Source: Candidatus Parcubacteria bacterium (GTDB taxonomy: Bacteria; Patescibacteriota; Patescibacteriia; Magasanikbacterales; UBA922). Taken from it: 54,348 bases of DNA. The translations under genes and the position numbers were made by a program. Shown here piece by piece: positions 1 through 54,348 of this stretch (positions within the stretch are counted from its first letter, which is position 1; each line of letters begins with the position of its first letter). The stretch spans positions 1-54,348 of the forward strand of contig JABGUG010000011.1 of assembly GCA_018646705.1 (NCBI GenBank), read 5' to 3'. The notes under the pieces were generated by a model. That model was not told where the DNA came from. It saw nothing but the letters and a program-made list of their open reading frames with translations, and ran no database searches.

Positions 1-195
1 GGGGGTGTGGGTAACGGGCGAGGATTTGAACCTCCGAAGGCGGTTTATCGCCAGAGTCAGACAGTGTGCAGTCTCTTCTTCTAAAACATAGTTCTTGCCT
101 GTTGAGACTCAACTGCGTCATCTGACGGCCGACCAAGACTCCGGTTAAGGAGCCCCCCTTTCCTAACTCGGGCACCGTAGTCCCACACCAGCCCT
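1..195 (-). ncRNA. unidentified structured RNA, truncated by left edge
   Basis: This stretch has no credible protein and is far more G+C-rich than its surroundings. On the minus strand the 5' segment GGTGTGGG (about 181-188) pairs perfectly with CCCACACC near the left edge, extended by ACGG/CCGT, so the RNA is closed by a long terminal helix. Inside are GTCAGA/TCTGAC, a GCAG..TCTC/GAGACTGC helix, GGCTCC/GGAGTC, and GAGG-TTCAAAT-CCTC, which resembles a tRNA T-arm. A TATAGT box lies just upstream on the minus strand. The spacing does not fit a tRNA, and the RNase P and SRP signature motifs are absent. A 6S-like or tmRNA-like RNA is possible but unproven. The 3' end may lie outside the window. 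Confidence 0.55.
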
Positions 196-278
196 AGTAC
201 TATATTAATGTTAACATCATAAACATTTTGAATTAATAGATAAGTAGAAAGTTTATAAAGACTTTATAAAATAACGTT

Positions 279-1004
279 ATGAAATCACTTATAAAAATAA
301 AAAATCTTAAAAAACAATTTGAAAATGAAGAGGTCGTTACCAAAGTTCTTCATGGAATTGACCTTAATATTGATCAGGGTGAGTTTGTGGCTGTCATGGG
401 TCCGTCTGGATCTGGAAAATCAACCCTAATGAATATATTAGGTTTTTTGGATAAATTAAGTACAGGAACTTATCATTTTGAAGATCAAGATGTTAGTCAA
501 TTAGAAGACGATGAATTAGCAGAAATGAGAAGTAAAAAAATAGGTTTTGTTTTTCAGTCTTTCAATCTTTTGAATCGATCTACTACACTTGAAAATGTAA
601 TGTTGCCACTTTTGTATACAGATATGCCCAAAAAAGAAAGAATAGAAAGGGCAACAGAATTATTAATAAAAGTTGGGTTAGAACACAGGCTAGGCTATAC
701 GCCAAACAAATTATCTGGTGGTGAAAAACAACGAGTAGCTATTGCTCGTGCTTTGGTAAATAAGCCAGATGTTGTATTTGCTGATGAACCTACGGGAAAT
801 CTTGATTCCAAATCTGGTTTACAGGTTATGAAAATTTTGCAAGATTTAAATGAGGATGGTAATACAATTATTTTGGTTACTCATGAAAGATATACTGCCG
901 AACATTCCAAAAGAATTGTGAAAGTAAAGGACGGTTTAATTGTAGAGGATCATCGTGTAGAAAAACGTCAATGGGCAAAAGAGAATGGAGAATTAACGAA
1001 ATAA
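279..1004 (+). CDS. ABC transporter ATP-binding protein, MacB/LolD type
   Basis: This 241-residue protein is a complete ABC nucleotide-binding domain. It has Walker A GPSGSGKST (41-49), a Q-loop near 93, signature LSGGEKQR (145-152), Walker B VVFADE (165-170) with the downstream PTGNLD, and the switch histidine H202. The FEDQ/LDKL spacing and length match the MacB/LolD/FtsE group, which drives FtsX-fold permeases in extrusion or lipoprotein and peptide export rather than import. Two FtsX-like permeases follow, the first after 16 nt, so the three genes almost certainly form one operon and one transporter at the cytoplasmic membrane. The substrate is not deducible. Confidence 0.95.
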   Translation: MKSLIKIKNLKKQFENEEVVTKVLHGIDLNIDQGEFVAVMGPSGSGKSTLMNILGFLDKLSTGTYHFEDQDVSQLEDDELAEMRSKKIGFVFQSFNLLNRSTTLENVMLPLLYTDMPKKERIERATELLIKVGLEHRLGYTPNKLSGGEKQRVAIARALVNKPDVVFADEPTGNLDSKSGLQVMKILQDLNEDGNTIILVTHERYTAEHSKRIVKVKDGLIVEDHRVEKRQWAKENGELTK

Positions 1005-1020
1005 GTTTACAAACTATTTT

Positions 1021-2259
1021 ATGAATTTTGTTGAAAGTATTACTGGTTCATGGAAAATAATCACTCGTAGTAAAGTGCGGTCGTTTTTGACTATGCTTGG
1101 AATTATTATTGGTGTCATGGCGGTTATTATTGTAATGTCAGTTGGGGCTGGCGCACAGAGTCTTATTCTCAATCAAATAAAAAGTGTTGGATCTAATATT
1201 GTAGGTGTTATGCCTGGGGCAGCAGAAGAAGATGGTCCGCCTGCATCAGTCATGGGTATTGTGATTACTACACTTACATATGAAGATGGAAAAGAAATTG
1301 AAAAAAAAGGGTGTGATTGTATAGAAGCGTTAGCAATGTATGTGAGTGGTAATGAGACGATTACTTTGGAAGACACGACTGTTAATACGACGTTTACTGG
1401 TGCTACAGCAAGCTATCTAGATGTGGAAGACACAAATGTGGTAGAAGGTAGATTTTTTAGTGAAGATGAAGAGAAAGGCGTTGCACGCGTTGTAGTGCTC
1501 GGTGATGAAGTGAAAGAAAAATTATTTGGTGATCAAAATGCTGTTGGGCGAAAAATTAGAATTAAAAAAGTAAACTTTACAGTCATCGGTGTGATGAAAA
1601 AGAGGGGTATAAGTGGTTTTCAAAATCAAGATGATCAAGTGTTTGTGCCAATTAGTACTGTTCAAAAATTACTTTTGGGGATAGATCATGTGAGTATGGT
1701 GAGGGCAAAAGTAGACACTGGAGAAAATGTAGAAAAGGCAATGGAGAGTATGAGAAGTATTTTGCGAGATCGACACGATTTGGATTCTGATGAAAAAGAT
1801 GATTTTGTGGTTAGATCTATGGCCCAAGGTTTGGAGGCCCTATCAACCGTTACTAATGCTCTTAAATTTTTCTTAGTCGCTATTTCTGCTATCGCACTTG
1901 TTGTTGGTGGTTTTGGTATTATGAATATCATGTTGGCAACTGTTCAAGAGCGTACTCGTGAGATTGGTCTGCGAAAAGCAGTTGGTGCTAAGTCACGTGA
2001 TATCACTTTACAATTTTTAGTAGAATCTGTTGTTATTACTTTTGTGGGAGGAGTACTTGGTATTTTATTTGGTGTTTTGATTTCTGTGTTAGTTGCGTAT
2101 GTCGCTCAGAAAATGGGATATAAGTGGGATCTTGTTATTACCGTATCATCTATTTTGCTTGGGTGTGGTGTGTCAATTGGTATAGGGCTTGTATTTGGAA
2201 TAATTCCTGCACGTCGTGCAAGTAAATTAAATGCAATTGAAGCATTACGTTACGAATAA
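1021..2259 (+). CDS. MacB-like ABC permease (FtsX fold), first copy
   Basis: This 412-residue protein has the MacB layout. A first membrane helix (about 20-45) is followed by an extracytoplasmic MacB periplasmic-core-type domain of about 230 residues, then three C-terminal helices (near 280-302, 333-360 and 375-397). The cytoplasmic loop ERTREIGLRKAVGAK, typical of FtsX permeases, couples to the ATPase. Family knowledge says these proteins transmit ATP-driven motion to the outer face without forming a classical channel. It lies between its ATPase and a second permease. A heterodimer of the two permeases is the natural inference. Confidence 0.93.
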   Translation: MNFVESITGSWKIITRSKVRSFLTMLGIIIGVMAVIIVMSVGAGAQSLILNQIKSVGSNIVGVMPGAAEEDGPPASVMGIVITTLTYEDGKEIEKKGCDCIEALAMYVSGNETITLEDTTVNTTFTGATASYLDVEDTNVVEGRFFSEDEEKGVARVVVLGDEVKEKLFGDQNAVGRKIRIKKVNFTVIGVMKKRGISGFQNQDDQVFVPISTVQKLLLGIDHVSMVRAKVDTGENVEKAMESMRSILRDRHDLDSDEKDDFVVRSMAQGLEALSTVTNALKFFLVAISAIALVVGGFGIMNIMLATVQERTREIGLRKAVGAKSRDITLQFLVESVVITFVGGVLGILFGVLISVLVAYVAQKMGYKWDLVITVSSILLGCGVSIGIGLVFGIIPARRASKLNAIEALRYE

Positions 2260-2263
2260 TATT

Positions 2264-3505
2264 ATGTTATTAAAAGATACTATACAACTTGGATTTTCAA
2301 CTCTTATGCGTCAGAAATTACGTACGACTTTGACTACCATAGCCCTTGGTATTGGTATTGCGTCAGTTGTAATAATATTATCTGCTGGCAGAGGGCTTGA
2401 AGGTTTGATTGTTGGTGAGCTTGATATATATAATCCAAATGCACTTAATATTGAGGTCAGAATACCAGGTAAGGGTGAAACAGGAAGTGCTACAGGAATG
2501 GCAAGTGGTGTCACTATTACTACACTTAAAAATGCAGACACAGAAGAGATCGAAAAACATGAAAATATTGATTCAACTTATGATTATGTTACTGGCCAAG
2601 AAGTTCTTAAGTATGGTGGAGAAAACAAAACAGTAATATTATTTGGTTATGGAGCGAACGCGTCAAAAGTAGAAAAGATGTCTTTTGAAGAGGGAAGATT
2701 TTATGAAAAGTCAGAAGAAGATTCTCTTGCTCAAGTTTTAGTTATAGGATATGGAATCAAAGAAGAATTTTTTGGTGAAGATAGCGCAGTAGGAAAAAAT
2801 GTATATATACGCGGTAAATCTTATAAGGTCGTAGGAGTAATGGCTGAGCGTGGAGCTTCGTTTGGTTTTGATTATGATGATTTAGTATATATCCCTACAA
2901 AGACGTTGCAAAAGAGACTTCTTGGTACCGACTATGTGATGGGAATAATGGGTCGTGTAATAGACATGACAAAAATTGATCAGACAAAAGCTGATGTAGA
3001 GTATTTGCTTAGAGATAGGCATGATATTACAGATCCTGACAAGGATGATTTTCAAGTAACAACAATGGACGAAATACAAGATATGCTTGGTACAATTGTT
3101 GGTGGAATAACTTTACTTTTGGTTGCTCTTGTCTGTATTTCTCTCATTGTGGCTGGGGTAGGCATTACAAATATAATGTACGTAACAGTGGCTGAAAGAA
3201 CATTTGAAATTGGTTTAAGAAAATCTCTTGGTGCAAAAAATAAAGATATTTTGTGGCAGTTTCTGATAGAAGCAATGATGCTGACTTCAGCTGGTGGTGT
3301 GGTTGGGGTAATTTTGGGATTTTTTGTGTCATATGCAATATATTATGGTGCAGTGAGTTATGGGCTAGATTGGATTTTTTCTGTTCCTCTTTATTCTATA
3401 GTTTTAGCAATAAGTTTTTCTACATTTGTAGGGTTATTCTTTGGTATTTATCCAGCTAAGAAAGCTGCAAATTTGGATCCTATAGTAGCTCTTAGGAAGG
3501 AATAG
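2264..3505 (+). CDS. MacB-like ABC permease (FtsX fold), second copy
   Basis: Paralogue of the preceding permease, 413 residues from the chosen ATG. An upstream start would overlap the first permease by 29 nt. The ATG at 2264 puts the amino end at the same distance before the first helix as in the paralogue, and leaves a 4-nt gap. It has one N-terminal helix, a large extracytoplasmic domain and three C-terminal helices, with the coupling loop ERTFEIGLRKSLGAK. Having two different permeases with one ATPase implies an asymmetric transporter. A terminator follows directly, closing the operon. Confidence 0.92.
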   Translation: MLLKDTIQLGFSTLMRQKLRTTLTTIALGIGIASVVIILSAGRGLEGLIVGELDIYNPNALNIEVRIPGKGETGSATGMASGVTITTLKNADTEEIEKHENIDSTYDYVTGQEVLKYGGENKTVILFGYGANASKVEKMSFEEGRFYEKSEEDSLAQVLVIGYGIKEEFFGEDSAVGKNVYIRGKSYKVVGVMAERGASFGFDYDDLVYIPTKTLQKRLLGTDYVMGIMGRVIDMTKIDQTKADVEYLLRDRHDITDPDKDDFQVTTMDEIQDMLGTIVGGITLLLVALVCISLIVAGVGITNIMYVTVAERTFEIGLRKSLGAKNKDILWQFLIEAMMLTSAGGVVGVILGFFVSYAIYYGAVSYGLDWIFSVPLYSIVLAISFSTFVGLFFGIYPAKKAANLDPIVALRKE

Positions 3506-3521
3506 TGACTTATATAAAAAC

Positions 3522-3546
3522 ACTGACCTTATAGGTCAGTTTTTGT
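3522..3546 (+). terminator. intrinsic terminator of the ABC exporter operon
   Basis: Perfect 8-bp stem ACTGACCT/AGGTCAGT with a 3-nt loop followed by TTTTTGTTT, 17 nt after the second permease stop. Confidence 0.85.
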
Positions 3547-3566
3547 TTAAATATGAAATTAGGGGG

Positions 3567-3600
3567 CCTTGGTCGATACTGCGTAATGTATCGACCAAGG
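3567..3600 (-). other. 13-bp perfect hairpin downstream of the tRNA
   Basis: CCTTGGTCGATAC and its exact complement flank an 8-nt loop. It lies 10 nt beyond the 3' end of the minus-strand tRNA. No T-run follows on that strand (it reads CCCCCTAATTT), so it may be a processing or stability element rather than a standard terminator. Confidence 0.5.
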
Positions 3601-3609
3601 TGTCGTGGG

Positions 3610-3699
3610 CGGGCCTGGGAGGTATCGAACCTCCGGCCGCAGAAAATCCCCCAGGCAATAAAGGAAATTCCGCCGCTCTGCCAGCTGAGCTACAGGCCC
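3610..3699 (-). tRNA. tRNA-like gene with a 25-nt anticodon loop (isotype unresolved)
   Basis: The minus strand carries a canonical class I cloverleaf. The acceptor is GGGCCTG/CAGGCCC, then TA, a GCTC/GAGC D-arm with AGCTGGCA in the loop, a variable region GGCC, and a perfect T-arm GGAGG-TTCGATA-CCTCC. The body resembles tRNA-Ile or tRNA-Ala. The anticodon stem GCGGA/TCTGC is intact, but it closes a 25-nt loop (3644-3668) instead of 7 nt, an 18-nt excess. CCA is not encoded. The anticodon cannot be assigned: removing 18 nt at different points gives GAU, UAU, UUU or UUC, none with the usual purine at position 37. It could be an intron-bearing tRNA, a decoy or a pseudogene. Confidence 0.7.
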
Positions 3700-3702
3700 A
3701 CA

Positions 3703-3972
3703 AAAAAGACTCGAGAGGGTGTTCGTGCCGAAGCACGCAATCTACAACCTACTACTACTGAACTCGAGACGTACTTCGAAGTACAAAGTAGGTTTTCGAT
3801 ATCTGAAGGGTCCGCGAGGGGATGGGGCACCTTCATGAGAGCATATCCCTCAAGAGCCTTTGTTGCGTATCGCAGTAGTGGAATCGTGTCCTATCCGCCG
3901 TCTTTTCCTATATCACCGCAAGTAGTGTATGGATATGATTGGCGGTTATGTACACTCTACTACGAGACTATC
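3703..3972 (-). ncRNA. unidentified structured RNA (~270 nt) upstream of the tRNA
   Basis: A G+C-rich, non-coding minus-strand transcript unit. A consensus promoter starts it near 3972. It ends in a six-U run (3702-3707 on the plus strand) after a CTCGAG helix, directly abutting the tRNA 5' end. Visible helices include CGTGC-TTCG-GCACG, the GTACTTCGAAGTAC palindrome, CACTACTG/CAGTAGTA and CCGCC/GGCGG. I looked for the RNase P core (GAGGAAAGUC, ACAGAAA), the SRP GGAAG/AGCAGCC loop and a tmRNA T-arm/tag and found none. It may be co-transcribed with the tRNA when termination fails. Confidence 0.55.
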
Positions 3973-3978
3973 GTGATG

Positions 3979-4007
3979 ATTAAACATTATTTTTGTAATA
4001 TTGTCAA
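3979..4007 (-). promoter_or_regulatory. sigma70-type promoter for the RNA/tRNA locus
   Basis: On the minus strand TTGACA (4007-4002), 17 nt, then TTTAAT (3984-3979). Initiation is expected near 3972, at the beginning of the G+C-rich RNA. Confidence 0.7.
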
Positions 4008-4065
4008 TGGCACTTAGTCACAGTATGATTGCGCTATATAGGTAAATTTGATATTATATATCTAT

Positions 4066-4776
4066 ATGTTAGAAATTATTTGGAACGATTTTCTGTATAA
4101 GCCGTTGTTTAACGCGCTTATTTGGCTATATAATAATTGGGCTGACCAAAATCTTGGATGGGCTATTGTTTACCTGACCATTGGATTGCGTTTATTTCTT
4201 CTTCCATTTACTATCATTGGGGAAAAAAATAAAATAAAGAACATCGGTGTTATAGATGAGATGAAACGCATAGACAAGGAGTATCACAATGATGAGGTTC
4301 TCAAAAAAGAAGAATTACGAAAAGTCATTAAAAAACGTAAAATTAAACCTTGGACAACTATTGTTACACTTGGTGTTCAATTGCTCGTATTGGTATTGTT
4401 GTATCAGGTATTTATACAGGGGATTACTGGCGAGCGTATTTTGAAAGTGCTTTATGATGGTATAAATTTTCCAGGAAGCATCAATACTATGTTTTTTGGG
4501 TTTGATCTAGGGGCAACTCATGATATAGTGTGGTCAGGCGCAGTAGGATTATTCTTATTATTAGAAATATACCTTGATTATAAGGATAGAAAACCAACAA
4601 TATCTCAATCTGACCTATTTTATTTCATATTATTTCCATTGGCGTCCTTCCTTGTTCTATGGTGGCTTCCTATGGTAAAGTCAGTGTTCATCTTGACATC
4701 TTTGATATTTTCTGCTATAGTCCACCAGTTTATAAAACTATTATTTAAATCTGCGAAAGCAGTAAAAAAAGCTTAA
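4066..4776 (+). CDS. yidC: YidC/Oxa1-family membrane insertase
   Basis: A 236-residue multi-spanning protein with the compact YidC/Oxa1 layout seen in Gram-positive and CPR bacteria. The first helix is at 31-52 with a conserved-type arginine (R42 in GLRLFLLP), which in this family lines the hydrophilic substrate groove. A charged cytoplasmic hairpin (55-95) follows, then helices near 97-118, 155-172, 183-200 and 203-225, and a basic tail. It would insert membrane proteins alone or with Sec. A TTG 18 nt upstream is an alternative start; the ATG gives the better N terminus. It is 11 nt from the next gene. Confidence 0.85.
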   Translation: MLEIIWNDFLYKPLFNALIWLYNNWADQNLGWAIVYLTIGLRLFLLPFTIIGEKNKIKNIGVIDEMKRIDKEYHNDEVLKKEELRKVIKKRKIKPWTTIVTLGVQLLVLVLLYQVFIQGITGERILKVLYDGINFPGSINTMFFGFDLGATHDIVWSGAVGLFLLLEIYLDYKDRKPTISQSDLFYFILFPLASFLVLWWLPMVKSVFILTSLIFSAIVHQFIKLLFKSAKAVKKA

Positions 4777-4787
4777 CCTAGCACAAT

Positions 4788-5405
4788 ATGGCTGGAGATT
4801 CACTCGATAAACTCATGTATTCATTTGTCATGGAGGACGTCCTCAAGGGCTTATTTATATATGTTCCACCTGGATATGTGGCATGTGTATATGATCTTGG
4901 TCGTGGAGTTTTGAAAAAAGTATTGACCCCAGGTCTTCATTTCAAGATTCCTTTTTGGCAAAAAGCCAAATTATTCAATACTCAGACACTTGAGTATGGT
5001 ATTAGTCGTGATTTTAACCCAGAAAACCTAAAAGCAATGGGTGATGTGCCAATCGCTGCAGTTACGAAAGATAGCAAGCGTATTGCAGTAGAGGGAACAG
5101 TGCTTTTGCGTCTAGATATTCATCAGATCCCGCATATTTGGCAAACTATTGGTGAAGATTTCGTAGAAAAGATTATTCGTCCTACAATCCGTAGTCGAAT
5201 GAGAATGGTTGCAAGTAGGTTTGATCAAGAAGAGATTGTTGGTGCAAAGCGTGATTCTATGGAGACAGAGCTTAAAAATGAGTTAGAGCGTATATTTTAT
5301 CCACGTGGTATCTATATAGAAAATATTCTTCTTAGTGAGATTGGTAACGTTTCAGAGTTCAAGCGTGTAGCAAAGGTTCCAGAGGGAGAAGAGGAAAAGA
5401 CTTAA
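4788..5405 (+). CDS. SPFH/band-7 (prohibitin-like) domain protein
   Basis: A 205-residue protein dominated by an SPFH/band-7 fold, with VPPGYVACVYDLGRG early, TPGLHFKIPFWQ, and the TKDSKRIAVEGTVLLRLD core, followed by a helical segment to about 190. Typical stomatins have an N-terminal membrane helix. Here only a weak hydrophobic stretch (FIYVPPGYVACVY) is visible, so membrane association is probably peripheral. SPFH proteins form oligomeric scaffolds, often regulating membrane proteases. Lying directly downstream of the YidC-like insertase, it may serve membrane-protein quality control, which is an inference from position. A terminator follows. Confidence 0.85.
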   Translation: MAGDSLDKLMYSFVMEDVLKGLFIYVPPGYVACVYDLGRGVLKKVLTPGLHFKIPFWQKAKLFNTQTLEYGISRDFNPENLKAMGDVPIAAVTKDSKRIAVEGTVLLRLDIHQIPHIWQTIGEDFVEKIIRPTIRSRMRMVASRFDQEEIVGAKRDSMETELKNELERIFYPRGIYIENILLSEIGNVSEFKRVAKVPEGEEEKT

Positions 5406-5429
5406 GATTTAAGACATAAAACTTAAGAT

Positions 5430-5457
5430 CCACCATCTTGTATGGTGGGTTTTTTTA
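5430..5457 (+). terminator. intrinsic terminator after the SPFH gene
   Basis: CCACCAT/ATGGTGG stem with a CTTGT loop followed by GTTTTTTT. Confidence 0.9.
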
Positions 5458-5474
5458 TCCACAAACATTATCAT

Positions 5475-5510
5475 TTGACATGGTAGAGTGATAATGATAG
5501 AATTATCACT
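5475..5510 (+). promoter_or_regulatory. hrcA promoter overlapped by a palindromic operator
   Basis: TTGACA (5475-5480), 17 nt, TAGAAT (5498-5503). A perfect inverted repeat AGTGATAAT-N6-ATTATCACT (5487-5510) covers the spacer and -10 box, the classic position for repression. It is not the usual CIRCE sequence (TTAGCACTC-N9-GAGTGCTAA), but its location in front of hrcA makes it the likely HrcA site of this organism. Confidence 0.75.
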
Positions 5511-5530
5511 GTAATCATGAGAGTGACAAT

Positions 5531-6208
5531 ATGCTCGAAACGAGAAAAGAGAAAATTTTAGGTCTTATTGTAGACAGTTATACACAAAATGCAGAGCCTG
5601 TAGGCTCTAAATTTTTGGTAGAAGAATGTGGTCTAGAAGTGAGCGGAGCTACTGTACGAAATGAAATGCGAGATCTAGAAGAGCAGGGATATCTCACACA
5701 TCCTCATACATCATCTGGACGTATGCCGACAGAAATAGGGTATCAGTATTATGTCGAGCATATAATGAAACCAAAATCACTCCCAAAGAAAGTGCAGCAA
5801 GAATTAGAGTCTGCTTTGGATAGTGATAGAAAACAATATTTAAAAACAATTGCAAAGTATATTGCAGAAAAATCACAAAGCGCAGTTATTGTTGCATTTG
5901 ACGAAGATTCTCTGTATTACACAGGTATGAGTAATTTATTTTCTCAGCCAGAATTTCGTGATTATGCGTATACAGTAAGTGTCTCAACAATTTTTGATCA
6001 AGTTGAGGATAGAATTGAATCTGTTTTTGAACTATTGGATAAAGAAAATCCAAAAGTCTTAGTTGGGCAGAACAATCCGTTTGGTAATATGTGTGGTCTC
6101 GTTGGTGGAAGACTTGATGAAGGTGCTTTATTTGCAATACTTGGACCTCTTCGTATGGATTATGCGCAAGGTTCTTCATTTATAGATTATTTACAAAAAT
6201 CTTTATAA
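5531..6208 (+). CDS. hrcA: heat-inducible transcription repressor HrcA, short form
   Basis: A 225-residue HrcA. The N-terminal winged helix (1-75) carries the characteristic LVEECGLEVSGATVRNEM and LEEQGYLTHPHTSSGRMPTE segments. The remaining 150 residues form a reduced effector domain containing NPFGNMCGLVGGRL and ending in GPLRMDYAQG, the usual HrcA C-terminal motif. Typical HrcA is about 340 residues; the loss lies in the middle, so this is a compact rather than broken protein. HrcA represses chaperone operons and is itself tuned by chaperones. It heads an eight-gene operon and probably controls it through the palindrome at 5487-5510. Confidence 0.93.
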   Translation: MLETRKEKILGLIVDSYTQNAEPVGSKFLVEECGLEVSGATVRNEMRDLEEQGYLTHPHTSSGRMPTEIGYQYYVEHIMKPKSLPKKVQQELESALDSDRKQYLKTIAKYIAEKSQSAVIVAFDEDSLYYTGMSNLFSQPEFRDYAYTVSVSTIFDQVEDRIESVFELLDKENPKVLVGQNNPFGNMCGLVGGRLDEGALFAILGPLRMDYAQGSSFIDYLQKSL

Positions 6209-6213
6209 TACTT

Positions 6214-7155
6214 ATGTCAGATATAAATACATTTGATGAAGCACATCAAAAAAGACGAGCAGAAAAAGACCCAAGTGTAGTCACAGGAGTATTTATTTTC
6301 AACAAAGAAGGAAAAATATTATTTGTAAATGCACCAAAATGGAATGGTATGTTGGCTTTGCCTGGTGGCCATGTAGATGTTGGTGAGACATTGGAAGAAA
6401 ATGCAATACGTGAGATAAAAGAAGAGACAAATCTTGATGTCATAAATATTGAATTTGTGAGAATGATTGAGTTTATACATGACGAAAGATTTGTAAACGG
6501 AACAAGGCATTTAATATCATTTGGATACCGTGCAGATTTGGCTGATGAAAATCAAGAGATAATTTTGGACGGAGAAGGAACATCGTATGAATGGCTTACT
6601 CCAGAAGAGGTTTTTCAAGATGAACGTGTTGCAAAAGAAAACAGAGATGTAATGAAAGATTTTTTTATTAAAAAAGAAAAAAAGAAAATATTTTCAAAAA
6701 AATGTAAAGATTGTGATGATAATTTAAGAGAAGCGGAAGAATACAAATCTGGTTGGCAGCGTGCACAAGCAGATTATAAAAATTTACAAAAAGAAATTTT
6801 GGATCAGCGTGGAGAGTGGGCTCGTATGAGCGAACAAACTATTTTGGAAGAATTTATTCCTGTATATGATAATTTCAAAAAAGCATTTGCCATGGAACAT
6901 GGAGAAGAGAATAGTAAGTGGGAGAACTGGGCAAAAGGAGTTGAATATATTATGAAACAGTTTGGAAAGATTCTGGAAGATCACAGTGTCGTAGAAATTC
7001 GAACTGAAGGTGAAATGTTTAATCCAGAACTTCATGAAGCTGCAGGAGAAGAAGAAAGCGAAGAAGACGCTGGACGAATACTCCGTGAAGTAGATGGTGG
7101 ATATAAAATGAAAGATAAAGTTATCAAAGTGGCAAGAGTAATTGTTGCTAAATAA
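6214..7155 (+). CDS. grpE: NUDIX hydrolase-GrpE fusion protein
   Basis: One uninterrupted 313-residue reading frame carries two domains. Residues 20-150 are a NUDIX hydrolase with box G52-x5-E58-x7-R66-E67-x-x-E70-E71, only the last glycine being replaced (N73). After a lysine-rich linker with CKDC (164-167), residues about 167-313 are GrpE: a long coiled coil, the IPVYDNFKKAF segment, and the terminal beta domain ending GGYKMKDKVIKVARVIV. GrpE is the DnaK nucleotide-exchange factor; NUDIX enzymes hydrolyse nucleoside-diphosphate-linked compounds. The position between hrcA and dnaK confirms the GrpE role. The NUDIX substrate is unknown. Confidence 0.92.
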   Translation: MSDINTFDEAHQKRRAEKDPSVVTGVFIFNKEGKILFVNAPKWNGMLALPGGHVDVGETLEENAIREIKEETNLDVINIEFVRMIEFIHDERFVNGTRHLISFGYRADLADENQEIILDGEGTSYEWLTPEEVFQDERVAKENRDVMKDFFIKKEKKKIFSKKCKDCDDNLREAEEYKSGWQRAQADYKNLQKEILDQRGEWARMSEQTILEEFIPVYDNFKKAFAMEHGEENSKWENWAKGVEYIMKQFGKILEDHSVVEIRTEGEMFNPELHEAAGEEESEEDAGRILREVDGGYKMKDKVIKVARVIVAK

Positions 7156-7280
7156 TTTGAAATTTACAATTAGAAATTTTAAAACAATTTACAATCATAT
7201 AATTTTAAATATTAAAACATTAAGACAATTAAAATTGTTTGTAAATTGAAAATTTTAAATTAAAAATTAATCCAAAAAAT
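7156..7280 (+). repeat. AT-rich inverted repeats before hsp20
   Basis: Related words (AATTTACAAT, AAATTTTAAA, ACAATTTACAAT) recur in both orientations, for example AAAACAATTTACAA against TTGTTTGTAAATTG. They belong to the AT-rich repeat type seen elsewhere in the window and can form a hairpin inside the operon. Confidence 0.5.
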
Positions 7281-7718
7281 ATGTTACCAAAAATTTACGA
7301 TCCATTTACTGAAATGGAAAATATGATGAGAAATCTTCCTTCTATAAGGAATAATGCAATACAACAAAGAGGTTTCGTGCCTGCGGTTGACGTGTATGAG
7401 ACCAAGACTGATGTAATGGTCGAAACATCTCTTGCTGGTATTAATCCAAAAGATGTAGAAGTTAGCGTTGAAAAAAGTGTTTTGACTATACAAGGTGAAA
7501 GTAAGAAAGAACGTGAAGTGGAAGAAAAAAATTATTATTGCAAAGAAGTTCGTAGTGGTTCGTTTTATCGTCAGGTTGCGTTACCAGCGCAAGTGATAGA
7601 AGATGATGTAATTGCAGAGTTTGAGGATGGTGTTTTGAAAATCACTTGTCCAAAAGCTTCACCTACAGAAGTTAAGAAAGTTAGTGTGAAGGTTGTTAAA
7701 AAAGGGAATAAGAAGTAA
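7281..7718 (+). CDS. Hsp20/alpha-crystallin small heat-shock protein
   Basis: 145 residues. A short N-terminal arm (1-35) precedes an alpha-crystallin domain running from PAVDVYETKTDVMVETSLAG to about residue 135, with LAGINPKDVEVSVEKSVLTI, YYCKEVRSGSFYRQVALP and the near-C-terminal GVLKITCPK motif. The C-terminal IxI/V anchor is represented by VSVKVV. Such proteins form oligomers that hold unfolding clients for DnaK/DnaJ. Its place in the hrcA-grpE-dnaK-dnaJ operon fits. Confidence 0.93.
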   Translation: MLPKIYDPFTEMENMMRNLPSIRNNAIQQRGFVPAVDVYETKTDVMVETSLAGINPKDVEVSVEKSVLTIQGESKKEREVEEKNYYCKEVRSGSFYRQVALPAQVIEDDVIAEFEDGVLKITCPKASPTEVKKVSVKVVKKGNKK

Positions 7719-7766
7719 GAAATAAGGAATAAGATATATAATTACTTAGCATAATAATAAAAACAT

Positions 7767-8042
7767 ATGGCATCAATGACATATCCAAACAATAATAGAA
7801 CTTTTATTCTCACTTGGGAAGGTATGAGTTTCAAAGGTAAAGAAATAGATCTTCTTATTGATGAAAATGGTGAGAAGAAAAAGATCGGATCTATTGTATC
7901 AAAAGAAGAACTAGATAATGGAAAAGAGTTTGACCACAATGGTTCAAAAATACATGTACAGTACAAAAAGGTTTTTGCTTTCATAAAAGAATTAAGTTTG
8001 GAAGTCGATGGAGTAAAGGTAAAAGGTCAATCATTACAATAA
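7767..8042 (+). CDS. unknown 91-residue protein between hsp20 and dnaK
   Basis: I do not recognise this protein. It is soluble and beta-rich in appearance, with alternating hydrophobic and charged residues and segments TFILTWEGMSF, KKIGSIVSKEEL and SLEVDGVKVKG. It has no signal peptide or membrane helix and no cysteine. The pattern suggests a small beta-sandwich or barrel. It sits 48 nt after hsp20 and 36 nt before dnaK on the same strand, so it should be co-expressed with the chaperones and HrcA-controlled. It could be a chaperone accessory factor, but that is only guilt by association. Confidence 0.75.
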   Translation: MASMTYPNNNRTFILTWEGMSFKGKEIDLLIDENGEKKKIGSIVSKEELDNGKEFDHNGSKIHVQYKKVFAFIKELSLEVDGVKVKGQSLQ

Positions 8043-8078
8043 AATAATCAATAAATAAATTTAATAACGAATATACAT

Positions 8079-10028
8079 ATGGGAAAAATATTAGGAATCG
8101 ACTTAGGAACAACTAATTCATGTATGGCTATCACAGAAGGTGGGCAGCCAAAGATTTTAGAAAATAAAGAGGGAAACAGAACAACACCTTCAGTTGTTGC
8201 ACAAACTAAGACAGGGGAGATGCTTACGGGCCAGCTTGCAAAGCGTCAGGCAGTAACTAATCCTGGAAATACACTTCACTCAATAAAGCGTCTTATTGGA
8301 CGTAGACCTAGTGACGCTGAAGTTGCAGAGATTAAAAAGCATGCACCATTTGAAATTGTACCAGATGGAGATCGTGTAAAAGTAAAAATGGGAGACAAAG
8401 ATTATACACCTCAAGAAATTGCAGCCATGGTTTTGCGCAAGCTAAAAGCTGATGCAGAAGAAAAGCTTGGTGAAAAAATTGAAGAAGCAGTAATTACAGT
8501 TCCTGCATATTTTGATGATTCACAACGTCAAGCTACTAAGGATGCTGGGGAGATTGCAGGACTTAAGGTTGCTCGTATTATCAACGAACCAACAGCAGCA
8601 GCGTTTGCATATGGTTTTGATAAAAAAGACGATCAACAAATTGCAGTTTATGATCTTGGTGGTGGTACATTTGATATTTCAATTCTAGAAATTTCACATG
8701 ACGATGGAAATTCAACAGTGGAAGTAAGATCTACCAATGGTGATACACATCTTGGTGGTGATGACTTTGATCAAAAAATTATTGAATATATTTTAGAAGA
8801 ATTCAAGAAGTCAGAAGGTGTAGATCTTAGTTCAGATCCACTTTCACTTCAACGTGTAAAAGACGCTGCTGAGAAAGCAAAGATTGAACTTTCAAGTACT
8901 CCAGAGTCAGAAATAAATGAACCATTTATTACCGCTGGAGCAGAAGGTCCAAAACATTTGAACATGAAGATTACTCGCGCTAAATTAGAAGAGCTTGTAA
9001 CAGAACTTGTAGAAAAGACTATGGTTCCTGTAGAAAAAGCTATTACCGACGCAGGATTTAAGAAAGCTGATATTGATGAAGTTATTCTTGTTGGTGGTAT
9101 GACACGCATGCCTTTGGTTCAGAAAAAAGTTGAAGAATTCTTTGGTAAGAAACCAAACTCAAGTGTAAACCCAGATGAAGTAGTAGCAACTGGTGCCGCT
9201 ATTCAAGCCGGACAGCTTCAGGGAGATCTTGGAAAAGATATCTTACTTCTTGATGTAACACCTCTTTCACTTGGATTAGAAACTTTGGGAAGTGTATCTA
9301 CAAAACTTATTGAACGTAATACTACTATCCCTACAAGTAAGTCACAGGTTTTCTCAACTGCAGCTGACAATCAGCCAAGTGTAGAAATCCATGTGCTTCA
9401 AGGTGAACGTGAGATGGCTACTGACAATAAGTCTCTTGGTAGATTTATGTTGGATGGTCTTCCACCAGCACCACGTGGTGTACCACAAGTGGAAGTAACA
9501 TTTGATATTGACGCTAATGGAATTTTGAATGTTAAGGCAGTGGACAAAGCAACTAACAAAGAACAATCAATTCGTATTGAAGCGTCTAGTGGTCTTTCTG
9601 ATGATGAGATTGATAAGATGAAAAAAGAAGGTGAAGTTCATGCAGAAGAAGACAAGAAAAAGCGTGAGATGATTGATATCAAAAATACTGCTGACACTAT
9701 GATCTATACTACTGAGAAAATGATGAAAGATGTAGAAGAGAAAAAGATTGAAATTACAGAGGAAGAAAAGAAAAAAGTAGAAGAAGGCGTCGAAGCTCTT
9801 AAAAAAGCTTTGGAATCCGAAGATATGGAAGAGATTAAAAAAGTATCTGAAGAACTTACTACATCTGCTCAAGCTATTGGTATGAAAATGTACCAAAAAG
9901 AACAAGAAGACCAAAAAGCAGCCGCTGGGGAAAATCCTGAAGCAGGAGCACCTGGAGAAGAGAAAAAGCCAGATGAGGGCGAAAGCGTTGAAGGAGAAGT
10001 AGTGGATGGTGACGAGAAAAGTTCTTAG
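8079..10028 (+). CDS. dnaK: chaperone DnaK (Hsp70)
   Basis: A full-length 649-residue Hsp70. The ATPase domain starts at [10 protein letters not shown], with the phosphate-2 loop [14 protein letters not shown], adenosine-loop segment LVGGMTRMP and linker [13 protein letters not shown]. The substrate-binding beta domain follows, then a helical lid and an acidic Gly/Glu-rich tail ([11 protein letters not shown]). Operon partners supply its cofactors: GrpE (fused to NUDIX) upstream and DnaJ downstream. Nothing in the catalytic domain looks unusual. The start ATATG has no clear Shine-Dalgarno sequence, like most genes here. Confidence 0.98.
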
Positions 10029-10045
10029 TTCTTAGTTCAGAGTTC

Positions 10046-10086
10046 ATAGGGGGGCGGAGGTAATCTTCGCCTCTCTATGGTATAAT
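10046..10086 (+). promoter_or_regulatory. hairpin followed by a TATAAT box in the dnaK-dnaJ interval
   Basis: An 11-bp hairpin (10046-10056 with 10068-10078, two G-U pairs, so plus-strand RNA is favoured) is followed after 2 nt by TATAAT (10081-10086). It has no U-run, so it is not a standard terminator. No good -35 is visible. It could be an mRNA processing or stability element separating the abundant dnaK message from downstream genes. Confidence 0.4.
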
Positions 10087-10094
10087 GTAATAGT

Positions 10095-10180
10095 TGAAAA
10101 GTTCTTAAAGTTTAAAAGCTCATAAAGAACTTAATATGTAGTAACTTTTTAACTTTATAAACTTTATAACTTTTAACTTA
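10095..10180 (+). repeat. AAGTT/ATAAAGTT-type intergenic repeat
   Basis: Words such as AACTTTATAAACTTTATAAC and AGTTCTTAAAGTTTA occur here and again, with the inverse orientation, at 34245-34330 (TTCATAAAGTTAAAAAGTC). The two copies are alike enough to be one repeat family and both lie in front of small membrane-protein genes. Confidence 0.5.
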
Positions 10181-10186
10181 ATCTCT

Positions 10187-10387
10187 ATGCGTCTTTTCTT
10201 TAGTCAAAAACGTGAACATGCACGTCGTCATCGCATGTGGGTACTTCTTATTGGGCTACTCATGTTATTTGCTTTGACTTCCATCATCTCATTACTTTTT
10301 GGAATGAGTAGGACTGCTTTACTTATTCTTTTTCCGTTGTTTGCATTTTTTATGCTTATAATGGATTTGGCAATAGAACATCATTAA
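10187..10387 (+). CDS. small two-helix membrane protein
   Basis: A 66-residue protein with a basic N terminus (SQKREHARRHR) and two hydrophobic helices at about 18-39 and 43-60, ending IEHH. No family is recognised. It lies in the chaperone operon between dnaK and a lipoprotein gene, 10 nt before the latter. It may be translated from a separate promoter because 158 nt with repeats separate it from dnaK. An orientation with the basic residues inside is predicted. Confidence 0.65.
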   Translation: MRLFFSQKREHARRHRMWVLLIGLLMLFALTSIISLLFGMSRTALLILFPLFAFFMLIMDLAIEHH

Positions 10388-10397
10388 TTTTTTTTGT

Positions 10398-11069
10398 ATG
10401 AAAAAAATAGTATTTTTACTTTCTTTTGTTATCCTCCTTGGAGGTTGTACATTATTTTCTGAAGAGGATGGTTCTCAGGAACCTCTTGATTTTAATCCAA
10501 TGTTCATGAAGGTAGAAAATGCTGGATATATTATAGGTTCTTGGTCGGTTATCGAAGGAGATTATGAAGAAATTATTTTAGAAAAAGACGGTGCTTTTGC
10601 CTCTTTTTTACACGAACGACCATTTGATAATGGTACATGGACACTTGTAGAGGGTGTTTTAACATTTAATTCAAAAGTATATTCTGATAGAGTGTTTGAT
10701 AACGTAGTTATTGAAGAGAATAAAATTATTCTGGAAGGAAAAGAGTTTAGAGAAATCTGGGAGCACGTTGGTGTTGAACCAGAAGAAGATTTAGTAATTG
10801 GTGTCTGGACAGAAGATCTGGAGACTGGCGGTATGCGTATTTTTAATATAGAATCAGATTATACATGGCAGATGCAGTCCAAGCGTGATGGGGAATACTC
10901 TGTAGAAGAAAAAGGGGAATGGGAATATGGTATAAATGGTCTCACACTTATGACTGAGCAGGCATATATTTATGGAGATTATTATGTACAGGTTGTAGAT
11001 TCAGAAACACTCGAACTTACAAATTTAAACAATGACTCAGTAATCATTTGGAAACAGGTGACACAGTAA
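10398..11069 (+). CDS. lipoprotein with two lipocalin-like repeats
   Basis: 223 residues. The signal peptide MKKIVFLLSFVILLGGC has a lipobox LGG-C at 14-17, so this is a membrane-anchored lipoprotein facing outward. The mature part contains two similar beta-rich units, IIGSWSVIEGDYEEIILEKD..GTWTLVEGVLTF and VIGVWTEDLETGGMRIFNIE..GEWEYGINGLTLM. Each has the GxW start and periodic Trp/Gly of lipocalin-like small barrels. The binding partner is unknown. Sitting just before dnaJ in the heat-shock operon, it may monitor envelope stress, which is an inference. Confidence 0.8.
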   Translation: MKKIVFLLSFVILLGGCTLFSEEDGSQEPLDFNPMFMKVENAGYIIGSWSVIEGDYEEIILEKDGAFASFLHERPFDNGTWTLVEGVLTFNSKVYSDRVFDNVVIEENKIILEGKEFREIWEHVGVEPEEDLVIGVWTEDLETGGMRIFNIESDYTWQMQSKRDGEYSVEEKGEWEYGINGLTLMTEQAYIYGDYYVQVVDSETLELTNLNNDSVIIWKQVTQ

Positions 11070-11080
11070 TTATAAATAAC

Positions 11081-12187
11081 ATGGGAAAAGATTATTACAA
11101 GATTTTAGGTGCTGAAAAAAATTCCAGTGCAGACGAACTCAAAAAAGCATTTCGTAAACTCGCACACAAATACCATCCAGATAAAAAGGATGGAGATGAA
11201 AAAAAGTTTAAAGAAATAAACGAAGCCTATCAAGTCTTAGGGGACGAAAGTAAGCGTAAACAGTACGATCAATTTGGTGCTGATTTTGCGCAACAAGGTG
11301 GATTTGGTGGTGGAATGAATTGGGACGACTTTATGAACGCTACTCGTGGCGGAGGCGGAGGTTTCCAAGGTGGTGGATTTGGTGGTGGAATTGATCTAGG
11401 AGATTTGTTTGGAGACATGTTTGGATTTGGTGGCGGACGTACAAGAGGTCGTGGTCAAACCCGTGGAAATGATGTACAGATTGATGTGCAACTAGAATTT
11501 CGAGAATCAGTGTTTGGAGTAGAGCGTGAGATTAAACTTACCAAAAATAATGCATGTGATATCTGTAAGGGTTCTGGTGCCGAGCCTGGTGCAAAAACTA
11601 AGAAATGTGATGATTGTAATGGGCAAGGACAAGTTCGTCATGTGCAGCAAACTATGCTTGGTGCAATTCAACAAGTTGTGGCATGTTCCAAATGCCAAGG
11701 TACAGGACAAGTGCCAGAAAAGATGTGTAAACATTGTGGAGGAGATGGTACTGTACGGAGTGAATCAAATTACAAAGTAGAAATTCCAGCCGGTATTTCA
11801 GAAGGAGAATCCATTAGACTTTCTGGTAAAGGTGAAAATGCTGGAGTAGGTAGTGTTCCTGGAGATTTATATGTAAAAATCCATGTGAAGCCTGAGAAGG
11901 GATACGAGCGTAGAGGAGATGATATTCATACAGAGACTACTATCTCATATCCACAAGCTGTAATTGGTGACAAAGTAGAGATTGAAACACTTGAGGGAAA
12001 TAAGAAACTTGTTATTCCTCCGGGCACAGGGTCTCATCAAAAATTTAAGCTTAAAGGACTTGGTGTACCACGCCTACATCATCATGGACGAGGGGATCAG
12101 TATGTGAAAGTTATTGTTGACGTACCAAAGAAGGTAAATCGTAAAGTGAAGAAATTATTAGATGAGTTAGGTGATGAATTAAAATAA
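11081..12187 (+). CDS. dnaJ: chaperone DnaJ (Hsp40, type I)
   Basis: 368 residues starting MGKDYYKILG. It has a J domain with HPD (in HKYHPDKKD), a Gly/Phe-rich region (about 75-130), four CxxCxGxG zinc repeats (CDICKGSG, CDDCNGQG, CSKCQGTG, CKHCGGDG) and the C-terminal substrate domains. An ATG 33 nt upstream lies inside the lipoprotein gene and would add a non-J extension, so the ATG at 11081 is preferred. It stimulates DnaK ATPase and delivers clients. Last gene of the operon, followed by a terminator. Confidence 0.97.
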   Translation: MGKDYYKILGAEKNSSADELKKAFRKLAHKYHPDKKDGDEKKFKEINEAYQVLGDESKRKQYDQFGADFAQQGGFGGGMNWDDFMNATRGGGGGFQGGGFGGGIDLGDLFGDMFGFGGGRTRGRGQTRGNDVQIDVQLEFRESVFGVEREIKLTKNNACDICKGSGAEPGAKTKKCDDCNGQGQVRHVQQTMLGAIQQVVACSKCQGTGQVPEKMCKHCGGDGTVRSESNYKVEIPAGISEGESIRLSGKGENAGVGSVPGDLYVKIHVKPEKGYERRGDDIHTETTISYPQAVIGDKVEIETLEGNKKLVIPPGTGSHQKFKLKGLGVPRLHHHGRGDQYVKVIVDVPKKVNRKVKKLLDELGDELK

Positions 12188-12206
12188 TGGAAATTAGATA
12201 TTTAAA

Positions 12207-12232
12207 AACTCCCATAGTGGGAGTTTTTTGTT
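12207..12232 (+). terminator. terminator of the heat-shock operon
   Basis: AACTCCCA-TAG-TGGGAGTT stem-loop followed by TTTTGTTTTT, 20 nt after dnaJ. Confidence 0.9.
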
Positions 12233-12244
12233 TTTAGAACAAAT

Positions 12245-12643
12245 CTATTGATTGTCGAGAATTTTATTTACCTCAGCATCAGCCTCTTTGTTTCCTTCAC
12301 GCAATGTATGTTTGATACTTACTTTTTTGAATTCTTGCATTGCATTCCATGCGAGAACAAATAACTTTTGAAGTGTTGGTTCTTTTACCTTCCAATTACC
12401 GTTAAGTTGTTCACATACGAGCTTGCTGTCCACTATAAGTTCAGCCTCTGTGGCACCAAGCTCTTTTGCTTTTTTGAGTCCTGAGACTGCTGCAGAATAT
12501 TCTGCAAAGTTATTTGTTTGTTCACCAAGATATTCGCCATAGTTGGCAATGGTTTTACCTTGTTCATTTTTTATAACTACACCTGTAGCAGCAGGGCCAG
12601 GATTATTTCTAGAGCCACCGTCGGCAAATATTGTTAGTTTCAT
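12245..12643 (-). CDS. rnhA: ribonuclease HI family protein
   Basis: 132 residues from the chosen ATG. The RNase H fold begins MKLTIFADGGSRNNPGPA (catalytic Asp in the first strand), with the glutamate of NFAEYSA, the aspartate of LIVDSKLV and a final NKEADAEVN aspartate. It removes RNA from RNA-DNA hybrids. It is shorter than E. coli RNase HI and lacks its basic handle, like the archaeal/Bacillus YpdQ-type proteins. A second ATG 12 nt upstream lies inside a palindromic repeat (GTCAT), so 12643 is the better start. It follows recJ on the same strand. Confidence 0.88.
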   Translation of the reverse strand: MKLTIFADGGSRNNPGPAATGVVIKNEQGKTIANYGEYLGEQTNNFAEYSAAVSGLKKAKELGATEAELIVDSKLVCEQLNGNWKVKEPTLQKLFVLAWNAMQEFKKVSIKHTLREGNKEADAEVNKILDNQ

Positions 12644-12650
12644 AGAGTTT

Positions 12651-12771
12651 GTCATTCTGAACGCAGTGAAGAATCTTTCTTACTTCGTTCGTTTTTTGAT
12701 AAATGTTTAGTGAATTGAATCAGAATAACTTAAGAGAGATCCTTCAGTCGCTTTAGCTCCCTCAGGATGAC
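12651..12771. repeat. GTCATTCTGA palindromic interspersed repeat
   Basis: Left end GTCATTCTGAACGCAGTGAA and right end TCAGGATGAC are inverted, with internal GAATC/GATCC and TTCTTA/TTAAGAG complementarity. It resembles a dispersed palindromic element found in many unrelated bacterial genomes. It lies between recJ and rnhA, and both genes run into it: recJ takes its TGA stop from it, and an extra rnhA-frame ATG lies in it. Confidence 0.8.
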
Positions 12772-14519
12772 AGACGAAGATCTACTATCATCAATTGCAA
12801 TTCTCGATTTCCATTCCATTCATTTAGATCAATTTCAAATACAAGATCTATTTTATCGCCTTGTTTTAATTCTTCGCACCAATTTGTAGTGCCTCCATTA
12901 CACATATTCCATCCTATTGCTGTGAGTGTATTGTTTCCATTTTCCAAAAAAATCTTTATATGTTTTCTATCTTTCCCAAGAGGTTGGACATTTTTTATTT
13001 CAACATTACGCGCAAGATATCTTGGTTTTTCATTCATCTGTCCAAATGGTTTGAACTTATCTAGTATATCATATAAATCCCAATCAACATCTTCAAGATT
13101 AATCTCTGCATCAATATCAAGTGTGGGGGAAAGATCTATGTCTTTTGTTTTTTCTTCAAATTTTTCTATAAGTTTTTGTTTGAAACTCTCGAGTTTTCCA
13201 TCTTCCAGAGTGAATCCACATGCCATAGGGTGACCACCAAACTTGGTGAATTGCTCTGGTATTTCCTGGAAACATTCTATTACATTAAATCCATCTATAC
13301 TTCTACCAGATCCAGTAATTTCACCATCATTTTCTGCCATAACAATAGATGGTTTGTAGTATTTTTCTTTGAGCCTGCCTGCAATAAGACCCACAAGGCC
13401 AGTAGACCAACCTTTGCCAAGTACAAATAGTATTGGACTGTCTTTTTGATCTGGTTCAATTTGTGTGAGTGAATCTTTTAGAAGTGTCTCAGTCATTTGC
13501 TGTCGTTCTTTGTTATTGCTATCAAGTTCACGAGCAAGATTAGCTGCATCTGTATCATTTTGCGCCATCATGAGGTTGTACGCCACATTAGCATGATTTA
13601 TGCGACCTGCTGCGTTGATACGTGGTGCAATTTGAAACCCAATAGTATGTGCATCAATTTCTCGTTTTTTTGTACCATCTTCTTCAATCAACCCTGACTC
13701 AAGGAATAACTTTTGTAATCCAATGCGTTTAGTTCTGTTTAACACAATGAGACCATATTTGGTAAGTGTACGTGATTCACCAACTAGTGGCACCATGTCA
13801 GCCACACTTGCGATTGCCACCATGTCGAGCATCCATTTTTCAAATTGTTCATGAGTTTGTCCATTTGAAAGAGTTTCATTTTTTTCTTTATGTTTTTGTA
13901 AAATTCCTTGCATGAGTTTGAACGCCACAGCTCCACCAGCTAATGTTTTGCATGGATAATTAGCATCTACTGTTGGATGAATAATTGCAAAGGCTTTTGG
14001 GGGTTTTTCAGGCACTGAGTGATGGTCTGTGATAATTACGTCAATTCCTAGTTTTGTAGCTAATTTTACTTCTTCTACATTACTAATTCCACAATCACAT
14101 GTAATAATAAGATTGGTTTTTTCATCAGATAATTTTTGAATAGTATTTGTGTTCAAACCATATCCATCAGTTTCTCGGTGGGGGAGGAATATATCATTAT
14201 TTTCAGATCCAATTGCCTTTAGTGTTGAAACAAGTATTGTTGAGGCTGTAACTCCGTCAGCATCATAATCTCCGTGCACAACGATCTTTTCTTTTTTTTC
14301 TACAGCTTTGAAAATACGTTTTATTGTTTTTTCCATGTCTTTGAAAAGAAATGGATCGTGCACATCTTTTGAGTAGTCGGGATTCAAGAATTCATCAATT
14401 TCTTTTTGTGTTTTTATATTTCTATGATATAGCAAAGAAGCTACCGTACGCGGTAGCTCAGGAAATTCTTCAAAAAAAGATTGTGGTGGGTCAGATAAGA
14501 CCTTCCATTTTTTTAACAT
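12762..14519 (-). CDS. recJ: single-stranded-DNA exonuclease RecJ
   Basis: 585 residues with the DHH-family motifs in order: VHGDYDADGVTAST (motif I), ITCDCGISN, VIITDHHSVPE (the DHH motif itself), GGHPMACGFTL for DHHA1, and an OB-like C-terminal domain. It degrades 5' single strands during recombination and mismatch or base-excision repair using Mn/Mg. A GTG nine bases upstream also lies in frame but within a CACAGATT repeat, so ATG 14519 is chosen. The last residues and TGA stop come from the palindromic repeat, so the extreme C terminus (RLSS) is probably not ancestral. Confidence 0.95.
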   Translation of the reverse strand: MLKKWKVLSDPPQSFFEEFPELPRTVASLLYHRNIKTQKEIDEFLNPDYSKDVHDPFLFKDMEKTIKRIFKAVEKKEKIVVHGDYDADGVTASTILVSTLKAIGSENNDIFLPHRETDGYGLNTNTIQKLSDEKTNLIITCDCGISNVEEVKLATKLGIDVIITDHHSVPEKPPKAFAIIHPTVDANYPCKTLAGGAVAFKLMQGILQKHKEKNETLSNGQTHEQFEKWMLDMVAIASVADMVPLVGESRTLTKYGLIVLNRTKRIGLQKLFLESGLIEEDGTKKREIDAHTIGFQIAPRINAAGRINHANVAYNLMMAQNDTDAANLARELDSNNKERQQMTETLLKDSLTQIEPDQKDSPILFVLGKGWSTGLVGLIAGRLKEKYYKPSIVMAENDGEITGSGRSIDGFNVIECFQEIPEQFTKFGGHPMACGFTLEDGKLESFKQKLIEKFEEKTKDIDLSPTLDIDAEINLEDVDWDLYDILDKFKPFGQMNEKPRYLARNVEIKNVQPLGKDRKHIKIFLENGNNTLTAIGWNMCNGGTTNWCEELKQGDKIDLVFEIDLNEWNGNRELQLMIVDLRLSS

Positions 14520-14551
14520 TGATTCCACAGATTAAAAAATGATTTCACTGA

Positions 14552-15157
14552 TTATAACTTTGTTTCCCAAAGAACTTTACGACATGTACAATGATCACCG
14601 AGATGACATATAGCAATTCTGTTGGCAATAAATTTCTTTGGTAGATCGTTATACTTAGGCTTATCACATCCTTTGAGTGTGATGTGTGGCCAATATTTTT
14701 CAAGGCTTGATCCAGTAATATAGTTATCAACCCAAAAGAATGTTTTTTTATTTATTTCCTCGTCTTTGTTTTTAAAATACATTTTCTCAGTTGTGTTTTC
14801 TGGGTGATATTCACTTAATTCCGTCACGAATGTTTCGTGTAACTTTTTTAAATAGTTAGTATTTTAAATTTGTAAAAAATATGATGAATATCCAACTGGA
14901 CGTGTTATTTTTGTTAGATCTTCAAGCGATGTTTCGATTGGTTTGAAATCTTTTATAACATCTTCTATTTTGGTATAAAGATTTTCAAGTTGATTTTCTT
15001 CAATTGTTCCAAAAAATAATGAGATATGTGGCAAGTTGCCTGTGTTATTTAGTGGAGGACTACCAGAGCTATCTCTGTATGTATTGCATAGGTCTACACA
15101 AATATCCATTACGTCATCAGGAGGTAAGAGTGCTATAGCTATGGCAATTTTGGACAT
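14552..15157 (-). pseudogene. 2H phosphoesterase (2'-5' RNA ligase/LigT-like) interrupted by one TAA
   Basis: The start MSKIAIAIALLPPDDV and first catalytic motif PHISLFFG (H44, S46) match the LigT/2H phosphoesterase family. At 14866-14864 the frame meets TAA, but the same frame continues without shift (NTNYLKKLHETF...) into the second motif WPHITLKG and a normal C terminus ending at 14552. With the stop ignored the protein would be about 200 residues, the family's usual size. Both HxS/T motifs are needed for activity. It is therefore a recent nonsense mutation, a read-through gene or a sequence error. The family acts on 2'-5' or cyclic phosphodiesters of RNA. Confidence 0.75.
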
Positions 15158-15158
15158 A

Positions 15159-15257
15159 CTAGTAGAAAGCTGGCATGATAGTGAAGAAGACCATAGCAAA
15201 GATTGCAATGATACCAATCACTGTCCATATTTTCTTAATGATTTTTGAGTTGTACAT
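15159..15257 (-). CDS. 32-residue single-helix membrane peptide
   Basis: A tiny frame, MYNSKIIKKIW followed by a strongly hydrophobic helix (about 12-28) and ending MPAFY. The basic N terminus plus one helix is the usual small bitopic membrane peptide. Its TAG stop is separated by one base from the ATG of the phosphoesterase frame, which suggests translational coupling. No function known. Its composition matches the neighbours, and the hydrophobic run is hard to explain by chance. Confidence 0.5.
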   Translation of the reverse strand: MYNSKIIKKIWTVIGIIAIFAMVFFTIMPAFY

Positions 15258-15261
15258 ATAA

Positions 15262-15345
15262 CATTGATTATACTGATTTAACTTTGGATTTCACAGATTG
15301 TGTAAACATGATCAATGAAATCCAAAATAATCTGTGAAATCAATG
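15262..15345. repeat. GATTTCACAGATT-type repeats
   Basis: ACATTGATT...GGATTTCACAGATTGTG and ATCAATGAAATCC..AATCTGTGAAATCAATGTTAAC are inverted, giving a potential hairpin. A related ATTCCACAGATT..GATTTCACTGATTAT lies at 14521-14560 upstream of recJ. Confidence 0.55.
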
Positions 15346-17133
15346 TTAACGTTTAAGAACAGCCAAATATGCTTCTGGTGGAATATTTACTTTTCCTTTA
15401 CCCATAGCCATCATTTTCTTTTTACCTTTCTTTTGTTTTTCGAGAACTTTTCGTTTACGTGTGACATCTCCACCATATAATCCTGCAGTAACATCTTTCC
15501 TCATGGCAGATATTCGTTCACCAGCAATTACTTTGCCGCCAATACATGCTTGAAGTTTTATTACGAACTGCTGTCTAGGTAGTGTATCTTTTAGAGAATT
15601 TATAATTTTTTTACCAATTTTAAATGCTCCATCACGCCAGACAAGAGTTGATAGTGCCTCTACTGATTCATCAGCTATTAAAATATCGAGCTTTACAACA
15701 TCAGTTTTTTGATAATTTTTAAAGTCATAATTAAGAGAGCCATATCCACTTGTTACTGTTTTCAATTTATCATAAAAATCAGTAATCAGAGATGCAAGTG
15801 GTATTTCATAATGTAGCATTGCTCGCTGATTTGAACCAGCACTTAAATATTCAGTATTCATATAGATTCCTTTTCTATCAGATATAAGACTCATTATATT
15901 TCCAATATATTCTTCAGGTGTAATTATATCCATAATCATCCATGGTTCTTCAATATGTTCAATTTGCTGCACCTCTGGTAAGTCTTGCGGACTCTTTACA
16001 ATAATATCTTTCCCATTTGTCTGAAATACATGATAAGCAACACTTGGAACAGTCGCAACAATATGGAGTCCGAATTCACGTCGTAAACGCTCTTGGAAAA
16101 TTTCTAAATGCAACATTCCAAGAAAGCCACACCTAAAACCAAAACCTAGGGCTTGGGAATGTTCTGGTTCATAAAACAGTGCCGAGTCATTGAGCTTCAA
16201 TTTATCCATCGCATCGCGCAAAGCATTGTAGTCGTCTCCTTCTTGCGGGAAGATTCCAGCAAACACCATTGGTTTTACTTCTTTATATCCGTCTAATGGT
16301 TTTTCTGCTTGGTTTTTTTCAAGAGTAACTGTATCACCAACACGGACATCTCCTAACTCTTTGAGACCACTTACAATGTAACCAATTTGTCCATTTTCAA
16401 GTATTCCATCTGAAATTAATTTAGGTGAATGGTGTCCTATGTCGAGTATTTCAGCAGTTCGTTTTGTCTTCATGAATTTTATTTGATCACCTTTTTTGAA
16501 TTCACCACTCATTACACGAACTGATGCTACTACGCCACGATAATCATCATAAAAAGAATCAAAGATAAGTGCACGTGGATTTTCATGGTCTTCTATTGGT
16601 GGTGACGGTACTTCTTCTATTACGCGTTCAAGTATTTTTTCTACACCTTCTCCAGTCTTTGCTGAACAACTTAGGATGTCTTCTTTTTTACATCCTATGA
16701 GGTGGATAATTTCCGCACTTACTTTTTCTACATCGGCATTTGGTAAGTCAATTTTATTGAGTACTGGAATAATTTTTAAATTTTGATCAAGAGCAAGGTA
16801 TAAGTTACCAATAGTTTGTGCTTGTACACCTTGTGTTGCGTCAACTAGAAGAATTGCACCTTCTACTGCTGCGAGTGACCTGGAAACTTCGTATGTGAAA
16901 TCTACATGTCCTGGAGTGTCAATCAGGTTTAGAGTGTGTTCTTTGTATTCCATACGTACTGGCTGCAATTTGATAGTGATACCACGTTCTTGTTCGAGCT
17001 CCATAGTATCGAGAATCTGAGTGGACATCTTTCTCTTTTCAATAGTTCCAGTCAATTCCAAAAATCGATCAGCCAGGGTAGATTTCCCGTGATCAATATG
17101 CGCGATAATACAGAAGTTTTTTATGTTTTTCAT
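15346..17133 (-). CDS. lepA: elongation factor 4 (LepA) GTPase
   Basis: 595 residues, the normal LepA size. It has P-loop AHIDHGKST, switch I RGITIK, DTPGH, NKID and SAKTGEG in the G domain, then EF-G-like domains II, III and V and the unique LepA C-terminal domain (ADESVEALSTLVWRDGAFKIGKKIINSLKDTLPRQ region, then KGKKKMMAMGKGKVNIPPEAYLAVLKR-like tail). LepA back-translocates or remodels stalled ribosomes and aids initiation. The start ATG overlaps the upstream murJ stop by 4 nt (ATGA), so the two are translationally coupled. Confidence 0.97.
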   Translation of the reverse strand: MKNIKNFCIIAHIDHGKSTLADRFLELTGTIEKRKMSTQILDTMELEQERGITIKLQPVRMEYKEHTLNLIDTPGHVDFTYEVSRSLAAVEGAILLVDATQGVQAQTIGNLYLALDQNLKIIPVLNKIDLPNADVEKVSAEIIHLIGCKKEDILSCSAKTGEGVEKILERVIEEVPSPPIEDHENPRALIFDSFYDDYRGVVASVRVMSGEFKKGDQIKFMKTKRTAEILDIGHHSPKLISDGILENGQIGYIVSGLKELGDVRVGDTVTLEKNQAEKPLDGYKEVKPMVFAGIFPQEGDDYNALRDAMDKLKLNDSALFYEPEHSQALGFGFRCGFLGMLHLEIFQERLRREFGLHIVATVPSVAYHVFQTNGKDIIVKSPQDLPEVQQIEHIEEPWMIMDIITPEEYIGNIMSLISDRKGIYMNTEYLSAGSNQRAMLHYEIPLASLITDFYDKLKTVTSGYGSLNYDFKNYQKTDVVKLDILIADESVEALSTLVWRDGAFKIGKKIINSLKDTLPRQQFVIKLQACIGGKVIAGERISAMRKDVTAGLYGGDVTRKRKVLEKQKKGKKKMMAMGKGKVNIPPEAYLAVLKR

Positions 17134-18743
17134 ATGTTGTCAGCCTCGTTTACTTCTCCTTGAATATTGCGTAGTTTAAGCCATCTTTTTTTAAGGCTTT
17201 CGTGAAAGAGCCTCATTTCTTTGAGCTTAAGCTGGTTACAAATAAATCCATACACTAGAAGACCAATTGTACCAGATAGACCACCTTGTATCAAGATGCC
17301 CCAGAATTTTTGCATGTCTACGATTTGGGCAATAGGATACTTGAGAAGTTGGATGCTTAGTGCCATAAAAAATGCTGCAATTGAAATCTTTAGGAGCGTC
17401 ATAATAACTTTTGTCTCATGCAGTGTACCAAGTTTGAGATGCAAGAAAATCCAGAGTAGGGCCATTTGTAAAATCATGCTAAATGAGTAACCTGCAACCA
17501 ATCCGGTAATACCAAATATGTTTGATAAATAAATTGCTGCAATAACATTTGTACCAGCCGAAACAAGACCTATGATAAATGGTGTCCAAGTATTTTGCAG
17601 AGCATAGAAGCTTCGTGCAAGAAGTGGTATCAAACTCTGGGCAAATAAAGATATTGAGAAAAAGGCAAGTGCGTTCGCAGTAAGAATAGTTGCGTTCCAA
17701 TCAAATTCACCAGTACCAAGTACGATACGAACTATTTGTGCTCTGAGTAATAAAAAGATAATAGTAAGAGGAATTATTAGAAATAAAATTTGTCTTGTTG
17801 TGTCAGAGATACTTTTACTCATCTTTTTCTTATTTCCTTTTGCTGCGAGTCGAGCGAGAGTAGGGAATATGGCAATACCAAATGAAACACCAACAATACC
17901 AGATGGTACGGATTGTAAATTGTCAGCAAAACTAAATATTGCGATACTGCCAGATGCGAGTGTGGATGCAATAATAGTAATTACCAAAAAATTTATTTGT
18001 CGTGTAGCCATACCAAGTGTTCTTGGGATCATGAGTGCTCCAATTTTTCGTACGTATTTATCTTTCCAAAGAAAAAGTGCTTGATATTTAAATCCATTTT
18101 GTATAAGTGAGGGAATTTGAATGAGGAGATGAAATAAAGCTCCAAGTATTACTCCGTATGCAAGACCTGCTACTCCAAACATTGGTACAAATATTGTGAT
18201 ACCAAGTATGATACCAAGGTTATACATGATTGGTGTGAGCGAATAGACTAGGAATGCTCTGAAACTTTGTAATACACCACTTATCACACTGCTAATACCA
18301 AGTAGTATCGGACTGAGAAACATGATGCGTGTTAGCATGATAGTCATCTCAAATTTTTCTCCTTCAAATCCTGGTACAAGTAAGTGCATTAGGTTTGGTG
18401 TAAATACCATGAGGATTCCACATGTGACAACAAGTAGAATTCCCAAAATATTTATAACTGCATTTGTAACACGCCATGCTTGTTTTTTGTCTTTGGTAAG
18501 TAATTCTACAAAGATAGGTATGAAACCTGCCGAGAGCGCACCAACTATGAGAAGATTGTATACAAGGTCGGGAATTTTAAACGCAGCATAATATGCATCC
18601 ATCACATCACCCGCACCAAAATGGTGCGCAAAAAGCCTATCACGTACCATGCCTATGATCCTACTTATAAAAGACGCAGCACCTATTATTATTGCTGCGC
18701 CAGTAATGGTGTGAGATTGTCTATTTAATAATTTTTTAATCAT
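17130..18743 (-). CDS. murJ: lipid II flippase MurJ
   Basis: 537 residues with about 14 hydrophobic helices of the MVF/MOP superfamily. The N terminus ITGAAIIIGAASFISRIIGMVRDRLFAHHFG and the AYYAAFKIPDLVYNLL segment are typical of MurJ, including arginines that line the lipid-II cavity. It flips undecaprenyl-linked peptidoglycan precursor to the outer face. With rsmH/mraZ, FtsL-like and the L,D-transpeptidase elsewhere in the window it implies a real peptidoglycan wall. Overlaps lepA by 4 nt. Confidence 0.95.
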   Translation of the reverse strand: MIKKLLNRQSHTITGAAIIIGAASFISRIIGMVRDRLFAHHFGAGDVMDAYYAAFKIPDLVYNLLIVGALSAGFIPIFVELLTKDKKQAWRVTNAVINILGILLVVTCGILMVFTPNLMHLLVPGFEGEKFEMTIMLTRIMFLSPILLGISSVISGVLQSFRAFLVYSLTPIMYNLGIILGITIFVPMFGVAGLAYGVILGALFHLLIQIPSLIQNGFKYQALFLWKDKYVRKIGALMIPRTLGMATRQINFLVITIIASTLASGSIAIFSFADNLQSVPSGIVGVSFGIAIFPTLARLAAKGNKKKMSKSISDTTRQILFLIIPLTIIFLLLRAQIVRIVLGTGEFDWNATILTANALAFFSISLFAQSLIPLLARSFYALQNTWTPFIIGLVSAGTNVIAAIYLSNIFGITGLVAGYSFSMILQMALLWIFLHLKLGTLHETKVIMTLLKISIAAFFMALSIQLLKYPIAQIVDMQKFWGILIQGGLSGTIGLLVYGFICNQLKLKEMRLFHESLKKRWLKLRNIQGEVNEADNI

Positions 18744-18764
18744 GCTGTAAAAAGAAAATGGAAA

Positions 18765-18790
18765 CTATAAATTTGAAATTAGGGGTTTTG
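18765..18790. repeat. AAATTTGAAATTAGGGG repeat, left flank of S23 gene
   Basis: AAATTTGAAATTAGGGG here is the inverse of CCCCAATTTCTAATTTCAATTTTCAAATTT at 19188-19217. The two copies bracket the four-helix-bundle gene between them. Confidence 0.6.
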
Positions 18791-19159
18791 TTTACGGGAG
18801 TATTGAGATTTTATTAGTCCATTTGTTTTAATATGTATGTCTTTTTTTATATTTTTTAAATTATTTTGTTCTTCTTTTGTGATAATATCTCGTTCGAGTA
18901 ACAATTCAACCCAGTGGTTTGCTTCAAGTAGAGAGGCTCTTGAATTATAATAAAATTTTATTTTATCTAAATAATGATATCGCCCATACCCTTCGGCCAG
19001 GTTTGCCCCAACTGAATCAGCAGATCTAATAAATTGATCACCTATGACTTTTTTAGTTTGCCAATTCATCTTTATGTAGACTTCCCAACTTCTCTTACTA
19101 TATTCTCGTGTTAATTTATATGCTTCTAAATCCTCTAGTTTGAAATATTCTTTCGCCAT
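18779..19159 (-). CDS. four-helix bundle protein (S23/IVP family), first copy
   Basis: About 126 residues starting MAKEYFKLEDLEAYKL. Features of the S23/IVP family include EDLEAYKLTREYS, GDQFIRSADSVGANLAEGYGR and YYNSRASLLEANHWV. The family takes its name from proteins encoded by 23S rRNA intervening sequences; relatives include the Avd accessory protein of diversity-generating retroelements. They form small alpha bundles of unclear function. An ATG 33 nt upstream is less likely because it falls next to repeat sequence. The gene is a cassette bracketed by inverted repeats between murJ and corA. Confidence 0.88.
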   Translation of the reverse strand: MAKEYFKLEDLEAYKLTREYSKRSWEVYIKMNWQTKKVIGDQFIRSADSVGANLAEGYGRYHYLDKIKFYYNSRASLLEANHWVELLLERDIITKEEQNNLKNIKKDIHIKTNGLIKSQYSRKQNP

Positions 19160-19187
19160 AAGGGTCAAGTTATTTATTAACTCACAC

Positions 19188-19218
19188 CCCAATTTCTAAT
19201 TTCAATTTTCAAATTTCC
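19188..19218. repeat. CCCCAATTTCTAATTT repeat, right flank of S23 gene
   Basis: Inverse of the copy at 18765-18790. Members of the same GAAATTAGAAATTT family recur at 20976-21066 and 22430-22462. Confidence 0.6.
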
Positions 19219-19223
19219 GTTGT

Positions 19224-20144
19224 TTACAACCACTTCTTCTTTTTCATTATAAAAATCACAAGCAATATAAATACGGTTAATCCGCCAAATAATGCCCATA
19301 CAAATTTTGGATCCTGAGCATAGGGGAGCTCTATGATATTCATACCGTATATTCCAGAAAGTAATGTAAGCGGGAGCAAGGCAGCAGACATTACAGTAAG
19401 TGCCCCAATTACCTTATTTGTTTTTTGGTTAATCAGAGATTCAACCGTAAGATGTAATCCCTCAATTGTTTCTTTGTATGAATCAGCAATTACCCAGAGT
19501 TTGTCTAGATAATCTTTTACATCATCAAAGTAAATACTCATACTTTCATCCATGAATGTTTTTCTTGTATGTGAAAGTGTTGATACGAGGTATCTTTGTG
19601 GATCTAGAATTCTACGGAAACTCAAAACATTTCGTCTGTGTAGCGCTAGCTGTCTGATCGCGTGCAAATCTTGTTCTCCTGCAAAAATTTCATTTTCAAT
19701 TCCAGAAATTTGTTTACCAATATTACTAAGCGTTGGTCGGGTTTGTCCATATAGAGATTCAAGTAATTTGTATAGTAAATATCCAGAACTTTTATTCATC
19801 CAATCCGCTTTTATTTTTCTATTGTTCATACAACGATAAAAGAAATTCTTTATTTCTTTGTTCTTGCCATGTTGAATAGTTATCACGTAGTTGTCTCCCA
19901 CAAACATATCTACCTCGTGAGGTACAATTTTTTTACTAGAAGATTTCCACTGAGGAAAGTGGAGTACTAAAAAGAGATATGTTTTATAAGCATCTAGCTT
20001 TGGGTTTTGGCTCTCACTTTGGATATCTTCAAGATCGAGGTGGTGAAACTTAAAATTCTTTTTTAAGTAATCAATTGATTCCTCGTTGACCTTGCTAATA
20101 TTTACCCAGGTGAGATCTCCCTGTTTGATTTCTTTGACAGACAT
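19224..20144 (-). CDS. corA: CorA-type magnesium/cobalt transporter
   Basis: 306 residues. A large N-terminal cytoplasmic alpha/beta domain and long helices precede two C-terminal transmembrane helices (about 246-266 and 279-298). The signature GMN is present in SGIYGMNIIELPY, between the helices, where it forms the selectivity loop of the CorA pentamer. The C terminus KKKKWL is basic, as expected on the cytoplasmic side. No operon partner is obvious; the upstream interval is repeat-filled. Confidence 0.95.
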   Translation of the reverse strand: MSVKEIKQGDLTWVNISKVNEESIDYLKKNFKFHHLDLEDIQSESQNPKLDAYKTYLFLVLHFPQWKSSSKKIVPHEVDMFVGDNYVITIQHGKNKEIKNFFYRCMNNRKIKADWMNKSSGYLLYKLLESLYGQTRPTLSNIGKQISGIENEIFAGEQDLHAIRQLALHRRNVLSFRRILDPQRYLVSTLSHTRKTFMDESMSIYFDDVKDYLDKLWVIADSYKETIEGLHLTVESLINQKTNKVIGALTVMSAALLPLTLLSGIYGMNIIELPYAQDPKFVWALFGGLTVFILLVIFIMKKKKWL

Positions 20145-20154
20145 AAAATATAGA

Positions 20155-20218
20155 TTAGTAACTAGTAACTAGTAACTAGTAACTAGTTTTTACTTTCTAG
20201 TTACTAATTATTGATTAC
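20155..20218. repeat. AACTAGT tandem repeat and inverted partner
   Basis: TAGTAACTAG repeated with an 8-nt period (AACTAGTA, about four units), followed by the inverse TCTAGTTACTAAT. It forms a potential hairpin between corA and the unknown anchored protein. Confidence 0.7.
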
Positions 20219-20224
20219 CAGTTA

Positions 20225-20893
20225 TTATTCAATTGGTATATTTACTTTGAAAGAAACATAGTCATTTTTTGTTGTGCTTGGATCATCCATCGTATATAGA
20301 ACTCCATCTATGTTTTCTTTTGTAAAAGTGAATTGTATAATATTTTTGTTTTTGCTATATGTACTAATTTCAAAATCATTTTTTCCAAGTTCTGTTTCAT
20401 AATATTCGAGAATAAAATCTTGGTCTGCAGACAAGTCAAGCCATTCTATTTCAAATGCATCTCTTTGGTCAGTAATTGGGTTTGTCATGAATGCAATAAA
20501 TTTTTCCCAATTTGTCATGCCTCTGGTTGTGACTGTTTGTGGAATATATTTGAATTCCTTATCAAGATATACTACAAATGGAGACAAGATAAGCTTTGGT
20601 AGGTAAGCTGCCAATTCTACACGTTTGCTGCGTTCTTTGCCGGATGTCTGTGTGATGCGTTCAACATTGCTTTCATCATATACAGGGATAACACTAGTGA
20701 ATTCCTCTGGCAAATCCTTGATTTCTTTTGTGCGTGGACCTATGGCAAATCGCAACAATAATAGAGATATAACAAACAAAACGGCAAAGCAACCGCATCC
20801 AGTGACACAGGTTCTTTTGACGCATGACCTTTTCTTGTTGAGCTCCTCGATTGGGGGCTCTTTTATTACTATTTTATCTATTTCTTGACGCAT
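20225..20893 (-). CDS. unknown membrane-anchored protein
   Basis: 222 residues, family not recognised. A cytoplasmic basic/acidic leader (1-30) contains cysteines CVKRTCVTGCGC immediately before a single helix (about 33-50), followed by a roughly 170-residue extracytoplasmic region. That region has TSVIPVYDESNVERITQ, then a beta-rich C-terminal part with DFILEYYETELGKNDFEIS, reminiscent of small domains in lineage-specific surface proteins. The Cys cluster next to the membrane could be a zinc knuckle or acylation site. No operon partner: both sides carry repeats. Confidence 0.7.
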   Translation of the reverse strand: MRQEIDKIVIKEPPIEELNKKRSCVKRTCVTGCGCFAVLFVISLLLLRFAIGPRTKEIKDLPEEFTSVIPVYDESNVERITQTSGKERSKRVELAAYLPKLILSPFVVYLDKEFKYIPQTVTTRGMTNWEKFIAFMTNPITDQRDAFEIEWLDLSADQDFILEYYETELGKNDFEISTYSKNKNIIQFTFTKENIDGVLYTMDDPSTTKNDYVSFKVNIPIE

Positions 20894-20975
20894 ATTTTAT
20901 AAGGATATAATAGCAGAAATAGAGTTATTTGTACAGGTATTAGCTTGGTTTCACCAGGTATCTATGATAAGATAA

Positions 20976-21066
20976 AAGAAATTGGGAAATAGAAAATAGA
21001 AATTAGGTTTTTTAAGAAATATATTAATATAATCCCTAATTTCTATTTTCCAATTTCTAATTTTAT
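20976..21066. repeat. AAATTGGGAAATAGAAAATAG inverted repeat
   Basis: AAATAGAAAATAGAAATTAGG on the left and CCTAATTTCTATTTTCCAATTT on the right are near-perfect inverses separated by an AT-rich loop. It is a member of the GAAATTAGAAATTT family. Confidence 0.7.
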
Positions 21067-21072
21067 TTTTTT

Positions 21073-22428
21073 ATGCATATACAATTTTGTGGAGCAGACA
21101 GAGAGGTTACAGGATCTTGTCATCTATTTGATACAGGAAAAAAGAAGATTCTTGTTGATTGTGGAATGTTTCAAGGGTCTAGTTTTAGTGAGAAAAAAAA
21201 TCATGATGATTTTCCATTTGATGCAAAGGAAGTCGATGTGCTCTTGGTGACACATGCGCATCTTGATCATGTGGGTAGAATACCAAAGCTTATCAAAGAT
21301 GGTTTTCAGGGTAAAATCTATATGACGAAGGGTACATGTGAGTTGGCACCTCTTATTTGGAAAGATGCTTATTACATCATGGAGTATAATAATCGTAAGT
21401 TTGGAAATCCTATTTTGTTTAGTGAGCAGGATGTTGCTGTTGCAGAATCATATTGTAAAGGAATTGATTATAATGAAAATGTTGATTTGGGGGAAGATAT
21501 TATCGCGGTTTTTAAGGAAGCAGGTCATATTTTTGGTGCAGCATTTATTGAGGTTGCTGCAGATGGAAAAAAGATTTGTTTTTCAGGAGATATTGGCAAT
21601 GAAGACGTGCCAATTCTCAAAGATACTCAAAACATGAGCGATGATGTAGATATACTTTTATGTGAATCGACTTATGGAAATCGCGTGCATGAAAGTGTTG
21701 ATGTACGTAGGGATATTATTTTGAATCTTATAAAAGAAGGGGCAAAAAAAGGTGGAACTATTATGGTACCTGCTTTTTCATTGGAAAGAACTCAAGAATT
21801 TTTGTATGAGTTAAATAAATTGAGTGAATATGATGAGACACTTCCAAATATTCCTATTTTTCTTGATAGTCCCTTGGCAATAAAAGCAACAAAGGTATAT
21901 AAAAAATATCCAGAATATTATGATGTGGAGGCTGCAAAGTTGCATGGAGCAGGGGATGATTTTCTAGATTTTCCACAACTTCAGTTGACCTACTCTAAGA
22001 GAGAATCACAAAAAATAAATCATATACCAGGACCAAAAATGGTGATCGCAGGTGCCGGAATGATGAATGGTGGTAGAATTTTACATCATGCAATTAGATA
22101 TTTATCTGATTCTAATTCCACACTTATAATTGTAGGTTATCAGGCAAATGGTACTCTTGGTCGTAAATTATATGAAGGATCAAAGCATGTGAAGGTAATG
22201 AGAGACGAAATAGATGTTCATTGTACTGTAAAGGCAATAGGTGCTTTGTCTGCTCATGGGGATCAAAAAAAATTACTTAAGTGGGTTGGTACTGGGAAGA
22301 AAAATCTAAAGGAAGTATATTGTATACATGGTGAACCTGTCGCAGCGACTGAATTGGCACATAGGATCAAAGATCAATATAAGGTAGATACATTTGTTCC
22401 AGGATATAAAGAGATTGTGGAAATATGA
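21073..22428 (+). CDS. beta-CASP metallo-beta-lactamase RNA-processing nuclease
   Basis: 451 residues of the CPSF73/Ysh1-like group. Motif 2 is THAHLDHVGRIP. Later His/Asp ligands are GHIFGAAF and FSGDIG. The beta-CASP insertion has PAFSLERTQE and GAGMMNGGRILHHA, and the C-terminal RMMBL is LSAHGDQKKLLKWV. Bacterial members are predicted zinc-dependent RNA endo- or exonucleases distinct from RNase J. It starts after an inverted repeat, and its TGA overlaps an ATG of the next frame (ATGA). Confidence 0.92.
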   Translation: MHIQFCGADREVTGSCHLFDTGKKKILVDCGMFQGSSFSEKKNHDDFPFDAKEVDVLLVTHAHLDHVGRIPKLIKDGFQGKIYMTKGTCELAPLIWKDAYYIMEYNNRKFGNPILFSEQDVAVAESYCKGIDYNENVDLGEDIIAVFKEAGHIFGAAFIEVAADGKKICFSGDIGNEDVPILKDTQNMSDDVDILLCESTYGNRVHESVDVRRDIILNLIKEGAKKGGTIMVPAFSLERTQEFLYELNKLSEYDETLPNIPIFLDSPLAIKATKVYKKYPEYYDVEAAKLHGAGDDFLDFPQLQLTYSKRESQKINHIPGPKMVIAGAGMMNGGRILHHAIRYLSDSNSTLIIVGYQANGTLGRKLYEGSKHVKVMRDEIDVHCTVKAIGALSAHGDQKKLLKWVGTGKKNLKEVYCIHGEPVAATELAHRIKDQYKVDTFVPGYKEIVEI

Positions 22429-22429
22429 G

Positions 22430-22462
22430 GTTGGAAATTAGAAATTTGAAATTAGAAATTGG
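22430..22462. repeat. GAAATTAGAAATTTGAAATT repeat at the L,D-transpeptidase start
   Basis: A 33-nt run of the family lies between the nuclease stop and the ATG at 22467. It is open in the transpeptidase frame (reading LEIRNLKLEI), which would otherwise mis-extend the N terminus. Confidence 0.6.
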
Positions 22463-22466
22463 GATA

Positions 22467-23213
22467 ATGCTTTTTGCTTTATTATTTTTTGTACCTGTCA
22501 TTGTTTGTGCAGAAGCTCTGGATACTGATGGAGATGGGCTTAGTGATGAGGATGAGCAAATGTATTATACAGATATTAATAATCCAGATACTGATGGAGA
22601 TGGGTACCCTGATGGGTTAGAAGTAAAAAATGGTTATTCACCACACAAAGGTCCTGGTGTGCAGATGCATCAAAATGATTATGATGGTGATGGACTCGGT
22701 GATTGGCTGGAAATATGGTTTAAGTCAGATATTGGAAAAATTGATACAGATGGAGATGGGCACAATGATTTTGATGAAGTCATGCGTGGGTTTAGTCCAT
22801 CAGAAAAAGATGGAGAAAAAAAGTTTAGACGTTGGATTGAAGTGGATCGCTCAAGACAAAGACTTTATTATTTTGTAAACAAAATTAAACTTTTGAATTT
22901 GGCTGTTTCAACGGGCAATCCATGGACAGAAACCCCAAAAGGGGATTTTGAAATCACAAAAATGATTCCGGAAAAAAGTTATGTTGGTGCTGATTATAAT
23001 TTGAAAGGTGTAAAGTGGAATATGTTATTTAATACGGGTGGTTATTATATTCACGGTACATATTGGCACAATGATTTTGGCATTCGAACACATTCCCATG
23101 GTTGTGTAAATCTCTCAACACAAGACGCTGGTCTTTTATATAAATATATGGATATTGGCGTGCCTATACGTATATATGGCGATACTCCGAAGAATAGGGC
23201 GGTGGAAAGTTAA
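22467..23213 (+). CDS. L,D-transpeptidase (YkuD) with calcium-binding DxDGDG repeats
   Basis: 248 residues from the preferred ATG. The signal peptide MLFALLFFVPVIVCAEA is followed by four DxDGDG loops: DTDGDGLSDEDE, DTDGDGYPDGLE, DYDGDGLGDWLE and DTDGDGHNDFDE. These are thrombospondin type 3/EF-hand-like Ca2+ sites. The YkuD domain follows, with RWIEVDRSRQRLYYFVN, the histidine of YYIHGTYW and the catalytic HSHGCVNLS. It would make 3-3 peptidoglycan cross-links or attach proteins, and Ca2+ may anchor or stabilise it at the wall. A more upstream ATG overlapping the previous stop is possible, but it would run through a repeat and bury the signal peptide. Confidence 0.9.
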   Translation: MLFALLFFVPVIVCAEALDTDGDGLSDEDEQMYYTDINNPDTDGDGYPDGLEVKNGYSPHKGPGVQMHQNDYDGDGLGDWLEIWFKSDIGKIDTDGDGHNDFDEVMRGFSPSEKDGEKKFRRWIEVDRSRQRLYYFVNKIKLLNLAVSTGNPWTETPKGDFEITKMIPEKSYVGADYNLKGVKWNMLFNTGGYYIHGTYWHNDFGIRTHSHGCVNLSTQDAGLLYKYMDIGVPIRIYGDTPKNRAVES

Positions 23214-23248
23214 AAATAAAGATTAAGGAGTAGAAATTAACGAATAAG

Positions 23249-23273
23249 AAACTCACATGTGTGAGTTTTTTAA
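23249..23273 (+). terminator. terminator after the L,D-transpeptidase
   Basis: AACTCACA/TGTGAGTT stem followed by TTTTT. Confidence 0.85.
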
Positions 23274-23286
23274 TTTTCATCAACAC

Positions 23287-23316
23287 TTGATTTTGAGAAT
23301 ATAGCATGTTATATTC
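23287..23316 (+). promoter_or_regulatory. uvrB promoter with an inverted repeat over the -10
   Basis: TTGATT (23287-23292), 17 nt, TATATT (23310-23315). GAATATA-N6-TATATTC (23297-23316) is a perfect inverted repeat covering the -10, so a repressor could bind here. It does not match known LexA boxes. Confidence 0.65.
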
Positions 23317-23337
23317 TTATTGTCTTTTAGCCAAATT

Positions 23338-25389
23338 ATGCCAAAATTCAAATTGAAATCAAAATTTAAACCAGCAGGTTCTCAACCAGGCGCTATCAAG
23401 GGTCTAATTTCTGGTTTAGATGGCGGTATGGATAATCAAACTCTTCTTGGTGTAACTGGGTCTGGAAAGACATTTACTATTGCCAATGTGATTGAGAAAG
23501 TTCAGATGCCAACACTTGTGATTGCTCACAATAAAACTCTGGCAGCACAACTTTGTAATGAATTTCGTGAATTTTTCCCTGACAATGCGGTAGAATATTT
23601 TGTATCATATTATGATTATTATCAGCCAGAGGCATACATGCCAGGTAGTGATACATATATAGAAAAGGAGGCTCAGATAAATGAAGAAATTGATAGACTT
23701 CGTCATGCCTGTACACAAGCATTGCTTTCACGAAAAGATGTCATAATTGTTGCATCAGTTTCTGCAATTTACAATTTGGGAAATCCTCTTGATTATGAAA
23801 AAGCCGTAATTCATTTACGACGTGGTGAAAAACTTGATCGTCGTGGCATGATGGAACAATTGGTAAAAATGCAATATGAGCGTACAAATCTAGATCTTAA
23901 ACGGGGGCAATTTCGTATGCGTGGGCAAGTTTTTGAAATTATGCCTGTAAACGAGGAGAGGATTTATCGTTTTGAAGTAGGAAAATATATTAATCTTATA
24001 GAACTTGTAGATCCAGTGACGAGAAAAGTAAAAAATGAAATTGAAGATGCCTGGTTTTTTCCTGCAAAACATTATGTTGTGTCAGAAGATGAAAAAGAAG
24101 AAGCATTTGGTACTATCCAAAAAGAATTGAAAGAACGACTTGAATATTTTAAAAAAGAGGGTAAGGTTCTTGAATATGAACGTTTGAAACGCAAAACTAA
24201 ATATGATCTCGAGATGATAAAAAATATCGGATATTGTAGTGGAATAGAAAATTATTCACGACATTTTGATAAGAGAGAAGAGGGTGAGGCAGCTTTTACA
24301 TTGTTGGATTATTTCAAATGGGGTACAGATGGTGAAGAGCGAGGAAAAGGAAAATTTTTGACGATAATTGATGAATCACATGTGACTCTTCCACAGATTA
24401 GAGGAATGTTCAATGGGGATAGGGCGCGAAAAGATACTCTTATAGAGCATGGATTTAGATTGCCAAGCGCCAGAGACAATAGACCTCTTAAATTTGATGA
24501 GTTTACGGCACGTGTTGGTCAGACGGTTTTTTTGTCAGCTACTCCTGCAGATTATGAATATAATAATAGCGACAAAATAGTAGAACAAATTGTACGACCA
24601 ACTGGTCTCGTGGATCCAGAAATTATTGTACGTCCTGTAACAGAAAGAAAAGGGAAAAATATTTCTCAGGTAGAGGATGTTATAGAAAGGATCAAGAATA
24701 GAATAGAGAAGGGTGAGAGAACTCTTGTCACAACACTTACCAAAAAAATGGCAGAAGATCTGACAGATTATCTCAAAGATCAAAAAATTAAAGTACAATA
24801 TCTACATAGTGGTGTTAGTACTATTGAGAGAATTGAAGTTATTGCAAAATTAAGAAAAGGGGAGACAGATGTAATTGTTGGTGTGAATCTTTTGCGCGAA
24901 GGTCTGGATATTCCAGAAGTTTCTTTTGTGGCAATTCTTGATGCAGACAAAGAAGGTTTTCTTCGCAATGAAACAAGTCTTATTCAGACAATTGGTCGTG
25001 CAGCACGTAATGTAAATGGTCAGGTGGTAATGTACGCTGACACCATAACAAAATCTATTGAAAAGGCTATCAGCGAGACAACACGTCGTCGTGATATTCA
25101 GCTTGCGTATAATAAAAAACATGGCATCACACCAAAGACTATTGAAAAGAGTATTCGAAATATTCTTGAAGAATTTGGTATTTCTGCATCAAAAGCAAAG
25201 ACGAGTAAAGGTGGTAAGCGTCGTGAACAATTGCTTAAGCTTGATTTGTCTGGAGATGGACGTCCAATGGAAGAAATTATAAAAGATAAAGAAACGCAGA
25301 TGAAAGATGCAGCAAAAAAATTAGAGTTTGAACTAGCAGCAATTTTGAGAGACGAATTAAGAGAACTTAAATTACAGAATAAAAAATAA
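23338..25389 (+). CDS. uvrB: excinuclease ABC subunit B
   Basis: 683 residues. Helicase motif I is LLGVTGSGKTFT. The beta-hairpin that clamps the DNA strand contains YYDYYQPEAYMP. Later motifs are IIDESHVTLPQ and VFLSATPADYE, then RTLVTTLTKKMAEDL, GVNLLREGLDIPEV and IGRAARN, and a C-terminal UVR coiled coil (DAAKKLEFELAAILRDELRELK) that binds UvrC. A TTG 18 nt upstream is also in frame, but ATG 23338 starts MPKFKLKSKFKPAG, the usual N terminus. It has its own promoter and is followed after 1 nt by the SanA-like gene. Confidence 0.97.
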   Translation: MPKFKLKSKFKPAGSQPGAIKGLISGLDGGMDNQTLLGVTGSGKTFTIANVIEKVQMPTLVIAHNKTLAAQLCNEFREFFPDNAVEYFVSYYDYYQPEAYMPGSDTYIEKEAQINEEIDRLRHACTQALLSRKDVIIVASVSAIYNLGNPLDYEKAVIHLRRGEKLDRRGMMEQLVKMQYERTNLDLKRGQFRMRGQVFEIMPVNEERIYRFEVGKYINLIELVDPVTRKVKNEIEDAWFFPAKHYVVSEDEKEEAFGTIQKELKERLEYFKKEGKVLEYERLKRKTKYDLEMIKNIGYCSGIENYSRHFDKREEGEAAFTLLDYFKWGTDGEERGKGKFLTIIDESHVTLPQIRGMFNGDRARKDTLIEHGFRLPSARDNRPLKFDEFTARVGQTVFLSATPADYEYNNSDKIVEQIVRPTGLVDPEIIVRPVTERKGKNISQVEDVIERIKNRIEKGERTLVTTLTKKMAEDLTDYLKDQKIKVQYLHSGVSTIERIEVIAKLRKGETDVIVGVNLLREGLDIPEVSFVAILDADKEGFLRNETSLIQTIGRAARNVNGQVVMYADTITKSIEKAISETTRRRDIQLAYNKKHGITPKTIEKSIRNILEEFGISASKAKTSKGGKRREQLLKLDLSGDGRPMEEIIKDKETQMKDAAKKLEFELAAILRDELRELKLQNKK

Positions 25390-25390
25390 T

Positions 25391-26044
25391 ATGAAGAAAT
25401 TTTTAAAATTTATTTTTTTAGCATTTTTCCTTTTTGGAATATTTCTTTTTGGTGCTTTGTTTAGGTCTCAAACTTTGTTTACAGAATATACATCTAAAAT
25501 TTACTCTGATATTGTAGATGTTCCGATTTCAGATGTCGCATTAGTTTTTGGAGCAGGGGTTCGCCCTGATGGGAGTTTGACGGATACATTGCGCGATCGT
25601 GTATTGACTTCTATAGAGTTGTACGATGATGGAAAAGTAAAAAAAATACTTATGACAGGTGATAATGGTAGAAAAGAATATGATGAGGTTACTGCTATGA
25701 AGGAGTTTGCTATAGAGTATGGTATTTCTGAAGAAGATATAGTTCTTGATTACGCAGGGTTTCGAACATATGATAGTTGTTATAGGGCTCGTGATATATT
25801 TGGATTAGATAAATATAAGGTTATAGCTGTATCTCAAGAGTTTCATTTATCAAGAATTTTGTATACATGTAATAATTTTGATATAAATGCGTCGGGTTAT
25901 ATTGCAGACAAAAATACGTATGTATACGCACAACTTTGGCAAGGTAGAGAATTTTTGGCACGATTTAAAGCATGGATGGATATAGAGATATTTAGGCTGA
26001 AACCGAAGTTTCTTGGTAAGCAAGAATGTATATTTGAATGTTAA
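25391..26044 (+). CDS. SanA/YdcF-like membrane protein (DUF218)
   Basis: 217 residues. A single N-terminal helix (about 5-25) anchors a DUF218 domain, with DVALVFGAGVRPDGSLTDTLRDRV, KILMTGDNG, EYGISEEDIVLD, TYDSCYRARDIF and VSQEFHLSRILY, the typical ElyC/SanA/YdcF core. Family members affect envelope integrity and vancomycin tolerance; the biochemical activity is not settled. It is virtually fused to uvrB (1-nt gap), so co-transcribed, and is closed by a terminator. Confidence 0.9.
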   Translation: MKKFLKFIFLAFFLFGIFLFGALFRSQTLFTEYTSKIYSDIVDVPISDVALVFGAGVRPDGSLTDTLRDRVLTSIELYDDGKVKKILMTGDNGRKEYDEVTAMKEFAIEYGISEEDIVLDYAGFRTYDSCYRARDIFGLDKYKVIAVSQEFHLSRILYTCNNFDINASGYIADKNTYVYAQLWQGREFLARFKAWMDIEIFRLKPKFLGKQECIFEC

Positions 26045-26045
26045 A

Positions 26046-26076
26046 TAAAAAACTGCACATAGGTGCAGTTTTTTCT
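26046..26076. terminator. bidirectional terminator between convergent genes
   Basis: AACTGCAC-ATAG-GTGCAGTT flanked by AAAAA on the left and TTTT on the right. It serves both the SanA-like gene (+) and the lipoprotein (-). Confidence 0.85.
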
Positions 26077-26089
26077 TGCTTTTTAATCT

Positions 26090-26740
26090 TTATTCCTCAG
26101 TACTTGTTGTAGTATCATCATCCTGATCTATATCATTGGACACATCTTCATCATCTGAAGTAGCATCAGCATCTTCCACTTCAGAATCTGTTGAAGTATC
26201 ATCATCTGGTGTATCTTCTACTTCAGTTTCTGTTTCTACTGTTTCATCTTCTACCTCCACCTCATCTTCTATCGCAGCTTCTTCTACAGCCGGAGACCCA
26301 GGTATTTCAACTTCCACATCATTACTATAGATATCGCATTTTTCACCTACAACTGCACAAACACGAAAGTGAGCTTTTCCAGCTGGTAGACCGGACCATG
26401 ATTTCTCTCTATATGTTTTGCTTCGTTCAAACCACCAAGTGCTTGGATATGTTGGGTTTGCATCTTTTCCATATACAATACGCCAACCTTCTGCTACATC
26501 ATCTAGTGTTTTACTGATTTGCCATTCGAAGTTTACTGTATTTTTCCCTGCTACTTGAGCGCTGAGTTCAATATCTCCGCTACCAAGTACGTCATTTGTT
26601 GTTGCAGTAATTGGGGTCTCAGATACGTCTGTATCTGCTGATTTACTCTGTGTTTCATCTTGCAAGTCAGTATCTGCACAGCCAGCTCCGAGAACGAGCA
26701 TAAGTGCGAGAGATGCAAGAAGTATACTAAATTTTTTCAT
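26090..26740 (-). CDS. acidic surface lipoprotein with a fibronectin-like domain
   Basis: 216 residues. Lipoprotein signal MKKFSILLASLALMLVLGAGC (lipobox LGAG-C, Cys21), then a Ser/Thr/Asp-rich spacer and a roughly 90-residue beta domain resembling FnIII (VNFEWQISKTLDDVAEGWRIVYG, WWFERSKTYREKSWSGLPAGKAHFRVCAV). A highly acidic Glu/Asp/Thr/Val tail of about 70 residues ends TTTSTEE. It is probably tethered outside the cell; the acidic tail may bind cations or keep the cell surface charged. No enzymatic motif. The tail consists of near-repetitive GAA/GAT/ACT codons, so its length may vary between strains. Confidence 0.8.
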   Translation of the reverse strand: MKKFSILLASLALMLVLGAGCADTDLQDETQSKSADTDVSETPITATTNDVLGSGDIELSAQVAGKNTVNFEWQISKTLDDVAEGWRIVYGKDANPTYPSTWWFERSKTYREKSWSGLPAGKAHFRVCAVVGEKCDIYSNDVEVEIPGSPAVEEAAIEDEVEVEDETVETETEVEDTPDDDTSTDSEVEDADATSDDEDVSNDIDQDDDTTTSTEE

Positions 26741-26813
26741 AGTTTCTCCTTAAGAATAATAACATAATGTAGAATAGCGCATTTTTGCATTTTGAGCAAG
26801 GCTTTTACACAGA

Positions 26814-26898
26814 TTGACAAACCATACCTGAGTGGTATACAATTAGAACGTTCTTTAATTTTATATAACTTATACGCAACCCCTACTCGGGGCTTTTT
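26814..26898 (+). promoter_or_regulatory. uvrA promoter, palindrome and leader hairpin
   Basis: TTGACA (26814-26819), 16 nt, TATACA (26836-26841). ATACC-TGAGT-GGTAT (26824-26838) is an inverted repeat between the -35 and -10. AGAACGTTCT (about 26846-26855) is another palindrome. Near the start codon CCCC-TACTC-GGGG followed by CTTTTT (26880-26898) looks like a short terminator within the leader, a possible attenuator. Confidence 0.55.
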
Positions 26899-26916
26899 GG
26901 CGTTTATATCCAAGAT

Positions 26917-29496
26917 ATGCAAGAAAAAATAGTCATACGTGGTGCACGCGAGCACAATTTGAAAAATATCAATCTCGAACTTCCACGAAATAAGATGATC
27001 GTGTTTACCGGACTTTCAGGATCGGGAAAATCGAGTCTTGCTTTTGATACTATATTTGCAGAGGGACAACGTAGATATATTGAGAGTTTGTCAGCATATG
27101 CACGGCAGTTTCTTGGCGGTATGACAAAGCCAGACGTAGATGAGATCGAAGGATTAAGTCCAGCAATTTCAATTGACCAAAAGGCTCACAGTGCTAATCC
27201 ACGTTCAACTGTCGCAACAATTACAGAAGTATATGATTATTTACGTGTTCTTTTTGCACGTACTGGCGAACCATATTGTCCGATTTGTGGGACAAAGATT
27301 GAGAAGATGACGACAGATGAGATTCAGGAGAAAATAGTTGAAAGTTTAAAAGTCCATAAAGTTAAAAAGAATAACGAATTGTTAGTTTTATCACCTATTG
27401 TTCGTGGGCGCAAAGGTGAGTATTACCAAATGTTATATGACATGTATAATTCTGGATATTTGGAAGTGCGTGTAGATGGGAAAATCAGAAGTTTGAAAGA
27501 TAGAATTGTGTTGTCAAAGAATAAAAAGCATACTATCGAAATTATTATTGATAGAATTCCTGCAACGACTCTTAATGATCAGAGATTGGGTGAGGCAATT
27601 GAGTCTGCAGTAGATTTGTCAGATGGCTTGTGTACAGTCATTTATCCAGACACTCAGGAACAAATTTATAGTACAGAATATTCATGCCCAAAAGATGGTT
27701 ACAGTTTTCCAGAAATTGAGCCAAGACTTTTTAGTTTCAATAGTCCTTATGGATATTGTTCGTTTTGTACAGGTCTTGGTACAAGAGAATTGTTTAGTGA
27801 AGAGGACTGTCCTAAATGTGAAGGAAAGCGTCTTAATGATCATGCACTGTCAGTAAAAGTTGGGGGGAAAAATATTTGGGAAATTACTGCCATGACGATT
27901 GGTGAAGCAACAGTATTTTTTAATAATTTGATTGAAAATATAGACCCAAAGAAGCTCGAGATTGCAGGAGCCGCACTTAATGAAATTAACAATAGACTTT
28001 CTTTTCTCAATAATGTTGGATTGCACTATATTACACTCAACAGACGATCTGGAACACTGTCTGGTGGTGAGGCACAACGCATTCGGCTTGCGTCTCAAGT
28101 TGGGCAACAGCTTGTTGGTGCACTTTATGTTCTCGATGAGCCAACTATTGGTTTGCACCAAAAAGATAATGATCAACTTGTTTCTACATTACGTAAACTT
28201 TGTGACAAGGGGAATACTATTATAGTGGTGGAGCATGACGAAGATACAATTCTTATTAGTGATTGGATTGTAGATATTGGTCCTGGTGCAGGTGTGCATG
28301 GTGGTAAGATTGTTTTTTCTGGAGAATTGAACAGTATTCTTGATGGAAAAAAACAAGATACAAAGCAACTTGGGTGTAAAACATTTGGTAATCCAGCAAA
28401 ATCTCTTACAGGAAAATATTTACGTGGTGAAGAAATAATCCCTATTCCACAGAAGCGTCGCAAAGTAGACAGTCATACACCAAAAATAAAAATAAAAGGC
28501 GCTGAAGAGCACAATTTGAAAAAAGTAAATGTTGAAATTCCTTTGCGTAGATTTGTATGTCTCACAGGTGTGTCAGGTTCTGGCAAGTCTACGCTCATGC
28601 ACAAAATTTTGTATCGTGCTGTTGCAAATAGAGTAAATTATCATGGGCGTGTACCAGCTGACAAACGAAAACAAGTTGGTAAACATAGAGAAGTTTTGAA
28701 TACTGAATATATTGATAAAATTATTAAGATTGATCAAAACCCAATTGGTCGCTCACCGCGTAGTAACCCAGCAACATACACAGGAACGTGGGGTCCCATT
28801 CGTGAATTGTTTGCGTCCACTCCAGAAGCACGTATTCGTGGTTATAAAGTTGGTCGTTTTAGTTTCAATCGTCCTATTGGTAGATGTGAAAATTGTGAAG
28901 GTAGAGGAATGCTAGAGATTGAAATGCACTTCTTACCAAGTGTAGAAATCACATGTGATGTGTGTAAAGGAAAAAGATTTAATCAAGAAACTTTGCAAGT
29001 ACATTATAAAAAGAAAAATATTGCTGATGTGCTTGATATGACGATTGAAGAGGCCGAAGAATTTTTTCGTGACATTCCACAGATTTATGACAAATTAAAA
29101 ATGCTTAATAACGTTGGTCTTGATTATCTTACACTAGGACAATCGTCAAAGACTCTATCTGGTGGAGAAGCACAGCGTACAAAATTAAGTAAAGAGCTTG
29201 CAAAAAAGAATACTACCAAAACATTATATTTACTCGATGAACCCACAACGGGTCTTCATTATGATGATGTAAGAAAATTGGTTGGTGTGTTACAAGATCT
29301 TGTTTCAAAAGGAAATACAATTATGGTGATCGAACATAATCTCGAAGTAATCAAACAAGCTGATTGGATTATCGATCTGGGTCCAGAGGGTGGTGACAAA
29401 GGTGGGGAAGTGGTAGCAACTGGAACACCAGAAGAGATTGCTAGAAAATCAACTACTAGCTATACTGGGAAGTATCTGAAGAGGGTTTTAAAATAA
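26917..29496 (+). CDS. uvrA: excinuclease ABC subunit A (compact)
   Basis: 859 residues against about 940 in E. coli. Both ATPase modules are intact: [16 protein letters not shown] and [15 protein letters not shown] Walker A loops, [12 protein letters not shown] and [12 protein letters not shown] signatures, [11 protein letters not shown] and [11 protein letters not shown] Walker B. The UvrB-binding domain, a CPIC and CSFC/CPKC zinc region, and the later CENC/CDVC zinc module are present. Roughly 85 residues normally lying between GLGxRELF and the CPKCEGKRL segment are missing. The protein scans DNA for damage and loads UvrB. It has its own promoter; uvrB is 1.5 kb upstream. Confidence 0.96.
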
Positions 29497-29504
29497 ATCT
29501 ATAC

Positions 29505-29545
29505 TGCTTGTCCGCCGAAGTGCAACGAAGGTGGAGGAAGTATCT
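29505..29545. repeat. CCGCCGAAG...CTTCG..GGTGG-type short palindrome
   Basis: TCCGCCGAAGTGCAACGAAGGTGGA (TCCGCC with GGTGGA, GAAG inside) lies between uvrA and the membrane protein. A related palindrome, CCGCTAAAGCTTTGGCGG, lies in the mraZ leader. Confidence 0.55.
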
Positions 29546-29569
29546 TGGTCGTGTATTAAAGAAATAGAT

Positions 29570-30928
29570 ATGAAACAAAACTTACAAAAAAATCAACATA
29601 TTCTTTTGTGGGCATGTTTGTTTTTTGTGAGTTTTATTTTTTTCATCAGCTCAGCATACATCACCAATTCAAACGATGGGAGTCATTTTGCGCTCACTAG
29701 TGCACTTGTTCGTGATGGATCTATAGAAATTAGTAATTACAAATCATATGTTCAGGAAATGGACTATGCTATCAAAGGCAGTCGTATATTTTCAGATCGT
29801 GTGCCAGGAACTGCATTTTTAGCAATGCCGTTTTTCTTTGTAGGTGACGCATTTTCTTTTTTGCAGGACAATCTTTCTATAGTTACTACGTTATTTCTTC
29901 CGCAACTTGCAGGATTATTGCTTATTTATTTGATATTTAAATTATCTTTGTATTATTCAAAGAATTTTAATGTTTCTTTAATTAGTGCAATGCTCTTTGC
30001 GTTTACCACACTTACGTGGTTTGAGTCTACTCATTTGTTTTCCCATATTTTGTCATCGGTCACTGCAGTTGGTGCTGTCTATATTGCATTTACATTAAAA
30101 AAAGGGGAGTCAAAAAGAATAATTTTGATTGCTGCACTACTTGCTTTGTCATCAATTATTGAAATTCAAAATATTTTGTTTGTTCCTGCATTTTTATTAT
30201 ATTTATTTTCTACAAAAAAAGTTTCATGGAAATTTTGGAAAGATAAGGGATTTTTATTTGGAACTATTGTGTTTGTGGCAATATATTCAATTTTGATTGG
30301 ATACAATTATGTCGCATTTGATGAGTGGACTATCAAGAGTAATAAATATAATCCAAATTTTACAGAAGAACAGGCATTCTCAAGTTCGTTATCCGGTAAT
30401 CCAGTGACAGGATTGGATCATTTATTTACCAATATTTCAGAATCCAGAATTATTTCTGATTGGGCATATGGTATTCGTCACAATAGTCCTGGTTATCTAG
30501 TTATTTCACCATTATTATTTTTGTCACTGTTTGGGTTTATTTATTTTTTCAAAAAGAATAGAGCAGAGGCATTTTTATTTACCTATATTATTTTAGCGAT
30601 TAGTCTGATCGGTGCGTTTCACAAGACCGTAATTACACGCCACATATTTACTGTATTACCATTTTTATGGTTTCCTATTATTTTTATGTTGCGTAAGATT
30701 TCCAAGATGGGAAAAATAATGAAGTATATTTGGTTTACGTCTATTATTGGTATATCAATATATTCTGTTACAAGAATTTTTTATATCATGAATCACTATT
30801 GGGAGAGGTCGATGAGTGACCCATTTCCATTTGTACGAGAACTACATATTTATATTATATTTTACAGTGTTTTGGCTATATTATATTTTGGGTGTCGGGT
30901 ATTATGGCAACGTTTGAAAACAAAATAA
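29570..30928 (+). CDS. multi-spanning membrane protein, glycosyltransferase (GT39/PMT)-like
   Basis: 452 residues from the ATG after the repeat. There are about ten hydrophobic helices, the first near 9-31, followed by an extracytoplasmic loop rich in Asp/Ser (TNSNDGSHFALTSALVRDG) where GT-C enzymes carry their catalytic acids. The pattern resembles dolichyl-phosphate-mannose mannosyltransferase-like (GT39/DUF2142) proteins, but the motif is too weak for a firm assignment. It overlaps the uvrC start by 25 nt. Confidence 0.7.
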   Translation: MKQNLQKNQHILLWACLFFVSFIFFISSAYITNSNDGSHFALTSALVRDGSIEISNYKSYVQEMDYAIKGSRIFSDRVPGTAFLAMPFFFVGDAFSFLQDNLSIVTTLFLPQLAGLLLIYLIFKLSLYYSKNFNVSLISAMLFAFTTLTWFESTHLFSHILSSVTAVGAVYIAFTLKKGESKRIILIAALLALSSIIEIQNILFVPAFLLYLFSTKKVSWKFWKDKGFLFGTIVFVAIYSILIGYNYVAFDEWTIKSNKYNPNFTEEQAFSSSLSGNPVTGLDHLFTNISESRIISDWAYGIRHNSPGYLVISPLLFLSLFGFIYFFKKNRAEAFLFTYIILAISLIGAFHKTVITRHIFTVLPFLWFPIIFMLRKISKMGKIMKYIWFTSIIGISIYSVTRIFYIMNHYWERSMSDPFPFVRELHIYIIFYSVLAILYFGCRVLWQRLKTK

Positions 30929-32217
30929 AAAATCTTTCACAAGTCCCTGGTATTTATCTGTTTTATAACAAAGACAAGGAACTTATATATGTGGGAAAAG
31001 CAACTAGTTTGCGGTCACGTGTGGGATCGTATTTTTCTGGTCGTCGTACATCGCGTCCGATCGAACAAATGATTCATGAAGTTACAAGTATTAAGACCAA
31101 AGAAACAGACTCAGTTTTGGAAGCAGTCATTCTCGAAGGAAGTTATATAAAAAAATATCGACCAAAATATAATATAGATTGGAAGGATGATAAGTCGTGG
31201 AATTATATTGTGGTAACCAAAGAAGACTATCCCAAGGTCAAGACGCTTAGAGCCCATGAATATGAGAAAGAGAAAGGGGATTATTTATATATATTTGGAC
31301 CTTACCCTGGATTAAAAACGAGGGAAATGATGAAGTTATTAGAACGTTTATTTTTTATATCCACATGTAAACCAAATGCAAAACGTGAATGTTTGTATCA
31401 TCAGATGGGGCAGTGTCTTGGTGTGTGTACAGGAGAAATAAATGCAAAAGAATACAAGCAAAAAGTAATTCGTCCACTTGCAATGTTTTTGCGTGGAAAT
31501 AAAAAAGGTGTGATAAAAAATTTGGAAAAGAAAATGAAAGAGGTGAGTAAGGCCGAAGATTTTGAAGAAGCAGCACGATTGCGAAATCAGATTTCAGCAT
31601 TGCAGCGAATCCAAGACATCGCATTATTAAATAAAACATTTTTTACAGCAGGCGCCCGAAGGGACAGCTCTAGAGCTGTCCATACGCGCGTGTTTGAAAA
31701 CCAACGCATCGAAGGATACGACATATCAAACCTAGGAACGTCAGGCAAGGTCGGTTCGATGGTCGTGTTTGATTCACATGGTCCAGTGAAGTCTGAATAT
31801 AGAAAGTTTAAAATAAAAGGCGTGGAAGGGCAGAGTGATGTGGATTGTTTGGCAGAAATTTTGGAGCGTCGTTTGCAACATGTAGAGACGCAAAATATTG
31901 CGTCTGTACATGGTTTGCAAAATATTGCGTCTGTACAAAATAAAAGCGCATGGCAGCTGCCCAATATAATCCTCGTCGACGGCGGTCTTCCTCAAGTAAA
32001 TCGTGCAAAGAAAATTTTGAAAGAAAATAAATTTGATATTCCGGTTGTAGGTATTGCAAAAGGTCCGGCAAGAAAAAAGAATGAATTTATATTAGGATCA
32101 AAGAAAAAAGATTTTGTGGATTGGGTGAATGAAAATCAAGGTCTGTTAATTAGAGTTAGAGATGAGGCGCATAGATTTGCGATTAAGTATCAGAGGATTT
32201 TGAGGAAGATTAACTAG
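30904..32217 (+). CDS. uvrC: excinuclease ABC subunit C, C-terminally short
   Basis: 437 residues from ATG 30904 against about 600 normally. It has the GIY-YIG nuclease (VPGIYLFYNKDKELIYVGKA and SLRSRV), a Cys-rich stretch (CKPNAKRECLYHQMGQCLGVC), the UVR motif (DFEEAARLRNQISALQ), and the RNase H-like nuclease with GYDISNLG, LVDGG and RDEAHRFA (D/D/H). Only about 12 residues follow, so the two helix-hairpin-helix DNA-binding motifs are absent. Two unusual in-frame repeat-derived insertions occur (about 246-262 and 323-345 in the protein). Confidence 0.95.
   Translation: MATFENKIKNLSQVPGIYLFYNKDKELIYVGKATSLRSRVGSYFSGRRTSRPIEQMIHEVTSIKTKETDSVLEAVILEGSYIKKYRPKYNIDWKDDKSWNYIVVTKEDYPKVKTLRAHEYEKEKGDYLYIFGPYPGLKTREMMKLLERLFFISTCKPNAKRECLYHQMGQCLGVCTGEINAKEYKQKVIRPLAMFLRGNKKGVIKNLEKKMKEVSKAEDFEEAARLRNQISALQRIQDIALLNKTFFTAGARRDSSRAVHTRVFENQRIEGYDISNLGTSGKVGSMVVFDSHGPVKSEYRKFKIKGVEGQSDVDCLAEILERRLQHVETQNIASVHGLQNIASVQNKSAWQLPNIILVDGGLPQVNRAKKILKENKFDIPVVGIAKGPARKKNEFILGSKKKDFVDWVNENQGLLIRVRDEAHRFAIKYQRILRKIN
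31651..31690. repeat. GACAGCTCTAGAGCTGTC palindrome inside uvrC
   Basis: An 18-nt perfect palindrome, GACAGCTCTAGAGCTGTC, preceded by GCGCCCGAAGG, is translated in frame as part of TAGARRDSSRAVHTRV, which has no counterpart in UvrC. Confidence 0.6.
31880..31939. repeat. 24-nt tandem repeat inside uvrC
   Basis: AAAATATTGCGTCTGTACA is present twice in tandem with a 27-nt unit, coding the repeated peptide QNIASVHG/QNIASVQN between the UvrC core strand and LVDGG. It is in frame and not found in normal UvrC. Confidence 0.7.
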
Positions 32218-32235
32218 ATGTAGATAAAAATATAG

Positions 32236-32260
32236 AAAAGGCTTATCAAAGCCTTTTTTG
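32236..32260 (+). terminator. terminator after uvrC
   Basis: AAAAGGCTT-ATCA-AAGCCTTTT stem-loop with a trailing TTG. Confidence 0.9.
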
Positions 32261-32285
32261 TTGTGGACAAAGTGGATAAAAAGGG

Positions 32286-32338
32286 TTGCAGGGTATAACA
32301 AAGTGGGGTATAATGGTTGTACGTGGGGAAGAGTGGGG
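32286..32338 (+). promoter_or_regulatory. mraZ/dcw promoter with three GTGGGG MraZ boxes
   Basis: TTGCAG (32286-32291), 17 nt, TATAAT (32309-32314). GTGGGG occurs at 32303, 32323 and 32333, spaced 20 and 10 nt, so all lie on the same DNA face. MraZ is known to bind tandem TGGG-containing repeats in front of its own gene. The first box abuts the -10, the others lie at about +3 to +17. Confidence 0.85.
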
Positions 32339-32340
32339 AA

Positions 32341-32366
32341 TCCACCTCCGCTAAAGCTTTGGCGGA
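32341..32366. repeat. CCGCTAAAGCTTTGGCGG palindrome in mraZ leader
   Basis: An imperfect 18-nt palindrome (with CCACCT before and ACGAG after) follows the third MraZ box. It resembles a common short dispersed palindrome and lies within the transcribed leader. Confidence 0.6.
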
Positions 32367-32424
32367 CGAGAATGATAAATTCTGTGCTTGTCTATTTATC
32401 AATCAATATTCCCTTAATATTTTT

Positions 32425-32856
32425 ATGTTCATCGGAGAATATTCCCACAATTTAGATGTAAAAGGTCGTCTTGCGGTCCCAAAAAAGTTCCGCTCTGATC
32501 TTTCCAAAGGTGCAGTTGTAACTCGAGGTCTCGACAACTGTCTTTTCCTGTATACAAAAACAGAGTGGGAAAAGCTTGCAGAGAAGCTCGCAACATTACC
32601 ATTCTCACAAGCCAACACACGTGCATTTGCGCGTCTAATGCTTGCAGGAGCTATGGACGTAAAAGTCGACAAACAAGGAAGAGTAGTTCTTCCTGATTAT
32701 CTTCGCAACTTTGCTGATCTCAAAAAAGGAGTCGTCGTTGCCGGTCTGTATAACCGTCTCGAGATTTGGGATCAGGAAAAATGGGAAGATTACAAGAAAA
32801 AGACTGAGAATGAGAGCAATCAAATTGCAGAACAAATGTTTGAACTCGGAGTTTAA
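32425..32856 (+). CDS. mraZ: transcriptional regulator MraZ
   Basis: 143 residues with two AbrB-like (SpoVT/MraZ) half-repeats. MFIGEYSHNLDVKGRLAVPKKFR contains the first DxKGRLxxP motif; DVKVDKQGRVVLPDYLR contains the second. MraZ forms rings that bind upstream GTGGG boxes and control cell-division genes. Three such boxes precede the gene. A frame open further upstream includes the box and palindrome region and is not a real extension; the ATG at 32425 gives the standard N terminus. rsmH follows after 11 nt. Confidence 0.96.
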   Translation: MFIGEYSHNLDVKGRLAVPKKFRSDLSKGAVVTRGLDNCLFLYTKTEWEKLAEKLATLPFSQANTRAFARLMLAGAMDVKVDKQGRVVLPDYLRNFADLKKGVVVAGLYNRLEIWDQEKWEDYKKKTENESNQIAEQMFELGV

Positions 32857-32867
32857 CTTTCAAATTT

Positions 32868-33836
32868 ATGGATAGACATGTTCCAGTATTACTGAGAGAA
32901 GTTTTAGAAGCTTTAAATCTTACTTCTGGTAAGAATGTCATTGATTGTACTCTAGGAGATGCTGGACACTCAGAAGAGATTTTGAAAGCTACAGGTCCAG
33001 ATGGAAGATTACTTGGAATTGATGCTGATGCTGAAAGTATTCTAAGAGCCAAGAAATTTTTATATGAATTTGAAGATAGAATAGTTTTTGAAAGAAATAA
33101 CTTTGAACATTTACAAGATATTGTAAAAGAACAGAATTTCAAGTCAGTGAACGGAATCCTTATGGATTTTGGATGGTCAAGTCCACAGTTTGAAGAACGA
33201 GGTAGAGGATTTAGTTTTCTCAAGACTGATGAACCACTTGATATGCGTTATGACACATATCTCAAGTGTGTACACACTGCTACTGATCTACCGCTTGGAA
33301 TTGATGGAAAACCATTGTATGGAAAATGTACAGCTGCTGAACATGTGAATATGAAGAGTGTAGAAGAGCTTGAGGAAGTTTTCAAAAAATATGGCGAAGA
33401 AAATCTTAGTAAAGAAATAGCTCAGGCAATTGTAGAAAAACGAGAAGAGTTCGCACTAGAGACAGTAGGAGATCTAGTTGATGTCATTCTAGATGTATAT
33501 CGTAAAAAATTAAAAACAGAAAAAGAAATTCCTTGGATTGGTGGTATACACCCCGCTACAAAAGTATTCCAGGCATTACGTATGTCAGTTAATGATGAGC
33601 TAGGTGTGATTGAGAGAGTATTACCTCAAGCAATAAATATACTGGAATCTGGTGGAAGACTTGCTGTCATTACATTTCATTCTATAGAAGATAGGATTGT
33701 AAAACATTATTTCAAATCACAAAATAAAAAAATCATTAATATAATAACCAAAAAACCTATTATTGCTAGCGATCAGGAGACAAAGACAAATCCTCGATCT
33801 AGATCAGCAAAATTAAGGGTTATAGAAAAAATATGA
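32868..33836 (+). CDS. rsmH: 16S rRNA (cytosine-1402 N4)-methyltransferase RsmH
   Basis: 322 residues. N-terminal HVPVLLREVLEALN is followed by the SAM-binding NVIDCTLGDAGHSEEIL, then VNGILMDFGWSSPQFEERGRGFSF and a helical insertion. The late motifs are HPATKVFQALRMSVNDEL and GGRLAVITFHSIEDRIVKHYF, with TNPRSRSAKLRVIEK at the end. It methylates C1402 in the ribosome decoding centre. Its place directly after mraZ is the conserved dcw-cluster order. The catalytic DFGWS replaces the more common DLGVS. Its stop overlaps the next start by 4 nt. Confidence 0.96.
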   Translation: MDRHVPVLLREVLEALNLTSGKNVIDCTLGDAGHSEEILKATGPDGRLLGIDADAESILRAKKFLYEFEDRIVFERNNFEHLQDIVKEQNFKSVNGILMDFGWSSPQFEERGRGFSFLKTDEPLDMRYDTYLKCVHTATDLPLGIDGKPLYGKCTAAEHVNMKSVEELEEVFKKYGEENLSKEIAQAIVEKREEFALETVGDLVDVILDVYRKKLKTEKEIPWIGGIHPATKVFQALRMSVNDELGVIERVLPQAINILESGGRLAVITFHSIEDRIVKHYFKSQNKKIINIITKKPIIASDQETKTNPRSRSAKLRVIEKI

Positions 33837-34177
33837 ACGCATACTCAAAAAAGAAACAAACATTGAGACAGAAAAAAGAGGCGGTACGCAAAGTACTTGT
33901 AAGTACTACATTTAGAAGTGCTCTTTGTGTATTGACTATTATGTTTGGTTTTATGTATGTGTGGCAGACAAACACAGTATCTACCAAAGGATATCAGATT
34001 ACTGATCTAGAAAGACAAGTGCAAGGCCTTGAATATGAAACACGAAAGCTTGATGTAGACATTGCACAGTATAAATCTATGCAAAATCTACAAGAACGTC
34101 TTTCTGGAACAAGTCTTGTGGCTGTTACTGATGTGGATTATATGACAGTAATGAACTCAGCAGTTGCAAAACGTTAA
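33833..34177 (+). CDS. FtsL/DivIC-like division protein
   Basis: 114 residues: a basic cytoplasmic leader (1-25), one helix (about 28-46), and an extracytoplasmic coiled coil TDLERQVQGLEYETRKLDVDIAQYKSMQNLQER. This bitopic leucine-zipper layout is that of FtsL/DivIC, and the place after rsmH is where ftsL always lies. Sequence is too fast-evolving to name it with certainty. The usual next genes ftsI and mur do not follow; a terminator ends the operon here. Confidence 0.75.
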   Translation: MNAYSKKKQTLRQKKEAVRKVLVSTTFRSALCVLTIMFGFMYVWQTNTVSTKGYQITDLERQVQGLEYETRKLDVDIAQYKSMQNLQERLSGTSLVAVTDVDYMTVMNSAVAKR

Positions 34178-34200
34178 CATATTATCACTTAAGCACCTGA

Positions 34201-34227
34201 GCACTCTATTTATGGGTGTTTTTTTGT
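34201..34227 (+). terminator. terminator of the mraZ operon
   Basis: GCACTC-TATTTAT-GGGTGT stem (with G-U pairs) followed by TTTTTTG. Confidence 0.65.
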
Positions 34228-34238
34228 TTTTATGGTAT

Positions 34239-34331
34239 ACTTTTACTAGTTCATAAAGTTAAAAAGTCTATAAAGTTCATAAAGAACCAGTAGACGCCTT
34301 TTAACTTTCTAACTTTATAAACTTTTATACT
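34239..34331. repeat. TTCATAAAGTTAAAAAG-type repeat
   Basis: TTCATAAAGTTAAAAAGTCTATAAAGTTCATAAAG and the inverse CTTTTAACTTTCTAACTTTATAAACTTTTATAC form a long hairpin. Related to the copy at 10095-10180. Confidence 0.6.
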
Positions 34332-34337
34332 GGTAGT

Positions 34338-34700
34338 ATGTGGATACTTGTTGTACAGAGAATGACACTTGAATTTATTCTAGACATTATTTATTTCCCT
34401 GTCTGGTGGTTTACTGCGGGTGCTCGTCATGCGCTTCTTTTTTGTATTGGTCTTGTGAAGGAGGCAAATAGTATGATGGCTCCTGGACTTTGGCTAAAGA
34501 ATATTTTTGTGCCGATGTTTGGTCAGTGGGATTTTCAAGGTAGGCTTGTTAGTTTTTTTATGCGTCTTGGAAATGTAATTATTCGTAGTATTGCATTATT
34601 TATTTGGGTGATTGTTGTTATTTTTATATTTTTTTTGTGGATACTGTTTCCGACGTTTATATTTTATATGCTTATTACTTCGTTTCTGTCATTCACATAA
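34338..34700 (+). CDS. membrane protein of unknown function before the Clp-type ATPase
   Basis: 120 residues (or 112 from the ATG at 34362, MTLEFILDIIYFP). There are three hydrophobic helices, near 15-25, 72-95 and 97-118, with an aromatic, Phe/Trp/Ile-rich composition and no recognised family. It lies 82 nt upstream of a membrane-anchored Clp-family ATPase, on the same strand. A partner role for that ATPase at the membrane is conceivable. A strong hairpin separates the two. Confidence 0.7.
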   Translation: MWILVVQRMTLEFILDIIYFPVWWFTAGARHALLFCIGLVKEANSMMAPGLWLKNIFVPMFGQWDFQGRLVSFFMRLGNVIIRSIALFIWVIVVIFIFFLWILFPTFIFYMLITSFLSFT

Positions 34701-34717
34701 TTAGATCCTGATATTCA

Positions 34718-34778
34718 GATAATCCAGATTTACAGATATTCTATCCGTAAATCTGGATTATCCGGAAATCCGTATAAT
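34718..34778 (+). repeat. long hairpin GATAATCCAGATTTAC and TATAAT box before the Clp-type gene
   Basis: GATAATCCAGATTTAC (34718-34733) pairs with GTAAATCTGGATTATC (34747-34762), extended inside by GATA/TATC for about 21 bp. TATAAT (34773-34778) lies 4 nt before the ATG at 34783. With so short a gap the box would give a leaderless message or none. Confidence 0.7.
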
Positions 34779-34782
34779 ACTT

Positions 34783-37542
34783 ATGTTATTTACGAAAAAC
34801 GAACAACTTAATGTTTTGGGATGTGAGACTTGCAAAAATTCTGGTTATGTTAAGTTTCGTACATGTTCTAAGTGTAAGGGAATGAGTATGGGTCAGATGA
34901 ATGGAGAGGATTTTATATATTTTGGTGAACCTCTTACCAAATATCACATTACTATTCGAAAAGCTCGCCGTATTCTCAATGGATTTCGTATTATTGGTGC
35001 GGTGATTTTTTGGCTTGGATTTTGGGGTTTGTTTTTTTGGCCAATATATGCAAAAGATAGATGGGATACGATATTTACGATCGACTATTGGTTTAATCAA
35101 ATTGACACAACAAAATCATTTTTTTGGCTTGGTATTATAGCCTTAAGTTATCTTTGGTATCGTATAATAAAAGGAAATGAACCTGAGCCAGAAATGGAAT
35201 ATAAAAATAAAGATTATGAACAGACTGGACCAGAAATCAATCTAGAAATGCAAGATATTGACTGGGCTGGTGTAAAGAAAATTTCACATAAAAAGAAAAT
35301 AGATTTTTCTCAGTTTCTAACTGATGATGCGCGGCAAGTACTCGAACGTGCATATATGCTTGCACTCGAACAGAAGAGCCCAGAGGTTACAAGTATGCAT
35401 ATATTTCATAGTCTTTTATCTGCATCCAATATTTCAGGTGTTTTTATAAGACTTGGAATTTCTATAAAAAAACTTCAAGCAAAAATTGCTCAAACATTTG
35501 AACATGCACAGGGAGAAGAGGTTGTGCCTGTTTTGTCTTCAAATGTTTCACAATTATTATTTCATGCATATAAAACTTCACGAGAATTTAGAGATAATCA
35601 CGTACGGTCTACAGAACTCCTGGTCGCAACAGTGAATCAGTCTGAACCTATCCAGGAAATATTATATGATTTAGACGTTGATGCTCAAAAACTTACCAAT
35701 GTGGTAGAATGGGTGCGTATTCGTGAGAAGTTATACGAACAGTATCATAAGTTTCGACGTGCTGCTGCCGGTGTAAGTAAGCATGGTATGGATCGTGCCA
35801 TGACAGCTGTTGCAACGCCATTTTTAAATAATTATAGTCAAGACCTTACTATTGCAGCAAAATTCGGACATCTTACCACATGTGTAGCCCGTGACAAAGA
35901 GATTGATGAAATATTTCGTATAGTTGAGGCAGGACGACAAAATGTTATTCTTGTGGGTAATCATGGGGTTGGTAAAATGGCAATTATTGAAGGGATTGTG
36001 CAGCGTATGATTGAGGGTAATATACCAAAACGCTTACATGATAGACGTTTTGTACAAATTTCTACATCTTCACTTCTTGCTGGTACAACAGTTTCTGGAG
36101 CTCAAGAAAGACTTATAAAAATCATGAATGAAGTTTCTCGAGCAAAAAATATTATTTTGTTTATAAATAATCTTCATGATCTGACAGGAATGACAGATTC
36201 TCAGGGAGAAGGACTTGATATGTCTGAAGCTTTGGCAGAGCATCTTGGTGGCGGTCAATTTCTTATGTTTGCGACTACGCTTCCAGATGGATATAACAAA
36301 AATATTGTAAATACAGAAATCGGTACGCTGTTTACTAAAGTCGATGTAAAGGAAATGGATACTAACCAGGCAATTCAAGTACTTGAGTCAAAAGCTGGAA
36401 GTGTGGAATATAAACATAAAGTATTTTTTTCATATGATGCTATTGAGCAATCAGTTGTTCTTGCATCCAAGTTTTTTTATGATCAAAATTTGCCTGAAAG
36501 TGCGATAGGGCTTATGAGTGAAGTTGCAAGTTTTGTACATAGTTCAAAAGGCGAAAATCATCTTGTAGAAGCAAATGATGTTGGTAAAATTGTAAGTGAT
36601 AAGACAGGAGTTCCAGTTACAAGTATTACAGAAAATGAGTCTGAAAAACTTATGCGTTTAGAAGAAGAAATGCATAAGCGTGTGGTAGGTCAAGATCTTG
36701 CAGTAGAGATGGTTGCTAGCGCACTTCGTCGTGCACGAGCAGATATTAGATCTGAGAAACGTCCAATTGCAAACTTTTTATTTCTTGGTCCTACTGGTGT
36801 AGGTAAGACTGAACTTGCAAAAACAATTGCAAATGTATATTTTGGAGGAGAACAGCGTATGATTAGAATTGATATGAGTGAGTATCAGGATAAAAGTGGC
36901 ATATATCGTCTTATTGGTCAGCCAGGGCAGCAAGGTACTGGAATACTTACTGAAGCAATTAGACAAAATCCATTTTCTCTTGTTTTGCTTGATGAAATGG
37001 AGAAGGCAGACCCAGATGTTTTGAATTTATTTTTGCAAGTATTTGATGACGGTAGGCTTACTGATAGTGTAGGACGTGTAGTTGATTTTACTAATGCAAT
37101 TATTATTGCAACATCAAATGCTGGCACAAGTTATGTTCAAGATCAGATGAACCAAGGTGTTGATATAGAAACAATTCGCGAACATTTGATTCGTGGAGAA
37201 CTTAAAAAATATTATAGACCAGAATTTTTAAATCGTTTTGATGGTATTGTACTTTTCAAAGCTTTGACTAGAGATGAAATAAAAACTATAGCAGGTCTTA
37301 TGCTCAAGCGTGTTGCAAAAGATTTGGAGGCTCGTGGGGTTGAGTTGCGGGTAGAAGACGCAGCACTCGAGGCTCTAGCTGATGTTGGGTTTGATCCAGA
37401 GTTTGGTGCTCGTCCAATGCGTCGTGCAATTCAGGATCGTGTAGAGAATTATTTAGCAGAGCTTATATTGCAAGGTAAGCTAGAGCGTAGAGATGTATTG
37501 ATTTTGGGAGAAGGGTGTCAGATTAAGGTTGAGAGAAATTAG
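34783..37542 (+). CDS. membrane-anchored ClpC/ClpA-type ATPase with degenerate first AAA
   Basis: 919 residues. A zinc ribbon (C14, C17, C28, C31) precedes two transmembrane helices (about 66-90 and 112-127), then a Clp-N pair of helical repeats (about 178-318) and two AAA modules. The first has Walker A GNHGVGKM (392-399) but IILFINN (457-463) where Walker B should end in Asp-Glu, so hydrolysis there is unlikely. The second is intact (GPTGVGKT 669-676; LVLLDE with D737, E738). No ClpP-docking GF loop is evident. It probably unfolds or remodels proteins at the membrane. Confidence 0.88.
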   Translation: MLFTKNEQLNVLGCETCKNSGYVKFRTCSKCKGMSMGQMNGEDFIYFGEPLTKYHITIRKARRILNGFRIIGAVIFWLGFWGLFFWPIYAKDRWDTIFTIDYWFNQIDTTKSFFWLGIIALSYLWYRIIKGNEPEPEMEYKNKDYEQTGPEINLEMQDIDWAGVKKISHKKKIDFSQFLTDDARQVLERAYMLALEQKSPEVTSMHIFHSLLSASNISGVFIRLGISIKKLQAKIAQTFEHAQGEEVVPVLSSNVSQLLFHAYKTSREFRDNHVRSTELLVATVNQSEPIQEILYDLDVDAQKLTNVVEWVRIREKLYEQYHKFRRAAAGVSKHGMDRAMTAVATPFLNNYSQDLTIAAKFGHLTTCVARDKEIDEIFRIVEAGRQNVILVGNHGVGKMAIIEGIVQRMIEGNIPKRLHDRRFVQISTSSLLAGTTVSGAQERLIKIMNEVSRAKNIILFINNLHDLTGMTDSQGEGLDMSEALAEHLGGGQFLMFATTLPDGYNKNIVNTEIGTLFTKVDVKEMDTNQAIQVLESKAGSVEYKHKVFFSYDAIEQSVVLASKFFYDQNLPESAIGLMSEVASFVHSSKGENHLVEANDVGKIVSDKTGVPVTSITENESEKLMRLEEEMHKRVVGQDLAVEMVASALRRARADIRSEKRPIANFLFLGPTGVGKTELAKTIANVYFGGEQRMIRIDMSEYQDKSGIYRLIGQPGQQGTGILTEAIRQNPFSLVLLDEMEKADPDVLNLFLQVFDDGRLTDSVGRVVDFTNAIIIATSNAGTSYVQDQMNQGVDIETIREHLIRGELKKYYRPEFLNRFDGIVLFKALTRDEIKTIAGLMLKRVAKDLEARGVELRVEDAALEALADVGFDPEFGARPMRRAIQDRVENYLAELILQGKLERRDVLILGEGCQIKVERN

Positions 37543-37588
37543 GAAAGGATTATCGATTAAGAATTAAGTAATAAGTAATAACAATTAA

Positions 37589-37620
37589 AAAACACCCCGG
37601 CGTTATCTAGGGGTGTTTTA
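37589..37620 (+). terminator. terminator after the Clp-type ATPase
   Basis: AAAACACCCC/GGGGTGTTTT with an 11-nt loop and trailing T residues. Confidence 0.85.
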
Positions 37621-37626
37621 ATTAGT

Positions 37627-37655
37627 TTGTCAATAGAATCATCACATGGTAAAAT
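37627..37655 (+). promoter_or_regulatory. promoter of the WecA/MraY-like gene
   Basis: TTGTCA (37627-37632), 17 nt, TAAAAT (37650-37655). Initiation is expected near 37662, which rules out upstream in-frame starts and favours ATG 37669. Confidence 0.7.
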
Positions 37656-37668
37656 ATCTATGATACAT

Positions 37669-38730
37669 ATGTATATTGCTTATTTTTTCCTCACATTTTC
37701 ACTTTCGATCTTCTTCACTTTTATTGTCGCACTTACGATGCGGCATTTTGGTGTAGTGGACAAAGTAAAAAGGGAACGCAGAAAAATTCACAAACGAACC
37801 GTACCACTTGGTGGTGGGCTTGCTATTTTTGTTAGTACATTTTTTGTTATTGGATTTGTTTTGACTGTAGGAGGTCATTTTGAAAATGATATTGTACTGA
37901 GAAATTTAATTGGACTTTTTATAGGCGGATTGATTTTGATGATAGGTGGTTTTCTAGATGACAAATATAATCTACGTCCAAGATATCAAATTTTATTTCC
38001 TGTAGCAGCATCTTTTGCAGTTATTGGATTTGGAATTGGTCCACATTTGATCACCAGTCCATTTGGTGGGACTTTTGATCTTGCACAGTGGAAGATCCAG
38101 ATTGATGGACTCGGGTCATGGGTGGTGCTTGCGGATTTTCTAGTATTTTTTTGGCTTATGGGTATGATGTTTACCACCAAATTTCTAGATGGACTAGATG
38201 GGCTTGTTGCTGGGATTGTCAGTATTGGTGCATTTGTCATATTCTTTTTGGCTTTGCAAAATCAATGGTATCAGCCAGATGTTGCATTGCTTTCAATTAT
38301 TTTTGCAGGTGCAACATTAGGATTTCTCATATGGAATTGGCATCCAGCAAAAATATTTTTGGGAGAAGGTGGGAGCCTGTTTGCCGGATTTATGCTAGGG
38401 TCTCTCGCTATTATATCTGGGGGTAAAATCGCGACAACATTACTTGTGGTAGCGATTCCTGTGCTTGATCTGATCCGTGTTATTATTCGTAGAATTCAAA
38501 AAAAGAAACCAGTGTATGTAGGTGATAATGAGCATCTACACTTTCGATTACTTGAATCAGGATTCAATCAAAAACAAGCAGTTTTTTTGCTTTATGCTAT
38601 TGCTCTATTGTTTGGTATCAGTGCGTTATTTTTACAAAGCAGCCAGAAGTTGATGGCACTTATATTTTTGTTTATACTAATGTTACTGACAGGTGTGTGG
38701 TTTTCTAGAAAAGATTCTGGCAAATCTTAA
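37669..38730 (+). CDS. polyprenyl-phosphate GlcNAc-1-phosphate transferase (WecA/TagO/MraY superfamily)
   Basis: 353 residues with about ten helices. It has the superfamily's acidic loops GGFLDDKYNLRPRYQ (Asp-Asp for Mg2+), FLDGLDGLVAG, the NWHPAKIFLGEGGS loop and the NEHLHFRLL (HxHxR) motif. This last motif marks WecA/TagO-like enzymes that transfer GlcNAc-1-P to undecaprenyl phosphate, rather than MraY. It therefore starts surface-polymer or wall-polysaccharide synthesis, consistent with the glycan genes at 44-54 kb. The start is set by the promoter just upstream. DUF192 follows after 12 nt. Confidence 0.9.
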   Translation: MYIAYFFLTFSLSIFFTFIVALTMRHFGVVDKVKRERRKIHKRTVPLGGGLAIFVSTFFVIGFVLTVGGHFENDIVLRNLIGLFIGGLILMIGGFLDDKYNLRPRYQILFPVAASFAVIGFGIGPHLITSPFGGTFDLAQWKIQIDGLGSWVVLADFLVFFWLMGMMFTTKFLDGLDGLVAGIVSIGAFVIFFLALQNQWYQPDVALLSIIFAGATLGFLIWNWHPAKIFLGEGGSLFAGFMLGSLAIISGGKIATTLLVVAIPVLDLIRVIIRRIQKKKPVYVGDNEHLHFRLLESGFNQKQAVFLLYAIALLFGISALFLQSSQKLMALIFLFILMLLTGVWFSRKDSGKS

Positions 38731-38742
38731 AATTAAGACTTT

Positions 38743-39207
38743 ATGAAAGAAAAAATGTCACGTGGTAAATTAATATTTCTTGTTGTATTTTTTGTTGCGG
38801 CTGGTTTCTTATTTATTTTTCAAAGAGTTTATTGGCCACACACTGTTGTTGAGCTAAAAGATCAGAAGTTGAACGTGCTTGTGGCTAAAAATATTTACCA
38901 ACAACAAAAAGGGCTTGGAGGACGTGAAAGTTTGGCTCCATATGATGGAATGCTTTTTCCTTATTCTCTGCTCGGGAAACCTACTATGGTTATGAGAGAT
39001 ATGGAGTTTTCAATTGACATTGTGTGGTTTTTGGATGGGGAAGTAGTAGATTTTGCCCCACAAGTTCCTACTGAACCGGGGAGGGCTGAATTTGAATATA
39101 TAAGATACTATCCTAGAACAGAGGCAAATTTGGTTCTAGAATTGCCAGGAGGGTGGGCAGATGAGCATAATCTAAGGATAGGGGACCGTATAGTTCATAG
39201 CCAGTAG
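38743..39207 (+). CDS. membrane-anchored DUF192 protein
   Basis: 154 residues. A single N-terminal helix (about 9-28) precedes a DUF192 domain: KLNVLVAKNIYQQQKGLGGRESLAPYDGMLF, MRDMEFSIDIVWFLDGEVV and NLVLELPGGWADEHNLRIGDRI. The domain is an extracytoplasmic beta-barrel of unknown function. The last residues (VHSQ) and the TAG stop are supplied by the first unit of a GTTCATAGCCAGTAG repeat, so the native C terminus may have been replaced. Confidence 0.85.
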   Translation: MKEKMSRGKLIFLVVFFVAAGFLFIFQRVYWPHTVVELKDQKLNVLVAKNIYQQQKGLGGRESLAPYDGMLFPYSLLGKPTMVMRDMEFSIDIVWFLDGEVVDFAPQVPTEPGRAEFEYIRYYPRTEANLVLELPGGWADEHNLRIGDRIVHSQ

Positions 39208-39242
39208 TTCATAGCCAATACTATTGGCTAATGGCTATTGGC
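39191..39242. repeat. GTTCATAGCCAATAG repeat, copy 1
   Basis: TAGTTCATAGCCAGTAGTTCATAGCC is followed by the inverse CTATTGGCTAATGGCTATTGGC. The element overlaps the stop of the DUF192 gene. Confidence 0.8.
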
Positions 39243-39250
39243 TTGCGTGC

Positions 39251-39279
39251 TTGACAAAAAATACATACTTTGCTAAAAT
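39251..39279 (+). promoter_or_regulatory. rplU promoter
   Basis: TTGACA (39251-39256), 17 nt, TAAAAT (39274-39279), an ideal sigma70-type promoter 42 nt before the rplU ATG. Confidence 0.8.
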
Positions 39280-39320
39280 ATCCCCGTTTCCTATAATAAA
39301 AATATTAACTCTATATACAT

Positions 39321-39635
39321 ATGTTTGCAGTTATTGAAACTGGTGGAAAGCAATATCTCATCAAAACTGGCGATACACTAAAAGTTGAAAAGCTTGATGT
39401 GGAAGCTGGAAAAGAGGTTGTTTTCGATAAAGTACTTATGCTTGCCAAAGAAGATGGTTCTGATGTAAAAATTGGTAAACCATACCTCGAAGGTGTAAGT
39501 ATTGCTGCTACTGCTGAAGAGCAAGGTAGAAGCCGAAAGATTCGTGTAGTGAAGTTTAAACGTAAGGTGCGTTATAAACGTGTAATAGGGCATAGACAAG
39601 CCTTTACTAAGGTAAAAGTCAAAGAAGTAAAATAA
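39321..39635 (+). CDS. rplU: 50S ribosomal protein L21
   Basis: 104 residues with the conserved MFAVIETGGKQYLIKTGD start, VLMLAKEDGSDVKIGKPYLEG in the middle and the basic RKIRVVKFKRKVRYKRVIGHRQAFTKVKV tail typical of L21. It binds 23S rRNA near L20. Its usual partner rpmA (L27) is not next to it; instead a terminator and two orphan RNAs follow. Strong promoter upstream. Confidence 0.96.
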   Translation: MFAVIETGGKQYLIKTGDTLKVEKLDVEAGKEVVFDKVLMLAKEDGSDVKIGKPYLEGVSIAATAEEQGRSRKIRVVKFKRKVRYKRVIGHRQAFTKVKVKEVK

Positions 39636-39650
39636 ACATTTCAAACAAAG

Positions 39651-39677
39651 ACTCACCTTATCAGGTGAGTTTTTTTG
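39651..39677 (+). terminator. terminator after rplU
   Basis: ACTCACCT-TATC-AGGTGAGT stem-loop followed by seven T. Confidence 0.9.
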
Positions 39678-39706
39678 TTGACATTTTTTTCATAATAAAA
39701 TAAGAT
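39678..39706 (+). promoter_or_regulatory. promoter of orphan RNA A
   Basis: TTGACA (39678-39683), 17 nt, TAAGAT (39701-39706). Initiation is expected at about 39712, where the G+C-rich RNA begins. Confidence 0.75.
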
Positions 39707-39711
39707 GATAT

Positions 39712-39943
39712 GGTCGACTGGCTCTGGCGGATGCTGATAGAGGGTTAAAGTTGCTCTTCTAGGAGAGTTCCTGATATAGGGTTCGTTCTTAGGGGCTTGT
39801 AAAAGTTCTAGAGTGGTCGTCCGGCCGGCTTTGGATGTTGCGTCTAGCCTAAGATATTTCGGTATCACAGGTGTGCAGACGGATGTCCAAGGTCGGTCCT
39901 TCTCTCTCTATTTCCACCTCTTCTGGTTAAGAGGTGTTTTTTT
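39712..39943 (+). ncRNA. orphan structured RNA A
   Basis: A transcription unit without credible coding capacity. Promoter at 39678-39706, terminator at 39915-39943. The ends pair (GGTCGACT 39712-39719 with GGTCGGTC 39891-39898, using G-U wobble). Local hairpins include CTCTT-CTAG-GAGAG, GGCT...AGCC and GATA-TTTCGG-TATC. G+C is much above the surroundings. RNase P core elements, SRP loop and tmRNA features were not found. Length about 230 nt. Confidence 0.7.
39915..39943 (+). terminator. terminator of orphan RNA A
   Basis: CACCTCTT-CTGGTT-AAGAGGTG followed by TTTTTTT. Confidence 0.9.
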
Positions 39944-39957
39944 ATACACAGACTCTA

Positions 39958-39986
39958 TTGACAACGAGGGTATTTTGAAGTATGCT
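39958..39986 (+). promoter_or_regulatory. promoter of orphan RNA B
   Basis: TTGACA (39958-39963), 17 nt, TATGCT (39981-39986). Confidence 0.7.
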
Positions 39987-39992
39987 GATGCG

Positions 39993-40432
39993 TCAGCTCA
40001 TTTTTAAACTAACCGTGGGTCTCCATACAAGTTGCTAGTGGATATCGTTGTTAAACGATGTCTTGATTGGGGAATCATAAAGCGCTAGTGCGTGGACTCA
40101 CGGTTTAGATACGCTAAGATGATCGACCGGGGTTTCTTCTCCCAGCCCTATCTTCTTTTGCCTTACATTGCCCCTCGCGGGGTCGTCACAGGCTGTTGCT
40201 CCCCACGAGCGAAAGAAGATTGCCATGACGGTGCCTGCCCCTTTTTCGGGGACCGCCGTTGTCCGGTAGGACGAGTCATCGATGCCGCGCAAGCGCTCAC
40301 AACGTCCAGGGTCTCCACCCGTTTTTCAATACCCCCGCCTGGAGACTTACGTTGTGACGCTTGTGCGGCACTTCCTCTCTGCCCATAAAATTTATGTATA
40401 GAGAAGAAAAATCCACCGTTATGGTGGATTTT
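39993..40432 (+). ncRNA. orphan structured RNA B (~440 nt), multi-hairpin
   Basis: No credible protein. Four large helices follow in series: AACCGTG...CACGGTT (40010-40105), TATCTTCTTT with AAAGAAGAT (about 40150-40220), CATGAC...GTCAT (40224-40280), and a 21-bp arm GCCGCGCAAGCG/CGCTTGTGCGGC (about 40283-40369). G-U pairs in two of the arms indicate that the plus strand is the RNA. Inside are stable loops (CCCCTCGCGGGG, GTCC-GGTA-GGAC). It probably ends at the bidirectional terminator 40408-40432. It matches no RNA family I know. Confidence 0.65.
40408..40432. terminator. bidirectional terminator between RNA B and recR
   Basis: AAAATCCACC-GTTAT-GGTGGATTTT. The recR stop codon lies inside its right arm. 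Confidence 0.8.
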
Positions 40433-41030
40433 AGTTTTGGGTTCTATTTTTTAGTGCACTTCCAAGTGTAATCTCATCTGCATATTGCAGATCGCTTCCC
40501 ATGGGTAGTCCACGTGCTAGACGTGTGACTTTTATTTCTGGCTTTAGTTTTTTGACTTGACGTTCGAGATACATCATTGTAGTTTCACCATTTAGATCTG
40601 GGTTGAGTGCGAGAATTATCTCATCAACTTTATTTTTTTGTATACGATTCATTAGCTCATTAATTTTTAGAAATCGTGCGATTCCTTCATCACCTGGCTT
40701 TAGTGTTCCGCGCAAGATGTGGTATTGCCCAGTATATTCACCAGTTTTTTCTATTGTTTCTCGATCTTGAGGTTGTGATACTACGCAAATTGTTTTTGGA
40801 TTTCGTTTTGGATCGTTGCAAAAATTGCATGGTGACGCATCAGAAAAATCCCAGCACACTTCACAACTTTTGATCTGGTCGATCATGTTTTTGAGTGCGA
40901 GGGTTATTTCAGCAGTGTCTTTCTTGCCACTACGCAATAGATAAAACACGAACCGTTCTGCGGTTCGTGGCCCCACCGTAGGGAGCTTTGAAAAAGCTTT
41001 TATTAGATTTTCTATTGGTTCTGCGTACAT
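40431..41030 (-). CDS. recR: recombination protein RecR
   Basis: 199 residues. Helix-hairpin-helix KLPTVGPRTAERFVFYLL, a four-Cys zinc finger (CEVCWDFSDASPCNFC), the Toprim domain (TICVVSQPQDRETIE and EIILALNPDLNGETTMMYLERQ) and the C-terminal VTRLARGLPMGSDLQYADEITLGSAL. It loads RecA with RecO/RecF at gaps. ybaB lies upstream on the same strand, the conserved ybaB-recR order, here split by an S23-family gene with repeats. Confidence 0.96.
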   Translation of the reverse strand: MYAEPIENLIKAFSKLPTVGPRTAERFVFYLLRSGKKDTAEITLALKNMIDQIKSCEVCWDFSDASPCNFCNDPKRNPKTICVVSQPQDRETIEKTGEYTGQYHILRGTLKPGDEGIARFLKINELMNRIQKNKVDEIILALNPDLNGETTMMYLERQVKKLKPEIKVTRLARGLPMGSDLQYADEITLGSALKNRTQN

Positions 41031-41035
41031 ATATT

Positions 41036-41067
41036 AGTTCATAGCCAATAGTTCATAGCCAATAGTG
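41036..41067. repeat. GTTCATAGCCAATAG repeat, copy 2
   Basis: Two direct units of GTTCATAGCCAATA between recR and the S23 gene, inverse in orientation to copy 3. Confidence 0.8.
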
Positions 41068-41076
41068 ACCTAGTCT

Positions 41077-41430
41077 TTAGCGATACAGAGATTCCCTATA
41101 CCTATAGAGCATTCTAAGTACTTCATCCAATAGACTATCTAGCTTTGAACATTGGTTTGTAGTAATAAATTCAAGTTGTTTTGATATTATGATTTGTGTT
41201 TCAAGTTCTGTGGCAGACCCAAATGATATGTTTACAAATTGTGCATTCTCTTTTTTATTTTTTCTTGCATATCCTTCAGCAATGTTTGATGCAATGGATA
41301 CACTGCATCTCCTCATTTGACTTACAAGGCCAAATTTTTCTTCATTTGGAAATGTAGATGTCAATAAATATACTTCTTTAATTAAATTGATAGATTTTTG
41401 CCAAACTATCAAATCTTTGTAAGTTTCCAT
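41077..41430 (-). CDS. four-helix bundle protein (S23/IVP family), second copy
   Basis: 117 residues starting METYKDLIVWQKSINLIKEVY. Family motifs are KDLIVWQKS, EEKFGLVSQMRRCSVSIASNIAEGYARK and FVNISFGSATELETQI. It is clearly of the same family as the protein at 18779, but of a different subgroup (KDLIVWQKS start). It splits the conserved recR-ybaB pair and is bracketed by inverted GTTCATAGCCAATAG repeats, consistent with insertion as a cassette. The molecular function is unknown. Confidence 0.9.
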   Translation of the reverse strand: METYKDLIVWQKSINLIKEVYLLTSTFPNEEKFGLVSQMRRCSVSIASNIAEGYARKNKKENAQFVNISFGSATELETQIIISKQLEFITTNQCSKLDSLLDEVLRMLYRYRESLYR

Positions 41431-41456
41431 AAGATGTAATTAATAATAACCACACC

Positions 41457-41486
41457 CTATGAACTATTGGCTACTGGCTATGAACT
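41457..41486. repeat. GTTCATAGCCAATAG repeat, copy 3 (inverted)
   Basis: CTATGAACTATTGGCTACTGGCTATGAAC, the inverse of copy 2, 2 nt from the end of ybaB. Confidence 0.8.
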
Positions 41487-41487
41487 C

Positions 41488-41784
41488 TTAAGACATTCCA
41501 GGTATATTTGGCATGCCACCCATTTCTTTCATCTTCATTGCCATGATACGTTGCATTTTTTTGAGGGCATCCTTGTGCGCATCTATAATTGCACTTTGTA
41601 ATTTTACTTTTTTGTCTGGACTCATGAGATCATCGTCAATGACGATGTCAGTTACTTCCAAGTTTCCATTCATGGTGAGTTCTACACCATTGGATTTTAC
41701 TGTGACACTTTCTCCCGCAAGAGCATCTTGCATTGTTTTTGCTTGGTCACGCATGTCTTTGAACTGTTTTAGTTTGTTGAACAT
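41488..41784 (-). CDS. ybaB: nucleoid-associated protein YbaB/EbfC
   Basis: 98 residues. An N-terminal helix MFNKLKQFKDMRDQAKTMQDAL is followed by the beta segment VKSNGVELTMNGNLEVTDIVIDDDLMSPDKKVKLQSAIIDAHKDALKKMQ and a Met-rich tail, the standard YbaB/EbfC architecture. It forms dimers that bind DNA and often lies next to recR. dnaB lies 42 nt upstream. Confidence 0.93.
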   Translation of the reverse strand: MFNKLKQFKDMRDQAKTMQDALAGESVTVKSNGVELTMNGNLEVTDIVIDDDLMSPDKKVKLQSAIIDAHKDALKKMQRIMAMKMKEMGGMPNIPGMS

Positions 41785-41826
41785 ATTCTAAAGGTTTACT
41801 GCTTGTCTAGTGACAGGCTTTTATAA

Positions 41827-43272
41827 TTAAAATTTTGGAACGTTTTGTTTTTGTGGTTGAGCTTGTTCTGGGACTGGAGATTTTGGTAGAGGTGCTTCTA
41901 AGTTTGAATCTAGACTACGGAAACTCGCACGTTCAGCATCAAAGAATACTCTTACCACTCCTGTTGGACCGTTTCTGTGTTTTGCAATATGAATTTCACC
42001 AATACGTTGTTCATCTGGTGGAATGTCTTCTGGCCTATAATTTCTATCAGCAGATTTACGATAAATAAACATAACAACATCAGCATCTTGCTCAATACTA
42101 CCAGAATCTCGCAAATGTGACAACTTTGGAATAGCTGGTTTTGTTTGTTCTACAGCACGAGATAACTGGGACAAAGCAAGAACAGGAACATTGAGTTCAC
42201 GAGCAATACCTTTTAAGTTTCTACTCATCTCAGCAACTTCTTGTACACGATTGTCACTGTTTCTCTTGCTGTGTGAGTTCATGAGCTGCAAGTAGTCGAT
42301 GATAATCATATCAAGTCCGTGCTCAGCTTGAAGTCGGCGTGCTTTTGTTCGGATTTGCATTACATTACTATTTGCATTGTCATCTATAAATATTTTTGAT
42401 TCTGAAAGAACACCCATCGCATGTCCAATACGAGGAAAGTCATCACTGTTTGGATTGTCAGATAAGTTTCCTGTTCTCATCTTCCACAAGTCAATTCCTG
42501 CTTCAGCACAGAGTAGGCGATCTACCAGCTGTTCTTTACTCATCTCGAGTGAGAACAATCCAATAGACATCTTGCCCCTCACGGCAGCGTGTCGTGCAAA
42601 ATCAAGCGCAAGGGATGTCTTACCTACAGAAGGACGGGCTGCAATAATCACCAAGTCTGATTTTTGGAATCCTGCCAAAATATTGTCTAATTGTTTGAAA
42701 CCACTTGGGATTCCACGTAGCTTTCCTTTTTCTCTATGTAATTCATCAATACGTTCAAATGTTCCACTAAGTACATTTTTGATAGGCGTGAAACTTTGTT
42801 TCATGTGAGTTTGTGTCACACCAAAGATAGATTGCTGTGCTTCATCTAAAATCTGATCTACATTTTCTGCGCTTTCATTGTATCCAAGTTGTGAAATTTC
42901 ATGAGCAGATTGCAAAAGTCGTCGAAGAGTTGATTTGCGACGTACAATAGTTGCGTATTTTTTTATGTGTGACGATGTTGGAACTGAGTTTGATAGTTCT
43001 GCCAAATATGTTCTTCCGCCACTTTTTTCAAGTAATTTCTTTTCGTCCATTCTGTTTGACATGGTGAGTACGTCAATTGGTTCATTTTTGTTGTATAGCT
43101 CATGCATTGTCTCAAATATATTTTGATGAGCTTTTTTGTAAAAATCTTCTATATCAACACCGTCAGCAATCTTTATCATCGCATCTTTATCAAGCAAAAT
43201 AGACCCCAGAAGGGACTTTTCAGCCTCCAAGTTTTGTGGAGGTATCTTCTCTAATTCAGTAACATCAGGCAT
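41827..43272 (-). CDS. dnaB: replicative DNA helicase DnaB
   Basis: 481 residues. An N-terminal collar domain (PPQNLEAEKSLLGSILLDKDA) is joined by a linker to a RecA-like helicase with IIAARPSVGKTSLALDFA (Walker A), GLFSLEMSKEQLVDRL, MIIIDYLQLM (Walker B), ALSQLSRAVE and RDSGSIEQDADVVMFIYR. The C-terminal tail is Pro/Gln-rich. It is the hexameric fork helicase. No intein is visible. The gene heads the dnaB-ybaB-S23-recR stretch. Confidence 0.97.
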   Translation of the reverse strand: MPDVTELEKIPPQNLEAEKSLLGSILLDKDAMIKIADGVDIEDFYKKAHQNIFETMHELYNKNEPIDVLTMSNRMDEKKLLEKSGGRTYLAELSNSVPTSSHIKKYATIVRRKSTLRRLLQSAHEISQLGYNESAENVDQILDEAQQSIFGVTQTHMKQSFTPIKNVLSGTFERIDELHREKGKLRGIPSGFKQLDNILAGFQKSDLVIIAARPSVGKTSLALDFARHAAVRGKMSIGLFSLEMSKEQLVDRLLCAEAGIDLWKMRTGNLSDNPNSDDFPRIGHAMGVLSESKIFIDDNANSNVMQIRTKARRLQAEHGLDMIIIDYLQLMNSHSKRNSDNRVQEVAEMSRNLKGIARELNVPVLALSQLSRAVEQTKPAIPKLSHLRDSGSIEQDADVVMFIYRKSADRNYRPEDIPPDEQRIGEIHIAKHRNGPTGVVRVFFDAERASFRSLDSNLEAPLPKSPVPEQAQPQKQNVPKF

Positions 43273-43315
43273 AACGTAGTTTGAAGATTTATGGAAGTTT
43301 AATTCTTTGAAACGT

Positions 43316-43396
43316 AGTTCATAGCCAGTAGTTCATAGCCAGTAGAATATTGAAATATATTCCTATGAACTATTGGCTATTGGCCATGAACTAGTT
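43316..43396. repeat. GTTCATAGCCAATAG repeat, copy 4 (hairpin)
   Basis: Two direct units (43316-43345), an AATATTGAAATATATT spacer, and an inverse unit CTATGAACTATTGGCTATTGGCCATGAAC (43373-43396) form a large hairpin. It marks the left side of the G+C-rich cassette. Confidence 0.8.
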
Positions 43397-43564
43397 GCTG
43401 TATCTTACCTCACAACCCTCAAATGATCAACCCGTGTTTTTAGGTAATATGTGTGCAACATGTGGAGACTGTGTTGACAAAAGTGGATAATTTTGGTTGT
43501 ATAGTGTATAAGAAATAACCGTTCGAAGGGTCGAGCGGTTTACGTCCACGTTGAGGGGGAGTCA
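43397..43564 (+). promoter_or_regulatory. promoter and leader hairpin of the G+C-rich cassette
   Basis: TTGACA (43474-43479) with a weak TGTATA/TATAGT -10 near 43498-43505. AACCGTTCGA-AGGG-TCGAGCGGTT (43517-43540) is a 10-bp hairpin, followed by a strong Shine-Dalgarno GAGGGGGA (43553-43560) before the ATG. Confidence 0.55.
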
Positions 43565-43885
43565 ATGAGCAGGAAGACTGGTCCGAAGAAGAAGTCAGGT
43601 CGCATTCGGTTCGCCGAAGCTGGGGCGAAAGGCACTGACGCTGGGATCGTGAATCGCATCATCGTCCCGAAAGATCACGAGGTCAGCTCTACGCAGGTCT
43701 GGAAGCTGGCGGTCCAGAACAAGGCCGCTGCCGGTGGGAAGATCCTCATCTCTGTCGGGGATGAGGAAGCGCGTCTCATCTCCCACGATGACCTGTCGGA
43801 CGATCTCTGGCTGAAGAAGAAGGCTGCTCGCGCTGCGAAGCGCGGGCGTTCCCGTTGGGCCCACATCGGGGTCACCACCTCCTAG
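43565..43885 (+). CDS. unknown basic 106-residue protein in G+C-rich cassette
   Basis: I recognise no family. It is Lys/Arg-rich at both ends (SRKTGPKKKSGRIRF and LKKKAARAAKRGRSRW), with a mixed alpha/beta middle (NRIIVPKDHEVSSTQVWKL, KILISVGDEEARLISHDDL). It could be a nucleic-acid-binding protein; no signal peptide or membrane helix is visible. The codons are strongly G/C-ending and the gene has a consensus ribosome-binding site, unlike its AT-rich neighbours. It is bracketed by GTTCATAGCCAATAG repeats, suggesting acquisition. Function not assigned. Confidence 0.7.
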   Translation: MSRKTGPKKKSGRIRFAEAGAKGTDAGIVNRIIVPKDHEVSSTQVWKLAVQNKAAAGGKILISVGDEEARLISHDDLSDDLWLKKKAARAAKRGRSRWAHIGVTTS

Positions 43886-43902
43886 ACAAGGGAGTACCGA
43901 CG

Positions 43903-44007
43903 ATGAAGGCTTACCTTTGTTTCGGCCGGCGGATACCGCCCGGCATGGATCTCAGGGCGTGTACGAACCTCGTTCGCACCGCCCGCATTTTTACCAAGTT
44001 TTGGTAG
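43903..44007 (+). CDS. possible 34-residue peptide downstream in the same cassette
   Basis: A short frame MKAYLCFGRRIPPGMD..ending FTKFW, preceded by GGGAGTACCGACG as a possible Shine-Dalgarno. It contains two cysteines and many arginines. Its stop lies inside the large hairpin at 43982-44016. It may be a genuine small protein or simply transcribed spacer; there is no family or hydrophobic signal to support it further. Confidence 0.3.
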   Translation: MKAYLCFGRRIPPGMDLRACTNLVRTARIFTKFW

Positions 44008-44016
44008 AAGTGCGGG
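43982..44016 (+). other. 15-bp hairpin closing the G+C-rich cassette
   Basis: CCCGCATTTTTACCA and TGGTAGAAGTGCGGG pair over 15 bp (two G-U pairs on the plus strand) around AGTTT. It is followed by GAGG and CATGTAGTTACATG, not a U-run. Possible terminator or processing signal. Confidence 0.6.
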
Positions 44017-44079
44017 GAGGAAGATCATGTAGTTACATGGTGTGCGAGCGGGGTTTTATGTTATACTGATTTAGCCAAA

Positions 44080-44157
44080 AGCCAATAGTTCGGAGCCAAT
44101 AATGTGCAGTGTGTGGTTTGCATTTCTGTTGGCTATGAACTATTGGCTATGAACTAC
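44080..44157. repeat. GTTCATAGCCAATAG repeat, copy 5
   Basis: AGCCAATAGTTCGGAGCCAATA on the left and TTGGCTATGAACTATTGGC plus TATGAACTA on the right are inverted. It closes the G+C-rich cassette and ends just before the glycosyltransferase ATG. Read through, it would add a spurious N terminus. Confidence 0.75.
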
Positions 44158-44160
44158 TAT

Positions 44161-45330
44161 ATGAAAATCTGTATTATCAACAATCTATATCCTCCATATG
44201 CTCGTGGTGGTGCGGAACAGGTAGTGAAGCGCACGGTCGAAGGACTTTTGAAAGAGGGAAATGAAGTGGTGCTTATTACCAGTACTCCAGATGAAGAAGG
44301 AGTGGAGGAGCAAAAGAATTTGAAGATTTACCGCACACGTCCGCGTAATATATTTTTTTATACTCAAGCACACAAGCATGATGCCTTTTCTCGATTTTTG
44401 TGGCATGTGATTGATATGTTTAATTTTTCTGTAAGCAAAGAAGTAAAGAGAATTTTGACATGGGAAAAACCAGATATCGTACACACGCATAATCTTATGG
44501 GGCTTAGTTTTCTTATTCCTAGTACTATTCGCTCACTTGGTATTCGTCATGTGCATACGGTACACGATGTGCAGCTTGTCGAACCTAGTGGCATAATCCT
44601 AAAGACAAAAGAAAATTCATTGCGCTATACAGGTGTATTAACACAAATGTATACATGGGTAATGAAAAAACTTCTTGGTTCGCCAGAAGTCGTAATTTCT
44701 CCATCACAGTTTTTACTTGATTTTTATAAGACACGTGGATTTTTTGAAAAATCAAACACAACTCTTTTGCGTAATCCACTTACTCTTACATTTGAAAGAT
44801 CAAAGTCTGAGCGAAAAGATAAAGAATTTAACTTTTTGTATCTAGGGCAAGTAGAAGAACACAAAGGTGTGTTCTTGCTTCTCGAAGCTTTCAAAAATAT
44901 TAAGAACACAAAATTACATATTGCGGGAGATGGTTCAAAGCTTGGTGATTTAAAAGAACTTACAAAAGAAAATAACAATGTCACTTATTACGGACGTGTA
45001 GAGCGAGATAAACTTCCAGAATTATTTAGTAATATGGATGTTACAGTTGTTCCATCACTTTGTTATGAAAATTCTCCAACTGTGATTTTTGAAAGTTTGT
45101 ATTTTGGTGTTCCAGTTCTTGCAAGTCGCATTGAAGGGATTGCTGAGCTTATTGAAGAAGGTGAAAATGGTTTTACATTTGAAGCAGGAGACACTATGTC
45201 TTTGCAAGAAAAATTAGAGTGGTGTGTAGAACACAGAATTGATATTGAAAAAATGAGTATAAAAATTCCGACCACTGGTGGATCGGAAGGGGAATACATT
45301 GGAAAACTTGTAGAGTTGTATAATGGTTAA
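44161..45330 (+). CDS. family 4 glycosyltransferase (GT-B)
   Basis: 389 residues starting MKICIINNLYPPYARGGAE. It has the donor-site pattern PSLCYENSPTVIFESLYFGVPVLAS with the E-x7-E motif, an N-terminal GGAEQVVKRTVEGL loop and a middle FNFLYLGQVEEHKGVFLLLEAF. A retaining sugar transferase working on the cytoplasmic face. Sequence open further upstream belongs to repeat copy 5, hence this ATG. It overlaps the convergent acetyltransferase by 4 nt at the stops. Donor and acceptor unknown. Confidence 0.93.
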   Translation: MKICIINNLYPPYARGGAEQVVKRTVEGLLKEGNEVVLITSTPDEEGVEEQKNLKIYRTRPRNIFFYTQAHKHDAFSRFLWHVIDMFNFSVSKEVKRILTWEKPDIVHTHNLMGLSFLIPSTIRSLGIRHVHTVHDVQLVEPSGIILKTKENSLRYTGVLTQMYTWVMKKLLGSPEVVISPSQFLLDFYKTRGFFEKSNTTLLRNPLTLTFERSKSERKDKEFNFLYLGQVEEHKGVFLLLEAFKNIKNTKLHIAGDGSKLGDLKELTKENNNVTYYGRVERDKLPELFSNMDVTVVPSLCYENSPTVIFESLYFGVPVLASRIEGIAELIEEGENGFTFEAGDTMSLQEKLEWCVEHRIDIEKMSIKIPTTGGSEGEYIGKLVELYNG

Positions 45331-45842
45331 AGATCTATCTGCCATTTCATTGTGGGCTTATTGTGTGGATTGAGTTTTGTTTTTACTATCTCTTGTAATA
45401 TACCTCCATTTCCTTTTATTATTTTTTGTGAAGCAATATTGTCATGATCACAGCTGATCATGACTTTTTTTAATCCAAAACGTTTAACGCGTTTAAGTGT
45501 AAGTGCGAGCATCTTTGTACCGTATCCTTTTTTGCGTTTACTAGGGCGAATGCTGTATCCAATGTGTCCACCATATTCTTTTAGATTCTTATTGAGTTTG
45601 TGGCGAAATGAGACACCGCCAATAAATTCATCGTTGTCTATCAACCAAAATGTTGAAGCAGGAACTATACCTTTAGCCAAGTTAATTCCATTCTCATAAT
45701 TTTGTACACGAGTTAAGTATGCTTTGAAATTTGTGCGTGCCAAGTCTCCATCAAAAATTCCCGCAGGACCTTTTTCAAGTTCATCAAGTGATTTGAGAAA
45801 GCTCTTTCTATATTTATATGTTGGTTTTATAAGTTTCAGCAT
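45327..45842 (-). CDS. GNAT-family N-acetyltransferase
   Basis: 171 residues. The acetyl-CoA-binding segment is HIGYSIRPSKRKKGYGTKMLALTLKRV (RxxGYG type), followed by VMISCDHDNIASQKIIKGNGGIL. The N-terminal domain (KPTYKYRKSFLKSLDELEKGP) resembles predicted acetyltransferases that modify small molecules or amino acids. Its stop overlaps that of the glycosyltransferase. The promoter side carries the MITE-like palindrome. Confidence 0.9.
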   Translation of the reverse strand: MLKLIKPTYKYRKSFLKSLDELEKGPAGIFDGDLARTNFKAYLTRVQNYENGINLAKGIVPASTFWLIDNDEFIGGVSFRHKLNKNLKEYGGHIGYSIRPSKRKKGYGTKMLALTLKRVKRFGLKKVMISCDHDNIASQKIIKGNGGILQEIVKTKLNPHNKPTMKWQIDL

Positions 45843-45858
45843 ATTTATTATTTACAAA

Positions 45859-45957
45859 GCAACCCCTCCGCCCTTCGGGCACCTCCCCTTAGAAAGGGGA
45901 GGAATTATTGCAAATGAGTTCCTCCCCCAGATAAGGGGGAGGTTAGGAGGGGGTTGC
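45859..45957. repeat. MITE-like palindrome rich in CCTCCCC
   Basis: Terminal inverted repeats GCAACCCC..TCC and GGA..GGGGGTTGC enclose two nested hairpins, CCTCCCCTT-AGAA-AGGGGAGG and CCTCCCCC-AGATAA-GGGGGAGG, and GCCC-TTC-GGGC. About 99 nt, no coding potential. It resembles non-autonomous palindromic elements seen in many bacteria. Confidence 0.75.
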
Positions 45958-45982
45958 GTTGTGTAAAAAAGATCTAAGCACA

Positions 45983-48085
45983 TTATCGTGTATACGTAAA
46001 AATCCAAATCTTATCATTAATAATTTCCCATGAGTCAGCAGATTGCTTTGCACCTTCTACAATCTTATCAAAATTATCCCAATACCAGTTTACAACAAAA
46101 TATGATTTGTTTGTGTTTGTTAATTCCATTGCTTCGTTCATGTATTCACGTTTCTGTCCCTCGTAGAGCATGTTCTGGTATATCTTGTAGAGTGGTCCAC
46201 CGGTTGGAATTGAATAGTAGTACAATTCGCCAAGATCAGTTTGAAAATGTTTTATAAAGCTATATTTTGTCATTGCAGCAACTGATGTAATAGAATTTGC
46301 AAGTACAACATAATTATATTCTTCATTATCTGCATCAATCCATTCAGCAGCTGACACGTCATGCTCTGTTACATTGAATCCAGTGAAGTATACTTTTGGA
46401 TTTCGTTGTGGGTAGCTAAAGTAAAGTGAGACCATGAGGAGTAGGGAACTTGAAATTACAAAGATAGTCATCCATCCTTTTTTTGGTATAGATGTTATTT
46501 CTTCTGTGAGACTTTTGCCAATATAATAAATACCGTACATGCTCCATGGTATGAGGAATAGTAATCCAACGACTAGAAGTCTTGTTGGGTAGCCGCCTTG
46601 TTCTTGAGATATAACATCAGGGAATATAATCCAAGTTCGAAGCAGCCATGCTGCAATCCAAAATCCTATTGTAGTAAGAGGGAAGATGTATTCGACAACT
46701 CTTTTTTGTTTTTTGACAAAAAATCCAATAATACCAAAACCAATAACAATAGGAACAATAAGTCTTTGCCAGAGATATAGAAGCTCAAATAAAATTGGGG
46801 ATTCTTGTCTATACCAAAAAGGTCGTTTAAATAATTCTATAAATTTTCCAATATGTTCAAATGGATTTAAAAAAACTGGAAACCCATGTCCACCTAACTT
46901 TAAATAAACCGCAAACATAGACGCTGGTATGAGCGCTATGCCACAGGTGTATAAAACCAAAAGTGGTATTTGTATTTTTTTTGTTTTTGATATTTTTATA
47001 AGTATAGTTGCAATCACAAAACCAAGAAGTGGGATACCAATAAGTAAGTGAGTCACTGCAGCAACAATACTAAGTACTATAGGAATAATCCATGGGATGT
47101 TTTTTCTAATATATCCAATTGTGGTAAAAATAGTTAGGATTGTTAAAAGCAATACAACATTATAAGGGGTTGTGAGATGTAGAGATGTTACAAATACAAA
47201 TGGAAATAACAATACAAGAGAGAGTGCACTATCTCCGTGGAGCTTCCATGATTTTTTGAGTGTATAATAAATTACAAATGGTAAACTTAATGACGCAAGA
47301 ACAGGTACTAGCCAAACATCTATCGTATGAACAGAAATGTGTGTAATATTTGATAGCCATGTTACAAATCCATATTGACCAATGTAGAATAGAGTTTTTG
47401 GTTCAATCATTCCATTTTGTTGAATCCATACTTCTGTTGCCCTATGAATGAATCCATCAAACCCAAACCCAAGTTTATAAATAATAGGAGCTACTGAGTA
47501 TGTTATAAACAAATGAATTGATGTAAGTATTATGTCACTCGTTGTACGTTTGGTTTTTGTAATAATCCATATCAGAAGTGCGGTTGCTGCAGCATAGATA
47601 AAGAAAAAGGATTTTCCAAGAGTCATCCATGGTGAAGGGAGTACACCAAGTGTCTGGTTTTGAAAAAGTGAATATAGAAGGAATCCTTCGAGAACTAGAA
47701 ATAGTGTTGTAGGGAAAAAATATGAACGTTCAAAATAATCTTCTATTCTGTCAGTTGGGATTTCACTATTTTGTTTGAACAAAAATAGAAATAGGGGAAT
47801 TATCAAAATAGCAGCAGTTGTAATAGATGTAATTTTGTATGGATAATATACGAGTACATTTAAAAGTGTTATTAAACAAAGTACAAGTGTCATACCCCAG
47901 AAACGTCGGCCCTGCTCTCCAATGTATTTTGGTAGAAGTGAGCTGGCCCAGGCGCCAACAGTGAACAAATATATAAGAAAAGAAATAATTCCTATATAAA
48001 TATTATCAAACACAAAGATGCTGAGAATTGCAAAAATAGTGCTTATAATAGCCCAAGTTAACAGTTTTTTTCTATTAAAATACAT
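45983..48085 (-). CDS. large multi-spanning membrane protein with extracytoplasmic tail
   Basis: 700 residues with about 14-15 hydrophobic helices up to around 570, then a soluble C-terminal region of 130 residues (YFTGFNVTEHDVSAAEWIDADNEEYNYVVLANSIT..., ending WIFTYTR). The architecture resembles GT-C-type enzymes such as the STT3/PglB oligosaccharyltransferases, PMT-like or DUF2206-like proteins. The FGFDGFIHRATEVWIQQNG loop (Asp in a DGF motif) may be the acidic site. I cannot assign the substrate; an integral glycosyltransferase is the best guess. Neighbours are all envelope genes. Confidence 0.7.
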   Translation of the reverse strand: MYFNRKKLLTWAIISTIFAILSIFVFDNIYIGIISFLIYLFTVGAWASSLLPKYIGEQGRRFWGMTLVLCLITLLNVLVYYPYKITSITTAAILIIPLFLFLFKQNSEIPTDRIEDYFERSYFFPTTLFLVLEGFLLYSLFQNQTLGVLPSPWMTLGKSFFFIYAAATALLIWIITKTKRTTSDIILTSIHLFITYSVAPIIYKLGFGFDGFIHRATEVWIQQNGMIEPKTLFYIGQYGFVTWLSNITHISVHTIDVWLVPVLASLSLPFVIYYTLKKSWKLHGDSALSLVLLFPFVFVTSLHLTTPYNVVLLLTILTIFTTIGYIRKNIPWIIPIVLSIVAAVTHLLIGIPLLGFVIATILIKISKTKKIQIPLLVLYTCGIALIPASMFAVYLKLGGHGFPVFLNPFEHIGKFIELFKRPFWYRQESPILFELLYLWQRLIVPIVIGFGIIGFFVKKQKRVVEYIFPLTTIGFWIAAWLLRTWIIFPDVISQEQGGYPTRLLVVGLLFLIPWSMYGIYYIGKSLTEEITSIPKKGWMTIFVISSSLLLMVSLYFSYPQRNPKVYFTGFNVTEHDVSAAEWIDADNEEYNYVVLANSITSVAAMTKYSFIKHFQTDLGELYYYSIPTGGPLYKIYQNMLYEGQKREYMNEAMELTNTNKSYFVVNWYWDNFDKIVEGAKQSADSWEIINDKIWIFTYTR

Positions 48086-48140
48086 ATTGTTTTTTATTAT
48101 CTATAGTAGTATACTAGATAATGTTATTTTAATCTAACAT

Positions 48141-48764
48141 ATGGGAATTATAGATACATTTAGGCGTAGCCACAAAGATCTTTTTGTTTACTTGCCCGCA
48201 GATGAGGTGCATGCACACGATCATTTTTTGGAGCGCACTTGTCTAAGATGGTTACCTAAGTTTGTAACACCAAACCAAATTAGTATTTTTCGTATATTTT
48301 TTACACCAGTTGTGTTTTTTCTAATTTTATATGGGTGCTACAAGACTGGTGTTGTTTTATTTTTATTCAATGCATTTACCGATGCTCTTGATGGATCGCT
48401 TGCACGAACGAAAAATCAAATTACCAAGTTTGGTATGATGATTGACCCGTTGGCAGATAAGCTCCTTATAGGATCAATGGTACTTTTGCTTGTGTTCAAG
48501 CATCTAAATCCGTGGTTAGGAATTGCGGTCCTTGGTATTGAAATTATTTTTATTGTATCTGCATATGTGGCTACAACAAAATTCAAAAATGTGAGAATGG
48601 CAAATTTATGGGGAAAGATAAAGATGGTGTTACAGGTAGTAGCTGTTGGGGTTATTCTTATCGCTCTTGTATTTGAAATGCCTATATTTTTGAATATTGC
48701 TAGTGGAATTTTGGGATTGTCTATCGGGTTTGCTCTTGTTAGTCTGTTTAGGCATGGAATATAG
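48141..48764 (+). CDS. pgsA: CDP-alcohol phosphatidyltransferase (PgsA-like)
   Basis: 207 residues. It has the CDP-AP motif D-A-L-D-G-S-L-A-R..G..D-P-L-A-D (TDALDGSLARTKNQ, GMMIDPLADK), about six helices, and N-terminal RWLPKFVTPNQISIFRIFFTP. These enzymes join a CDP-diacylglycerol (or CDP-alcohol) to an alcohol such as glycerol-3-phosphate. AT-rich codons, native to the genome. A second, G+C-rich family member lies head-to-tail opposite at 48872. Confidence 0.9.
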   Translation: MGIIDTFRRSHKDLFVYLPADEVHAHDHFLERTCLRWLPKFVTPNQISIFRIFFTPVVFFLILYGCYKTGVVLFLFNAFTDALDGSLARTKNQITKFGMMIDPLADKLLIGSMVLLLVFKHLNPWLGIAVLGIEIIFIVSAYVATTKFKNVRMANLWGKIKMVLQVVAVGVILIALVFEMPIFLNIASGILGLSIGFALVSLFRHGI

Positions 48765-48820
48765 AGAAGAAGTAGGCTTTAAGAAATAAAAATTAAGTAT
48801 TTTGTTCTATAAAACGTAAT

Positions 48821-48854
48821 CGACCCGCGGGATTATCCAAATCCCGCGGGTCGA
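48821..48854 (-). terminator. 14-bp perfect hairpin between the two phosphatidyltransferases
   Basis: CGACCCGCGGGATT-ATCCA-AATCCCGCGGGTCG. It follows the minus-strand gene and, on that strand, precedes ATTACGTTTTAT. It probably terminates the G+C-rich gene and perhaps the native one. Confidence 0.7.
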
Positions 48855-48871
48855 AGCTCCTAGTTGTTCGG

Positions 48872-49600
48872 TTAGCTCGCCGTCTTCCTGCTCGAAATCT
48901 TTTGGAGCAGGCTCATCGAGGCAAGCGGAACTGCCGCCACGAGGGCCCAGGCCCAGATGTGGTAGCACCACAGACCCCCTTCGGGCGTGCCCGAGAAGAT
49001 CAGGGCGCTGAGGCCGACCACCTCGAGCACCATCTTGGTTTTGCCCGCATTGCGTGCAGCGAGATTGAGACGTGGTTGAGCTGTCTTGGCAGATGTCGTC
49101 TTCGTGTTGTGGAGGTAGTCTTGCCATCTCACGATGGTCAGCACACACTCCGTGAAAACGAGTATACTCATTGCCGTGATCGCGACCACGAGGAGCCATG
49201 TGTCCACGTAATTGGCGATCTCGATGGCAAATGGTACCAACACGGCCGATAGACCCCACGACGCCTTGTCGATGATCGGATCGAGGAACTCCCCATCGTC
49301 CTCGTTGTCGAGGTGTCTCGTCCTCTTACGCTCGCGTGCGACCGATCCATCGATCGCATCTCCCCACCAGCTCAGCAGATGGAGGAGGAACGCCGCGTAG
49401 TTGAAGTCGAAACCGAGGAGTATGATCATGGGCATGATCAGCAAACCTCGGACGATCGTAATGGCGTTTGCCGTCACCCCAAACACCATGAAGAGGGGGG
49501 TGACTCCTAGCCACTTGTGAATGGGATCCTGCAGACGCGCAGGGACGTCGGTCCTGTCCGGACCATCCTCTCTTCTCTTGTCTATGAAACGGATGCTCAT
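48872..49600 (-). CDS. G+C-rich CDP-alcohol phosphatidyltransferase
   Basis: 242 residues from ATG 49600 (preceded by AGGGAGAGAGCG). Core motif D-x2-DG-x2-AR (GDAIDGSVARERKR) and G-x3-D-x3-D (DDGEFLDPIIDK), about six helices, and a polar N terminus (RREDGPDRTDVPARLQDP). The frame is open further upstream only as a shadow of the opposite gene. G/C-ending codons and a strong ribosome-binding site contrast with the AT-rich neighbour having the same activity. Likely horizontally acquired, with a different alcohol specificity (inference). Confidence 0.85.
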   Translation of the reverse strand: MSIRFIDKRREDGPDRTDVPARLQDPIHKWLGVTPLFMVFGVTANAITIVRGLLIMPMIILLGFDFNYAAFLLHLLSWWGDAIDGSVARERKRTRHLDNEDDGEFLDPIIDKASWGLSAVLVPFAIEIANYVDTWLLVVAITAMSILVFTECVLTIVRWQDYLHNTKTTSAKTAQPRLNLAARNAGKTKMVLEVVGLSALIFSGTPEGGLWCYHIWAWALVAAVPLASMSLLQKISSRKTAS

Positions 49601-49694
49601 CGCTCTCTCCCTATTTCCCATAAAAGGGAAAAACTCTTTGAGTGTTTCGTCGTTTAATTGGTTGTACCATTTAAGATTGTTCTCGTCAAGTATT

Positions 49695-51275
49695 ATGAAT
49701 GAATTTTTCCACAATAAACATAAATTTACTCTACTGATTTTTTCAGTAGTATTTTTCTTTTTGTATAATTGTTTGAATTTTATAGTGCCAGGAATATTTA
49801 ATTCTCCAGATGAAACAGCAAATTTTGTTTTTAGTAGTACGGTTGCACAGGAAAACAGCCTCACTATTTCTTTGGAAGATTATGGAGATTTAAATGAATT
49901 TATTCATCCTCGTAGTACATTTGTAGAAGAAGGCGGGGGAGAAAAAATTCTTCCAGTTGGTTTTTGGGGGATGCCAGTCATGTACGGGTTGATAGGGAAG
50001 TTGGTCAGTATAAAATTAATTATATTTTTAACGTCCGTACTTGCAATCTTAGGTGTATGGGCGTTTTTTGGAATCGTAAAGAGAATATTTGATAAAAAAA
50101 TTGCATTTTGGTCAAGTGTTTTATTGTTTTTTCAACCAGTATTGTGGTATTACACCGCACGAAGTATGTTTCATAATGTTCCTTTTGTAAGTTTATTATT
50201 TATTGGCTTATGGCTTTTGATAATTAAACCAATAAAAAAACATGTGTGGTCAAACGATGTTCTTGGAATGATTATATTTATGTCTGGAGTTCTCATGCGA
50301 CCAAATGAAATTATTTGGATTGCACTTTGTGCGCTTATTGTTGTAATAATATATAGAAAAGAAATTTCATTTTCACGATTACTTACGTGGGTCTGTATCA
50401 GTCTTTTGTTTATAGGATTATATGGTTGGTTAAATGCAGCTGTATATGGAAGCTCGGCTGGAAGTTATGTAAGTTCTCGTTCTCTTGAAATTAGACACTG
50501 GTATTCATTTATATTTCCATTTGGTATTGATCTTAAAATGATTTTGAAAAGTGGGTGGTTTTATTTTGTAAAATTATTTTGGTGGTTTAGTATCCCAGCA
50601 TTAGTTGGTTTTTGTGTATTTGTATATGAATGGATTAGGGGTAGGCTTTCAAAAGAACAAATTACTTTTGGTATTGTCTTTATTTTGATCAGTTTGTTCC
50701 TGTTTTTTTATTATGGAAGCAATCAGGATACACTTTTTGGTCTCAAGACTATTGGAGTGGCATATGCACGTTATTGGCTTCCATTGTTTATGATAAATAC
50801 AATATTTGTCATTTTTGGCTATTTTTGGCTGTTAAAAAGAGTCTTATACAAGAAAATAGTGGGTATTTTGGGGATAATTTTGATTGGAATTTCCTTTATA
50901 TTAAGCGCAAATATTGTTTACAGCGGTATTGATGGCCTCAAAAGTACCAAAAATAACCTTATTTACGCACAAAATGTGCAAAATTGGGTATTGGCTAACA
51001 CACAAGAGAGTGATATAATCGTAACTGACTACGAAGACAAGTTCTTCTGGCCAAAGAGACAGGTAATTGTCCGTTTTTTTGATTCTCGGGTTGGTGAGGC
51101 AATTAGCAAATTAATTGAAGGAGAAGAGAATATATATTATTTTACACACATAACTGACGAGGTGCTTGGTCAATCTCAACCAGATGAAATTAGAGAATAT
51201 GCTAGTAAGTTTGGAGTAGATATAGAGCCTATAAATTATTTTGAGAATCACGGATTATTTTTATTTAAAAAATGA
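49695..51275 (+). CDS. multi-spanning membrane protein, GT39-like glycosyltransferase
   Basis: 526 residues from ATG 49695; frames open upstream are antisense to the G+C-rich gene. It has a first helix near 12-32, then a luminal loop with Pro-Asp-Glu (NSPDETANFVFSST), the acidic-loop position of GT-C enzymes, and about ten further helices. The C-terminal soluble part (ENVQN..TQESDIIVTDYEDKFFWPKRQ) is extracytoplasmic. It is similar in design to the proteins at 29570 and 45983 but not obviously homologous. Probably a membrane-bound sugar transferase. Confidence 0.7.
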   Translation: MNEFFHNKHKFTLLIFSVVFFFLYNCLNFIVPGIFNSPDETANFVFSSTVAQENSLTISLEDYGDLNEFIHPRSTFVEEGGGEKILPVGFWGMPVMYGLIGKLVSIKLIIFLTSVLAILGVWAFFGIVKRIFDKKIAFWSSVLLFFQPVLWYYTARSMFHNVPFVSLLFIGLWLLIIKPIKKHVWSNDVLGMIIFMSGVLMRPNEIIWIALCALIVVIIYRKEISFSRLLTWVCISLLFIGLYGWLNAAVYGSSAGSYVSSRSLEIRHWYSFIFPFGIDLKMILKSGWFYFVKLFWWFSIPALVGFCVFVYEWIRGRLSKEQITFGIVFILISLFLFFYYGSNQDTLFGLKTIGVAYARYWLPLFMINTIFVIFGYFWLLKRVLYKKIVGILGIILIGISFILSANIVYSGIDGLKSTKNNLIYAQNVQNWVLANTQESDIIVTDYEDKFFWPKRQVIVRFFDSRVGEAISKLIEGEENIYYFTHITDEVLGQSQPDEIREYASKFGVDIEPINYFENHGLFLFKK

Positions 51276-51276
51276 T

Positions 51277-51681
51277 ATGGAAGATTGTATTTTTTGTAAA
51301 ATTTTGAAAGGAGAAATTCCTAATCATACTGTTTACGAAGACAAAAATGTTTTGGCTTTTTTGGATATATATCCTCATGCAAAAGGACATACAATAGTTA
51401 TTCCAAAAGTTCATGCTGAAACTTATTTTGACTTGAATGAAGAATTGTTAACTAGTTTTTCTAATGGAGTAAAGCGTGCAATGGAGAACGTTCAAAACAA
51501 ATTGCAACCAGATGGATTTAATGTCGGTTGGAACCAAAATAAAGTTGCTGGACAAGTCGTTCCTCATTTACATATGCATATTATTCCACGTTATGAGGGG
51601 GACGGTGGTGGAAGTATTCATTCTATTATAAAAAATCCTGGAGAAAAAACAGTTGACGAGATATCAAAATTATTTGAATAA
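51277..51681 (+). CDS. HIT-family protein (HINT-like hydrolase)
   Basis: 134 residues. N-terminal zinc-type MEDCIFCKILKGEIPN (CxxC), FLDIYPHAKGHTIVIPKVH and the histidine triad HLHMHIIPR. HINT/HIT proteins hydrolyse or transfer nucleoside-phosphates such as adenosine-phosphoramidates. It starts 1 nt after the previous stop and is followed after 5 nt by a NUDIX gene, so a coupled nucleotide-hydrolase operon. Confidence 0.93.
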   Translation: MEDCIFCKILKGEIPNHTVYEDKNVLAFLDIYPHAKGHTIVIPKVHAETYFDLNEELLTSFSNGVKRAMENVQNKLQPDGFNVGWNQNKVAGQVVPHLHMHIIPRYEGDGGGSIHSIIKNPGEKTVDEISKLFE

Positions 51682-51686
51682 AAAGT

Positions 51687-52223
51687 ATGCCAAAACATTT
51701 GAAAAAATTATCAGAAGAGACCTTGCATGAAAATCCGTGGTGGAAGTACAAGCATGATACATACGAAAAACCTAATGACAAAGAGGGTGATTATTTTTAT
51801 GGTGAGACAAACGGAGTGGTTATGATTGTGCCTATACTTGAAGATGGTAGGCTTGCTTTGACATTGCAGCATAGATATTTGGTAGATAAACAAAGTATTG
51901 AATTTCCTGCTGGCGGTATCAAAGATGGTTTGGATCCAGCAGAAGCTGCTAAACTAGAACTTCTGGAAGAGACCGGCTGTGTACCAAGGGAGATGATCAA
52001 AATGGGTACATTTGAACCAGCAAATGGATTTGTAAAAAATACATGCCATGTTTATTTAGCCCATATAGAATCTCAAGGCGAACAGCATTTAGATGATTCA
52101 GAAGAAATAGAACTTATGTATCGTCGTCCAGAAGAGATAGATGACATGATTCGCAAAAATGAAATTTGGGATGGAGAAACTATGGCTACATGGGCACTTG
52201 TACATCATTATTTTATTCATTAA
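51687..52223 (+). CDS. NUDIX hydrolase, ADP-ribose pyrophosphatase-like
   Basis: 178 residues. NUDIX box GGIKDGLDPAEAAKLELLEETG (G-x5-E position replaced by D, then the rest R-less: LELLEE). The surrounding SIEFPAGGI and FEPANGFVKNTCHVYLA resemble ADP-ribose/NDP-sugar pyrophosphatases. Because one canonical Glu is Asp and Arg is Leu, catalytic details are uncertain. It may recycle or remove nucleotide sugars near the polysaccharide genes. Followed by a tandem NUDIX protein. Confidence 0.85.
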   Translation: MPKHLKKLSEETLHENPWWKYKHDTYEKPNDKEGDYFYGETNGVVMIVPILEDGRLALTLQHRYLVDKQSIEFPAGGIKDGLDPAEAAKLELLEETGCVPREMIKMGTFEPANGFVKNTCHVYLAHIESQGEQHLDDSEEIELMYRRPEEIDDMIRKNEIWDGETMATWALVHHYFIH

Positions 52224-52230
52224 TAATTTT

Positions 52231-53169
52231 ATGGCTCACCCATTTACTATTCCTGTTATAGGAGAACAAAAATATGCAGTAATCTGCGCTGATATTATTA
52301 TAGAAAATGATAAGGGTGAAATTTTGATAGAAAAAACAGGTGTGGGCCCTATGACAGATAAGTGGATTTTGTCAGGAGGTTGTGTACATGTTGACGATGA
52401 TAATATTCAAGCCGCAGCTTTGCGTAGTGTAAAAGAAGAAGTTGGTTTAGATATTGAATTAACACATTTGGTAGATGTATTTGGCAATCCAGAAGCAAAG
52501 CCCGTAGCAGATACTCGTTTTTATGCTGTACAGGTTTTGTACACTGCTCGTCCAAAGGTAGGCTCCAAGTGTAGTGTACCAACAGAAACTATTAAGGAAT
52601 ATAAATGGATTAAGCCAGAAAGTCTAATATGGGTAAAGATGGGGTTCAATCACAAGAAACTTGTAAAGAGGTATTTAGAAAAAAAACGACGTGGTGAACT
52701 TATGCCAGCAGATAGATCATTTTTTTCTGATCACTTTGGCAAAGACTATTCATATGAAAGTAATGATTATATGCATACGATTGTCATGGGAATTGCTCTA
52801 AACGAAGACAATGAGGTACTCCTTGCACATCGTGCACAGAATCCGTTCAAAGGTCATTGGGATTTTCCTGGTGGACATATGTATGTACATGAGTCTATCG
52901 AAGAATGTCTCAAACGTGAGGTTATGGAAGAGCTTGGTGTGGAATGTGAGATGGGTAATTTATTTCAAGTATATTCTGACAAAGGAATGAGCCCAAGATT
53001 TTCTCGCGCAATGGTTCTGTATTTTATAAAAATTAAAAGTGAAGATTTTGTAAAAAATATAGAAATGGATGATTTTAAATATTTTCCTTTATATAAATTG
53101 CCAGATAATTTGGCGTATCACGTAGAAGGAGCTTTGAGTGATATAAAAAAATACATAGATAAAAAATAA
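52231..53169 (+). CDS. tandem two-domain NUDIX protein
   Basis: 312 residues from ATG 52231. Domain 1 (about 10-150) has box GGCVHVDDDNIQAAALRSVKEEVG (the first Glu position is Asp, Arg kept, EE kept). Domain 2 (about 185-312) has an intact GGHMYVHESIEECLKREVMEELG. Domain 1 resembles GDP-mannose mannosyl hydrolase-type sequences (GPMTDKWILSGG). It may act as a dimer in cis or hydrolyse two nucleotide sugars. The upstream in-frame ATG overlaps the previous gene, so it is not used. It precedes rfbB by 2 nt. Confidence 0.85.
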   Translation: MAHPFTIPVIGEQKYAVICADIIIENDKGEILIEKTGVGPMTDKWILSGGCVHVDDDNIQAAALRSVKEEVGLDIELTHLVDVFGNPEAKPVADTRFYAVQVLYTARPKVGSKCSVPTETIKEYKWIKPESLIWVKMGFNHKKLVKRYLEKKRRGELMPADRSFFSDHFGKDYSYESNDYMHTIVMGIALNEDNEVLLAHRAQNPFKGHWDFPGGHMYVHESIEECLKREVMEELGVECEMGNLFQVYSDKGMSPRFSRAMVLYFIKIKSEDFVKNIEMDDFKYFPLYKLPDNLAYHVEGALSDIKKYIDKK

Positions 53170-53171
53170 TT

Positions 53172-54173
53172 ATGAAATTACTTGTTACGGGAGGAGCAGG
53201 ATTTATCGGGTCACATTTTATTCGCTATTGGTTGAAGCGTCACCCTGAGGACGAGATTACCAATCTCGATCTTTTAACATATGCAGGGAATTTGGAAAAT
53301 TTAAAAGATGTACAAGATAATAAAAATTATAAGTTTGTAAAAGGAGATATATGTGATAGAGATTTTGTTTTTGATCTTGTAAGAGATGCAGACTTGGTTG
53401 TTCACTTTGCAGCTGAATCTCACGTAGATCGTTCTATTATAGATCCAAGCGCATTTATTCGTACAAATGTTTTAGGAACACAAACTCTGCTTGATGCAGT
53501 AAAAGAATTTGGAAAACGTATTCACCATGTTTCAACTGATGAGGTGTTTGGCGCACTTAAGCCAGAGGATCCTGCATTTGATGAAAATACACCATATGAT
53601 CCACGTAGCCCATATTCTGCAAGTAAGGCAGCGTCCGATCATCTAGTGCGAGCATATTATCATACATACGGAATCAAGATGACGATTTCCAATTGTTCAA
53701 ACAATTATGGATCATACATGTTTCCAGAAAAAATGCTCCCATTATTTATTTCAAATCTAATGGAAGGAAAAAAAGTTCCAGTGTATGGAGATGGACAACA
53801 AGTTCGTGATTGGATTCATGTTTTGGATCATGCACGTGGAATTGATTTTGTTTTGCAAAAAGGAAAGATAGGGGAGACATATTGCCTTGGAGGAAATAGT
53901 GAATTGGCAAATTTAGATGTTACGAAGACTCTTCTCAAACTCATGGACAAAGATGAAAGTTCTATAGAGTTTGTAAAAGATCGCCCTGGTCACGATAGGC
54001 GATATGCAATTGATTTTTCAAAAGCAAAAAATGAACTTGGTTGGGAACCGGAAATGAAGTTTGAAGACGGATTGAAAGAAATGATTGATTGGTATAAGCA
54101 AAATCAAGATTGGGTAGAAAGGTGCAAGAGTGGGGAATATCAAAAATATTATAATAAACAATATGGTTCATAG
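53172..54173 (+). CDS. rfbB: dTDP-glucose 4,6-dehydratase
   Basis: 333 residues. NAD-binding GGAGFIGSHFIRYWL, STDEVFGAL (Ser/Thr, Asp-Glu catalytic pair), YSASKAASDHLVRAY (Tyr-x3-Lys), NCSNNYGSYMFPEKMLPLFI and RDWIHVLDHA, all typical for RmlB. It makes dTDP-4-keto-6-deoxyglucose, a precursor of rhamnose. Followed by a partial RmlD-like gene. Confidence 0.95.
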   Translation: MKLLVTGGAGFIGSHFIRYWLKRHPEDEITNLDLLTYAGNLENLKDVQDNKNYKFVKGDICDRDFVFDLVRDADLVVHFAAESHVDRSIIDPSAFIRTNVLGTQTLLDAVKEFGKRIHHVSTDEVFGALKPEDPAFDENTPYDPRSPYSASKAASDHLVRAYYHTYGIKMTISNCSNNYGSYMFPEKMLPLFISNLMEGKKVPVYGDGQQVRDWIHVLDHARGIDFVLQKGKIGETYCLGGNSELANLDVTKTLLKLMDKDESSIEFVKDRPGHDRRYAIDFSKAKNELGWEPEMKFEDGLKEMIDWYKQNQDWVERCKSGEYQKYYNKQYGS

Positions 54174-54192
54174 GAACCTAAGAACTAAATAT

Positions 54193-54348
54193 ATGAAAAT
54201 ATTAGTCATTGGCGGTGGTTATGTAGGAAATAGATGTCATGAAACCTGGGAAGGTTCTGTTTTGAGTACAGGCATGATTACTTCAAAAGAAGATGTTCTA
54301 AAATTGATTGACGAGCATAAACCAGATGCAATACTAAATGCCGCAGGA
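54193..54348 (+). CDS. partial NAD(P)-dependent sugar reductase/epimerase (RmlD-like), N-terminal part
   Basis: 52 residues before the window ends. The start MKILVIGGGYVGNRCHETWEG has a Rossmann GxGxxG-like turn (GGGYVG), and the LIDEHKPDAILNAAG stretch is the conserved RmlD/SDR region. dTDP-4-dehydrorhamnose reductase is the natural next step after rfbB. The right part lies outside the window. Confidence 0.6.
   Translation, partial: MKILVIGGGYVGNRCHETWEGSVLSTGMITSKEDVLKLIDEHKPDAILNAAG

Follow-up and report, generated by a model that had tools for sequence, protein, structure and literature searches.

The gap between rplU and recR in a Candidatus Magasanikbacteria genome probably encodes a genuine, structured non-coding RNA specific to its lineage, here called RNA B, that ends in a 3'-protection module; we put the probability of this reading at about 0.6, and are much less confident of any particular binding partner. 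A promoter, the predicted fold, base pairs changed on both sides in relatives, reading frames at chance level, a terminator and homologues together argue for a real, structure-constrained and lineage-specific non-coding RNA gene. RNA B is also less isolated than first thought: numerous GC-rich transcription units in the order end in the same way. This recurrence across the order is the new finding here; in most cases the shared 3' end directly follows a GC-rich protein gene, usually an orphan.

Two tandem structured RNAs between rplU and recR

The window, i.e., the whole stretch of 54,348 nt that was analyzed, spans contig G000:C45 in full; the genome belongs to Candidatus Magasanikbacteria (Patescibacteria). 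This host genome (G000), from an uncultured bacterium, is reduced, at roughly 1 Mb, and the closest relatives of its RecR come from Candidatus Parcubacteria BM521 (95%) and from Ca. Magasanikbacteria genomes. It was compared mainly with a sister species (G001) and with a genome from another genus, UBA11699 (G032). Upstream of the locus lies rplU (39321-39635, plus strand; ribosomal protein L21, PF00829), and downstream lies the convergent recR (40431-41030, minus strand; RecR and Toprim Pfam domains). The gap between the two genes holds two tandem transcription units, RNA A and then RNA B.

RNA A has a promoter at 39678-39706 on the plus strand (TTGACA at 39678, a 17-nt spacer, TAAGAT at 39701), followed by two structured domains at 39708-39936 that end in a terminator hairpin (39915-39936). 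Its fold is more stable than expected (z -3.8), and it is intact in the sister species, with 61/61 predicted pairs kept, four of them changed on both sides. The sequence-only reading of this DNA had described RNA B as standing in tandem with a second, unrelated structured RNA, and these results agree with it. Of 86 genomes in the order, only the two that belong to this genus matched a model of RNA A.

RNA B is preceded by a sigma-70-type promoter at 39958-39986 (plus strand), with the -35 box TTGACA at 39958-39963, a 17-nt spacer and the -10 box TATGCT at 39981-39986, as the same reading had claimed. The promoter has the same form in the homologues from the sister species (TTGACA-17-TATGCT, locus L002) and from G032 (TTGACA-17-TATGAT, locus L003). 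The predicted transcript covers 39988-40432 on the plus strand, about 440 nt, and probably starts near 39992. By sequence consensus, RNA B has its own promoter and its own terminator. Its body has a G+C content of about 51%, vs 36% in the window. The folding energy of positions 39990-40440 was -184 kcal/mol, compared with -135 +/- 5.8 kcal/mol in 100 dinucleotide shuffles, none of which equalled it (z -8.45).

The minimum free energy (MFE) structure contains four large hairpins, all on the plus strand, and the earlier description of a G+C-rich, multi-hairpin RNA of about 440 nt was right in both its coordinates and its content. H1 (40009-40108) is a branched 5' domain with a stem formed by AACCGUGGGUCU and GGACUCACGGUUU and an inner hairpin at 40041-40062. 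H2 (40150-40220) is a stem of AUCUUCUUUUGC and GCGAAAGAAGAU enclosing an inner GC hairpin; its equivalent in the sister species is a CCUUCUUUU/AAAAGAAGG stem, a comparison of two sequences only. H3 (40221-40268) is a hairpin of the form GACGGU.../...GCCGUUGUC, which has a shorter equivalent in G001. The GC-rich H4 (40283-40370) has 22 bp plus an 11-bp inner extension, and corresponds to the hairpin previously counted as 21 bp. Two further elements had not been separated before: an A/U-rich hairpin at 40373-40407 (CUUCCUCUCUGCCCAUAAA AUU UAUGUAUAGAGAAG) and an intrinsic terminator at 40408-40432 (AAAATCCACC-GTTAT-GGTGGATTTT), both on the plus strand. The terminator may serve the convergent recR as well. 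We found neither direct repeats nor tandem guide-like arrays inside RNA B.

Conservation of the structure

A compensatory pair had been proposed from one sequence, which is insufficient for such a claim; the relatives, examined as the sequence-only reading had advised, do show two-sided changes. Across the 3' domain of the three genomes (G000, G001 and G032), 97.6% of the pair cells were standard, against 35-51% when the partners were slid, and nine pairs were changed on both sides, against 0-1 in the slid controls. In helices 1-3 of H4, 93-100% of the pair cells were kept and 6/28 pairs had two-sided changes, including A-U to G-C. The fourth helix, the A/U-rich hairpin, kept all of its 14 pairs, with three two-sided changes. 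In H1, all 21 tested pairs were kept in the sister species, and three two-sided changes fell inside the inner hairpin (0-1 in slid controls). With only three homologues the covariation is shallow: each comparison uses 2-3 sequences, and one of them is between close species.

The sister species has both RNA A and RNA B, the latter split over two contig ends (L002 and L007), and both halves fold like RNA B. In L007, recR is followed by a palindromic repeat-like insert at 1300-1506 (GTCATCCCGAGCG...CGAGGGATC) and then by a degraded second copy of the last 29 recR codons, adjoining RNA B, as if the insertion had duplicated the end of recR.

In G032, the locus between rplU and recR holds a single RNA of about 300 nt (z -7.9). 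Its last 135 nt or so, corresponding to the 3' domain only, align with RNA B, and the body upstream of H4 is unalignable; we infer that the 3' domain is conserved further and that the body evolves fast.

Coding potential

Both candidate frames, a 98-aa GTG frame in the host genome and a 91-codon stop-free stretch in G032, were rejected as evidence of a protein-coding RNA B, since the longest stop-free stretches were at chance level relative to dinucleotide shuffles (p 0.18 and p 0.42, respectively). The first ATG codons of the G032 frame fall inside the -10 box. Between G000 and G001, the aligned 3' domain contains indels of 4 and 2 nt, not multiples of three, as well as in-frame stops, and the frame is not conserved. 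No frame led by a Shine-Dalgarno sequence was seen in RNA B.

RNA B could instead be the remnant of a GC-rich orphan protein gene whose frame decayed, leaving the promoter, a hairpin-rich body and a typical 3' end. Most of the other units with a similar 3' end are GC-rich orphans that encode proteins, some other genera carry coding or GC-rich insertions in the rplU-recR gap, and the 91-codon stretch of G032 could be read as a trace of such a gene. We nevertheless regard this origin as unlikely: the G032 stretch is at chance level, and decay would keep neither the two-sided pairing of the 5' domain nor a z of -8.

Known RNA families and housekeeping RNAs

A scan of the whole window with Rfam 15 at the gathering score identified one tRNA and nothing else. 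With the threshold relaxed to E <= 10, the region 39640-40500 gave only weak matches at chance level, and no RNase P, SRP or 6S RNA. RNA B thus matches no Rfam family, and the orphan status assigned to it from the sequence holds.

Two candidates named at the outset, a divergent RNase P RNA and a divergent tmRNA, are similar to RNA B in length, and both could be set aside. RF00010 and related models did not match RNA B at E <= 10, and the host copy of RNase P RNA lies elsewhere (C22:9421-9964; E 8.5e-28, with a score under the gathering cut-off). This host match spans 544 nt for a model of 367 positions, with similar spans in genomes G006 and G038 (591 and 717 nt), which suggests that the host RNase P RNA carries a large insertion. 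For tmRNA, neither RF00023 nor ARAGORN matched RNA B, and the host gene was found at C25:8924-9330 (120.9 bits). The 6S model RF00013 had no match on the RNA B stretch or anywhere in the host genome. The SRP models RF00169 and RF01854 matched neither the RNA B stretch (E <= 10) nor any of seven genomes of the group, the host included. Since B. subtilis was also missing among the listed SRP controls, the SRP result in all seven genomes probably reflects divergence or limited search sensitivity; the SRP RNAs of these bacteria may have diverged beyond the reach of the models.

The length and complexity of RNA B would suit a divergent form of one of these four housekeeping RNAs, and the SRP and 6S posts are formally vacant in the host genome, which has no model match to either. 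We find such an identity hardly credible, given that RNase P RNA and tmRNA sit elsewhere in the host, that the RNA B stretch has no Rfam match to SRP, 6S or others up to E 10, and that strong matches to RNA B occur in only three of 86 genomes of the order, a distribution ill-suited to an essential RNA.

OLE, ROOL and GOLLD are large, ornate RNAs of bacteria whose functions are poorly understood; OLE measures 577 nt in C. acetobutylicum, and ROOL is found in phages and prophages, near tRNA islands (PMC12286853). Like them, RNA B is long, separately encoded, intricately folded and recognized by comparative sequence. Unlike them, it consists of simple hairpins in a string, with no demonstrated pseudoknot or multi-way core, and the Rfam models of the three families did not match it, either at the gathering score or at E <= 10.

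Distribution at the locus and beyond

A model of the RNA B 3' domain gave strong matches (121-156 bits) in G000, G001 and G032 only, among the 86 genomes of the order; all the rest scored 41 bits or less. In most other family members the rplU-recR gap is short, and some genera carry GC-rich or probable coding inserts. Models R1 and R2, run on 28 rplU loci, found nothing convincing besides G032. In G030, from another genus, the rplU-recR site contains a GC-rich insert of about 450 nt (L014, 978-1430; z -7.05) with no detectable similarity to RNA A or RNA B; it includes a 141-codon frame on the reverse strand without an evident ribosome-binding site.

Such patchy occurrence at the locus might point to GC-rich DNA that moves as an element or a cassette; recombination would then take place at the palindromic 3' end, and the RNA would be incidental. 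The recurrence of the 3' module at unrelated sites would fit, as would the palindrome of RNA B, which may loosely resemble the arms of Xer/dif sites. Such an element is, however, very unlikely in our view: RNA B is single copy in the host genome, neither a shared 5' boundary nor a transposase was seen, searches of phages, plasmids and viral contigs gave no matches, and the pairing is kept as RNA, G-U pairs included.

A 3' module shared across the order

The weak matches of the 3' domain in other genera led to loci of one common plan: a GC-rich hairpin, a C/U-rich link (CUUCC), an A/U-rich hairpin of 12-16 bp with an AAAAUUU-like tip, an A-rich run and a terminator. In AT-rich genomes, several of these loci lie directly 3' of GC-rich ORFs (GC 0.57-0.68, GC3 up to 0.88), most of which match no Pfam family. 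Over its last 65 nt or so (A/U hairpin, A-run, terminator), RNA B is laid out like the ends of many GC-rich mRNAs of the order, with a 3' UTR hairpin plus an intrinsic terminator; unlike in those mRNAs, no protein gene precedes it.

We searched for the module with R3, which models the last 55 nt and whose training set consisted of weak R2 matches (24-41 bits); because the reverse strand of RNA B itself scores 23.7 bits with R2, some of the training members may be chance matches. In the window, R3 found RNA B with 60.7 bits, and all other independent matches stayed at or below 16.4 bits. A match of 21.7 bits is the reverse strand of the RNA B palindrome itself, as palindromes match R3 on both strands. 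Across 39 genomes of the order, at least 25 matches had E <= 0.05, at least 22 of them outside the training set, both counts being lower bounds with about 146 candidates scored per genome; in eight unrelated genomes (13.6 Mb) there was one at this threshold, among the matches listed. Of the 22 listed non-training matches, 15 adjoin a flank of at least 50% G+C, vs 9.5% of random positions, a baseline drawn from rplU loci and the window; by reading, most of the 22 stand right before a terminator. Within this evidence, the link of the module to GC-rich units stands firmest, and the 3' end of RNA B looks like a shared 3'-UTR/termination module that recurs across the order.

Many Magasanikbacteria genomes (loci L093, L095-L102 and L106-L126) have protein genes of high G+C content (as much as 68%, with GC3 reaching 0.9). 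Most are orphans, and they end in a GC hairpin, an A/U hairpin and a terminator. They include membrane, lipoprotein-like, proline-rich, WD40-like and methyltransferase-like types. Two GC-rich (about 54%) single-gene units with a promoter-like site were also seen in the window. The first (43460-44110, plus strand) encodes an orphan protein of 106 aa that matches no Pfam family, and the second (49720-48780, minus strand) a CDP-alcohol phosphatidyltransferase, with a strong GC hairpin at its 3' end.

It is conceivable, and we offer it only speculatively, that Magasanikbacteria hold a class of GC-rich, fast-evolving and mostly orphan units, coding and non-coding, that are marked by the common 3' module; a dedicated system for RNA binding or for RNA export/stability would read this mark, and RNA B would be a member consisting of RNA alone.

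The C/U-rich part of the module could have another role. RNA B might be a trans-acting antisense regulator whose pyrimidine-rich segment CUUCCUCUCU base-pairs with Shine-Dalgarno regions rich in purines, with the remainder as a scaffold. The motif CUUCCUC, invariant in the three homologues, is complementary to GAGGAAG-type leaders, but CUUCCUCUCU is predicted to be paired within the A/U-rich hairpin, and a similar stretch occurs in mRNA 3' ends, so that a structural role would explain the segment equally well. On balance antisense action appears doubtful.

Possible role of RNA B

If RNA B is a structured non-coding RNA gene, as we favor, the GC hairpin, A/U-rich hairpin, A-run and terminator at its 3' end would act as a module for termination and 3' protection, of a kind that also appears to end many GC-rich mRNAs of the order. 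Owing to this module, the transcript would be made, abundant and long-lived. The fast-changing upstream domains would be the working part, most likely by protein binding. Our analysis pointed to neither a partner protein nor a target, so any working mechanism is conjectural; RNA B most likely functions as a stable RNP or a regulatory RNA, with a small ribonucleoprotein, a sponge or a scaffold as candidate forms, rather than as a coding RNA, RNase P RNA or tmRNA.

The non-coding RNAs of Patescibacteria are nearly undescribed, and our literature search found no paper on them. A covarying orphan RNA of 440 nt in a reduced genome of about 1 Mb suggests that scarce sequence is spent on RNA functions, and the shared 3' module could be used to search for an entire class of orphan transcripts rich in G+C.

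The surroundings of the locus contain, in addition, short GTTCATAGCCAATAGT / CTATTGGCTATGAAC repeats (window positions 39201-39230, 41035-41065, 41470-41490 and 44075-44155). They are present at further rplU loci too (e.g., L017, L019 and L022), and look like a small family of dispersed palindromic repeats.
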